A stretch of DNA of 64,000 bases. It comes from Tillus elongatus. Lineage: Eukaryota; Arthropoda; Insecta; Coleoptera; Cleridae. Position numbers and translations under genes: made by a program. The notes under the pieces are model-generated. The model saw only the letters and a program-made list of their open reading frames with translations, searched no databases and was not told the DNA's origin. The stretch lies in NCBI GenBank assembly GCA_964006375.1, contig OZ023264.1:15944225-16008224 (forward strand), in the 5' to 3' direction. This document shows, one piece after another, positions 1 to 64,000 of the stretch. The first letter of the stretch is position 1. The number at the start of each line of letters is the position of its first letter.

Positions 1-183
1 CAAAATGCTGCTCTAATTTAGTTCTTTATCGATGTTTTAATATTCTCTCGTAGATTTTCGGCACTGTCCTCAAGATTGTGATCGCTCGATAGTTGTTGCA
101 GTCACTGTTGTCTCCTTTTTTTAAAAAAGGTACAATTATCCCTATTTCCCAGTTCTTAGGTATCTTTCCCGCTTTATATATTA
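1..183 (-). pseudogene. RTE-like non-LTR reverse transcriptase fragment
   Basis: Read on the minus strand this encodes part of a reverse transcriptase: an IPKNWEIGIIVPF stretch, a KKGD turn, then CNNYRAITIL and PKIYERILKHR. The KKGD...CNNYRGI signature is typical of the finger region of RTE-clade and related non-LTR reverse transcriptases. The frame is open except for a stop just after KHR. The fragment runs off the left edge of the window, so the palm domain would lie outside. On its upstream side it is cut by a Helentron-like copy starting near 185. It is a dead fragment; the exact clade is inferred from one motif block. Confidence 0.7.
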
Positions 184-184
184 G

Positions 185-269
185 CCATTAATAAGAAAAA
201 AATTTCTTCAAGTGAGCGCTAATTAGGCCCCCCAGAACACATATCCGGGGTCAGTTTCAATTTTTATAT

Positions 270-363
<94 letters not shown>

Positions 364-1271
364 CATACCAATAACTCAAAAAATAATGAGCCGATTTTGA
401 TTAAATTTGGTGAATAAATTCCTTTTGCAAATGGCTTGGATAAGTTCATTATCCAGGAAAATCTGCCCAGGTTTTCCCGGAAAATTATGTGTTCTCTTTT
501 GAAAAAAATTTATATCTCCTAAATTAACAAATTACATCCTTATAGGTAAGTTACCTACCAAAATTTAGCTATGTAGGTCAAAAGACAAAAAAGGTATAGG
601 CATTTAAAGAAAAATAAATTGGGGTTTTCCTCAAAACGTGAAAGTTGCGATTTAAAACGTCAAAATCGGCAACATTTAGGCAAATAACTTGAATCTAATA
701 CGGGCTATGGAAATCAAATGTTTCAAGAAGAATGTTTTACAAACCCTGAAGTCTTAGTTTCAACCGTCATTGTCCTTCATTTTACTGAAATGTTTCCAGA
801 AAATTCATTTAAAATAGACCCTTTCTCTGATGCTTGGCAGTAGTCTTAGCTATAGAGTTTATCGTTTAATGGTATATAATTTTTGTCGAATTTTCGTAAA
901 AAATCAATAAAGCTCAATATATCCGTTATTATACAAGATATGGAAAAAATCTTTATACGTGAATTATAGGGTGTCTTGAGCTACATCTTAAAAAACTATT
1001 TCTACAATCACAGGCTGGCCCATAAGTCGTTGGTGATACAAATTTTCTTTTTTTTAAATTAAACACCCCTTATGTTATTGCATTTTTGCAGTTTCCATCG
1101 AAATATAATGCATGTTTGTAAGAAAAGAAATTCTGGATGCAGCAAGTGCGTTATGGTAGCGAATTTTGATCAAATGCTTCATATCTGAATAGCCCAATTT
1201 GCTATTAACCCATAAGGTTGACCAAGAAACGAGTTTTTCCGGGAACACTTTAAGTTTACTTTTGGAAATTT
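185..1271 (+). repeat. Helentron-like repeat copy, 5'-truncated, with (TA)n tract
   Basis: This copy aligns by eye with the full copy next to it but lacks the first 50 bases or so, including the left hairpin. It keeps the GAGCGCTAATTAGGCC block and the CCGGGGTCAGTTTC block before a (TA)n tract at about 272-359. After the tract come the AATAATGAGCCGATTTTG and TTTTCCCGGAAAAT blocks. A right-type hairpin terminus in inverted orientation (GCAGCAAGTGCG) lies near 1137. It encodes no protein. Confidence 0.75.
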
Positions 1272-2619
<1,348 letters not shown>

Positions 2620-2639
2620 GTCCAGGGTTTTTTTATATT

Positions 2640-3198
2640 TTGACTATATTTGTACATTTTCACACAATAAAGTTATTTTTATGAAACATGGCACATTGTT
2701 TTTACTATATAGGTTATACTGGTAACCAATATTGATGCCTGCTTTCTAAAATAAAAAGAAAACACGCATATTTGCAATAAAAAGATTTTAATGAAAATTC
2801 ACTACCATAACGCACTTGCTGCGTCCAGAGTTTTTATAATTTGGCAGGTACATTCCCTTTGTAAATAAATATTTTTTTTCTGAAAAACCTTTGTAACTAT
2901 AATAATGAAATTCTCTTTGTAAATAAATATTTTTTTCTGAAAAACATTTGTAACTTTAATGAAATTTGTACCCAGTTTTTTTAAAGAGACTTGCAGTACT
3001 AACATATATCTAAGACCAAATTTTCATTTTCTAACTCCATGCAAAAATTTTTTTTTTTTCAAATAATCGCTAACTGGGATTCTAAAACCGATCTCCAAGG
3101 TCCATTTAAATTTAAAGAATAAATTTTAATAATATATCTTAATAATAGTGTACAATTCTTATGAAAATTCACTACTATAACGCACTTGCTGCGTCCCG
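2640..3198 (+). repeat. Two extra right-end fragments of the Helentron-like family
   Basis: The stretch 2640-2829 repeats the last 190 bp of the preceding element (ATGAAACATGGCACATTG block, then GAAAATTCACTACCATAA and the right hairpin). From about 2838 to 3198 there is a different interior ending in the same terminus. That interior also occurs at about 28110-28409, marking a subfamily. Confidence 0.65.
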
Positions 3199-3332
<134 letters not shown>

Positions 3333-4185
3333 GTCCTCACACGTCCCTTTTAATCAAAGTACCTATATATCTCAATACTTAAATGTTGGTATTACATTTT
3401 CGATACCTTCTGTTATGAGATAACAACATAGTGGAAATCTTACATCAGTTTGTTTTATTAAATAGTTTATTTCCCGAATTGGAAATATTATTTTTTAAGT
3501 AGTTATATTTCAGCAGCTTAATTTAAAATCATACAACGTAATAAAAGTTTTCCACGAGAATAATTACATCGCTTTAATGATTTGAAAGACCTTTTAGATT
3601 CTGTGGAAAGCAGACTTATAAATAAGCCTAGAACTAATATATTAATCTCTGTTTAGACAGAGGTGTCATGTAGCAGCAATTAGTCGGCAGGAAATCTTTC
3701 AGGGTGATGTAAATACTCTCTTACTACCACATGATATGTGCCTCTTCTGAAAAAATGTAGCATTCTTATTCTATTTTTCAGGGAGATAAAATTCCCAGTA
3801 TTATCCATCTTCTATGTGTTCACATTATAAATAAGATTTTTTTTAGTTCCGTGCGTAAAGGAGGTAGCGAAAGACAAGTTGAAATAAATGAAAAAAGATA
3901 GTTAAAATTTGGTAAATAAGTTTGATTTAAACTAAATCAATTTGTTTTTTAAAAGTCGATTAATTTGTGAAATGACGCTAGGTCGTGGATAAATGAATAC
4001 AAAGATATTTTAAAGTTTTGTCTTACTGAGAAGATGATTTCGTGACTTTGTTTAATTTGTCTTAACTTGTTTTCATTTTTCGTTGCCATAGTTAGAAGTA
4101 TTTTCAGATGATAGCTTGAATGCGATTTTCTAGAAACAAGCCGTTTGTAATTGAGTTCTTTTAACGACAATTTTCGACCCATTTT
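3333..4185. other. AT-rich sequence without recognised features
   Basis: I see no coding signature, RNA gene or recognisable transposon terminus. It is bounded by the ATT tract and by the T-rich 3' end of the minus-strand non-LTR element. Confidence 0.5.
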
Positions 4186-5446
4186 TTTCCCTTAGGGCTC
4201 GGCCGCGTCATTGCCGCCCAGATAGCACCGCAGCCTTTGGCTTATTTCAAATTCACTGTGCCTTGAACTCGTCTGTACAGCAATTGGTAGGATAAAGTTT
4301 TTTATTGGCCTGTCTCCAGTCTAGGCTATCCCTAGATCAGTTGTCTTTTGCGGTCCAGAGCTTTACACTCGCACAAGATGTACTGTGCTGATTCCTCCCC
4401 TTCACCGCAGAGTCTGCATGCCACGTCCCCCTCGAAACGCCCCATTTTATGCAGGTGTTTCTTGATGGACATGTGTCTAGTCAAGAGTCCTGTTATGTTC
4501 CTGAGCTGTGCTCTGCTAAGATTTAGCAGCTCCACAGCTCTCTTTGAACTGGGTTCCTCAATTACTGACTTCCCATGTCTGAGCCCTGGACAGTCTGCCC
4601 AGTACACCTTGTGTTCGTTTCTGACCCAGGACTAAATGAATCCCCTGGCAGTGCCCTTCGCGACGACCGGTTCTGGTTCCATAATGATCCTCTTTCGCGA
4701 GACTGTCAGCTTCTTCATTGCCTTTGACCCGCGAGTGACCCGGCACCCAGATGAGGGTGATCTCATTTGCCCAGCCAGGTCGCTCGTCTCGTCTCGGGAT
4801 TCACTAACCAGCCTGTAATTTACCCGTGGGCTACTTAGGTCCTTAAGGGCTGCCTGGCTGCCTGTGGCTATGAGGATTCGCTTGTTGGAGGAGCCCCTCC
4901 TCTTGTTCTCTCGCACTGTGATTTTCCCTCGGTCCTTCCGAATAAACGCCTACCACCGTCTCACGCTCCCCGCCGAATCCGTCCGTGAACCAGACGACCG
5001 CGTCCCGTGGTAGGTCCGGCGCCTCCCCCGCCATGCCTCGCGGTCGGGGATTTTCACTGTACAATTGTTTTCCCTGCAGATTTGCGGGCTCGCAAAGTCT
5101 GACCTCATTTCAAGCATGGGCTCATTCCCGATCTCCTGAATTTTGCAGTGGCCTCTGCAGCCTGGGTTGATCTTCAGTCTATTATTGCAGGCTAGTCTGT
5201 ATAGTCCTAGCCTGGCTTCCCCATGATAACTAAGTGTAGGGGGGGGGGGCAGATCCAGCAACACCTCCAAGGCGGCTGTTGGGGTTGAAGTCATCGCCCC
5301 TGTGATGCCCAGGCAAGCCATCCTTTGGATCTTGCCTAGTTTTTGTTTGGCACTGGATTGTGTCACCTTTGGCCACCAGACGAGTGCCGCGTATGTTAAC
5401 GAAGGTCTGATCACCCTTGTGTACAGCCAGTGGGCCATACTAGCTC
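4186..5446 (-). pseudogene. Non-LTR retrotransposon 3' half: RT thumb and RNase H, degraded
   Basis: On the minus strand the frame starting near 5446 reads MAHWLYTRVIRPSLTYAALVWW, the post-palm thumb block of I-group non-LTR reverse transcriptases. It continues through GKIQRMACLGITGAM. Further on, GHSRVKGNEEADSLAKE is the last RNase H motif (H and D of the family). The C-terminal piece reads GLLTRHMSIKKHLHKMG and then CRLCGEGEESAQYILCEC, a zinc-knuckle-like region seen at the end of R1/I/LOA-type ORF2 proteins. The pieces are in different frames, so at least two frameshifts have occurred. The finger and palm domains are missing, as expected for 5' truncation. The 3' end is marked by a short T run near 4182-4190. 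GC content is clearly higher than in the surroundings. Confidence 0.8.
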
Positions 5447-6405
5447 TTAGTCCTATTCCTTTTATTTAGTTGTAGTTTCTGCATTTTGTCAGTTGGGTTA
5501 GATTTTTCTCAAGCTTCCCTCTTGGACTACCATGTACTTTTTCCCGAAGTGTGTGTCCGTCAAATAATATTGTCAGAAGTTAATAGTTCTTAGAATATGG
5601 TGTTGTTTATTTAGTTGCTCAGTTAGCTCAGTGAAGATATGTTTTGGTTCTATACTTTTATTTACAATTCCTAGAAGATATAAAATTATTGACACTATGT
5701 ACAATATATAATATAATGACTGGTCGGTTTAATTTTCTTCTTACGGTGTAATAGAACCCTGGAAGCCTTTCTAGACTGGACCTTTTATCTAGTACTACAT
5801 ACAGACTTGGAGACTACTTCTCTGGCTTCGCTGTTGGTGAAAGCAACTTTGGCTTCCTGACCAGGCCAGTTTGTTACAGTTGGGAACCAACACCGCTTAT
5901 AGACCCTCTTGTCAATCATTAAAGAGACGCGTGTGATTCAGCCTGAAGCGCATACACTCAGGAATCGACTTAGGTACAGACGGGTCCTTATATCTTGATC
6001 GTGCCGTTCGGTTACAACCAGGAAAGAGCAGCTGTTCTTAACAGTCAACAGATTACGTACCACACTGCTGGTATAATATTGTACAAAAGGCAACTCACCT
6101 ATCGCGGTCTATTGGTCAACTTCCTGAGGCTGGATGGCTGTTTGCGTTGGTCTAGTTACCACGCTGACAGACTGCCTCTATCTGAATATGGTTGTATTTT
6201 TTGAGTGATTCGCAGTGATAACAGGCACTATATTGAAGATACCACCTCTTTTCAGGTGGTCGAAAAAATTTCTAGAATAGTGAGGGAAAACTGCTCGTTG
6301 GCGTCGGTGATTGGCCATAGTCGTGAAAATATACCGACGCTAATGAAACTAGATACAATAAAATAATTTTAAAAATACATCAAAACTTAGTGATAGTACG
6401 TAAAT
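5447..6405. other. No gene recognised; holds a short copy of a PLE-arm sequence
   Basis: About 45 bp at 5793-5840 (CAGACTTGGAGACTAC and flanks) matches the inverted arms that flank the Penelope-like element at 44-46 kb, so a fragment of the same repeat lies here. I see no supportable coding region in the rest. Confidence 0.5.
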
Positions 6406-6407
6406 GT

Positions 6408-7140
6408 ATTGGTGAATTTTCTTAGAAAAAATGCACTAATGGAGTGATCCCGACTTTTGAATTTTGAAAAAAATTTTGCAAATGAGCGCGAACTATTTTA
6501 TTTTTAAACGTTTGACATTATGTATATACTAATACAGCGGAAAAGTTTTAACATTTTACAATGGGAAGATGGATATAAAAAAGAAAAATTTGACGTATTA
6601 TTAACGTTTTTATATGTTGTAAAACACTATTTTCCATTGGACCAGAAAATTAAAAATCAGCTAATTTTATAATCTCTAATAGCTCTCAATAATAGCGTAA
6701 GATGTGTACAAATTTCTATCCAAAAATTTGTCATTTTTGCAGGTACAAAATATTTTCAAAACAAGCAAAATTAGTTCGGAGATACTAGATTGATTGGTCT
6801 AACATACTCATCCAAGCCATTTACAAAAAAAAAAACAATACAAACATATATAAGAAAGAAAAGTTTAAAAAAAAAATCTTTTGTGTTAATTGAAAATAGT
6901 CAATACATTGTATAATTGCATAATACAATGTCATAAAATTAATAGACTTCAGTGAAGTTTATATCTATCGTGTTTTTGTTATTTTGATTTTGACGCAAAT
7001 GTTTGAAATTATACTAAAACGTTGACAGGTTAAGAAATAACTAAGAAATACTACAGATGAAAATATAGAAGAATTTTGAACAATGGAACCAACAAAACAG
7101 TCTGGATGCAGCAAGTGCGTTATGGTAGTGAATTTTCATT
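6408..7140. repeat. Helentron-like left end and, 600 bp on, an inverted right end
   Basis: A plus-strand left terminus at 6411-6490 shows GTGAATTTTCTTAG, then GATCCCGACTTTTGAATTTTG. At 7099-7135 the right terminus occurs in minus orientation (CTGGATGCAGCAAGTGCG, then GTGAATTTTCATT). The DNA between lacks the family's usual blocks and has no TA tract. These are probably pieces of two copies. Confidence 0.6.
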
Positions 7141-7184
7141 AAAATGTTTTTAATGGCAGATATGTCTTTTTTAATGAAAGCAGA

Positions 7185-8020
7185 CATCAAATTTGGCTAA
7201 ATATTTTTTACACAAAATTTTGCTAAAAGAATACATAAAATTCGAATTATATACCTAATCTGTAATTAATTGAAAATGAAATAATTTGTTTGCACGAAAA
7301 TCCATTAAAAACTTATTTTCGACGAATTTCGTTTAAAAAATGTTCCAATTCAATAATTTTTCATACAAAAATTCTCAAATGTTTCTTCAAAGAAAATTCG
7401 CTATTAAAAGAACATTTTGCACAAGAAAATTCTCTAATAAAAATAAATTAAATAAATAAAAAAACTGGTCCGATTTTCCTGGCCAACCAACCATTTCAAG
7501 TTATTTACCCACCTACCAAAATATAATTTTTCACAAAAACTTTTTCGACAACACAACAAAAATTTAATGAAAAATTGGAAAAAAAATTCAAGAAAATCCG
7601 TATCTATTTTTTTTTATAATAACTTATTAAACATTTATCATTAATTATCGAAATTTCACAAAAACATCTTACAAAAAATGATTTTTACGAAGCACAAAAA
7701 AATTTCTGCGAAAAGTGGCTAAATATATTTTTACACAAAATTTTGCAAAAATAATACATAAAGTTTAAATTATATACCTAATCTGTAATTAAAATTGAAA
7801 ATAAAATAATGTCTTTGCACGAAAATCCATTAAAACCTTATTTTCGATGAATTTGATTTAAACAATGTTCCATCAATTAAATAATTTTTCATACAAAAAT
7901 TCGCAACAAACTTTTCTTGAAAGAAAATTCATGAAAATCATTTATAAGAAAATTCGCTGTTAAAAGAACATTTTGTACAAGAAAATTAACTAATAGAAAT
8001 AGAAATAAATTAAATAACTT
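7185..8020. repeat. Direct duplication of a ~280-bp AT-rich segment
   Basis: The block at about 7193-7465 recurs at about 7714-8015 in the same orientation. Shared stretches include ATATACCTAATCTGTAATTA, GCACGAAAATCCATTAAAA and AAAGAACATTTTG. The copies differ by small indels. The interior lies just inside a minus-strand right terminus at 7099, so it may be body sequence of another Helentron-like subfamily. It has no coding capacity. Confidence 0.6.
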
Positions 8021-8284
8021 AAAAAATATTCAAATTCTGATCTAAATACCGAACTAAATACTTTTTCTGTGGCTTCACAGAGAAAATTCTTTTGCTTGTG
8101 CACGCTGTAAAAATCGAATCCGGTTGTAGAGAAGAAAACAACCTCTTCTCATGTCACAAATCTCTACGTCTATGTTAAATGTGGCAGGGTTTTACCAACT
8201 AAGGGCAACAACAGCTACTATTAATACTTGAATTAAAAGTCTTAAAAGTGCTCATCTTTCATTTTCAACAAAAAGTCGCTAAAA

Positions 8285-8440
8285 ATATATCGGAATTATA
8301 CAATATGATCAGATAACGTTAAAATGAAATCAAAGGCGAAAAAATATTTAAAAGAGAAATTGAGTCAACGGTGAGATTTGAACCCGCGTCACTTCGCTCA
8401 TCAGACAGGCATCCTAACTATTGCACCGCGTAAGTCTTCT
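8285..8440 (-). repeat. tRNA-derived SINE copy
   Basis: On the minus strand a tRNA-like head carries an A box (CGGTGCAATAGTTAGGATGC, plus 8409-8428) and a B box (GGGTTCAAATCTC, plus 8373-8385) at tRNA-like spacing. It is followed by an A/T-rich stretch and a tail containing TTTCATTTTAACGTTATC. The same tail follows a tRNA-like head at 24.7-24.86 kb, so this is a dispersed family and not a lone tRNA. The head does not close a good acceptor stem. Confidence 0.65.
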
Positions 8441-8858
8441 GCCAAAATGTAATGAAGAAAGATATATAACCGTTAATGGTCTTAAGTTATTTATTTGTAA
8501 TATGTAAGGTCTTCAGAGGCAGATTTTGCAGTGATTTTAACAAATGGGAAGAGTATCATAAATATAGAACATTCTAATACATATATTATGCAATACTCTC
8601 CATTCATAAATCGCAATAGTTATTTAATTTTCACGTTTCAAATCTCCAGTTTGACATTTACAGGAGAAAAATTATAAAATTCTCAAAGTAATCTTTCTGG
8701 TACTTCTTGAACTTTTTGCGCCATGAAAAGATAAACGTTGTCTGTAATATTTAATAGATTTTGTTTAACGCATACAATATTTTGGTATTGCGTCTTCTCT
8801 GACTTTTAGTGGCACTCAAATTTTGCTTCATTAAGTGCCTAAAACTTTTTTCCTTTCA
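8441..8858. other. AT-rich sequence without recognised features
   Basis: No open frame with a protein signature and no terminus motif is visible. Confidence 0.4.
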
Positions 8859-9941
<1,083 letters not shown>

Positions 9942-12420
9942 ATTTAAAGAAATGGGTTAACGAGACTTGCTGTTTTAGGAAACATTGATAGAGTAACTTG
10001 GCATGCTTTCTTTTGATTGTAACTGTGTCTGGTATCCCGCAGGATAAAATTCTTCCGAAATATTCTTCATTTCAGTTGTGCTATACTTACTACGTGTACT
10101 CACAACTTTTCAAACATATTTCTTAGAGTAAATAATGGATATCACTTGCAGAAACGGCCTGTTTAGAAGCGACAGTTCAAAGCGCAGGATCCAGTATTAT
10201 ATTATCTGTGACAAATAGCTGTTCCTTTAATTCCAGAGTTAAATAATATAAAACAAGCCAATAATTACATCTGAACTTTGTTCTGACTTTGACTAAGCGT
10301 TTCACTATTTCAAATTAAAAATACTCGCAGACAAATTTGAAAATGCCAGGCATAGTGGAAGCGCCTCTTCTGGCACGCCTCTGTAGTCTAATGTCATGCC
10401 ATGTTGCCACATATAACATATTTAATTAGCCCTTAAAGACCATTAAAAATCCAAATCTTGTTAAACACTCAATGAAAAGGCTTCTCTTTAGACAATATAA
10501 TCAATTTGTTCCCTACGCGTTTTGACTATATATGTAGCCATCCTCAGGGTTAAATCTAGAATCACAATAAAAACGTATGTCAGAAAACGTAGTTTTCTGG
10601 TTGGCAATTGTGCAGAATGAAGCACAAAGATGTTAAAACAAACAACACAGAAAACGTCAAAGCTAACATTTAAAGTCAAACAGTAACTAAAAAGTAGCTA
10701 ACATAACTAACGTAAAATAGCGATTCAATCCATAAAACAGAAAAGAAGTCAGCCACGTAAAAGAGACATGAAAATATGAAATGAGGAAAACTGCCAAAAC
10801 GGCAAAACAACAAACTTGAACTTATTTATTTATTTATTTAATTATGTATTTCCTAAACTGTTTTACGTTTGGAAGTGACAGGCACACGTCACAAAATAGT
10901 GTTTGAAGTCGACAGTGCGTTTATGTCTACAATCGCTGAAATGTATGAGTAATCAGCAGATGATCGCTTAAACTTAACTGTTGGCGCCTGGTGAACTCAG
11001 CCAATGTCTTACACAATGAATGAAGATTGATTAAATTGGAAAGATGGGTACATTATACTCAATCTATACAGAAATCAAACTGAGAACCAATTTTGTCAGT
11101 TATCTATAATGCAATCAATGAATTGTGATCAGCGGCATTGTATTGCAAAAAATATCACTTTTGGCCTTTTTCCGGGGCGATTTTTATAATCCTCTCAGGA
11201 AGCAACTCATTATAGTATGCTCCAGTGACACTTATATCTTGTTCCAGAAAACATAGCAGAATTATCACATCTTTGTCGCAGAAAACTCAAGCAAGAACCT
11301 TGCTAGCAGCCAGTGTAGCTAGATATCAATAAACCCTTGTATGATGCAAAAACTAGATTATCTAACTTTAATTGTCCTAAAAAAAGCTTGTACAAATATT
11401 TTCTCAGCAACTTAAATTATTATTTTTTAAATGTCAATCGTTCGCGAGAGCTGCTTAGGAGTGGCGTTTTTGATCATGGCTTTAGCATCATCTTCTAAAT
11501 TTATTTTGATGAGTTTAATCTCACCTTAACACATGTATATACGTGAAATGTTAAACATTTTTTCTTGGACATTAGTACAAGTTGGCAACATCGCAGCGAA
11601 CTTAACATGTGTACATGTACAGTCATACATCAACAGCTAATTGACAGGCAGTGCTTGGGAAGACAAAGTGACACTAAACGCTGTCTAATTACCAAAACAC
11701 CGCACTCCGTCCCGCGCCCATATCTAATATACTCTAATTACACCGGACCGCCCCGCGCCCATCTCCAGCTTCCGCAGCTATTTAAGTTCTATTTGCAATA
11801 GTCTTTCAACTTGTTTTTTCCCAAAGGATTTTCGAATGTCTAATTCATTTGCTGTTGGCAGCCGTGGTCTGAGGTGTTGATTGAGCCGTTTAGCGACTAG
11901 CGATTTATGTTTTGCTATTATTATGAACAATGCATTTTTTCCGCCGTTTAAATGGATGCACAATAGTGAAAGACGTGGTAGAGAAAATGTGTTTTGTCAT
12001 TCAACAGGAATATTAAGGCCATTACATACATGCAGTTGTTTGTTTTGAAATGTTAAACATATGATTTCTCAAGCAACTACGTTTTGAAAGTTTGATTATT
12101 TTATTTCTCTTGCACTGATAAAAACAGAGCTTTAGATCTTTTTCGTTGGATGACTATCTATTTTATAGGTCAGCAATTGGCTGTATGCAAGAATTTTGTG
12201 GTGCTTCAGGTAAACCATTTTATAAAGTTTTGCAACCAAATTATTCTCTCCTTCTTGGACCTCTAATTTAATATAATATTTCCTGCAGAATAAGCATTAG
12301 CGAAGAAAACCGATTTCTGTTGCCTATTATGTGACTTAGTAGGTACTATGTCGAAAAGCATAACTATTGGACAATTGATAGTCCCTTTATTAATCTTTTT
12401 TTAAAGGCGTAGACATTGAT
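9942..12420. other. No gene recognised; one PLE-type hairpin inside
   Basis: I find no convincing coding region in these 2.5 kb; short frames such as one near 11565-11801 have no family signature. A hammerhead-like hairpin on the minus strand at about 10505-10560 is listed separately. Confidence 0.4.
10500..10562 (-). repeat. PLE-type hammerhead-like hairpin, decayed
   Basis: Minus strand: CTGAGGA, one T, stem GGCTA...TAGTC around a 6-nt loop, then AAAAC and ACGCGT. The layout matches the hammerhead core (CUGANGA, stem II, GAAA, palindromic stem III). The conserved G before AAA is A here and an extra base follows CTGAGGA, so it is at best a relic of a Penelope-like LTR. Confidence 0.4.
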
Positions 12421-15300
12421 CCAATCCAATCCATAGCAGGTGGTAGTGGAATTTTCCTTTACGTAATAGTAAAGGATTTTTTTCACGCCCGAGGAGGTAC
12501 CACCCCATTACATCAAGGGGCCGGTGAAATCCCAACGGACGTTTCCGGTTCTGGTGTATGAGTCGGTTTCCCTTATACACAAAAATGATGATGGCTCCTC
12601 ATTGTACAAAAGATTCCGGAGGTAAAATACCCCTCCATTCGGATCTCCGGGAGAGGGGTGTACAGGGGACGCCAACATCAAGATTTAAAACATCCTTTTC
12701 GAATATATGTGGCCTAAATTCTAACCTGAACTCCGTCCATCATTTCCTTCAGACTAACAGGCCCCAACTCCTCTTCCTCACCCAAACCCAAATCAGTGCC
12801 AAAACATCCACTAATCACCTTAATTTCCCGGGGTATGAGCTCCTTACTTCCTTTAGATTGCATGGAGGCGTGTGCGCATACGTCCGTAGCAATCTACCCT
12901 ACACCAGACACCTCGAAAAGACATACTCTCTCAGGGCTGCAACTAAATTCATCTGTTGCATTTACCGGTCACCTTCTGACAACAACTTTGTCCAGCTCTT
13001 TGACTACCTTTCTGAAAAAAACGACTATCTGATTGCTGAATATCCTTCCTCCGAGGCCACTATTCTTGGTGACTTCAATGTCCATAATAAGGAATGGCTA
13101 GGATCTTCAAAAACCGATCCACAAGGGAGAGCAGCGGAGGCCTGTGCAGTCAGCAATTCATTAGCCAATATGGTTCAGCAACCTACTTACTTTCCTCGTA
13201 TTCCAACACACAGCTCAAATCCCTTGGATCTCCTTCTTACTACAAAACCTAAATGCTATAAGACATCAGTCACCGCCCTCCTTAGTCTCTCAGACCACGG
13301 CATGGTCACTGCTTCCTGCACAATGCAACCCGAGACCACAAAGTCATCACACCCACGTATCGTTTGGCACTACAACTCCGCGAACTGGAACGAAATGCGG
13401 GATTACTTTTCCTCATTTCCATGGGCGTCTGTCTGCTTCTCTCATCCTGTCCCCCTCTGATATCTCACAAAACGTCACCGAAATTATCCAAGCTGGCATG
13501 GAATTATTTATTCCACGTACATAGAAAACCTCTTCAGCCACTCAAAAGCCCTGGTTCTCTAAATCCTGTGACAAGGCCAGACTTGAAAAGGTCAAAGCTC
13601 ACAAAACGCTTCTACACAATCCCAGTCAAGAAAATCGTCAAGCTTTTAACGACGCACGAAACCGCTATGTCCGCATTCTTTCTGAGGCAAAAAACTTCTG
13701 GACTCTTGCTTAATCTATTGGGAATAATTTCTACAAATGCACGTTCCCACCTCTTGTCTCAGAGGATGAAATTGTTTTTACCGCCCTGGGCAAGGCTGAA
13801 CTTTTTGCGTCGTTGTTCGCCGGCAATTCTACTCTCAACCCACCTCCAAATGTTCAACCACCAACACTACCCAATGTCGCGCATAAAATGACGAATATCA
13901 TTTTCAAAACTAAAAAGGTACTTCTCTTAATACCAGGAAAGCCTCTGACCTTGACGAGATCCCAGCAATTGTTCTCAAAAAAATGCGCACCAGAACTTGC
14001 TTCTGTCCTGACTCGTCTGTTTCAGATATCTTACAATAAAGGCATATTCCCTAGTAACTGGAAAACTGCTCGAGTACAACCCATCCCCAAGAAAGGATCC
14101 AAAGCGCTTCCTAGCAACTACAGGCCTAATTATCTCCTTTCAGTCGTCTCTAAAGTGATGGAAAAGTATATAAACACCGAATTACTAAAATTTATTGAAA
14201 ACACAGTCTAATCCACAACAGGCAGTATGGATTCCGCCAGAGTGTACCTGCACAGCAAATTTCCTCTCCAATCGGAGCATTTCTGTTGTCGTGGATGGCC
14301 ATTCCTCTAAACTGTATCCAATGAGTGCAGGAGTTCCTCAAGGTTCAGCTTTAGCCCCTACTTTGTTTCTTCTCCACATCAATGACCTCCTCTCTACAAC
14401 ATCCAACCCAGTTCACAGTTACGCGGACGACAGCACCCTCCACTCAAATATACAATATTCTAAGCCTGTCTCTTTAGCCCAATTAGATGAGGATCGCAGA
14501 CTCATGGAGGGTTCTGTCTCCGTGGATCTCCAAAAAATATCAGTCTGGGGAAGTAGAAATCTTGTACAATTCAACCCCACCAAATCTAAGTCTTGCTTTC
14601 TTTCTCATAAGAGATACACCAGCCCTAAACCCATCACAATGAACAACCAAGTTATTCAAAGTAATGAGTACTTTTCAGTTGTTGGCATTTCTGTGGATCG
14701 AAATTTTAATTGGCACCAACATGTCACATCAATTGCAGAAGCGGCTGCTAAGAAATTAGGTTTCCTCTTCCGGGCTCGCAAATACTTTTAACCAGCCAAT
14801 CTCTATACCTTATATACTTCACAAATAAGGCCAAACTTCGAATACTGCTCCCACATCTGGGGTGTAGCTGCCGCTTATACGCTCGCTATCCTGGACTCCA
14901 TTCAAAAGAGAGCTATACGTCTCGTCGGTGACCCTACACTCACCCAAAGGCTGCCATTCCTTGCCCACCGACGTGCCGTTGGTGACCTCTCTTTCTTTTA
15001 TAGATATCTGCACGGGTACTGCTCAGAGGAGCTTTCCTCCATAGTTCCCCCACCTGCTGCCCCCAACAGATCTACCAGGGGAACAGAGCGAAAGCACCCT
15101 TTTACTTTCCAGGTCACCAGACATAGAACATCTTGTTATGCCCGCTCTTTTGTCCCGAGGACGTCCAAGTTGTGGAATTCCTTGCCGGCGGCACATGTTT
15201 TTCCTTCTCCTCCGAACCTCCAAACCTTCAAGTCCAGAATTAACAAGTTGCCTCTTTCCTCCTTGTCAACACACACGGTACGATAGTATTTAGGCTGTAA
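12421..15300 (+). pseudogene. CR1/jockey-group non-LTR retrotransposon, degraded
   Basis: The frame from 12558 encodes an endonuclease of the APE type: FSNICGLNSNLNSVHH, LGDFNVHNKEWL and LSDHGMVTAS are its typical motifs. The expected catalytic glutamate reads Q in FLTQTQIS, so the endonuclease looks inactive. After frameshifts near 13360 and 13815 the reverse transcriptase begins (CAPELASVLTRLFQISYN, PKKGSKALPSNYRP). The next block jumps straight to NRSISVVVDGHSSK, GVPQGSALAPTLF and the catalytic SYADDS near 14425. The first palm aspartate block (KAFD) has been deleted. Thumb sequence runs to about 15290, with stops. A 5' untranslated region of about 130 bp precedes the first frame. The minus copy at 19.9-21.3 kb keeps the palm segment missing here. 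Confidence 0.85.
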
Positions 15301-16058
15301 GCCCTCGTGGTGTGTTGTTGAAATTAAAACCTTGGACAACTGAAACATTTCTGTTTCTCGATCTTTTTCTACGGGGCTGTCCAAAATATCAAAATTTTGA
15401 AATTACGCGTAGAAAGCATATTCAATTGGGCTTCTATACATATTATTCCGCTGACGTATAATTATACATAAATAAGATAGTTAAAATAATCTTGAGCTTG
15501 TTAAACTGTTTCATTCGTCCCCATCACGGCGAAAATATGTAACACGTTTAAATCACCAACTCGATACTTAATTTAAGATGCTGCCAAAAATCGAGGAACG
15601 GTTTATTTTAAGTAAATTTTCTGCAAATACTTAAAAGGGTCTATTTTACATTAATTTTCTCCAAATAATTTACTCAAATAAAGAACAATATCTGTTGAAG
15701 CAGAAATGTAAGACCTTGTTAAACACAGATCTTGCAATATTTGTTGTCTATATTCGTTCCATAATCTTTGTTTAAAAATCATCAACTTTTCAAATCGCCA
15801 CTTTGGCGTTTTCAGAAGAGAATCAATTAAAACTTTATTATCAAATATTTTCTGTACTTCTTTACCTTACTGCACCAAAAAAAAAACCATAATCTATATT
15901 TAATAGATTTCGCTTACCACATATAGCTTACCACATATAGCATTTTAGTCTAATGCCCAAAAAAAAGTTCGTGGCCGTATGAGTGAATGCTCGAGGCCAA
16001 AAATGTAGTTAAAAAAAGTCTAATGCCCGTTTTAGGGAATTATTTAGTTTGTAAACAA
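15301..16058. other. AT-rich sequence without recognised features
   Basis: Follows the 3' end of the non-LTR element. No coding or terminus signature seen. Confidence 0.4.
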
Positions 16059-16300
16059 ATTTTTTAACGCCTATAACTTTTTCTCTTTGAACTTATAGAT
16101 ATAAATTTTGGCGTATGCCGTGCGTTATTCAGGAGCACTGCCATCAAATTCGGTTACAATAGATTTGTTATTTCTGAAGATACAAAAATGTTCCGAAAGA
16201 AAATCAAAAATTCTCTCGGAAGACCTTTTAGATTTATGTAACTAATGCAATTATCCAAGCTACCCATCAAAAGAACATGCCTGCTAAGTTTCATATAGTG

Positions 16301-16371
<71 letters not shown>

Positions 16372-16373
16372 GT

Positions 16374-16451
<78 letters not shown>
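16059..16451 (-). repeat. Helentron-like body fragment with interrupted (TA)n tract
   Basis: Minus-orientation body sequence (CCTATAACTTTTTCTC, AAATTCGGTTACAATAG) leads into (TA)n at about 16303-16451 with one internal break near 16361-16378. The last 115 bp before the tract (AATGCAATTATCCAAGC, GCTAAGTTTCATATAGT) recurs at 17390-17505 before another TA tract. Confidence 0.65.
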
Positions 16452-16453
<2 letters not shown>

Positions 16454-17215
16454 AAAAATTGTGGGAACGCCGTCAGTTGTAGAATAAAACTCACTTATTA
16501 ATTGTTTTTGAATATCGAAACGTTATTTCAAAAACAATTAATAACATTTTCAGTAAACTCAAAAGTAAGGATGAAATTTCCAAAGTGTCTGGAGTGGTAT
16601 ATTGTATTCCATGTAATAATTGTAGTTTAAGATACATTGCCCAAACAAGCAGATTCCTTAAAGATAGGTTAACACAGCACAAAAGTGACATACGTTTACA
16701 AAAAAAACTTGCGCTCTGTCAGAACATAATCTCGACACTGGCCATAATATAAATTTTAGTAATGTTTCTATTTTACACTGTGAAACCTTAAGTAATAAAA
16801 GAATGTGTTTAGAAGAATTTGAAATTACTTTTAACGAAAATTTAATAAACTTAAAGAAAGATAATAATTTTAGAAATCACTACCCCTTTTTATATTTCCT
16901 AGACAAAAACAAAAAACAAATTCAATTAAACAATATTTGTCAGTTTGGCATTTATTAGACTTCAATCAAATTCATCAAAAGGTTTTCTTTTTATGTTTGT
17001 TATTAGATAAATAGTTTAGTAAAACTCATGTTATATGTAAGTATTTTAAACTTTTATATTTTTTCCACGTAAATTGTAAACTTTTTTCTTTTCATGTTGT
17101 AGCCTTGATAAAGGAATAAATTTTTCCGAAAGCTCGGCCTATAATAAAGAGTTTTATTCTACAACTGACGGCGTTCCCACAATTTTTTGATAAATAACAC
17201 TATTACCGTCACAAA
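16452..17215 (+). pseudogene. Penelope-like element fragment: GIY-YIG endonuclease and 3' region
   Basis: From about 16540 the frame reads SKLKSKDEISKVSGVVYCIP, then NNCSLRYIAQTSRFLKDRL. This is the GIY-YIG nuclease core, with GIY as GVVY and YIG as YIA. A frameshift at the A run near 16700 moves the domain to another frame, where ALSEHNLDTGHNINF and RMCLEEFEITFNENLINL complete it. The reverse transcriptase is missing. Its 3' region carries TTGATAAAGGAA...TTCCGAAAGCTC near 17107-17133, a hairpin common in these elements. The terminal GTGGGAACGCCGTCAG is present inverted at both ends (16457-16492 and 17147-17183). A second inverted repeat at 16494-16545 looks like the result of template switching. 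It sits between (TA)n tracts. Confidence 0.8.
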
Positions 17216-17217
17216 AA

Positions 17218-17218
<1 letters not shown>

Positions 17219-17304
<86 letters not shown>

Positions 17305-17504
17305 GTTTCATTGCAACGAAACACTCTGAAGGAGGTTACAATATCAGTGACCATGGTAGAAAACGAACTGAAATCCTTAATTAATAAAAAAAATTCCGAA
17401 AGAAAGTCCAATGTTCTCAGAAGACCTTTTAGATTTATCTAACTAATGCAATTATCCAAGCCACTTATGAAAAGAACATGCTTGCTAAGTTTCATATAGT
17501 AGTG

Positions 17505-17540
<36 letters not shown>

Positions 17541-17545
17541 TTAAA
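17219..17545. repeat. Duplicated TA-tract block
   Basis: (TA)n at about 17219-17302 is followed by ACCGTTTCATTGCAACG and GAACTGAAATCCTTAA, which recur at about 17553-17625 at the start of the next non-LTR element. Then comes a second copy of the Helentron-like stretch seen at 16195-16310, and a short (TA)n at 17504-17541. The order suggests a local duplication of a TA-tract/retroelement junction. Confidence 0.55.
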
Positions 17546-19128
17546 TAAACATACACCGTTTCATTGCAACGGAACGTCAACACTCTGACGGAGTGACCAT
17601 GATAAACGAACTGAAATCCTTAAACACTGAGTCTTTTCCCGGTCCCGACGGCATCTCTCGGAATTCTGTATTCCTCTGTCGATAATGTTTAACCCATCAT
17701 TGAATCATGGTATACTACCACATGACTAGCGGAAGGCGATAGTGACAGCTATATTTAAAAAAGGGGACAAAACATATCCAAATAATTACAGACCAATCAG
17801 CCTTACATGTATTGCATGCAGAAGAATGGAAAGCATTGTGGCAAAATATCTTCTTCCTTTTCTCATCGATAATGGCATAATATCAGACACACTGGCAGAT
17901 CTGTGGTGACCAACCTGCTCTCAGCTGCTAACAAATGGACTCGCTTGCTCGATCAGAAGTTACCTGTGGATGTCATTTACCTAGACTTTAGCAAAGCTTT
18001 TGATAAGGCGCCGCATATCCTATTGTTGCTGAAGCTGGAACACATTGGTATTAGGGGAAAACTGTTGTTGTGGATCCAGAACTTCCTGACTGGCAGAAGT
18101 TTCTCAGTACGAGTTGGTTCGTCATTCTCCAAATCAACTCCTATTAGTAGCGTTGTGCCGCAGGGTCCTGTCCTGTTCCTGGTCTATACAGCAGATCTAT
18201 TATGCTGTCTCAGTTCTCCCCATAATGCTTATGTGGATGGCTGCAAAATATATGGATGCCTTCTATTGACTAATAACAGACTTTAAACGGATCTAAACAC
18301 GGTAGTGTCTTGGTGTTCGGTGTGGAATATACCACTTAACTATGATAAGTGTATCGTTGTTCACCTCGGCCACAGCAACGCTCGCCAAGTTTATTTTCTC
18401 GAAAATAAACAAATTGCATCTGCAGTGTGTCAGGCTAAGCTTGGAGTCATTGTAATACCAGATTTGTCCTGGTCAGCCCAAGCTGTGTCGGCGGTCAAGA
18501 AAGCCAGCAAGATAATGTATTTGTTGAAGAGAACCTTTCGAAAACCTACTCCTGCTCTTGCCAGAAAACTTTATACAACATACATTCTACCACATTTGGA
18601 GTGACCCTGCGTGGTCACCTGTACTTCCCAAGGACTGCAAACTGCTGGAGAAAACCCAACGTGCAGCGTCTAGATGACCTTTGCAGCTTCGGCACCAAAC
18701 CTATGAAGAACGCCTTAAGTGCCCCAGACTTACAACCCTGCAGGAGATGCGATCGAGATGTGACCTGATTTATTTGTACAGAGTGACTCATGGTCTGTGT
18801 CCACCTCCGTGTGAGACCCTGGTGCTTCTTAGTGATGACTCTAGACTGCAAGAACATTTTTTCAAGTGGAAGATGGAACCTTTCCTCACCACGAAAAGAC
18901 TTAATTTGTTTTCAAATCGTGAATTTGATATGTGGAACAGTTTGCATGAAAGTATCGTCGCTTCCTCAAATATCGGGATATTCAAGAGAAGATTAGATGC
19001 TCATCTCAACAATTGAATTTTCCATTGATTATACACGTTCTGGATATTTAATGTTGCACTTTTTGTTTTACAACAAAGCTATTAGTCTTTGTATTATCCT
19101 AATAAATAAATTAAGGAAAATAAACATT
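17546..19128 (+). pseudogene. CR1/jockey-group non-LTR reverse transcriptase, degraded
   Basis: The protein order is that of a non-LTR reverse transcriptase: NTESFPGPDGIS (fingers), KKGDKTYPNNYRPISL, then from 17903 VDVIYLDFSKAFDKAPH with the first catalytic aspartate. FLTGRSFSVRVG and VVPQGPVLFLVY follow. The catalytic YADD box reads YVDG near 18228-18239, so the enzyme is dead. The thumb follows in another frame (CIVVHLGHSN, LTWSAQ-like LSWSAQAV), and the C terminus reads FSNREFDMWNSL and FKRRLDAHLNN, stopping at 19016. At least three frame changes are present. A short AT-rich 3' tail with AATAAATAAA leads directly into a MITE at 19131. Confidence 0.8.
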
Positions 19129-19130
19129 TA

Positions 19131-19803
<673 letters not shown>

Positions 19804-19887
19804 CACTATTATACCCATCATAACTAAGTTCCGTGGTTCGAACCGTAGTTACACGATTTCCTAGACTAACAGACTATAGCAAAAAAG

Positions 19888-21345
19888 TGTGCAATTGATG
19901 TGGCATGTTGGTGCCAATTGAGATTTCGATCCACAGAAATTCCAACAAGTGAAAAGGACTCATTACTTTGAATAACTTGGTTGTTCATTGTGTGATGTGT
20001 CTAGGGCTGGTGTATCTGTTATGAGAAAGAAAGCAAGACTGAGATTTGTTGGGGTTGAATTGTACAAAATTTCTACTTCCTCAGTCTAATATTTTTTGGA
20101 GATCCACGGAGACAGAACCCTCCATGAGTCTACGATCCTCATCTAATTGGGCTAAAGAGACAGGCTTAGAATATCGTATATTTGAGTGGAGGGTGCTGTC
20201 GTCCGCGTAACTGTGAACTGGGTTGGATGTGCTAGAGAGGTCATTGATGTGGAGAAGAAACAAAGTAGGGGCTAAAGCTGAACCTTTGGGAATTCCTGCA
20301 TTAATTGGGTACAGTTTAGAGGAATGGCCATCCACGACAACAGAAATGCTCCGGTTGGAGTGGTAATTTGCTGTCCAGGTACAGAGTTTTGGTGGTAGGC
20401 CATAAGCCGGAAGTTTATTAAGCAGCGCTGCGTGCCAGACCTGGTCGAATGCTTTGGATATGTCTAGAGAGTCAATCTAGGATTCACCGTGTAGTTCCAT
20501 AGACTTGTTCCAAGAATGGGTGACAAAGGAAAGGAGGTCGGCAGTTGATCTGCGCTGACGGAATCCATACTGCCTGTCGTGGATTAGACTGTGTTTTTCA
20601 AGAAATTTTAGTAATTCGGTGTTTATATACTTTTCCATCACTTTAGAGAAAGAGAAATAGGCCTGTAGTTGCTAGGAAGCGCTTTGGATCCTTTCTTTGG
20701 GACGGGTTGTAATCGAGCAGTTTTCCAGTTACTAGCGAATATGCGTCTATTGTAAGATGTCTGAAACAGACGAGTCAGGACAGGAGCAAGTTCTGGTGCG
20801 CATTTTTTGAGAATAATTGCTGGGATCTCGTCAAGGCCAGGGGCTTTCCTGGTATTAAGAGAAGAGAGCATCTTTCGTACCTTTTTTGTTTTGAAAATTA
20901 TATCCGTCATTTTATGCGCGACATTGGGGACCGTTGGTGGTTGAATATTTGGAGGTGGGTTGAGAGTAGAATTGCTGGCGAACAACGAGGCAAAAAGTTC
21001 AGCCTTGCCCAGGGCGGTAGAAACAATTTCATCCCCTGAGACAAGAGGTGGAAACGTGCTGTTGCATAAATTATTCCCAATAGATTTAGCAAGAGTCCAG
21101 AAGGGTTTGCTGCCGCTGGAGCTTAAGAGGACTTTGTTTTTGATGTGGTTATTAAACGAGTTTTTTGCCTCAGAAAGAATGCGGACATAGCGGTTTCTTG
21201 CGTCGTTAAATGCTTGACGGTTTTCTTGACTGGGATTGTGTAGAAGCGTTTTGTGAGCTTTGACCTTTTCACAGGATTTAGAGAACCAGGACTTTTGAGA
21301 GCCTGCAGAGGTTTTCTGTGTACGTGGAATACGTCATTTTATGCG
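19888..21345 (-). pseudogene. CR1/jockey-group non-LTR reverse transcriptase, second copy
   Basis: Read on the minus strand, this is a relative of the 12.4-15.3 kb element, starting near 21345. It carries KMLSSLNTRKAPGLDEIPA and PKKGSKALPSNYRPISLS, then HDRQYGFRQRRSTADLLSF. Next comes SLDISKAFDQVWHAALLNK with the first palm aspartate, and NAGIPKGSALAPTLFLLH with Q changed to K in the PQG box. SYADDSTLHSNI keeps the catalytic pair. There are stops and frame changes between blocks. It stops near 19890 at the start of the thumb (VGISVDRNLNWHQH), so the 3' end is missing. Confidence 0.85.
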
Positions 21346-22140
21346 CGACATTGGGGACTGTTGGTGGTTGAAATATCAAATTTTCTTACAAACTTTATAG
21401 AGAATTTCCTTTAAAGAAAAAGTCCCTTAGAAGAAAAATTTGTTTCGAATTTTTGTGTGACAGGATATTTAGCGAAGTTTTGATGGAACATTTTTTAAAA
21501 GTAGCGATCTCCTTATTAACTATTAATTTTTTTCTTGCTACAAAGAGTTTATGTTTATTGGACGGCAATTTTTACTGGAAATCTAAATAACCGAATTCCT
21601 TTGTTTCCTTCTTATGTGCAGATTCGGCAAGAGTTTACAATATAAAACTTTAAACTCATAGTGGGCCTTGATAATTATACATCTTTGAACAGTTTGGTAA
21701 AACCCAAATAATTAAAACTCATTAAAAAACATTTCAATAAGATTTTAAACAGTTTTAATTTGTCCTCGGATAACGCTTCGTCGGGTGTAAATCACAATCA
21801 AAGTGACTTATGATTATTAACTTGCTCAAATGCGTTTAATGTCAATGAGTGAAGATTGGAACCTGTGATAAGCACTGATAAGTACAATTTGGAGAACCCA
21901 ATTCATCACAATACAGTTTTTTGACCCTGACGGTCAAAAAACTGTATTGGGATGAATTGGGTTCTTCAAAAAAATAGTATTTATGCGTTTAATGTGTCAA
22001 TTAATTAAAAATAATAAAGAAATAGCTTAATAAAATTTGAAATAGTTTTAATTCGTCTTCTGATAAGCTTCGTCAGATGTAAATCACAACTGAGGTGATT
22101 TATGATTGTTACCTTGCTCAAATGCGTTTAATGGCGTCAT
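21346..22140. repeat. Two direct ~105-bp units around a perfect hairpin (PLE-terminus-like)
   Basis: The unit at about 21737-21841 (ACAGTTTTAATTTGTCCTC, AAATCACAATCAAAGTGAC, TTGCTCAAATGCGTTTAATG) recurs at about 22028-22135. Between them lies an inverted repeat at 21892-21967. Its arms share AACCCAATTCATC and ACTGTATTG and close with TTTTTTGACC/GGTCAAAAAA around CTGAC. The outer arm sequence matches the palindrome at 46.1-46.3 kb, so both derive from one family, probably Penelope-like LTR termini in head-to-head arrangement. Confidence 0.55.
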
Positions 22141-22668
22141 TATGTTGAAAATGTTAACAAAAGCGAATAATTGGCAAGTTCTCTGAAAGCTTTCAACTCT
22201 TTACTACGTATTACAATAGTAATTAGACTAAAATTTTAGGTGTGACTGATGTTCTATGCCTTGCCGTTCTACCTTAACGTTGAGTTAAAAATCTCCAAGT
22301 TATTTAGCACTCCCAAAATAAATACGGCATCTTATTGTTTCATCACTTGTCTCCTGTGAGTTAACAATATTTGAAGCCAGCGCATAATTGAAAATTTACA
22401 GTCGCTCAGACATCAAAGAGCTACTGTAAAACCGTTTGATACAAGATAGTGCCATAAATAAGTCAAGTTGTGCCAAACTGTGCACATTTTATGCCATCTT
22501 ATGTATAATTAACGCCTCTTTATTTTATACTGCGCTCTATAGATCTCTTTATGTTCGTTTTTTAGTTTCTCTTGTGTATAGACGTTTTATTGTCAAAATC
22601 AAGCAATTAAATGCTTTAATAAATAATGTTAATACAAAAAGAAAATCGAATGTACAAAAATATTTTTG
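22141..22668. other. AT-rich sequence without recognised features
   Basis: No supportable gene. An 86-residue frame at 22436-22696 has no family signature and runs into repeat sequence. Confidence 0.4.
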
Positions 22669-23232
<564 letters not shown>

Positions 23233-23454
23233 TAAAACTTGCAGTGAAACTAGAGAAGTTAAACGAAGAAACCAATACTGTGTATCTCAGCTGAGGAATA
23301 CCTGAATGGACAAACATTTAAAAAACAAGTTCGAATCAGAAAAAATACTGGACTATAAGAAACTCAAACCAAGGAAATCTCAGATGACACCAAAAATACC
23401 AAAGTTAAGCCAAAACACTTTTAATTACACCTGTAACTGAATGTAAATTTATTG
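23233..23454. other. Short unassigned interval
   Basis: Nothing recognised between the repeat end and the retroelement fragment. Confidence 0.4.
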
Positions 23455-24125
23455 AAATCATCAAGTAATGAGTCCTTTTCAGTTGTTGGCCTATCTGTGG
23501 ATCGAAATCTCAATTGGCACCAACATGTCACATCAATTGCAGAAGCGGCTGCTAATAAATTAGGTTTCCTCTTCCGGGCTCGCAAATACTTTTCACAAGC
23601 TAATCTCTATACTTTATATACTTCACAAATGAGGCCAAACCTCGAATACTGCTCCCAAATCTGGGGTGCCGTTGCCGCTTCTACACTCGCTATTCTGGAC
23701 TCCATTCGGAAGATACATATACGTCTCATCGGTGACCCTACCCTCACTCAAAGGCTGCTATCACTTGCCCACCAACATGCCGTTGTGACCTCTCTCTCTC
23801 TCTCTTTTTTATAGATATCTGCAAGGGCACTGCTCAGATGAGCTTTCTTCCATAGTTCCTCCACCTGCTGCCCCTAACAGATCTACCAGGGGAACATAGC
23901 GAATGCACCCTTTTACTGTCCAGGTCACCAGACATAGAACATCTTGTTACGCCCGCTCTTTTGTCCCGAGGACTTCCAAGTTGTGGAATTCCTTGCCGGC
24001 ACATGTTTTTCCTTCTCCTCCGAACCTTCAAACCTTCAAGTCCAGAATTAACAAGTTGCCTTTTTCCTCCCTGTCGACACCCACGGTACGATAGTATTTA
24101 GGCTGTAAGCCCTCGTGATGTGTTG
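23455..24125 (+). pseudogene. CR1/jockey-group element 3' fragment
   Basis: This is the C-terminal part of the family at 12.4-15.3 kb: SNESFSVVGLSVDRNLNWH, KLGFLFRARKYFSQANLY, MRPNLEYCSQIWGA and, after a frame change at a CT repeat near 23800, RSFVPRTSKLWNSLPAHVF and FKSRINKLPFSS. It overlaps by about 60 bp with the part at which the minus copy at 19.9 kb ends. The two therefore cover complementary parts of the element, in opposite orientation. Confidence 0.85.
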
Positions 24126-24472
24126 TTGAAATATATAAAAAAGGACCTTCCTAACCAATATCGTGCAGCTTTAATGACTTTCCAATAAAACTTATCAAGG
24201 ATTGTGCTGTTGAGCTTAAAACAATTGAAGGTAGATAAGGATAGCTGACGTTGGTGTACACAGAATTCTACGTACAATCCAAATATGTAAAAATATAAAG
24301 GGTGTTCCATTTAAAATAACACACTTGATCGCTACTTCCGGATAAACCGGCAGTGCTATCGACTCAAAATTATTTTTCATGGAAAGAGCGTTATGTCATA
24401 TACGAATGCAAATTCTCAAAATTGAAATATGTTAATGACTACAAAAATGTTTTACCAACGCATTTCGTGGTA

Positions 24473-24550
<78 letters not shown>

Positions 24551-24700
24551 GTGTGTGTGTGATAATTCAAAAAAATAATGGGCCGATTTGGAGCAAATTT
24601 GGTTGGTACCTTCTTTTTGCAAATGGCTTGGGTAAGTTCGTCAGCCAGGAAATCGGCACAGTGTTTTCCGGAAGATTTTGTGTTACTCCCGAAAAAAATT
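24126..24700 (+). repeat. MITE-like end, (TA)n tract and Helentron-like body fragment
   Basis: AGGGTGTTCCATTTAAA at about 24299-24315 is a terminus of the type seen on insect mariner-like elements. (TA)n at about 24479-24546 follows, with a short GT run. After it, plus-strand Helentron-like body blocks appear (AATAATGGGCCGATTTGG, GCAAATGGCTTGGGTAAG). No coding sequence. Confidence 0.5.
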
Positions 24701-24714
24701 ATCGGAGTAACAAC

Positions 24715-24860
24715 AACCTAATCAGATAACGGTAAAATGAAATGAAAGACAAAAAAAAAAAAAAGTGAAGTCACTAACTAGGATTAGAAGTATTTTTATT
24801 ATAGGACTCGATTATCTGATGCAACCGCTTAGACCACTGGACCAACGTCGACATGGCAGA
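24715..24860 (-). repeat. tRNA-derived SINE copy, decayed
   Basis: On the minus strand GGTCCAGTGGTCTAAGCGG (plus 24825-24843) is a good A box. A weak B box (ACTTCTAATCC) follows at a spacing stretched by an inserted TATAATAAAA. The tail TTTCATTTTACCGTTATC equals that of the copy at 8.3-8.4 kb, which shows they are one family. Confidence 0.55.
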
Positions 24861-25088
24861 TATATGTACTAGCGGGTATAAACGCCAGTATGTTAATTTT
24901 CTAACGGCTTTATTATTTATACCAAACAATTTTTATTTACAATAGATGTTTTGCTCATATTGTGACGAAATGAAGGAAAATAAAGACTTTGACACAGACA
25001 TAGGAGCTTGTTAGTCATTTCGTCTCGTATTTTTTGCTCACATTAATACGACTACCTACCATAATTATCAATTTTGACGTTTTAACTT
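24861..25088. other. Short unassigned interval
   Basis: Nothing recognised. Confidence 0.4.
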
Positions 25089-25810
<722 letters not shown>

Positions 25811-26578
25811 TTTAAGTTTCTATTTTATTATTTTTTGAGATCCGTTTCTAATTCTGTTGTTTTGTGGAGTTTAACTTTCTATTTGTTATTGCCGGGTTTC
25901 GTTATTAAACTGTTTCACATAATATTACCTAGCATTATTACCTAATTAAGTATTGTAAATTAAATCGCAATATTTTTTTTATCATGAATCATTACGGAAA
26001 ATTATGTTAAAAGTAGAAGTATACTGTTAGACTCCATGGCCTACTGCTTTTTGAACACTTTTTTTTGTCATTTGTTTTCTGGTATTGGATTTCATAGCCT
26101 ACTATTCTAAAAACGGTTTTTCTGAAAATTGTGAGTGCAATTACAAGATTTCTCAAGCATGTTGTACATCATTGGAAAGCTCTTTTCACAGGCTATCACA
26201 TTAGCAAAAAAATCTAATATGGCTGCCATAATTAAAAAAACATTGATACCTGTAGCTCAAAAACAAATGACAATCCAAAGTTGAGAATAGTACAAAAAGA
26301 TTACTCTGTAAAACGTGTCCTGATAATGTGCAAGTCTTAGACATGTCAAATCAACGCCTACTTAGATATTGAAGAAAAAGAAATCGACAAATTTTTTTTT
26401 TTTTTTCAAAATAACTTGAAAACGAAAAGAGGCATGGCAAAATACCAGTCATATTTGGAACGAGCATGAAATTCTACAAAACATTGCTGATTTAATCGTC
26501 TCCCTATCTCTAATAATAACGGAAATAGAAATACATTCCCATCCAGTTTGGGACAGACTGTATACTTGGTAGTTCGCC
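25811..26578 (+). repeat. Mariner-like element tail, second copy of 48.8-49.56 kb
   Basis: About 765 bp matches 48805-49562 nearly throughout (for example TTCATAGCCTACTAT, ATTACAAGATTTCTCAAGC, TTGATACCTGTAGCTC). It ends in CAGTTTGGGACAGACTGTATA at 26547-26567 or nearby. The last bases are a mariner-type terminal inverted repeat ending at TA. No transposase remains in this copy. Confidence 0.65.
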
Positions 26579-26751
26579 ATTGCCTTCCAAGGGCTCTCAA
26601 GAGCTAATAATAATTGTGACAGTATTTTCATCAACCAGTTAGGTGACACCTTATTTCTTTTAAATTAAACGACAATTCTAATGCCTATTATTACTATTTA
26701 CAGTTACTAATCAATTATATTAGTATAATATTAGCTTGACATTAAGCTTAC

Positions 26752-27175
26752 CTTCTGAATAATTTCGAGTATAAAATTCTCCTGACGTAGACACAACCTC
26801 ATCATGATCCTTTCTTATGAGATCCTGAATTCCGCCGTCTTCTGTTCGACTGCTAGCTGCAGAACTTACAAAACTCGTGTTTCCTTTATAAATAAAGTTT
26901 TCCACAACATTATTTCCACTTGAATCTTTATCCCTATCTACACTTTGAAAATGACTCACTGTTTGTCCGATATAATTTGTGCAAGGACTACTAGATGACG
27001 AGTTGATTTCTATTGTTGGCACTTCTGATTCTTTCGATTGCGACGATAACAAAGCCTCGATAGAAAAACTATTTAACCTTTTATTTTTAACACAGGTGTT
27101 ATCGTTATTATCACTATTTAAGTTGAGTTTGTTTACATTTAAATTGGTTTGAGAGACATCCATTCCGTCGGCCAT
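26752..27175 (-). CDS. Candidate first exon of a host transcription factor with eh1 motif
   Basis: On the minus strand an ATG in good context (CAAACATGG) at 27175 opens 141 codons. They end at a canonical splice donor: exon ...TCAGAAG, intron GTAAGCTT, junction at 26752/26751. The product begins MADGMDVSQTNLNVN and carries NSFSIEALLS at residues 35-44. This fits the eh1 Groucho-binding motif (F-x-I-x-x-L/I-L) found near the N terminus of many homeodomain and some T-box and forkhead repressors. The rest is low-complexity, rich in Ser, Asn and Asp, as expected for a disordered N-terminal region. The frame is also open upstream, to a less favoured ATG at 27235. No DNA-binding domain is visible in the window, so further exons would lie beyond position 1 or among the repeats. 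It matches none of the repeats here. Family assignment is inference. Confidence 0.55.
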
Positions 27176-27235
27176 GTTTGCAAGTATTATCTTCAACAGA
27201 TTATCGCCTCTAAGTCTACTTAATAACATAAACAC

Positions 27236-27372
27236 AGTCTTTAGTGTAACTACAAAATATTATTCAAATGACTAAACGGCGTTTCAGCAAGCCGGCGATT
27301 GCCATTAGACTTAGCCAATGAGCTTTCAGAGGAGGCGTGTCCAACTAGCTTACACTTGAGCAGGGAGGGATG
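27236..27372 (-). promoter_or_regulatory. Promoter-like region upstream of the eh1 exon
   Basis: This stretch is the most GC-rich non-transposon DNA nearby. In minus orientation it holds TCATTGGCTAAG (an inverted CCAAT box), GGACACGCCTCC (GC/KLF-like box) and CTCAAGTG, which resembles an NK2-type homeodomain site. No TATA box is evident. The proximity to the exon start supports a promoter role, but the sites are short and unproven. Confidence 0.4.
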
Positions 27373-27890
27373 GATAATTAAGATATATTTAGTATACAGC
27401 AGTGTTTATATATCATAATACAAGGACCGATCACAAATTATTGTCTCTAAATAACAGACAAACAAAAAATTTATGAAAAATAATGTAAATTTTGCCTGGC
27501 TCTTGGTGATGTGGGTATATCTTTTAAGGTAAAAACAACAAAAGCCTATGGTAGACCCCACAATTGAAAATATTTGTGAAGAATGAAAAAAGTTTGAGAA
27601 AATAGAAAAAAGTCTGTTCGCGGCAAGTGCGTTATAATCGAGAATTTTCATAAAAATATACTATAACTGGATTCGTGGTAAACACGGAGTTTACCTCCCG
27701 GAGGGTATTTAGCCAATTTTTTCAGAAACATGCTTACAACCTCCTGCATGCAGAAACCACAAAAAATGTCTCACAAACAACCCCCAAGAATGTTCCGGGA
27801 CCAGAAGTGAATAGCAGTCTCACATAGAGAGCTACAATATTTTATCATTTAAAAAAAGTATGGATACAGCAACAGTAAATAAGTGACGAA
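27373..27890. other. Unassigned, with one stray Helentron-like right hairpin
   Basis: GCGGCAAGTGCGTTATAATCG at 27617-27637, followed by AGAATTTTCAT, is a minus-orientation right terminus of the repeat family. I see nothing coding in the remainder. Confidence 0.45.
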
Positions 27891-27892
27891 AA

Positions 27893-28409
27893 GAGTCTAG
27901 GTGCAGCAAGTACCTTTGTGGTAGAGAATTTTCCTAAAAAGATTTCAAATCCGATAACTCGATTTCCAATTAAGCTATAATCTTCGATCTTGAGCCAAAG
28001 TAAAACCCATGTAAAAAACCATTTTTGTTGTTGCAAAAACTAGTTCGATTGGGTTGACTGAAACAAAACCAACCAAGCAATTAATAAGGAAAATACCTGT
28101 CATATCGATAATTTGGCAGGTACATTCCCCTGGTAAATAATTAATTGTTTTCGGGAAAACTTTTGTAACTTTAATGACATTTGTAAGATAATTTTTTCAA
28201 GCGACTTGCAGTATTTACATATATGTACCAAATTTTATTTTTTAGCTCCATAGAAAATATAAATTTCTTCAAGTAATCGCTTACTGGGACCTCTAAACCC
28301 ATCTCCAAGATCCATTTAAATTTAAAGAATTAGTTTTAATAATATATGTCACTAATAGTGTACAATTCTTATGAAAATTCACTACTATAATGCACTTGCT
28401 GCATCCTGA
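27893..28409. repeat. ~515-bp element with right-type hairpins at both ends
   Basis: The left edge reads GTGCAGCAAGTACC then GAGAATTTTCC. The right edge reads GAAAATTCACTACTATAATG, then CACTTGCTGCATCC. The two ends are inverted copies of the Helentron-like right terminus. The interior from 28110 matches 2838-3198. It has no coding capacity. Confidence 0.55.
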
Positions 28410-28416
28410 ACTTTTA

Positions 28417-29860
28417 TTAGTGAATTTTCTGAAAAAATTTTACCAATGAGGAGATCCCGACTTTTTAATTTTGAAAAAATCTCTTCAAATGAGCGCTAAT
28501 TAGGCCCCCTAGAACACATATACGAGGTCAGTTTTATTCCTAACGACTCACATCATACGTTTGCACAAAAAACGGCTAGTTTAAATTTCTTAGTAAATAG
28601 ATTGATCAAATTTCCGTTGACTAAAAATAGATTTAATACTGAATTAAAATACATAAAAAATGTGGCGAGATATAACGGTTACTCGGATGGTTTAATAGAC
28701 AAATTAGTTAACAAACACAGAACAAAGAAAATGATATCTGAATGTACGACATTTAAGAAAGATAAAATAGAGAAAAAATTTGTATGTTTACCTTATGCAC
28801 CACGAATCACAAAGGGTTTGAAAAGTATTTTTAAGAAAGCCGATTTACATTTGACGTTTTCGACGAAAAGTAATTTAAAAAATTTGTTGGGTTATACGAA
28901 AGACAAAGACAAAGTCACTGAAATGTTCGGCATTTATGAGATTAGTTGCAAAGATTGTGATCTTAAATACGTGGGCTAAACTAGGAGAAACATAGCCACC
29001 AGATTGGTACGGTGGACAAATCATGTGTGGCACAACATATATGGGATAATAATCACCACATGCTTGATTCATTAGAAAGTATTTTTATATTAAGGTCTAT
29101 TAAGAACAAAACTTCATTAAACCGTGTGGCACCTGTAATTTCAAGCCCTTTATTTTCTCTTTGCATTTGACCGCTTAAACACTCCTAATTTGTCTGGTAG
29201 AATAATAAATTATTGTCAATAACTCGGCCGGTTTATACATATACTGATCCCTATGTTTGTCTCGACTTAAAGACCTGTTCGATTTGTTGTATCTATGTAG
29301 TCAATATAAATACTTTCACGTAGAATTAAAATCAATATAAATATAGTTTAGTAGTATTTTAGTTGAATTATTTATCCTTTGTTAGAGTTAACATGGTGAG
29401 ACAGACACCTGGGTTTTATTTTTCTATTTAAAAAAGATGAGTTGAGTTGATGTTGTTTATCTCAGCAGATGTCTTTGTCGGCATGATCCAATATCCACAT
29501 AGTAAATTTCTAGATCGAAAGGAAACGTGCTGATTCCTTAAATAACTCCGGTCCTTTAAACCTATATTAGATAAGGGTCATAAATTTATCGACCAGAAGA
29601 TTAAAGCAGGCCTTCGACCTCGTAGTTTCACTGCACGATAGACAAACGATCGTTTTTGGACGACAACTTTACTTCGAACTAGTTCGTTTACCTTGACACG
29701 ATATAAATACACGGGAGCTAGTTTTTTATTTTAGAATTTTCCTCCTCTGAAGATGTTGACATTGTCAACGAAACGATCGTAATGTCTCTGAAATATGTGT
29801 TGTGGTGATTTGGGTGTTCTCCAAGTGTTATTTTCACATAGTCAGTTTCAATTTTTATAT

Positions 29861-29952
<92 letters not shown>

Positions 29953-29960
29953 AATAATAA
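28417..29960 (+). repeat. Helentron-like copy split by a Penelope-like insertion
   Basis: The left terminus at 28417-28526 (AGTGAATTTTCTG, GAGGAGATCCCGAC, GAGCGCTAATTAGGCC) is interrupted after GTCAGTTT. The sequence resumes at 29841 with GTCAGTTTCAATTTTTATATG and the (TA)n tract at about 29863-29946. The 8-bp GTCAGTTT on both sides is the target-site duplication. Confidence 0.75.
28535..29840 (+). pseudogene. Penelope-like element, 5'-truncated, within a Helentron-like copy
   Basis: The frame from about 28538 reads NDSHHTFAQKTASLNFLVNR, then IKFPLTKNRFNTELKYIK and GYSDGLIDKLVNKH. This is the linker after the Penelope reverse transcriptase; the element at 45.3-45.1 kb has the matching segment. 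It leads into the GIY-YIG nuclease as FGIYEISCKDCDLKYVG. The next codon is TAA where glutamine is expected, and readable sequence continues (TRRNIATRLV, then NNHHMLDSLESIFILRSIK), so this is a nonsense copy. The remaining 700 bp is 3' sequence with a hammerhead-like hairpin near 29757-29795 (CTGAAGA, T, GTTGAC/GTCAAC stem, GAAAC, GATCGT). The reverse transcriptase is missing. An 8-bp duplication bounds the insertion. Confidence 0.85.
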
Positions 29961-30240
29961 TATATTTATCACAGTTATACAATGCGTCATACAAATAAGC
30001 TTGGCTTGTGCTTGTATAAGACACAATTTTGATAAAGGATGCATTCTAAATAAAACTGTCAAAAATGATTAACCTTAACTGTCACTTTGCAAATTTTGCT
30101 CAGATCTTGCTCTAATTTTATTTTTTTCCAACACCAGCATGTCTCCAACCTTTCTTCATTCTAAACTCAACTTCAAACTACAGTCCATTCCTATTTACTT
30201 CCAAAATAAAACCTTTAAATGTTAAAATTCTTTCGACTAT
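29961..30240. other. Unassigned interval between repeat pieces
   Basis: This DNA replaces the expected body of the Helentron-like copy between its TA tract and the part resuming near 30241, so it may be another insertion. Nothing else recognised. Confidence 0.4.
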
Positions 30241-31190
30241 AATTTTGACATGTCGAAAATAACATAGTAAGCACAACCAAATTTGGTACGCCAGTTTATA
30301 TCATTATAGGTAAATAGCTATCAAAATTTAGCTCTGTAGGTTAAAAGACAAAAAAGTTATAGGCATTTACAGAAAAATAGATTTGGGTTTTCCTCAAAAC
30401 GTTAAAGTCGCGATTTAAAACGTCAAAATTGGTCATATTTAGGCAATAAACCTGAAACTAATATGACCCATGGAAAGAAAATGTTTCAAGAAGAATGTTT
30501 GACAAAGCCTGAAGTCTTAGTTTCAATCGTCATTGTCCTTCATTTTACTAAAATGTTCCCAGAAAATTCATTTCAAATAGACCCTTTCTCTGATGCTTTG
30601 ACAGTAGTCTTAGCTATAGAGTTTATCGTTTAATGGTATATCATTTTTGTCGAATTTTCGTAAAAAAATCATTAAAGCTCAATATATCCGTTATTATGCA
30701 AGATACGAAAAAAAATGTATACATTAAGTATAGGGTGTCTTGAGCTACATCTTAAAAAAATATTTCTACAATTACAGGCTGGCCTATAAGTCGTTGGTGA
30801 TTCAAATTTTCTTTTTTTTTAATCGATCACGCCTTATGTTATTGCATTTTTACATTTTCCATCGAAGTATAATACATCTTTGTAAGAAAAGAAATTCGGG
30901 ACGCGGCAAGTGCGTTATGGTAGCGAATTTTCATTAAATGCTTCAAATTTGAATAGCTCAATTTGCTATTAACCTATAAGGTTGACCAAGAACCCAGTTT
31001 TTTCGGGAACACTTTAAGTTTACTTTCGGAAATTTTTGTACATTTTAAAACAATAAAGTTATTTTAATGAAACATGGCACATTGTTTCTACTATATAGGT
31101 TATACTGGTAACCAAATTTGATGCCTGCTTTCATATTTGCTATTAAAAACATTTTTTATGAAAATTCACTACCATAACGCACTTGCTGCG
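30241..31190 (+). repeat. Helentron-like 3' part with right terminus
   Basis: Body blocks in the order of the full copies: CCAAATTTGGTACGC, GTTATAGGCATTTAC, TTTCCTCAAAACGTT, TCTGATGCTTTGACAG, TATCCGTTATTATGC. An inverted hairpin lies at 30900-30920 and the final right terminus (GAAAATTCACTACCATAACG) ends near 31190. Confidence 0.7.
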
Positions 31191-31424
31191 TCCAGACTTT
31201 TAATTATTTATAAATTTCCCATTTAAATTGAGCGTCACTATTGACCACTCCCCACTAAATGAGCTATTAATACTGAATTCTCGGCAAGTTGAGTTGAGTC
31301 GAGTTTGAGTGAGTGGGTGTAAACACTCAAACACTCGGGATGTCACGAACTTGTAGTTCATTCCTCACAGATTTTTGAATTGCAGTTGAAAGTTATTTAT
31401 AACTATTATACTTATTGGTCATGA

Positions 31425-34400
31425 TTGATATCTTACATATAAGAGAGGCTCCGGTGTTGCTATTTATGTAAGGGATCACATAAAATACAATTTGATCTCT
31501 ACAACGAGCAGTATAGAGCAGGTATGTGTATGCCTGAATATAAACGATAAAAGAATTTTTCTTGCGGCCTTGTATCGTAAACATCAATTGAATTACAAAA
31601 TCTTCATTGATGAACTTGAAAATTTAATTGGAAATGCGCTGCTGCTTACTGATGACATCATCATTTGCGGCGATACGAACATTGATTTACTAAAAGATGA
31701 TTCCATGAGCCGGGCGTATAATGTTTCGCTGAAGGAAATTGGTTTCAGACAAATGATAGAGGATCCAACGCGAAAGGGGGCATTACTGGATCACATTTTG
31801 GTATCAGACAGTGGTATTGTAGTGGCATCAGGTGTTGCGCTGACTGAGATATCGGATCATGATATGGTATATTGTATATTAGACGTGAGAAAGGCTGCTA
31901 GGAAGCCAGTTATCGTGACAAGTCGTGATTACAGGCATTTTAATAATGACTTATTTATGATGGATCCAATTTTCACTGATCTCGATGGCATTTACCACAC
32001 GAGTGATATTGATCAAAAAATTGCAATATTTACCAGCACTATTACTGGACTATTTGACAAGCATGCCCCTTATAAAGTTAAGAAAATCACGAGGACACCG
32101 CAGCCTTGGATAACGGATAATGTAAAAATGCTTATGTCGCTGAGGGATAATGCTAAAGTAAAATATCGTGGGTCCCTGGCTGTGGGGGACTGGAATTACT
32201 ACAAGGCTCTGAGAAATTTTACCAGCGCTACTATACTTAGAGAAAAAAAGGCATACTTTGAATATTCACTGAAAGGTAAAAATATGCGTGATTTATATAG
32301 GGAATTAAATAGACTGAATATTAAAGGTACAGGGACTAGGGTGGGCATTCCTGATAGCTTGAGTGACGTAGATAAGTTAAATGATTATTTTGTGAATAGT
32401 GTTCCTGTGGGTTCTATAAATGATAATTATAAGAGATATTATGCACATATGAAAAGTCCAGCTGATTTTCAATTTGTTCTGGCAGACACAGAAACCATAT
32501 CTAAATGTTTAGATAAAATCAAAAGTAATGCAAGTGGTATTGATAATATAAGTCTTCAAATGTTAAAAACATGTGCACCACGTATTACTCTATACATAAC
32601 TAATATAATTAATTCCTGTATTTTAGCTGGGTATTTTCCAGACATGTGGAAGTGTGCTAGAGTGACGCCTCTGTCGAAGGTTAATGAGCCCACAGAGTTC
32701 AAGGATTTGAGGTCAATTAGTCTGCTGCCAATATTATCAAAGATTTTTGAAAAGGTCCTTTGCCTGCAGCTGAGACAATACCTTGATGAAAATAAGATTT
32801 TGCCGGATGTGCAGTCTGGTTTCAGGCCAAATTTTAGCTGTACAACAGCCCTCTGCAAGGTCAATGATGACATTCTTCAAGCCTGCAATGATGGCAAGTT
32901 TACTGTATTGATTCTTTTGGATTATACAAGGGCATTTGACACCATAAGGCACGATGTTCTGGTAGACATATTGCGTTATATTGGTATTGGCAGCGAATCC
33001 GTTGGGCTTCTGTCTAGTTACCTCACTGGTAGGTCACAGCATGTAGAGTTGCGTGGCAATGTTTCCGCTGCAATTGGGGTGAGTAGAGGTGTACCCCAGG
33101 GTTCAATCCTTGGCCCGCTTTTGTTTACCCTTTATACGCATATTTTTCCAACATTTATAAAAAGCTGTACAATACATATGTATGCGGACGACACGCAGCT
33201 CTATTATTCATTTCCAAGGTCACGACTCGGTGAGGCACTCAGCAAGATAAATGATGATTTGAGGATTGTGAGTGAACTATCGTTGGATCACTCACTGCAT
33301 TTGAATGCAAAAAAGTCTGCAGCAATTGTTTTTGGTCATAAATCAGGTATTGATATTATAAAGCCGCATATAATGCTGAGTGTCAATGGGGAGCCGATAC
33401 CTCTGCTTGAAGAAGTTACGAATCTTGGCCTCACCATGGACGCTACTTTCAGATATCGGAGACACGTTTCCAAATGTTTACAGCGAGGATATGGTGGTTT
33501 AAAGCTACTGTACCCACATAGATCGTATCTTTCGCGTGGACTGAAAACTGTGCTATGTGATTCACTGGTCCTATCGCAGCTGGAGTATTGCTCGCAGGTG
33601 TACTATCCGTGTCTTGATGCCGAGTATATGAGTAGAATACAAAAGTTGCAAAACTCGTGCTTGCGGTTCATTTATGGGGTGCGTAAGTATGATCACATAT
33701 CGCGTGAGCTTAGGGACAGTGGCTGGTTGAACATGAATGACAGAATGACACTACGTAGAGCCTGCTTTTACCATTCTGTAATTCAGTCAGGGTTGCCTCG
33801 GTATTTGTGCAGAAGAATAAGATACCGCACGGATGTGCATAATGTGAACATACGAAAGAAGGATTTATTGTCCGTGCCTAAGCATAAATTGAATATTTAC
33901 AGGCGATCCTTTTCATACGATGTTTGTAGCGTGTACAATAATATACCAGAAGACATGAAAAAGTTATCGGTGCGATCCTTCAGGAAGGCAATGACTGGTT
34001 ATTTGCATGGTAGGCAGTGATGAATGAGCGTGTATGTTTTTTTGTGTGTGTAAAACGTAAAACAGGTGCCCTGCCTTTTTCTCTTTCTTTTTCTCTATCT
34101 TTTTCTTTTTGCTATCATTCTCATGTTCTTTCCCTTTTCCAGGATACTTTTCCGTCCCACAGCCGTGTTTATTATTTGCTCACTAGATGAGGTGCTGATG
34201 AGTGTTCATTGTTTTTGGCCTTGACTGATGTCTCCCATTGCGGTGTGCCAGTATATGTATATAGTATATAGTGGATAGTGTGTATGCTGGGGTTAAGTGG
34301 TAGAGCAGAGCACACGCTTATGTGTTGCACTGAACTTCGCCCCTGTACTACATTGTAGGTTATATTCTTGTTGTGAATTTTGTATAGTTTAGTTTGGTTG

Positions 34401-34441
34401 TAGTACAAATAAAGACATTATTATTATTATTATTATTATTA
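31425..34441 (+). mobile_element. CR1/L2-type non-LTR retrotransposon, 5'-truncated, with (ATT)n tail
   Basis: The element starts inside its endonuclease domain and runs to a 3' untranslated region of about 400 bp (34021-34420). That region contains a pyrimidine-rich run (CTTTCTTTTTCTC), then AATAAAGACATTATTATT and an (ATT)n tail at about 34420-34441. Microsatellite-like 3' tails are usual for CR1/L2-type elements. The first part of the endonuclease is missing, as in target-primed reverse transcription that stopped early. I could not identify a target-site duplication by eye. Confidence 0.8.
31432..34020 (+). CDS. Endonuclease (partial) and reverse transcriptase polyprotein
   Basis: This is the longest reading frame in the window, open from about 31432 to the stop at 34018-34020. 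It enters in mid-domain at YKRGSGVAIYVRDHIKYN, so no genuine start is present. Endonuclease motifs follow: IICGDTNIDLL near residue 80, LLDHILVS and ISDHDMVY with the catalytic Asp-His. The reverse transcriptase comes next. LLPILSKIFEKVLCLQLRQ and QSGFRPNFSCTTAL lead to LLDYTRAFDTIRHDVL with the first palm aspartate. GVPQGSILGPLLFTLY and MYADDTQLYY hold the catalytic pair. The thumb has LSQLEYCSQVYYP and the C terminus ends SFRKAMTGYLHGRQ. There is no stop or frameshift over about 2.6 kb, unlike every other retroelement here, so it is probably a young copy. The missing endonuclease start makes it non-autonomous. Confidence 0.85.
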   Translation, partial: LTYKRGSGVAIYVRDHIKYNLISTTSSIEQVCVCLNINDKRIFLAALYRKHQLNYKIFIDELENLIGNALLLTDDIIICGDTNIDLLKDDSMSRAYNVSLKEIGFRQMIEDPTRKGALLDHILVSDSGIVVASGVALTEISDHDMVYCILDVRKAARKPVIVTSRDYRHFNNDLFMMDPIFTDLDGIYHTSDIDQKIAIFTSTITGLFDKHAPYKVKKITRTPQPWITDNVKMLMSLRDNAKVKYRGSLAVGDWNYYKALRNFTSATILREKKAYFEYSLKGKNMRDLYRELNRLNIKGTGTRVGIPDSLSDVDKLNDYFVNSVPVGSINDNYKRYYAHMKSPADFQFVLADTETISKCLDKIKSNASGIDNISLQMLKTCAPRITLYITNIINSCILAGYFPDMWKCARVTPLSKVNEPTEFKDLRSISLLPILSKIFEKVLCLQLRQYLDENKILPDVQSGFRPNFSCTTALCKVNDDILQACNDGKFTVLILLDYTRAFDTIRHDVLVDILRYIGIGSESVGLLSSYLTGRSQHVELRGNVSAAIGVSRGVPQGSILGPLLFTLYTHIFPTFIKSCTIHMYADDTQLYYSFPRSRLGEALSKINDDLRIVSELSLDHSLHLNAKKSAAIVFGHKSGIDIIKPHIMLSVNGEPIPLLEEVTNLGLTMDATFRYRRHVSKCLQRGYGGLKLLYPHRSYLSRGLKTVLCDSLVLSQLEYCSQVYYPCLDAEYMSRIQKLQNSCLRFIYGVRKYDHISRELRDSGWLNMNDRMTLRRACFYHSVIQSGLPRYLCRRIRYRTDVHNVNIRKKDLLSVPKHKLNIYRRSFSYDVCSVYNNIPEDMKKLSVRSFRKAMTGYLHGRQ

Positions 34442-34469
34442 TATACACACCTATATATACACTATATAT

Positions 34470-34565
<96 letters not shown>

Positions 34566-34974
34566 TAATACATTTTTTTTTGTGGGATAGACTGGGACAG
34601 ATTATCGCCTAGTGACCCACCAAGGCTCATCAACACACTGACAGGTCACGGATTGAGAAGGTTTAGGACAAACAGACGGAAAGCTTATGCTATATTTACA
34701 TGTGTTTTACTTAACAGCGTACTTAAATATATACAATCATTTATAATACTATACTTATATTTTTAAAATAAAAAAATACTTTTTTATTCTTAAAACTAAG
34801 TACATAATCTCGGCAAGTATTGTTCAGCGAAAACGACGCACAAGCGGATTCGGTCGTACAACAGACAGAATAAATATTTTCGTGGGAAAATACATAACCA
34901 TATTCAAATTTGCGCAGCAAATTTTTGTGCTTAGTTTCAAAGTACAATATACCACGTAAATATTATTATTATTA
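34442..34974. repeat. CA/TA microsatellite and unassigned sequence
   Basis: After the ATT tail come alternating CA and TA runs and a (TA)n tract at about 34480-34561. The rest, to 34974, holds nothing recognised. Confidence 0.7.
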
Positions 34975-37205
34975 TTTTGTTGGATACAGGAGGGAGAAAT
35001 GCCTCATGCAGACCTCATTCACGACACCGTAGTGCCGTGGGATATCGAGGTACTGTGATACTCTTACTTACTAAAACTCCCTCCCTAGGAGTACCGGACC
35101 TTAGTCCATATCTCTGTCGGAAAGATTTCACACAATGACATTTGGATTTGAATGTTTCCATTCTGTTTTTGCCACGGGGGCGTTAGCGGGTAAGTATAAG
35201 CTTTGGACGCTTATGCTTGTGTGGAAGTTGCTCATCGTAGGCGGTGGCACTACGGAGAAGAGCATTTGGGTGAGAAGCGGTTTTTGCGAACTGAGTTGTG
35301 GATAGTTGAGTTATAAACTCAAGTATCGAAGGAATTTCCAGATCAGAGTGAATCTGACTGTTTCTGACAAACCTTGGCGCTCTGGTAACCATTCTCAGAA
35401 TTTTGTTCTGGATGATTTGAAGGGTCTTGATGTGTGTTGCGGCCGCGGTGGCCCATGGAGGGGATGCATATGTTATGGCTGGCCGGATGATGACTTTGTA
35501 CATGAGCAACTTATTGTTCATGGACAATTTGGAATTTCTATTTAGAAGTGGGAACAGCTTCGAGATGAACATCGAGAGTTTTCGTTGGGCGTATTGGATA
35601 TGGGGGCGCCATGTTAAGTGTTTGTCGGGGAAAACCACGAGGTATTTGGCGGAATCTTGCCAGGGAATTAGACGGTTGTCAAATGATACGTGTTCGTGAG
35701 GTGTCTCCTCTTGGAAAATAGGACTGCTGAACATTTATCGGGGTTTGTGGCTAGACAGGATTTCCTATACCAGCTTTGCAGCTCGACTACAGCGGTCTGA
35801 AGTCTGAAGTCGTTCGGTTATTATCATCGGCTGAGTGAAGCTACTGAGGATGGTCGTCTGCGTACAGTGCGTATGTCACGTTTAGGGGCGCCGTCGGAAT
35901 GTTTGCGACAAATATCTTGTACAGCAGAGGGGAGATAGCAGAACCCTGCCGGAGACCAGCCGCGGCTGAGTACCTTCTAGATCTGGCTCCCAGGTGTTTG
36001 ACCTGGAACTCCTTCTGTTGCAGGTATGACCTGATTAGCAAAATCAGAGGGAGAGTATAATTAAATGATAGAAGATTATTTAGGAGGCCCGCATGCCAAA
36101 CCCTATCGAAGTCAAGAAATATTGCACCAGTGTTGACTTGTTTTTATTAAATCCTTCGGTGATGTTTTCCACCACAAGAAGGACTTGGTCTGTGGTGAAG
36201 CTGGTGGTGTGTGAAATCGAATTTCTCATCTGGGAGGATGTGATTTTCAGAGGTGAATGAAGCTAGCCTTTTCTGAATCAGTTTTTCGGCGATTTTGCCG
36301 ATGACTGGTAGAAGGCTAATAGGCCTGTATTTCTGAGGGAACAACGGATCTTTGCTGGGTTTCGGGATGTTGATAATATCGGCAAGTTTCCACATGGAAG
36401 GAAAATTTTGAAATCGCAGCATGGCATTCATAATCGTAACTAGGAATACCACGGCTTTGCGGGGGAGGTTTTTCAGGGCTACGTTGGAGATTCCATCGTA
36501 TCCCGGTGCTTTCCCATTTTTTAATGATTTGATTATTTGGGAAACTTCTTAGAAAGTTGCGGGTTCGATAGTTGTGTCCGGGGTGGCGCGAAGCGCACTC
36601 CTGACATATCGGTGCGTTCTTGCTACGTGCGACAGATCAACGTTGTTATAATTTGGGCTGAATTGCAACACCAGATGATCTGCGAATGCACTTGATTTCT
36701 CCGCATCCGTGTATACGACACCGTTACGGCCCTAAAGTGGGGATATCGGAAGTTTTTGGGAGCGAAGGGCTTTTCCCATTTGCTAGATGGAATTTCTTGG
36801 ACAGACAGGGTTTGTAGGCGTTCCTCCCAACGGTTGTTGCGGAGTTCATGTAGGGCGGATCGTACTTGTTGTGTGAGTCTGTTTGCGTCTCGTTTGTCGG
36901 TGGGGTTTCCAGTGCGTTGAGCTAGTCTACGCACGCGGTTCTTCGAGTATCATTTCTCTGACACTGGACGGAAATGGCGGCAGATTGCTTGGGGCGGGGT
37001 ACGTCCTTGATGCATGTTCCATAGAACATTGAATTTTGCACTGTAGGTTATCCACTGCACCCTCGAGTTCGGGGATGCTCCGGATAACCGGAATATTCCC
37101 AAGGGTGTTTTTAAGATGATCTGTGCAAACTGGCCACGGTACCTTTTTTCTTGTGAGGTCTGGTTCGTCATTGACATCTCCGAGCTGCAATATGACGTAG
37201 ATATT
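34975..37205 (-). pseudogene. Jockey-type non-LTR retrotransposon, degraded, 5'-truncated
   Basis: Minus-strand order from 37205 starts with the linker between endonuclease and reverse transcriptase (GNIPVIRSIPELEGAVDNLQ; RRLAQRTGNPTDKRDANRL; SALHELRNNRWEERLQTL). Then come the fingers (PSMWKLADIINIPKPSKDP, YRPISLLPVIGKIAEKLI) and a damaged palm. The PQG box has become RQGSAISPLLYKIFVANIP, and YALYADD is intact near 35865. The thumb and C terminus (MYKVIIRPAITYASPPWAT, NKILRMVTRAPRFVRN) stop near 35183. Several frameshifts separate the pieces. The 200-bp 3' region ends near 34978 at GGATACAGGAGGGAG. The copy at 51.3-52.5 kb is a close relative; its 3' region pairs with this one base by base over most of its length. 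Confidence 0.85.
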
Positions 37206-38367
37206 AATTGATGTGGATCCGCCTTTTAAATTCAGCGGAGACGCCCGGAGAACGCAGCCAAGAATTCGTGAACGCTCCTCGTAGAAACATAATTTATAAT
37301 CCAGACTTTATTTCTTGGCAGTACTTAAAGAAATTAAATATCAAATGGATAACACAAATGAATTCCATTGCAATTAACATGTGGAACAAGCTTGATTTTA
37401 TTTAAAGAGTCGTTTAGTTTGATTTACACATAATTTTCGTTCTGATAAATGGATAAAAGATTATAATTTGTCTTAAAATTAGCTGCGCTGCCAAAGTTGT
37501 TGCAGTAAATATTTTTTAGTTTGTTTTATTTATGTTACTGTGACATTCCAAATTGGTTATTATACAGTAGAAATCTGTCCAATTTATTCTTAAAATATAA
37601 TGATTGATTAACAATGTGTAGAGAGAAAATTGATGTAATTAATTATAACAGATCGTAGATATTTAAAATAGTAGCTTTGTCGTCAGAATGCTGACGTAAA
37701 GGTAACTCTTGTTTATTATAGCGTTTAAAATAAAAATTTTCTTATATAGAATATAATTAGAAACTATACTTCAAGGGCGTAGATAAGGGAGGGGTAATGG
37801 GGTAATAATCCCCCCCCCCTTAGCCGAGGGAGAAAAAATTACTATGTTGTCGGAATTTTGTTCTTAAAAAATGAGAAAATTTCGTTTTAAGTAAAAGTCC
37901 TGAAAATGTTTTGTCGATATGCTTCTTGAACCTGAATTTTAGCACATTTTTAAGCATTTCAAGGAAATATGTTAAGAAATTAGTTCGTGATCTTTTAGAT
38001 GTCCTAGAAGAAATAAGAATGAGCGCAGACGGATGCTTCGCGAGACTGTATGAAGGAATTGACCAACTGCGCAATGAGTTAAATATTTCCATAAGGTTCC
38101 TCGTATAAACACTAAGTCTACCTTTTTTGTTAAAAATACACAATAGAATAATATTGTCTATTCAACTTTTTTCTGGCGACGTTAACAAAAGACAGTGATA
38201 ATTTTTAATATTTGAAGGACACCGTAAGTAGCGCCCTCTATTCGCTAAAGTAAAATTGGGAATGAATTAATTTTTATCACCAATGAAGAAGTCATCTGTG
38301 CCAATTTGCAAAATCATACGTCAAATATTTTTTATATACCAAGGAATTAATAACAAAATCGAGTTCT
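37206..38367. other. No firm gene; one weak exon candidate
   Basis: At about 37952-38099 (plus) a frame reads KYVKKLVRDLLDVLEEIRMS and CFARLYEGIDQLRNELNISI, an amphipathic helix-like stretch. It follows TTTCAAG (possible acceptor) and ends before AAGGTTCC (weak donor). It matches no family I recognise and could be chance. The rest shows only AT-rich sequence and a C run near 37801. Confidence 0.25.
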
Positions 38368-38375
38368 ATGCCCAT

Positions 38376-39054
38376 CAGTGGCGTCTCTTGACCAAAAAGT
38401 TCGGGTGTGCGCTAACGAGTTGCTGTTAGTGGTGACGGCGAGGAATACAACTTTTTTTGCATACAGAATGTCAATTTTAAATTACCCTGAAAAATTTTCT
38501 TTAGCAAACATAGATGTGAAAATGTATTTTGTCAATTAAACATAACAAAACGACAAACGACAGTGATTCTAGAATACTGTGGTCTCTGCAAGCGCAGTCG
38601 TAATGCTCGTAAATAATGTGTCGCAGCGTTGGTTAGACCAGCGTTCCTTTTATTTGTCTTGAGCGATATTTTTACAGCTCACTGCAGTGATAAAATCAAT
38701 GGTATTTTCCTCACTATTTTAAACACGTGGGTGGGGGACTGCATTGTATACCAATACAGCTCCATCGACTGAAGTTGTTCGGAAATATTATCGCACACCT
38801 AACCCGAATTCATTCCCCGTTGCTATTGACCTACTCATATTCTCTGAATATGTTAGAAGACGCGGTACCTACTTCATTCCAAGTCACTATTGACCGATTA
38901 TTCATGAAATCAAATAAGTAAATTAAATCGATTTTCACAAAATATTTAGTATATTAAGACTAAGGGAAAAACAAATAAAACATATTTAACTCTGATTTGA
39001 TTATATTTTCGGGTGTGCGGCGCACACCTAGCTCATTAGGAGAAATCGCCACTG
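38376..39054. mobile_element. Non-autonomous hAT-type element with perfect 8-bp duplication
   Basis: The 679-bp element begins CAGTGGCGTCTC and ends with CGCCACTG; further in, both ends share the GGTGTGCG block. It is flanked by ATGCCCAT at 38368-38375 and 39055-39062, an exact 8-bp target duplication. CAGTGGCG termini with 8-bp duplications are the hAT superfamily signature. There is no transposase frame, so it depends on a helper. Confidence 0.8.
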
Positions 39055-39062
39055 ATGCCCAT

Positions 39063-39470
39063 AAATTGATGTTAATCATAATTGTTAACTAGGAATAATG
39101 CTTCTACCTAGTTGGCTATTCTGCATTACTGACATTATGTTATGTCAACTATCTCACCTAGCGTTACGCGAAACGTCGATAAAAGGAGGCTTTTCGCAAA
39201 TCACAGGTCAGTTCTACGTTCGTTCTCATCTTCTTCGCTTCTTGGCACTCCGAGTTCCCAATCTTCCACTTAAACACCGCTCGTGTGTTTAACCCAGCAG
39301 TTCTACGATCGTTCTCATCTTCTAAGCTTCTTGGGACCCCGAGTTCCTAATCTTCTACTTAAACCCCGCTCGTGTGATTAGGCCAGTTCAGTTCAAGTTC
39401 CAATCTTGCTACTGAAATTCTGTTCGTACAGTGATACAGTGAAATGTCAGTGTTTTCTTCAGCAACCGAT
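39063..39470. repeat. ~97-bp tandem duplication
   Basis: The block starting CAGTTCTACGTTCGTTCTC at about 39199 recurs at about 39297 as CAGTTCTACGATCGTTCTC. Both continue with TCTTGG-type and CCGAGTTCC stretches and end with CGCTCGTGTG. The unit is pyrimidine-rich and more GC-rich than its surroundings and is followed by single-copy sequence. It may be an LTR or promoter fragment; its origin is unknown. Confidence 0.5.
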
Positions 39471-39479
39471 TTCAATTTT

Positions 39480-39700
39480 TACTGGACGCAGCAAGTGCGT
39501 TATGGTAGCGAATTTCCACTAAAGTTTCAAAATTTCAGTGGCTCAATTTGCTATTAACCTAACGTTCGTTGGCCAGGAACCAGTCTTTTCGGGAACGTTT
39601 TAAGTTTATTTTCGGAAAATTTTTCTACATTTTAAAACAATACAGTAATTTTGATGAAATATGGTACATTGTTTTTACTATACAGAGTGAGGCGCCAAGA
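39480..39700 (-). repeat. Helentron-like right-end fragment
   Basis: CTGGACGCAGCAAGTGCG at 39482-39499 is followed by GAATTTCCACTAAAG and the interior module (CTCAATTTGCTATTAACC, TTTTCGGGAACG). The copy breaks off near 39690. Confidence 0.65.
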
Positions 39701-40584
39701 GTTTATGTTAGGAGTTTCTCAATAATCGAACCGATTTTAATTCGGAAAATTTCGATTCCTAGGTTTTCGGCCAAGTAAAATTAAACTAAAATATTTTTGC
39801 TCACGTGACACTTCCGGTTCTACCGGAAGTGTTCATCAACTTCTTTATTTTAAATGCAATATGTAACTTTTTAATAGAATTTTGAATTCTATTCGTAATT
39901 TGAGGTAGACTTTCACTAGGTAGCATATTATGTATCTAAAATTAACCATTTTCAAAATATTTCATTTTTTTTCGAAAACTTTTGCAGAATCATAGTTGCA
40001 CTTTATACCTGATAACTTGAAGGAAAAATAAGCTACAAGATTAATCTTCTGCGCACAATACACCAATATGCGTAGGGGAAGCTCGGGAAAAAATAACCAT
40101 ATGGGCAAAAGGAATCACGCAAATTCCGAACTAAATGTGATTAATTGCGACCTGGAAACAGTGTTAGACTATGCACCGTGTTCTGTTGAACGGATGGCGG
40201 CGTTAGATCTAGTGACTTCCACAGGTTTCCTAGTTTCTTGGTGAAATTTAGTTAAAGGTAAGTTTGAATACTTAGTTTTATAAAAGTTACATAAGTGTTA
40301 ATGAGGTCTGGTAACCAATATGTGCTTATAATTTTAATAGGACACAATAAGGCATTCACTGCGTAGTCCTAACCTATAAATTGCATGCGTTGTGTACAGT
40401 GTTTTGTGTGGCATTCGTTGCACTAAGTACATGTGTGTTAGGGCAAAAGGAACCGGGCGAAAGGAATCAGTGGCTCCTCTTGCCCGAGCTGTGATTCCTT
40501 TTACCCTTTTATGTAAATGTGTAGCACGTAGCTAAAAAGGCTTCTGAATATATATTTTTTATTTCCAGTTTTCACATATAACAG

Positions 40585-42529
<1,945 letters not shown>

Positions 42530-42883
42530 ATTATTATTAGTTTTTCATATTTCAACTAGATTTTTTCTTATTACATTAGAATGTTGAATTTTTAGTTTTT
42601 TCCAAGTTTTCCGAGGATTTAAATTGTTTTTTGATACGGTTCTTTTTGCCCTTGCCAATGAATCCTTTTGCCCATATGTTATGGGCAAAAGGAGCCAAAG
42701 TCAATTGTTCAAAAATCTGCTGATAAATAATATAATATTTTTACTAGTATCGCTTAGTATTTTTTTTCAGTAAATATAAAGTATACAACAAAGGAGGGTA
42801 CAAAATTCTTTGAGGTATCTTATGAATTTTCACACTTACAGAATTTAAAAGTAAAGTGGTTCCTGCTGCCCGACCTTCGCCTA

Positions 42884-43233
42884 TCACTTAATGGGTCTAA
42901 AGTAAAAGATTACCAACTTACCTCAACTTTTGATTAAATCTTATCACCCTTTAATAAAAGAGGGTCGAGAAAAATAGATCAAAATTTTTTGATTTCAGAA
43001 AAAGTTAAAAGAAGATAACATTCTAATAGAAATATTTTGAGACAACAGCCTTCAAAAAGCTTGAACTGAAAAAGCGCCATCTGGTGGTAACAGTAAGAAA
43101 AAAATATATTACTTGGATTGTACTTGAAAATACCTTTCGATTGTTTTTCTCCTAGCTCCAGTTGCCATAGTTACCGAGATATGAATGTCGCTCACCTAAT
43201 GAATCACCTGTATATCTCGGCTCCGATACAGTT

Positions 43234-43292
<59 letters not shown>

Positions 43293-44070
43293 CTGAGGTA
43301 CTATCATGGGCCGTATAGCGCTCATAATAAGCAACTTTGTATGTAGTAAGGTAACTTTACTTAAATCTGCTTATTTTGGTGTAAAGATAATGTGATAAAT
43401 TTTGCAAAGATCTTTTAGAGACACCTCTTGTAAATTGATTTAAAAAAATGTAAAAATATGATCTCAAGGACCCACACGCTTCTTGTACAAAATTCAAGTC
43501 CAAACGCTACGTTAGAGCCAGACGAGAAACTAAGTGGCAGATTTGTAAAATAACACCAACTCTTTATGTTTTAATTATCCAACACAAAAAATCATTATAA
43601 AAACACGTAGAGCCATATAATATTAACAAGGTCCTATGTTTATATCGTTATGGAATAGTTGTATAATTAACTAAGATATATTGCGACAGGTCATTTTGCA
43701 TTCTTTAACCGTTGTGAGAGTAGTAAAAGGAAGCGCCATATAGGGGATATGCTTGATTAACTCAGCTCAGACCTTTCTTCACATGTTCCAGATGTCTTGG
43801 TATCACTTCTGGGGGTGTTAAAATATATGGTGGCGCCACTAATTAGCACTAGCGAATACCGTAAACTCAAAGACAGTTTAATTAATAGCATAATGAATTA
43901 TTCTATATCAAATTGTGAATATCAGAAGCATAAACGTGACTGTATTACATTCACATTCATATATGATAGTCAATCGGGCATTTAAATATGTCCTCACATG
44001 GGTTAAACGAAACCACAACCATTAGTACAAGTCATTGATTGTTGTTGCCCTTACTTGGTGAAACTGGTCC
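42884..44070. other. No gene recognised; one (TA)n tract
   Basis: A (TA)n tract of about 50 bp is at 43238-43288. I see no convincing coding region or transposon ends. Confidence 0.4.
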
Positions 44071-44073
44071 ATC

Positions 44074-46044
44074 CTACATACAGACTTGGAGACTACTTCT
44101 CTGGCTTCACTGTTGGTTTTCGTTTTTGTAGGTGAAGGACGCAGCCAGCGCGTAAGCTAACTGGAGAAAGTGGCCCTTATGAGTTCTGGGTGTTCTAGGA
44201 TGTTCTTCAACGTTTCTGTGACTAGTTTCCCTGCTTGGCAGCATTCTCAGACAGATAAAAATTGAATTAGTACGAAATCATGACAACTACAAATAAAGAT
44301 CTGTTGCTATGTTATGATATAATGTTTTGATCCAAAAAACTATCAAATTGAAAATAAAATGAAACACAGATGACAGATGTGGCTTTCAAAATGTCTACGT
44401 GATGTATGTCAATATTTAACATAAAAATGGAACCAGCATATAATAACTATGAAAACAGTTACAACAATAAAATAACTAAACAACAACAGTATAAAAGCCG
44501 TCTCTATACAACGAAATGATTGACATACATCAACTCATTATCTTATTACAACTTTTTTGAAAGAATAGTTAAATTTATTTTCTTTGACTTATTTAATTAG
44601 AAAGGAGAATATCCAAGAAAGGGGAATTCATTAAATCAGTTTGCTCGTTTAAAACAAGGTAGCTATTGTCGTGTGTGTGTTTTGACTTATAAAGCTTCAA
44701 AATCTAGTTTACGTTAGTCATTATAAAAATGTTGTGGTTGTATGCGGTTATTTACTGTAGGTCTATGTTCGGTATCAATAATATGTTTTGCAAATGTAGA
44801 TTTGTCATCGTGATTATTTCTAAATGCAGAAATATGTTCTTTGTATCGGGTGTTAAAATTTCTAGAAGTTTGACCTATGTAGATTGCGTTACAATGTGTA
44901 CAAGCTAATTTATAAACTCCAGCTCTTGTCAGGAAACAAGATTTTTCTCTCGCGTTAAATAGTAAATCACGCCTCGTGTTGTAAGATTTAAAAGCTACCT
45001 TTGTATTTGTACAGGTATTTAAAATTTTTGAAATGTTTTCCGAAATGGTTCCAAAATAAGTTATCGAAACGTATCTGTTGTCTTCTTTGCCTCTAATATT
45101 GGGATAAATTAATTAATCGCTAATTTGTATTCTTTTCTCTCGATCACTTTATCCATTATTTTAACAGAGTAGCCATTATTAAATGCTGTTTGCTTAATTA
45201 TTGAAATTTCTTTCTCAAAATTGTTTTGTGACATAGGTATTGAAAATGCACGATGAATCATAGAATGGTAGGCTGACAGCTTTTGTGAAAAAGGGTGACA
45301 TGAATCGTATGGTATGGTTGTGTCAGTGTAAGTTGGTTTCCTATATATTGAAAAGTCAAATTAATTATTTTCTAACTTTCTAATTGTTAAGTCTAAAAAA
45401 TTTATTCAACTGGTAGCTTCTTCTTCTAAAGTAAACTTAATATTTGTGTGAAAGTTATTAATAAAATTCAAAAATTCATTTAATTCTGTATGACTACCTT
45501 GAAAACATGCTAAAATATCATCTACGTATCTGTACCAAAAGACAATATTATGCGAAAGTTCTGATGTTAAAATTTGTTTTTCTAAGTTTTCCATAAATAT
45601 GTTGGCTAATAAAGGTGATAACGGACTACCCATAGGTAGGCCTTCATTTTGCATATAAATTTTATTATTGAATTTAGTTTTGTTTTATACATTCGTTAAA
45701 AAGATACATTATTTCTTGTCTTTTTATGACATTTACGTTCTTTTCTATTAAAACGTTTTCTAATAGAGGTAAACATTCTCTAGGGGGTATCTTAGAATAC
45801 ACGCTACAAACATCAAACGAGACTAATTTACTATTTGTGGGAATAATTAAATTATGAACTTACACAAAAATTAAATGTCAAGCAACGAAACTAGTCACAG
45901 AAACGTTGAAGAACATCCTAGAACATCCAGAATTCATAAGGGCCACTTGCTCCAGTTAGCTAACGCGCTGGCTACGTCCTTCATCTAGAAAAACGAAAAC
46001 CAACAGTGAGACCAGAGAAGTAGTCTCCAAGTCTGTATGTAGCA
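44074..46044 (-). mobile_element. Penelope-like element between ~165-bp inverted arms, degraded
   Basis: Arms at 44074-44240 and 45877-46044 are inverted copies (shared GACTTGGAGACTACTTCTC, GGCCCTTATGA, ACGTTTCTGTGACTAG). Between them on the minus strand lies the RT. KLVSFDVCSVYSKIPPREC near 45800 is its first palm block. After a frame change QNEGLPMGSPLSPLLANIF follows, then FWYRYVDDILACFQGS with the catalytic YVDD near 45520. After stops come the linker (KEISIIKQTAFNNGYSVK) and the GIY-YIG nuclease near 44690-44937: RAGVYKLACTHCNAIYIGQT, then YKEHISAFRNN. Order and motifs are diagnostic for Penelope-like elements. Several frame changes and stops show it is dead. Long inverted arms are compatible with the variable inverted LTR structures known for this group. 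Confidence 0.85.
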
Positions 46045-46107
46045 TTAGTACAAGCACATGCCAAATGCCTCTTGGTGCGGTTTATTAAAAGGCCCCTAAA
46101 TTATAAT

Positions 46108-46308
46108 GATAAGTACAATTTAGAGGACCCAATTCATCATAGTTAAGTTTTTAGATCTGACGATCGTTTCGCTAACAAAGCGTCATCAGAGGAATCAATA
46201 AACTCATCATAATTCATCCCTCTGATGACGCTAACCTTGTTAGCTAAACGATCGTCACGTCTAAAAACTGTATTGTGATGAACTGGGTTCTCCAAATTCT
46301 ACGTATCA
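46108..46308. repeat. ~85-bp-arm palindrome with hammerhead-like hairpins
   Basis: Arms at 46108-46192 and 46219-46308 are inverted copies around a 26-bp spacer. In the left arm (minus strand) CTGATGA is followed by CGCT, a 5-nt loop, AGCG overlapping GAAAC, then GATCGTC. In the right arm (plus) it reads CTGATGA, C, GCTAAC/GTTAGC, TAAAC, GATCGTC. The palindrome ACGATCGT and the final GTC are as expected for a hammerhead stem III and cleavage site. One extra base between CTGATGA and stem II departs from the consensus. The outer arm matches 21.88-21.97 kb. Confidence 0.5.
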
Positions 46309-46512
46309 GTGCTCATCACAGGTTCCAATCTTCGCCCATTAAATTATAATGCTCAGAAGTTCCTGATTTGATTTCCACACCCGGGTCCTTCTCTAATGAC
46401 TGAACACATTGATGAGGAAAATTAACAAATAAGATATCTCGGCGACGCAGTTTGAATGCGTACTGACCTTTTAAATTAAAGTTAAGGAACGTAGGACATG
46501 ATCAGCTTCTAG

Positions 46513-47170
46513 ATGGGTGATCGGTTTAGGGTTCTGTGCAGTTCTGAAAAAATACTGTGGTACAGGGCGTTCTATTTCGTTTGCAATTGGTGGAAATATC
46601 GGTTATTACTAATGATAGAACCTTGCGGTTTTTGGGAAGCTGAGCTACCTTTCTGTGAAACGAAAGATGGCGCAAACAAAATTGTCATAGCCCTCTTAGT
46701 TTGCGAGTTACAGGGCGATATCGAAAATATAGCATTTTCAGGTACTCCTTGTATTTGAGTTGTCTGATAGTTGACGGCCCCTGCTGATAACTTGTGAAAT
46801 GTAAATATGAGTACTTACATACTCGGTGGCAGAGTTCGCATACGCCTCGACGTTGCTTAAATGAAGTTAAAGCAATGTCAAGCACGGTCAGTTTCCAGTT
46901 TGATTACCGGGTTGTAATACCCGGGTCTGAATGTTTGTAGAAAACTTTTTTGTGTAAAATAGTGTTTACTAAATTTTTGTAAAAATATAAAAAAACTACA
47001 ATTTTTCATAAGAAAATATATGTTTTAATGACTTTCCGTGAAAAAATCACCAAATTTTTAAGACAACATTCTTTTTAGCGAAATTCAATAGACCCTTTCA
47101 GTAAATAATTGTTTTAGCATTATTTCTTACATACATTTATTTGTACTTTTCGTAAAAAAAAAAACCACAA
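46513..47170 (-). repeat. Unclassified repeat, copy of 50.6-50.73 plus 52.63-52.88 kb
   Basis: From about 46755 to 47170 this is the reverse complement of the unclassified repeat on both sides of the retrozyme-like element (shared AAGTCATTAAAACAT, TTTTCTACA, CGGTAA, AAGCAACGTCG). This uninterrupted copy shows where the retrozyme landed. The part 46513-46755 has no counterpart in the window. Confidence 0.6.
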
Positions 47171-47233
47171 TTTATTTGTAGATTAGAATGTTAATTTAAA
47201 AAAAATTCAGGTAACTTCATTGTTGGTCTGTTC

Positions 47234-48408
47234 TTTTAGTGAGTTTTCGTAGAAAAAAAATCACTAATGGCGGGATCCCGACATTTGAATTTTGAATCAA
47301 TTTTTGCAAATGAGCGCAAACTAGGACCCCTAGAACCCATATCTGGGGTCAGTTTCAATTTTTATGTGTTTATATATATATATATATATATTTGATATTT
47401 TGATAAAATTTGGCACATACCTTCCATTTGTAAATGGGTTGGATAAGTTCGTTAGTGAGGAAAATCGGACGAGTTTTCCGGGAAAATTTTGAGTTTTCAT
47501 TCAAAAAAAATATATATCTCCAGAAATAACAAAGTAAGGGCAACCAAAATTTAACTCTGTAGGTTAAAGGACAAAAAAGTTACAGGCATTTAAAGAAAAA
47601 TAAATTTGGGTTTTCCTCAAAACGTCAAAGTCGCGATTTAAAATGTCGAAATTGGTAATATTCAGGCAATGAACCTGAAATTAATATGAGCTATGGAAAA
47701 AAAATGTCTCAAGAAGAATGCTTTACAAAGCCTGACCTCTTAGTTTCAATCGTCATTGTCCTTCATTTTACTAAAATATTCCCAGAAAATTCATTTTAAG
47801 TACACCATTTCTCTGATGCTTTGGTAGTAGTGTTGGCTATAAAGTTTATCGTTTAATGGTATATCATTTTTGTTAAATTTTTGTAAAAAAATCATTAAAG
47901 CTCAATATATCCGTTATTATGCAAGTTACGAAAAAAAAGGTATACATTAATTATAGTGTATCTTGAGCTACATCTTAAAAATATTTCCACAAATACAGGT
48001 GGCCCATAAGTCGTTGGTGATTCAAATTTTTTTTTTTTTAATCGAACACGCCCTATGTTATTGCATTTTTGCATTTTCCATCGAAATATAATACATCTTT
48101 GTAAAAAAAGAAATTCGGGACGCAGCAAGTGCGTTATGGTCGCGAATTTTCATTAAATGCTTCAAATTTGAATAGCTCAATTTGCTATTAACCTATAAGG
48201 TTGACCAGGAAACCAGTTTTTTCGGGAACAGTTTAAGTTTACTTTCGGAAATTTTTGTACATTTTCAAACAATAAAGTTATTTTGATGAAACATGGCACA
48301 TTGTTTCTACTATATAGATTGATGCCTGCTTTTTAAAAAAAAAACATGTTTGCTATGAAAAACATTTTTATGAAAATTCACTGCCCTAACACACTTGCTG
48401 CGTCCAGA
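47234..48408 (+). mobile_element. Helentron-like element, near complete, with a very short TA tract
   Basis: Left end at 47237 (AGTGAGTTTTCGTAG) with GGGATCCCGACATTTG. The TA tract is only about 20 bp (47371-47390), against 80-165 bp in other copies. The body continues through all usual blocks. An inverted right hairpin is at 48119-48140 and the final terminus (GAAAATTCACTGCCC) ends near 48408. It lies within, and cuts, a mariner-like transposase gene. Confidence 0.75.
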
Positions 48409-48822
48409 AGTTTTTTTGAAAATAATTTAACTGGGGAAAGGTATTTTAATCTATTGAGAAATGATATCTTACCAACAATTAGAAGAGTTCATGATAATTT
48501 AGACGAGATTTGGTACCAGCAAGACGGTTGTCCAGCTCACAATGCTAAGATCGTCAAAGAATTTTTGTACCAAAATTTTAATAATCGTGTCATTTGTAAC
48601 AATGGACCGGTTCATTGGTGTGCACGAAGTCCTGATATAACACCGATGGATTTTTATTTTTGTGGTACTTTGAAGAATGATGTGTATAAACAGAATCACG
48701 GAAGCTATAAATCATATTAACCAAAACACCCTCACCAGGGTTTGCTGGCATGTTTAAAAAAGGTGTATAAAGTGCATTGAACAAAACGGTGGCCATATTG
48801 AACAATTTTCTATTTAGTGTAT
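48409..48822 (+). pseudogene. Mariner-like transposase C-terminal fragment
   Basis: The frame after the repeat reads FFENNLTGERYFNLLRNDIL, then IWYQQDGCPAHNAKIVKEF with the second catalytic aspartate. VHWCARSPDITPMDFYFCG carries the third. A frame change near 48690 leads to ITEAINHINQNTLTRVC, a TAA inside the last helix, and CIEQNGGHIEQF ending at the stop near 48822. This is the C-terminal half of a DDE transposase of the DUF4817-associated type found in insects. The HTH region and first catalytic residue are missing, cut away by the repeat insertion. It is only distantly similar to the transposase at 54-56.5 kb. Confidence 0.8.
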
Positions 48823-49567
48823 TTTTAAGTTTCTATTTTATTATTTGTTGAGTTCCGTTTCTAATTGTGTTGTTTTGTGGAGTTTAAGTTCCTATTTGTT
48901 ATTGCCGGGTTTCGTTATTAAACTGTTTCACATAATATTACCTAGCATTATTACCTAATTAAGTATTGTAATTAAATCACAATATTTTTTATCGTGAATC
49001 ATTACGGAAAATTATGTTAAAAGTAGAAGTATATTGTTAGGCTCCATGGCCTACTGCTTGTTGAACACTTTTTTTGTCATTTGTTTTCTGGTATTGGATT
49101 TCATAGCCTACTATCCTCAAAACGGTTTTTCTCAAAATTGTTAGCGCAATTACAAGATTTCTCAAGCACGTTGTGCATCATTGGAAAGCTCTTTTCACAG
49201 GCTATCACATGAGCAAAACATCCAATATGGCTGCCATAATTTAAAAAACATTGATACCTGTAGCTCAAAAACAAATGACAATCCAAAGTTGAGAATAGCG
49301 CAAAAAGATTACTCTGTAAAAAGTGTCCTGATAATGTGCAAGTCTTAGACATGTCAGATCAACGCTACTTGGATATTGAAGAAAAAAGAAATCGACAAAT
49401 TTTGTTTTTTTCAAAATAACTCGAAAACGAAAGAGGCATGGCAAGTCATATTTGGAACAAGCATGAAATTCTACGAACATTGCTAACGTAACCGTCTCGC
49501 TATCTCTTATAATAACAGAGATAGCAATAGATTCCCGTTCAGTTTGGGACAGACTGTATAACTCAAA
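48823..49567 (+). repeat. Mariner-like element 3' region and terminus
   Basis: This non-coding DNA follows the transposase and ends with CAGTTTGGGACAGACTGTATA near 49540-49562, the inverted end of a TA-targeting mariner-type element. The same 750 bp occurs alone at 25811-26578. Confidence 0.65.
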
Positions 49568-50589
49568 AATGACAAACATGTAGATTTCGAGTTTTGTAAA
49601 AACGCTCCTCAATTTCGATGATAATTCGCTATCATAACGCACTTGCTGAGTCCTGACTTTTTACTTGCTACAACAAATTTTACATTTTGCTTGATTTGAC
49701 GTTAATTATGTTATTAAATTAATAATGACAAAAGTAATAAAAAGAAGCACGCACAACAGGAATCTTTGCAAGCAGAAGGAGATTAATTATAAATTACTGG
49801 AGTAGTGGTATTACATAATATATATTGTAATCTATAATTGTCACAGGTGTAGAAAGAAATAAATCAACCACTTATTGGATTCCCATATGTGCCAATGAGT
49901 GGCCGGAGCCAAACGGTCTAGGAATTTAAGAAATTTCATGAGAAATGCACAGAAGAAATTTTATATGGAATCTGAAACTGGCACGAAATATTGTGAAAGA
50001 TATTTTGGCGCCACTACTTCCGTAAGCTTCCTTTCATTCTCGGCTGCAGTTCCTACAAAAGTACTTAAAATAATAATAAACATAATTAAAATAAAAATGT
50101 GGCGCAGCAAATGCGTTGTGGTAGCAAATTTTTATACAAATAATTCAAAACTCGAAAATAAAATAATTAGAAATATAGTTTGAAAAAAAAAATCATTTTT
50201 TCGGAAAAACCGATTCGATTGGATTGACTAACGAACTCATCCAAGTGACCAACGAAAGGAAAATTGTAATTTGGCAAGTCGTTCATAAGTTCGTTAGCCA
50301 GCTCGCTTCGACCAGTTTTTCTGGGATCCTTTTACATTTTCTCCAGAAAATTTGTGCATCTTCGAAAATAACAAAATTGTCTTAGTGGATGTATGAACAC
50401 AAACCACAAGTTGCCTTTATAGAAACTAATATACCTGCCCAATTTTAAGTTTCTAACTTTAGAGAAAATTGAGTTATAGACATTTATTCTCATTTTTTCT
50501 TTAGGAGACCAAAAGATAGCACAAGATTAAAAGTTTTTGTATGATAAAAATAATTTTTTCACTTAAAAAACAACAACATATAAAAATTC
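49568..50589. other. No gene; two stray Helentron-like hairpins
   Basis: Right-type hairpins occur at 49624-49655 (CATAACGCACTTGCTGAG) and near 50100 (GGCGCAGCAAATGCG). Otherwise AT-rich, with nothing recognised. Confidence 0.45.
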
Positions 50590-50989
50590 GCTGAAACGTT
50601 TTTTTTAACGAAATAAATTTGTAAGAAATAATGTTAAAACAATTATTTACCGAAAGGGTTTATTGAATTTCGCTAAGATGAATGTTGCCTTAAAAATTTG
50701 GTAACTTTTTCACGGAAAGTCATTAAAACATGTTCTAATTGTTGCGAGAATGCATCCAGCCTTACATACTTTGTCACTATATTAGGGTGGAAATGTGCCA
50801 GGACTAACAATTTACTAAATTGTTAGTTAGTTGTATACAGTCTCTATTTTTTAACACTTTGTGTTATTTGGAGCTGGCGTGACAGCATACTAGTTGGTTC
50901 CGCAACTAGGTGGCGGCACGTTCACCACTCACTTAGTGTTGAAAGGCTGGCTACTATAGCCATATTACTTTATAGGTGTACTTTCGCTG

Positions 50990-51050
50990 CAATTAGTATG
51001 CCGTACTGAAGAGCTCTAATGAGAGCGAAACCGGTCTACGGTTCTAATTG
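50990..51050 (+). ncRNA. Type I hammerhead ribozyme, copy 1
   Basis: All parts are present in order. The 5' strand of stem I is CAATTAG, four unpaired bases, then CCGTA. Next come the core CTGAAGA (51006-51012), stem II GCTCT/AGAGC with an AATG loop, and the core GAAA (51027-51030). Stem III is ACC/GGT, followed by the cleavage C at 51036. The 3' strand is TACGG, TT, CTAATTG. Stem I pairs 5 bp, has an internal loop, then 7 bp more. ACCGGT is self-complementary with no loop, so a single molecule cannot close stem III well, but two molecules in tandem or as a dimer could. Such short stem III hammerheads are known from PLE and retrozyme elements. Confidence 0.85.
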
Positions 51051-51317
51051 TTGAGAGAATGCATCTAGCCTTACATCCATTGTCTCTATATTAGGGAAGA
51101 AATGGGCCAGAGCTGGCAATTTAGAAAATTGTTAGTTGGTTGCATACAGTCGCTTTTTTTTCAACACTGTGTTATTTGGAGCTGGCGTGCCAACATACTA
51201 CTTGGTTTCGCAACTAGGTGGCGGCACGTTGCTTCGTGTCTCACCACTCACTTAGTGTTGGAAGGCTGGCTACCATAGCCGTATTACTTTATAGGTGTAT
51301 TTTTGCTACAATTAGTA

Positions 51318-52529
51318 GTTTAACAAAAACAAGTCAACTGATGCAATATTTCTCAACATTACTCAAGCCTTCGACAGGGGTTGGCATGCGGGCCTCCTAA
51401 ATAAACTTATATCATTTAATTATCCTCTCCCTCTGATTCTGCTAATCAGGTCATACCTGCAATAGAAGAAGTTCTAGGTCAAACATCTGGGAACCAGATC
51501 TAGATCCTACTCAGCCGCGGCTGGCCTCCCGCAGGGTTCTACTATCTCCCCTCTGCTGTACAATATATTTGTCGCAGACATACGGACACCGCCACTAAAC
51601 TTGACATACGCACTGTACGCAGACGACACTACCATCCTCAGCAGCTCCACTCAGCCAAGGATAATAACCGAACGTCTACGGACAGCCGTAGACGAGCTGC
51701 AACGCTGGTATAGTAAAGCATGTCTAGCCATAAACCCCGATAAATGTTCAGCAGTCCTATTTTCCAAGAGGAGACAAACACCCCACGAACACGAATCATT
51801 AAACAACCGTCTAATTCCCTGGCAACATTCCGCCAAATACCTCGAAGTTTTCCTCGACAAACACTTAACATAGTACCCCCATGTCGATCACCCCCGACGA
51901 AAACTCTCGATGTTCATCTCGAAGCTGTTCCCACTTCTGAATAGAAATTTCAAATTGTCCATGAACAATAAGTTGCTCATGTACAAAGTCATTATCCGGC
52001 CAGCCATGACCTATGCATCCCCTGCATGGGCCACCGCGGCCGCAACACACATCAAGGCCCTTCAAATCATCCAGAATAAAATTCTGAGAATGGTTACCGG
52101 AGCGCCATGGTTTGTCAGAAACAGTCAGATTCATTCTGATCTGGAAATGCCTTCGATACTTGAGTTTATAACTCAACTATCCACAACTCAGTTCGCTAAA
52201 GCCGCTTCTCACCCAAATCCTCTTCTCCGTAGTGCCACCGACTACGATGAGCAGCTTCCATATAAGCATAAGCGTCCAAAGCTTATACTTACCCGCTAAC
52301 GCCCCCGCGGCAAAATGAGAATGGAAACATTCAAACCCAAAAGTCATTGTGTGTATTCTTTCCGACGGAGGTATGGACTAAGGTCCGGTACTCCTAGGGA
52401 GGGAGTTTTAGTGAGTAGGTGTACTAAGAGTACGAGTCTCACAGTACCCCCTTATCCCACGGCACTACGGTGTCATGAATGAGGTCTGCATGAGGCATCT
52501 CTCCCTCCTGTATCCGAAAATATATATTT
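51318..52529 (+). pseudogene. Jockey-type retrotransposon, 5'-truncated, inserted in the retrozyme
   Basis: The frame starts in the palm domain (NKNKSTDAIFLNITQAFDRG) and, after small frame changes, gives AAAGLPQGSTISPLLYNIFV and TYALYADDTTILSS with the catalytic pair. WYSKACLAINPDKCSAVLFS and, after a TAG near 51872, KLSMFISKLFPLLNRN, MYKVIIRPAMTYASPAWAT and NKILRMVTGAPWFVRN follow, ending at 52299. The 3' region (CGGCACTACGGTGTC, then CTCCCTCCTGTATCC) ends near 52516. It is flanked by ATTTTTGCTACAATTAGTA at 51299-51317 and a copy with two mismatches at 52530-52548. This 19-bp duplication is typical of target-primed insertion. It closely resembles the minus copy at 35-37.2 kb. Confidence 0.85.
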
Positions 52530-52539
52530 ATTTTTGCTT

Positions 52540-52600
52540 TAATTAGTATGCCGTACTGAAGAGCTCTAATGAGAGCGAAACTGGTCTACGGTTCTAATTG
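52540..52600 (+). ncRNA. Type I hammerhead ribozyme, copy 2
   Basis: Identical core (CTGAAGA, GAAA), stem II and proximal stem I to copy 1. Stem III reads ACTGGT, with one G-U pair in place of G-C. The first base of the distal stem I is T, which still allows a wobble pair. Cleavage is expected after C 52586. The 5' edge lies in the right-hand target duplication of the jockey insertion, which thus rebuilt the ribozyme. Confidence 0.8.
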
Positions 52601-52880
52601 TTGCGAGAATGCATCTAGTCTTATATATTTGCTTATGAAAAATTGTAATTAAAAAATATATATTTATTAAAATTTACTGAACACTAATTTACACAAAAAA
52701 AGTTTTCTACATACTTTCAGACCCGGATATTACAACCCGGTAACCCAACTGGGAACTGACCGTGCTCGACATTGGTTAACTTCATTTAAGCAACGTCGGG
52801 GCGTATACGAACTGTGTCACCGAGTATCTAAGTAAGTACTGATATTTACATTTCACAAGTTATGAGCAGGGTGCGTCAAC

Positions 52881-53040
52881 TAAGGTGTTGGATTTTCTCA
52901 CAATTTGAGAACTTTTCGCCACCAATATAGCGAGTGCTATGTACACTTAACTACAACGACCGTTAATATGTTTCGCATAAAAAACAGTAGATAGTTAAGT
53001 ACGTGTACATTTAAATCTAACAATTCCGATCACGACAAAA
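52881..53040. other. Short unassigned interval
   Basis: Nothing recognised. Confidence 0.4.
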
Positions 53041-53044
53041 TAAA

Positions 53045-53870
<826 letters not shown>

Positions 53871-54300
53871 TGTCACTACCTAAGGGAAAAAAAGCAACAG
53901 CACATGGTGTTCCCAGGCGGTCAAATTCGGTGATCGAACGAGAATCGGTGTATTCAACGTGGTATAGCCGTTAGCTTGAGATAATCATTTATACAAGGTT
54001 TATATAGGCTGGCGCATTGAAAACGAAACAGACCGATTTGCGTCCAGAGAAATTTTTTTTTAAGAAACGCTGAAACACGTCAATTTTAAAATTGAGGGGG
54101 ACATGTTTTGACATAAAACTAAACTTTGTCACATCAACCCCTTAAGGGTGGTAATAACAGCCCTTATATTTTAAATAGGGAACATGGGTCGAGTGTTACA
54201 TCATTTGAAAGCTTTTTCTTTTCTGAATTCAGCACACTATTTTTTTTTTGGACGTTTTATCAACTCGTTTAAAAATTATTCACAGTTGAAGATGCAAAAA

Positions 54301-54412
54301 CGCATTTCACTCATTCCGATAAGAAATGTGCTGATAGTCAATGTTTTGTTGGTTTGTAAACAAAAAAATGACTATCAGAACATTTCTTATCGGAATGAGA
54401 GAAATGCGGTTT
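54301..54412. repeat. ~40-bp-arm hairpin inside the mariner-like element
   Basis: The arms CATTTCACTCATTCCGATAA (left) and TTATCGGAATGAGAGAAATG (right) pair over about 40 bp around a 27-bp loop. It lies between the inverted repeat and the transposase start, so it could act as a terminus sub-structure or be a small insertion. Confidence 0.6.
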
Positions 54413-54472
54413 ATTATTTCAGTTTATCGGTCGGTTTGATACTTGATAGTACTACCGAAAATTAATTTCAGA

Positions 54473-54645
54473 ATGGTGTATTCTGTAGAAGAAAGAGTTG
54501 AAATAATTACTCTTTTAGTGAATTTTCGTAGAAAAAATTCACTAATGGGGAGATCCCGACTTTTGAATTTTGAAAATTTTTTTGCAAATGAGCGCGAACT
54601 AGGACCCCTAGAATCCATATCCGGGGTCAGTTTCAATTTTTATAT

Positions 54646-54739
<94 letters not shown>

Positions 54740-56486
54740 CACACCGATAACTCAAAAAATAATGCGCCGATTTTGATAAAATTTGGCATGTAACTTTCTT
54801 TTGTAAATGGCTTGGATAAGTTCGTTAGTCCGGAAAATCGGACGAGGTTTTCCGGGAAAATTTTGAGTTTTCATTCGAAAAAAATTCTTATCTCAAAAAA
54901 TAATGGGCCGATTTTAATAAAATTTGGCATGTACCTTCCTTTTGTAAATGGCTTTGACAAGTTTGTTAATTAGGAAAATCGGATGAGGTTTTCCGGAAAA
55001 ATTTTGTGTTTTCATTCGAAAAAAAAAATTATCTCAGAGAATAAAAAGCCGATTTTGATAAAATTTGGCATATACCTTCCTTTTGTAAATGGCTTTGACA
55101 AGTTTGTTAGTCAGGAAAATCGGACGAGGTTTTCCGGAAAAATTTTGAGTTTTCTTTCTAAAAAAACTTGTATCTCAGAAAATAATAGGCCGATTTTGAT
55201 AAAATTTGGCATGTACCTTCCTTTTATAAATGGCTTTGATAAGTTCGTTAATCAGAAAAATCGGACGAGGTTTTCTGGGAAAATTTTCAGTTTTTATTTA
55301 AAAAATAAAAAATCTATGATAACCAAATTTGGTAGGTAGGTTTATGATATAAAAAGTAAACTATACACCAAAATTTAGATTTCTATGCTACAAGAAAAAA
55401 AAGTTATAATAAAATATTTTGTGCCAGATAATTTCTATGAAAATTCACTACCATAACGCACTTGCTGCATCCAGGCTTTTTTTTGAAAAACGATGACTAA
55501 GCCAACCGTACCGCAAATTTGTTTAATGAACGACATCCGAACAGACATGTTAACTGAAAATACATTTTGGAGTTAGTTGCAAAAAACGGGATCCTGAATG
55601 TGAATTTCCGGTTAGAAATGAGACTACTGAGATTGAAGTTTTAGGACAAATTGCTGCAGACCCAACTTTGAGCACGAAAAAATTGGCCACTGTTTCAAAC
55701 ATCAAAAGAAGAACTATTCAGCGAATATTGAAGCATCATAAATTTCACCAGTATAAAATTAATCTTGTACAACAGCTGAAAGAATATGATTTTGATCGGT
55801 GGCTGGAGTTTTGTGAAGTTATGACTGCACGAATAGCTGATAATGGGAAATTTCTGTTCAATATCTGTTTTTCAGACGAGTGTACGTTTTTATTAAACTC
55901 TACAGTCAATCATCATAATTGTCGTTATTGGGCGGATAATAATCCAAGAAATTTTCACGAAGTCCACACTCAAACTCCACAGAAATTGAATGTCTGGACT
56001 GGCATTTTTGGAGACCGTTTAATCGGACCAATTTTTCTTGATTGCAATTGGAGTGGCGAAACGTATTTGGAGTTACTAGAAGATATCGTTTACCCTCTGC
56101 TAATTGACATTGTTGAAAATGATGATCGCTATCAAGAAAATCAATTAGTGTTTCAACAAGATGGAGCTCCTCCGCATTTTTCACAACGTGTTAGGGAGTT
56201 CTTGAACAGAAAGCTTCCAGAGCAATGGATTGGGCGTAGAAGTGCTATTAAGTGGCCCTCTAGATCACCGGATTTAACTCCTTTAGACTTCTTTCTATGG
56301 GGCCATTTAAAGAGTAGAATTTACGCAACAGAACCGGAGTCTCTGGAAGAATTACGACGATGCATTATTGAAGAATGCCGTCTAATAACTCCACAAATGC
56401 TCTAGAATGTCAGAGCTCGTTTTGAACAAAATTTGTACTTTTGTATGGAAGCTGGTGGTCAACAATTTGAACACTTACTTAACTGA
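54473..56486 (+). pseudogene. DUF4817-type mariner transposase, interrupted
   Basis: The N terminus MVYSVEERVEIITL (54473-54516) is cut by a Helentron-like insertion (54517-55475). The HTH region resumes in one frame as ANRTANLFNERHPNRHVN, then KYILELVAKNGILN, with two stop codons. It shifts frame near 55600 to ECEFPVRNETTEIEVLGQIA. The catalytic domain is open: FSDECTFLLN holds the first aspartate, LVFQQDGAPPHFSQRV the second, and WPSRSPDLTPLDFFLWG the third at 34-residue spacing. A TAG at 56403-56405 sits where relatives have a short C-terminal helix. In-frame sequence continues (NVRARFEQNLYFC) to a TGA at 56484-56486, so it is probably a nonsense mutation. The family cuts and pastes at TA. 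This copy cannot make a full protein. Confidence 0.85.
54517..55475 (+). mobile_element. Helentron-like element nested in the mariner transposase
   Basis: Begins AGTGAATTTTCGTAG after a T run and ends with the right hairpin (CATAACGCACTTGCTGC) and CCAGG near 55475, before another T run. (TA)n at about 54648-54731. The body holds four tandem copies of a roughly 120-bp block (GGCCGATTTTGATAAAATTT, then TTTTCCGGGAAAATTTTG). Insertion between T runs, without an obvious duplication, fits Helentron-type insertion between two Ts. Confidence 0.75.
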
Positions 56487-56873
56487 ATAAACATTTTTGA
56501 ACGTTTGGTTTTGTTTTTTAGTTTTTTTAACGAGAAATTGACTAATTAGTGCATTTCTTATCACAATGATGAAATACGTTCTTGCAACTCCAACTGTGAA
56601 TAATTTTCAAACGAGTCGATAAAACTTCCAAAAAGATTAGTGTGCTGAATTCAGAAAAGAAAGAGCTTTCAAATGATGTAACACTCGACCCATGTTCCCT
56701 ATTTAAAATATAAGGGTTGTTATCACCACCCTTAAGGGGTTGATGTGACAAAGTTGAGTTTTATGTCAAAACATGTCCCCAACAATATTAAAATTGACGT
56801 ATTTCAGCGTTTCTTAAAAAAAAATTCTGTGGACGAAAATCGGTCTGTTTCGTTTTCAATGCGCCAGCCTGTA

Positions 56874-57394
56874 TATGCATTTGCACTGCATGTCCTATTC
56901 AATTTATGAATCGAATAATATAATTACGGCATAATAAACATTCTAATATCATGCTAATATAATATAACAGTAAGTAAATCTTAATTGAATATAACAAATT
57001 AGATTCAGCAGTCGAAAACGGAGCACGAGGCTAACCTTGTTTTTGTTTGGTTCTGAGTTTAAAATCAGCCCGCTAAAATATTTCTGTAACGACTAGACTC
57101 CAATCGGGCATTATCTGAACCTTTGACTATATATCAGAGAAGATAGATAGTCAAAGACCTGAACTACCTTACGTTGAGCAGCATTTGGCATTTAGCCTCT
57201 CCTAGGTATGGCGACTAGACAACCAGAGATACAACTATGCTAATTCATTAGAGTAGAAAGTGGGCAAGATCTATAAAACTAATTTTCACAATAACGTTCA
57301 AAAGAAAAGTTGCAAAATACAGATTTGAATTCAATATTGTTTTTTAGAAATACCAGGTGCACAAGTTTATACCATGGTAACTATATTACTAATA
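56874..57394. other. Unassigned sequence
   Basis: No gene or element recognised. Confidence 0.4.
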
Positions 57395-57396
57395 AG

Positions 57397-58373
57397 TAGA
57401 GATGTGCGAATAGCTCCGAATTTTCGCACCGAACCTTCAGTTGGAAAAATTGTTGGCGCTAGGCGATGTTAAGTAATTCGAAGTTCGAAATACGTAATTC
57501 TTCAGGGTAGTTCGAAGTTCCTTGCTCAAAAATACTTAAGACATTGAACTTTACCAGGCATTCCATATGCTGCCAAAGGTAACGAGGTTGTAACTCGTAG
57601 CGGCCCCGTTAACTCGGTAGCGGCGCTTTAAACTCGGTATCTGTCCCATTGAGTCGGTAGCTTAATTTCAGGAGATTTCACTCATGCATATTTTTGGCAG
57701 TTTGTGGGACACTGAGACATGACAGAGCCATTTAACAATAACAGAATATATTTTTTATATATTTTAGCATCCCAACGCCTTTTTCGGTTACAACATTATA
57801 ATGGCAGTGTTTGAAACTGATCGGTAAAGTCAGTTTTCAGGATTTATGACGATAATTGCAGATTGCCTTCTGGAGATACTAGATTAAACATACTTTATTT
57901 CACAATGAGCCAAAACAGTTTAATATTCACGAGCACAACACAGTTAAAGTTAAGTGATTATTATATATTACCTATCATCTTCACTTTTGACCCCCTCAAT
58001 CTGTTTGCTAAAACTGCCTAGCTAATACGAAACAACAACAAAATGTTTATAATTGAGCTTAGCTATAGATGTTAAATTCTAAGTTTTGAAAATGCCTTTT
58101 TGTATTTTTGATTCAATTGTGACCCATCTCATAACTAACATCAGCACCGGAGGGTATTTTCATCCAATCAACCTGTAAATGTTGTCGAACCTTCCCTTTT
58201 TGTTCTACATACCAAATATTGTTATGCTACAATGTATCTAAATTTTGTGTTTAAGGAAATTATATGCGAAAAATTGAAGAATTTCGGTTAGTTTGATGTT
58301 CGATTTAAAACTTTTAAGTAGTTCGAAGAAACATATTTGCTTGGGTTCGTTTATAGTTCGGTTCACACAACTC
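57397..58373. repeat. hAT-like repeat; its first 350 bp is one arm of an inverted pair
   Basis: It starts TAGAGATGTGCGAATAG and ends GGTTCACACAACTCTA, giving related inverted ends (TAGAG-TGTG). The first 350 bp (57397-57745) recurs inverted at 60285-60632 (shared GTTAAATGGCTCTGTC, AAAATATGCATGAGTGAA, TATTTTTGAGCAA). The interior to 58373 has no coding signature. Confidence 0.5.
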
Positions 58374-60190
58374 TACAAAAAGGAGTGCATATTACTGAAA
58401 AATTTAAAAATAAAAGATAGTTTACTGGTAGTTTATTTGTAAAAATCGTCCACAGAGTAGCACATATTGTTATGAGAATTGTTTTCACTCTCCCCTTGAA
58501 AGTTGGTAAAGTGCCTACATTTCGTACATCTTCTGGCGATGCATTAAACAATTTGCAGCCATTGTAGAAGTGACTTTTGGTACAGACTCAGTACAGAGCT
58601 GTGGGATGTTTGTCAGGTTATTTTTACTTCTTGTGGTATAGCCATGTTCAACTGCAGTGTGTTTTTGGTCTTGTTTTGACAAACATGGGCTAGCACTCCC
58701 AGGATGTAGATGCTGGATAGTGTAGAAATACCCTGTTCCTTAAAATTGTTTCTGCAAGTGTGTCTATTTGGGATACTGAATATGATCCTCATTACTTGTT
58801 TTTGTTGTTTAAAAACTCTATTTTCTTCACTTGCTAATCCCCAGTGTGTAATACCAAACCTTAGTTGTGAGTAGAAGCACACATAATACAGTGGCAATAC
58901 AGTAGATGTACTGCATCTTTGGGTTAGTGTTCTTATTGCATACGAAATGGATAAGATTCGCGAGCAGAGTTCATCGATGTGGACATTCCAGTTTAACTGA
59001 CCATCCATATGAAGTCCTAGTAATTTCGTACAGGTTTGCAGAGTTACGGTTTGGCCATCAAGTTCTACATCTTGTCCAAGATATTTGTTTTGAGTTAGAT
59101 GACTTAAAAAGCACGCATGCTGTCTTATCCTTATTGATTAATTAATTAGGACCTCATGATTTACACAGTCAAAGTTCTACAAAAAACCCCAAAGCTACCT
59201 CTTATTCGTCAATGTGCTCAACAAATTCAACAATTGCACTTTGTTTTGATTTAGAGGACTTAAAAAGCATGCATGCTGTCTTATCCTTATTGAGTGCAAG
59301 TTTGTTTTTATCAACCCAGTTGGTAAGCCTTTTGAAAGTTTTGTCAGTATCACCCACAACCCCTGTAGTCCAATGTAGTGCCTGTAACTCCATACTTCAA
59401 CAGTGAACTTATAAATTAGGACCTCATGATTTACACAGTCAAAGTTCTACAAAAAACCCCAAAGCTACCTCATTCGTCAATGTGCTCAACAAATTCAACA
59501 ATTGCACTTTGTTTTGATTTAGAGGACTTAAAAAGCATGCATGCTGTCTTATCCTTATTGAGTGCAAGTTTGTTTTCATCAACCCAGTTGGTAAGCCTTT
59601 TGAAAGTTTTGTCAGTATCATCCACGTCTGTAGTCCAATGCAGTGCCTGTAACTCCATACTTCAACAGTGAACTTATAAATTAGGACCTCATGATTTACA
59701 CAGTCAAAGTTCTACAAAAAAAAAAAACCAAAGCTACCTCCTATTCGTCAATGTGCTCAACAATTTGCTCCGCAAATTCAACAATTGCACTTTGTTTTGA
59801 TTTAGAGGACTTAAAAGGCATGCATGCTGTCTTATCCTTATTGAGTGCAAGTTTGTTTTTATCAACCCAGTTGGTAAGCCTTTTGAAAGTTTGCAGTATC
59901 ACCCACAACGCCTGTAGTCCAATGCAGTGCCTGTAACTCCATATTTTAACAGTGAACCTATAAATTAGGACCTCATGATTTACACAAAATTCTACAAAAA
60001 ACCCCAAAGCTACCTATTCGTCAATGTGCTGAACAATTTGCTCCACAAATTCAACAATTGCACTTTCAGTGCTTCATGCTTGCCGAAAGCCATGTTGATA
60101 TGGCAAAAGAACTTTATTATCGGTAAGTTGTCAGTTGTTGACTATTTTCTCGAAGGTTTTTGCAAAAGTGGGTGTTAGGCTGATTTGCCT
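58374..60190 (-). pseudogene. Non-LTR reverse transcriptase remnant with internal tandem repeats
   Basis: Minus-strand order from 60190: SLTPTFAKTFEKIVNN, then LLPYQHGFRQ and STESAIVEFVEQ (finger region), which passes into the tandem block at 59145-60060. The palm core with its catalytic aspartates is not visible. After the block come LNKDKTACVLFKSSNSKQ, VELDGQTVTLQTCTKLLGLH and MDGQLNWNVHIDELCSRI. They are followed by LPLYYVCFYSQLRFGITHWG, KQQKQVMRIIFSIPNR and, in another frame, NGCKLFNASPEDVRNVGTLP at the C terminus. This is a jockey/CR1-group thumb. The element is dead, with frame changes and a large internal deletion. Confidence 0.75.
59145..60060. repeat. 3.4 tandem copies of a ~270-bp unit inside the RT remnant
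   Basis: Units begin ATTAGGACCTCATGATTTAC at 59145, 59415, 59680 and 59964, giving lengths of 270, 265 and 284 bp and a partial fourth. Each encodes, on the minus strand, RLTNWVDKNKLALNKDKTAC fused directly to SAIVEFVEHIDE. In a normal reverse transcriptase these lie on opposite sides of the palm. The unit therefore arose from a deleted copy and then amplified. Confidence 0.9.
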
Positions 60191-60632
60191 GTGGCTTGCA
60201 TAATATTGTGAAATAAAGCATGTTTAACCTAATGTTTCTAGAAGGCAATCCGTAACTATTGCCTTAAATTATTAAAAAAAAACTAATTCTGTGATTGTTA
60301 AATGGCTCTGTCCGGCCTCATGTGTCCCACTAACCGTCAAAAATATGCATGAGTGAAGTTCCTCAAATTACGCTACCGAATCAATGGGGGTCATATAGAG
60401 TTTTAAACACCACTACCAAGTTTCAACTTCGCTACCTTTGACAGCATTGAATGCATGTAAAGATCAATTTCGAAGTATTTTTGAGCAACGAACTCTGAAC
60501 TATTTTGGAGTGGTACATATTTTTTACTTCCGACTACTTTAACATCAAGTAGCATGTACAATTTTTTGAACTGAAGGTTTAGCTCGAGTTTGGGTTTGGT
60601 TCGAAATTTGGAAGCTTTACACATCCGTACTC
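60191..60632. repeat. Second arm of the hAT-like inverted pair
   Basis: The stretch 60285-60632 is the inverse of 57397-57745. The arms enclose about 2.5 kb including the retroelement remnant. The end here reads GCTTTACACATCCGTAC. Confidence 0.55.
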
Positions 60633-61440
60633 AAGATGCCAGCCAAGGTTTTGTGGAAGAAAAGGATAAAAATAAATAACCAAATAACCAAACAAGAGTT
60701 TATGTATACAAATTTACATGGTATAAAACATAATATTATACTTACAAATTCTATATATCTTACAAAAATATTGCTACAAAATTAACCATTTCATTCCTTC
60801 AAATACTTTGGCTATTTACAAATTATTGCTGTTTCCTTATTTTAACACTTATTGGTACTTTTATAACTTGTTTTCTTTCTGGGACAATAATTAATACAAA
60901 ATATGTATTTTATTTATTTAACTACAATTAACAATACTTAATTCATGCATTCAGAAATAAGGGCAAAGAGACATTCAAATTAATATGAAGATGACTTAGT
61001 TGTAATTCCTTGAATTTTTTAACATGTCAGATGCCAAGTATTTACAGGTCAATAACGGGATTATGCATAATGAACCCTTTTAGCCAAATCGCTGCCTCAT
61101 ACCTGGCAGTTAACATGTTACTTAACAATACTTAAAAGAAATACATCATACATGACAAGAATCACTAATAGTTCAGTCATTTTTCTATGTAATCATCACA
61201 CACTTTTTGAATTACAATTGTTTAACAGCCTTCTTAATAACAATTCTAATTCTATAATTTTCAAGATTTAATTTGTCAAACTATACATCCCTATAAACAT
61301 ATTTTCAGTAACTATTAATACTGAGGAAAAACTTCAGTTACTGTCAAACGGGGTTAAGTGAATCAGTTATGGGTGAAGTAAATCAACTAATTCAGTTGTC
61401 AGATTCTGATCCGCAGATTCCATATTCTAAAATTCTGTGC
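60633..61440. other. AT-rich sequence without recognised features
   Basis: No coding signature or element termini seen. Confidence 0.4.
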
Positions 61441-61760
61441 TGTCACCACGTGATATTCTTTCGTTATAGTGATGGGCAGAATCATTTATTTAAGTGAGTC
61501 GACTTATACGATTCAGTTCACTGAAATGAGTCGACTCACGATTTAATGATTTGTTTCAAGACTCGGAGTCGTGCATGACTGAATCGGAATCGACTTACTG
61601 ACTCACCTCGACTCATGAGTTGTCCATAACTGAATCGGAATCACAAGAATCCTATTGTTGTACCGTAATTTGTGACTCTCAAATCTTCAACCACTCAGTG
61701 TATCTATAGTGTGTAACGTAACGTTAAATGAGTCATCAGGTTATTTCTCACTCTTACCCA
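61441..61760. repeat. hAT-MITE-like segment rich in GAGTCGACTCA motifs
   Basis: TAGTGATGGGCAGAATCA at about 61467-61484 resembles the end of hAT-type elements. The next 150 bp holds repeated, partly palindromic copies of GAGTCGACT and TGAATCGGAATC. The other end is not clear. Confidence 0.4.
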
Positions 61761-61891
61761 CTCTAGTTTTGTATGGGTCTCAAGATTTTTGACTCCTAAA
61801 ACCTGAAACCCTAACTTGCTTGTATATTGTAGATATAGAAATATAAACTGAAAATATCAGACGTAAAAATAATAACACAGCTATAAAAAAC

Positions 61892-63016
61892 TCTGGACGC
61901 AGCAAGTGCGTAATGGTAGTGAATTTTCATAAAAATGTTTTTAATAGCAAATATGTGTTTTAAAGAAAGCAGGCACCAAATTTGGTTACCAGTATAATCT
62001 ATATATTAGAACCAATGTACAATGTTTCATCAAAATAACTTTATTTTTTGAAAATGTACAAAAATTTACGAAAGTAAACTTAAATTGTTCCTGAAAAAAC
62101 AGGTTTTCTGGTCAACCTTATAGGTTAATAGCAAATTGATTCAAAATTTGAAGCATTTAATGAAAATTCGCTACCATAACGCACTTGCTGCGTCCCGAAT
62201 TTCTTTCCTTATAAATATGTATTATATTTCGATGGAAAATACAAAAATGCAATAACATAGGGCGTGATCGATTAAAAAAATTCACTAAAAAAAGAAAATT
62301 TGAATCACCAACGATTTATGGGCCACCCTGTAATTGTGGAAATATTTTTTAAGATGTAGCTTAAGACACCCTACAATTAATGTATACAACTTTTTTTCGT
62401 AACTTGCATAATAACGGATATATTGCGCTTTAATGATTTTTTACGAAAATTCGACAAAAATTATATACCATTAAACGATAAATTCTATAGCTAACACTAC
62501 TGCTAAAGCATCAGAGAAAGGGTCTATTTGAAATGAATTTTCTGGGAATATTTTAGTAAAATGAAGGACAATGACGATTGAAACTAAGAGCTCAGGCTTT
62601 GTAAAACATTATTCTTGAGACATTTTCCTTCCATATATCATATTAATTTCAGGTTCATTGCCTAAATATTAACAATTTAGACGATTAAAATCGCGACTTT
62701 GACGTTTTGAGGTTAACCCAAATTTATTTTTCTTTAAATGCCTGTAACTTTTTTGCCCTTTAATCTACAGCGCTAAATTTTGGTAGGTAGGTTACCTATA
62801 ATGATATAAACCCGTGTACCAAATTTCGTTGCCCTTACTTTGTTAATTCCGGAGATATAATTTTTTTTCGATTTTTTTCGAAGGAAAACACAAAATTTTC
62901 CGGGAAAACCGCGGCGGATTTTCCTGGCTAACGAACTTATCCAAGCCACTCGCGAAAGGAAGGTACTCACCTAATTTTATCAAAATCGGTTCATTATTTT
63001 TTTAGTTACAGGTGTG

Positions 63017-63112
<96 letters not shown>

Positions 63113-63244
63113 ACATATAAAGTCTGAAACTAACCTCGGATTTGGGTTCCAGGGGTCCTAAATAGCGGTCATTTGAAGAAATTTTTTCAAAATTCAAAAG
63201 TCGAGATCTCCTCATTAGTGAATTTTTTTAAAGAAAATTCACTA
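61892..63244 (-). mobile_element. Helentron-like element, complete, minus strand
   Basis: The right terminus at 61892-61935 (CTGGACGCAGCAAGTGCG, GTGAATTTTCATAAA) is followed by the 300-bp module ending with an inverted hairpin near 62165-62200. The long body follows in reverse order to the 47.2 kb copy. (TA)n is at about 63022-63105 and the left end (AAAAGTCGAGATCTCC and terminal hairpin) is at 63195-63244. It is the best full-length representative with 47234-48408. Confidence 0.75.
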
Positions 63245-63361
63245 AAAGCTTATTCCTTAGATTTAACATTGCTTATACTTGCCTCATATCTAGCCGCCTT
63301 CAGTTGTATTTTCAATACTTAAAACTGCATTGAACTGCACCTTGAATTTTTTAGTGTTTAT

Positions 63362-63366
<5 letters not shown>

Positions 63367-63444
<78 letters not shown>
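63367..63444. repeat. (TA)n tract without adjoining family blocks
   Basis: About 78 bp of pure TA. Flanks do not match the Helentron-like family. Confidence 0.9.
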
Positions 63445-63446
<2 letters not shown>

Positions 63447-63860
63447 ACAAAATAGAGGTCCTAGGGACTATACCTATTCTAAATTAAGGATTTTAAAAAT
63501 TAAAATTCGTTAACAATATATGTTAACTTAGTTAGATATATACATAATTAAGTGTAAGTAATAAAGTTATCCAATAAAAAAAAAAAAGAAAAAAAAAGGA
63601 AAAGCGAGTAGGTATACCTATATTTATGATTGTTAATATTCTAATATATATTATAATTGATTCCAATTATTTAATAAAAGGCAAGTAACATATATGAAAT
63701 AAAACATTTTAAAAGAATACTATGAGTAGGTAATTAACTAACATTGAAAATTAACTATAATTAGAATGCACAAAGAAGACTTCCTTTATTTTCCATAATG
63801 TGTATTTTATGAAAATTGTAATTTTTAATACTATTAAATGACTTTAATACTTAGTATAAA
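63445..63860. other. AT-rich sequence without recognised features
   Basis: An A-rich run at 63578-63604; nothing coding. Confidence 0.4.
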
Positions 63861-63935
63861 AGAACCTCGGTGGTTCAGGGGTAAGAACGTGTGCCTCTCT
63901 ACCGAAGGGTACTGGGTTCGATCCCAGGGTACTCC
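63861..63935 (+). ncRNA. tRNA-like sequence (tRNA-Gly-like pseudogene or SINE head)
   Basis: CTCGGTGGTTCAGGGGTAAG is close to the D arm and A box of tRNA-Gly. GGGTTCGATCCC, about 30 bases on, is a perfect B box. The T arm closes as CTGGG/CCCAG, but around a 6-base loop where seven are normal, and no acceptor stem forms. So it is not a functional tRNA. A Helentron-like element is inserted just behind it. Confidence 0.5.
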
Positions 63936-63936
63936 T

Positions 63937-64000
63937 TTTAGTGAATTTTCTTAAAAAAATTCACTAATGAGGAGATCTCGACTTTTGAATTTTGAAAAAA
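63937..64000 (+). repeat. Helentron-like left end, running off the window
   Basis: TTTTAGTGAATTTTCTTAAA, its hairpin partner ATTCACTAATGAGG, then AGATCTCGACTTTTG. The remainder lies beyond position 64000. Confidence 0.8.

Follow-up and report, generated by a model that had tools for sequence, protein, structure and literature searches.

A hammerhead ribozyme motif with a palindromic stem III in the beetle Tillus elongatus belongs to an old tandem array that is very probably a decayed non-LTR retrozyme

A hammerhead-like motif whose stem III is self-complementary and lacks a loop raises the question of whether it is a genuine ribozyme motif and, if so, what kind of element carries it and how that element reached its present site. 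The motif lies in a 64,000-nt stretch of the T. elongatus genome (contig OZ023264.1 of assembly GCA_964006375.1, positions 15,944,225 to 16,008,224 of the forward strand; hereafter the window, numbered from its first letter), in which a preliminary description had assigned the segment 50990-51050 to a complete type I hammerhead.

The motif, ribozyme 1 (50988-51058, plus strand), was recognized by an Rfam match, a descriptor match and folding. Its core letters were CTGAAGA at 51006-51012, GAAA, the palindrome ACCGGT forming a loop-less stem III at 51030-51035 (plus strand), and GTC up to 51036 (C17), after which cleavage is predicted, and stem I enclosed all of these. The sequence together with folding gave a stem II of 5 bp (GCTCT/AGAGC) closed by an AATG loop, and stem I was made up of two parts with an internal loop between them, so that ribozyme 1 has both a stem I internal loop and a stem II loop. 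The proximal part comprised 6 bp with the core kept free (five plus one G-U), and the distal part comprised 6 bp in a 62-nt piece and 8 bp in a 71-nt piece. The conserved core letters, stem II and the self-complementary stem III were accordingly just as the preliminary description had given them, and the two-part stem I with its loop was also recovered, with the lengths above in place of the 5 bp and 7 bp that it had stated. The 71-nt piece folded at -23.1 kcal/mol versus a shuffle mean of -13.4 kcal/mol (z = -4.0), 1 of 200 dinucleotide shuffles being as good; its minimum-energy fold paired some of the core letters and was not exactly the catalytic fold.

In the covariance search, ribozyme 1 matched Rfam Hammerhead_HH9 (RF02275), the sole hammerhead family listed, from end to end (model positions 1-77 of 77; 31.6 bits), with an E value of 1.1e-5 when 1,301 bases were searched and of 5.6e-4 when the whole window was searched. 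Five stem III positions of the model, however, were deleted in ribozyme 1, and the score remained below the gathering score of 52 bits; nothing in the window attained a gathering score. In the whole-window listing, the two hammerhead matches stood at rows 9 and 13 of 22, and 18 of the remaining 20 rows were microRNA models, and thus the Rfam score alone would not settle the call. A descriptor matching the motif, which specified the core, a stem II of at least 4 pairs, a loop-less stem III of 3 pairs and a stem I of at least 5, found two sites on the plus strand of the window, none on its minus strand and none in 600 first-order Markov windows. A looser descriptor returned the same two window sites but also three in 100 first-order Markov windows, and is therefore insufficient by itself against chance.

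The three Markov matches and the sub-threshold Rfam score are what could be said for a hammerhead likeness arisen by chance in AT-rich repeat DNA. Against the empty result in 600 windows with the matching descriptor, the full-length model match and the hammerhead kept in the next unit (see below), the probability of such a coincidence appeared practically negligible, and it was rejected on the second copy, the two Rfam matches and the descriptor control. The same control upheld the earlier view that all of the pairings would very rarely occur together at random, and the descriptor search that had been proposed as a check came out in favor of the motif; the covariance search proposed beside it did so in part, giving the full-length match at E = 5.6e-4 for the window with a score under the gathering value. 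Given the core, this full-length match, the descriptor control and the second tandem copy, the assignment to a complete type I hammerhead, with its conserved core and with stems II and III enclosed by an open stem I, was well supported; judged by its letters, the motif at 50990-51050 is real as described, and its self-cleavage is predicted. The 26-letter core did not occur in viral contigs or in prokaryote (bacterial and archaeal) genome contigs, nor did a looser pattern in viral contigs, results that say little about animals.

The second hammerhead, ribozyme 2 (52538-52608, plus strand), has ACTGGT as stem III and matched HH9 with 29.1 bits (E = 3.6e-3), its predicted cleavage falling after C52586; over the core at 52556-52586, it differed from ribozyme 1 at 1 of 31 letters. 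The preliminary description had reported the motif without a second copy or an array, and this picture was extended by self-comparison and by comparison with an empty site (see below), which delimited an old inserted array at 50732-52622 (plus strand) including a nested LINE. The array, which we read as a retrozyme, amounts to about 2.1 units. Unit 1 (50732-51036) has a length of 309 nt, of which 305 are present and the first 4 are missing; unit 2, aligned with it, consists of a first part at 51037-51317 and a last part at 52549-52586, totaling 319 nt without the LINE and one copy of its target duplication; and a third unit is represented by its first 36 nt (52587-52622), which equal unit 2 at 34 of 36 positions and unit 1 at 30 of 32. 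All of these parts lie on the plus strand, and units 1 and 2 are joined head to tail with no coding part between them. Their GC contents were 41.3% and 42.9%, respectively, and no open reading frame of at least 80 aa overlapped 50732-51317 or 52549-52622.

In the alignment of the two units, 272 of the 304 ungapped positions were equal, and the 16 gapped positions were the 4 nucleotides missing from unit 1 plus two gaps of 11 nt and 1 nt. The ribozyme tail was kept at 47 of 49 positions versus 225 of 255 in the unit body, a difference that was not significant (p = 0.13) and did not support selection on the ribozyme letters. When folded as circles, unit 1 (minus its 4 missing nucleotides) and unit 2 gave z values of -6.7 and -4.4, each below 100 shuffles that preserved mononucleotides, not dinucleotides. 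Self-comparison of the window found the array once, with no matches elsewhere beyond those of the LINE, the flanks and one 25-base match, the last of which arises from a hairpin within unit 1, its arms matching each other. Elsewhere in the window, a tandem array of a different unit (141 bp, 3.9 copies) was seen at 54751-55305, and stretches related to it lie by (TA)n runs at many places.

Unit 2 is interrupted by a 5'-truncated LINE fragment (51318-52529, plus strand). Its segment 51319-52524 was 88% identical across 1215 aligned bases to a sister copy (36151-34973, minus strand) that extends further upstream, and the piece 51478-51870 matched RVT_1 (E = 6.4e-18). By eye, the fragment was bounded by a 19-bp target duplication, whose left copy (51299-51317, plus strand) equals the right copy (52530-52548, plus strand) at 17 of 19 positions. 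Since the distal strand of stem I in ribozyme 2 lies inside the right copy, both ribozymes are complete even though unit 2 is split. That the units might instead be terminal repeats of the LINE was rejected, because the sister copy extends upstream without such repeats and the 19-bp duplication encloses the insert. From this nested arrangement, the LINE is judged to have split unit 2 after the array had been inserted, and the array copy itself, by the 32 of 304 positions at which its units differ and the 12% divergence of the LINE from its sister copy, is judged old and decayed.

Several further elements of the window were recorded in their own right. A LINE frame of 863 aa at 31429-34017 (plus strand), open from stop to stop and having endonuclease and RT domains, is probably the best-kept mobile element among those looked at; among the best 120 of 166 protein matches to a LINE of the window, those with names came from Plutella, Popillia and an Aquifex metagenome bin. 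A pogo-like DDE transposase frame was observed at 41078-42526 (plus strand), its start extending into a (TA)n run. Within the best 120 of 505 matches to this transposase, the best named proteins were from Acanthoscelides, Anoplophora and Aromia among other arthropods, and these three nearest named relatives are all beetles. Long near-perfect palindromes at 53490-53675 and 54313-54396 matched microRNA models below their gathering scores, and by their look are probably ends of mobile elements, not microRNAs.

How the array came to its site was addressed by an uninterrupted paralogue of the insertion site, which was found at 46768-47142 on the minus strand and aligned with 91% identity over 123 bases of the left flank and 86% over 260 bases of the right flank. 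The left flank 50611-50731 matches 47142-47020, and the right flank 52624-52882 matches 47020-46768, both in minus orientation. When the joined flanks were compared with this empty site, the sole extra bases at the junction were one AT (left AT, 50730-50731, plus strand; right AT, 52623-52624), which indicates insertion of the array into an older repeat, any duplication being 2 bp at most. The AT itself possibly represents either a 2-bp target duplication or a change of length in a short AT run. The comparison likewise places the ends of the array within a base or two: it begins 4 nt and finishes 36 nt past the cleavage position.

The empty site also bears on whether the array is a piece of hammerhead-bearing satellite DNA that spread by unequal exchange rather than by retroposition. 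Its units are indeed in tandem, and hammerheads are known in insect satellite DNA, as reported for Dolichopoda cave crickets in PMC2837043; the locus, however, holds only about 2.1 units, and these form a clean insertion in a dispersed repeat of which an uninterrupted paralogue exists. We regard a satellite origin as highly improbable, and the two readings overlap in any case, in that PMC7229834 counts such animal repeats as retrozymes.

Animal non-LTR retrozymes, as characterized in PMC7229834 (Cervera and de la Pena) and PMC7761336, are tandemly arranged units of 150-450 bp that are low in GC and carry type I hammerheads, insects being among their hosts, and their circular RNA has been shown in a coral, a mussel and axolotl. 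The present array resembles those in PMC7229834 in the size of its units (309 and 319 nt), each short tandem unit carrying a type I hammerhead (two ribozymes in all), in its low GC content, in the absence of a coding frame, and in being a copy inserted at a new site as revealed by the paralogous empty site. It is unlike them in the loop-less palindromic stem III, in the nested LINE and in a target duplication of no more than the AT, whereas the duplications noted in that source are longer than 4 bp; the source gives this figure for duplications "when present," and a longer one is thus not required. Taken together, the array is very probably a decayed animal non-LTR retrozyme carrying this hammerhead, a reading in which cleavage, RNA circles and a helper are presumed, and the locus adds one more example to an already published class.

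PMC7229834 and PMC7761336 state that retrozymes are probably mobilized by Penelope-like elements, and a possible relative of such a helper was present outside the array, 5 kb away, as a frame-broken element at 44717-45859 on the minus strand. In this element, an RVT_1 match (45409-45684; E = 2.1e-13) was followed by a GIY-YIG match (44717-45112; E = 6.4e-5, 23.6 bits versus a cut-off of 22.6), the order of a Penelope-like element, and no Pfam match was obtained for 45112-45360 or 45677-45859. A second likely Penelope-like remnant was seen by eye at 28500-28976 (plus strand), with no Pfam match there or in the piece that follows. These remains show only that the family entered this genome in the past.

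Such remains, of one or two elements, and the form of stem III also led us to consider the array as the remaining pseudo-LTR of a Penelope-like element whose reading frame is gone, given that Penelope-like elements carry dimer-type hammerheads and sit in tandem according to PMC7761336 and PMC11167929. Their minimal hammerheads, as portrayed in the former, share with the present ones a short stem III, the tandem arrangement and a reported dimer cleavage, while the stem I seen here is set apart by its internal loop and distal helix. Moreover, the array contains no Penelope-like frame; its interrupter is a LINE fragment with a separate target duplication and a sister at another place in the window, its units directly adjoin head to tail, and its self-comparison yielded no outside matches beyond those listed above. 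Neither did a descriptor permitting a short stem III find a hammerhead near the Penelope-like remains, both of its matches in the window falling within the array. As an RT and GIY-YIG frame between the repeats was not found, this origin was rejected, and we consider it very unlikely.

Returning to the retrozyme, its stem III of three pairs without a loop cannot close within one strand, which fits cleavage as a dimer or tandem transcript, as had been suggested. In the two-strand fold with the core kept free, ribozyme 1 formed all six ACCGGT pairs at -39.9 kcal/mol, compared with -15.5 kcal/mol for one strand (-31.0 when doubled). This self-pairing and the published precedents spoke for the suggestion, whereas the unconstrained folds of ribozyme 1 tied up core letters (-18.7 kcal/mol for one strand and -41.6 for two), and the constrained two-strand fold of ribozyme 2 (-35.0 kcal/mol) formed no stem III. 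The energy model holds no tertiary contacts, and thus dimer action rests on sequence and precedent. As to the latter, dimer action together with a weak or palindromic stem III is noted for newt and axolotl hammerheads in PMC7229834, has been suggested for an Aedes hammerhead in PMC3088659, and has been reported as dimer cleavage for the hammerheads of Penelope-like elements in PMC7761336. The newt and axolotl repeats of the HHR_Amex1 type come close to the present array in their very weak, palindrome-capable stem III and in units of about 330 bp, a likeness by description rather than by alignment of unit sequences, and one that spans from amphibian-type repeats to an arthropod host. Most invertebrate retrozyme hammerheads, according to PMC7761336, possess a stable stem III and act singly, which makes the present one a less common kind among invertebrates.

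On the retrozyme reading, each hammerhead in a read-through transcript of the array would cleave it after GTC, and stem III, being a loop-less palindrome, would most likely bring two hammerheads together as a double ribozyme. A host ligase would then close the unit-length RNAs, about 310-320 nt, into circles, which the reverse transcriptase of another element, most likely a Penelope-like one, would copy more than once in rolling-circle fashion and insert as a multimer. The locus would be the end product of such a process: an older repeat received about 2.1 units at an AT-rich site, and the copy was subsequently split by a LINE and decayed. In vitro results for a Penelope-like element in PMC11167929 bear on this scheme in two ways: the preference for AT-rich sites agrees with the insertion site observed here, whereas the finding that hammerhead cleavage was not needed for insertion makes a simple connection of ribozyme and helper less secure.

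The array ends may further record the copying itself. On an RNA circle, reverse transcription could have begun 36 nt beyond the cleavage site and ended, after about 2.1 rounds, 4 nt beyond it, the product entering AT-rich DNA and duplicating an AT in a manner conceivable for a Penelope-like enzyme; and because the LINE insertion left both ribozymes complete, the locus could in addition release a 1,550-nt RNA (51037-52586), perhaps as a circle, that carries the LINE fragment. We offer this combined proposal as a speculative and rather unlikely one; if true, such release would allow retrozymes to transport sequence of foreign origin.

The mechanism by which animal retrozymes move is unsettled, and Penelope-like elements are their suspected helpers, as stated in PMC7229834 and PMC7761336. 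A locus having an empty site, array ends placed within a base or two and a ribozyme of the dimer type provides a concrete case to set against other copies, and if the same start and stop, measured from the cleavage site, recur in many of these, genome sequence alone could reveal how the element is copied.
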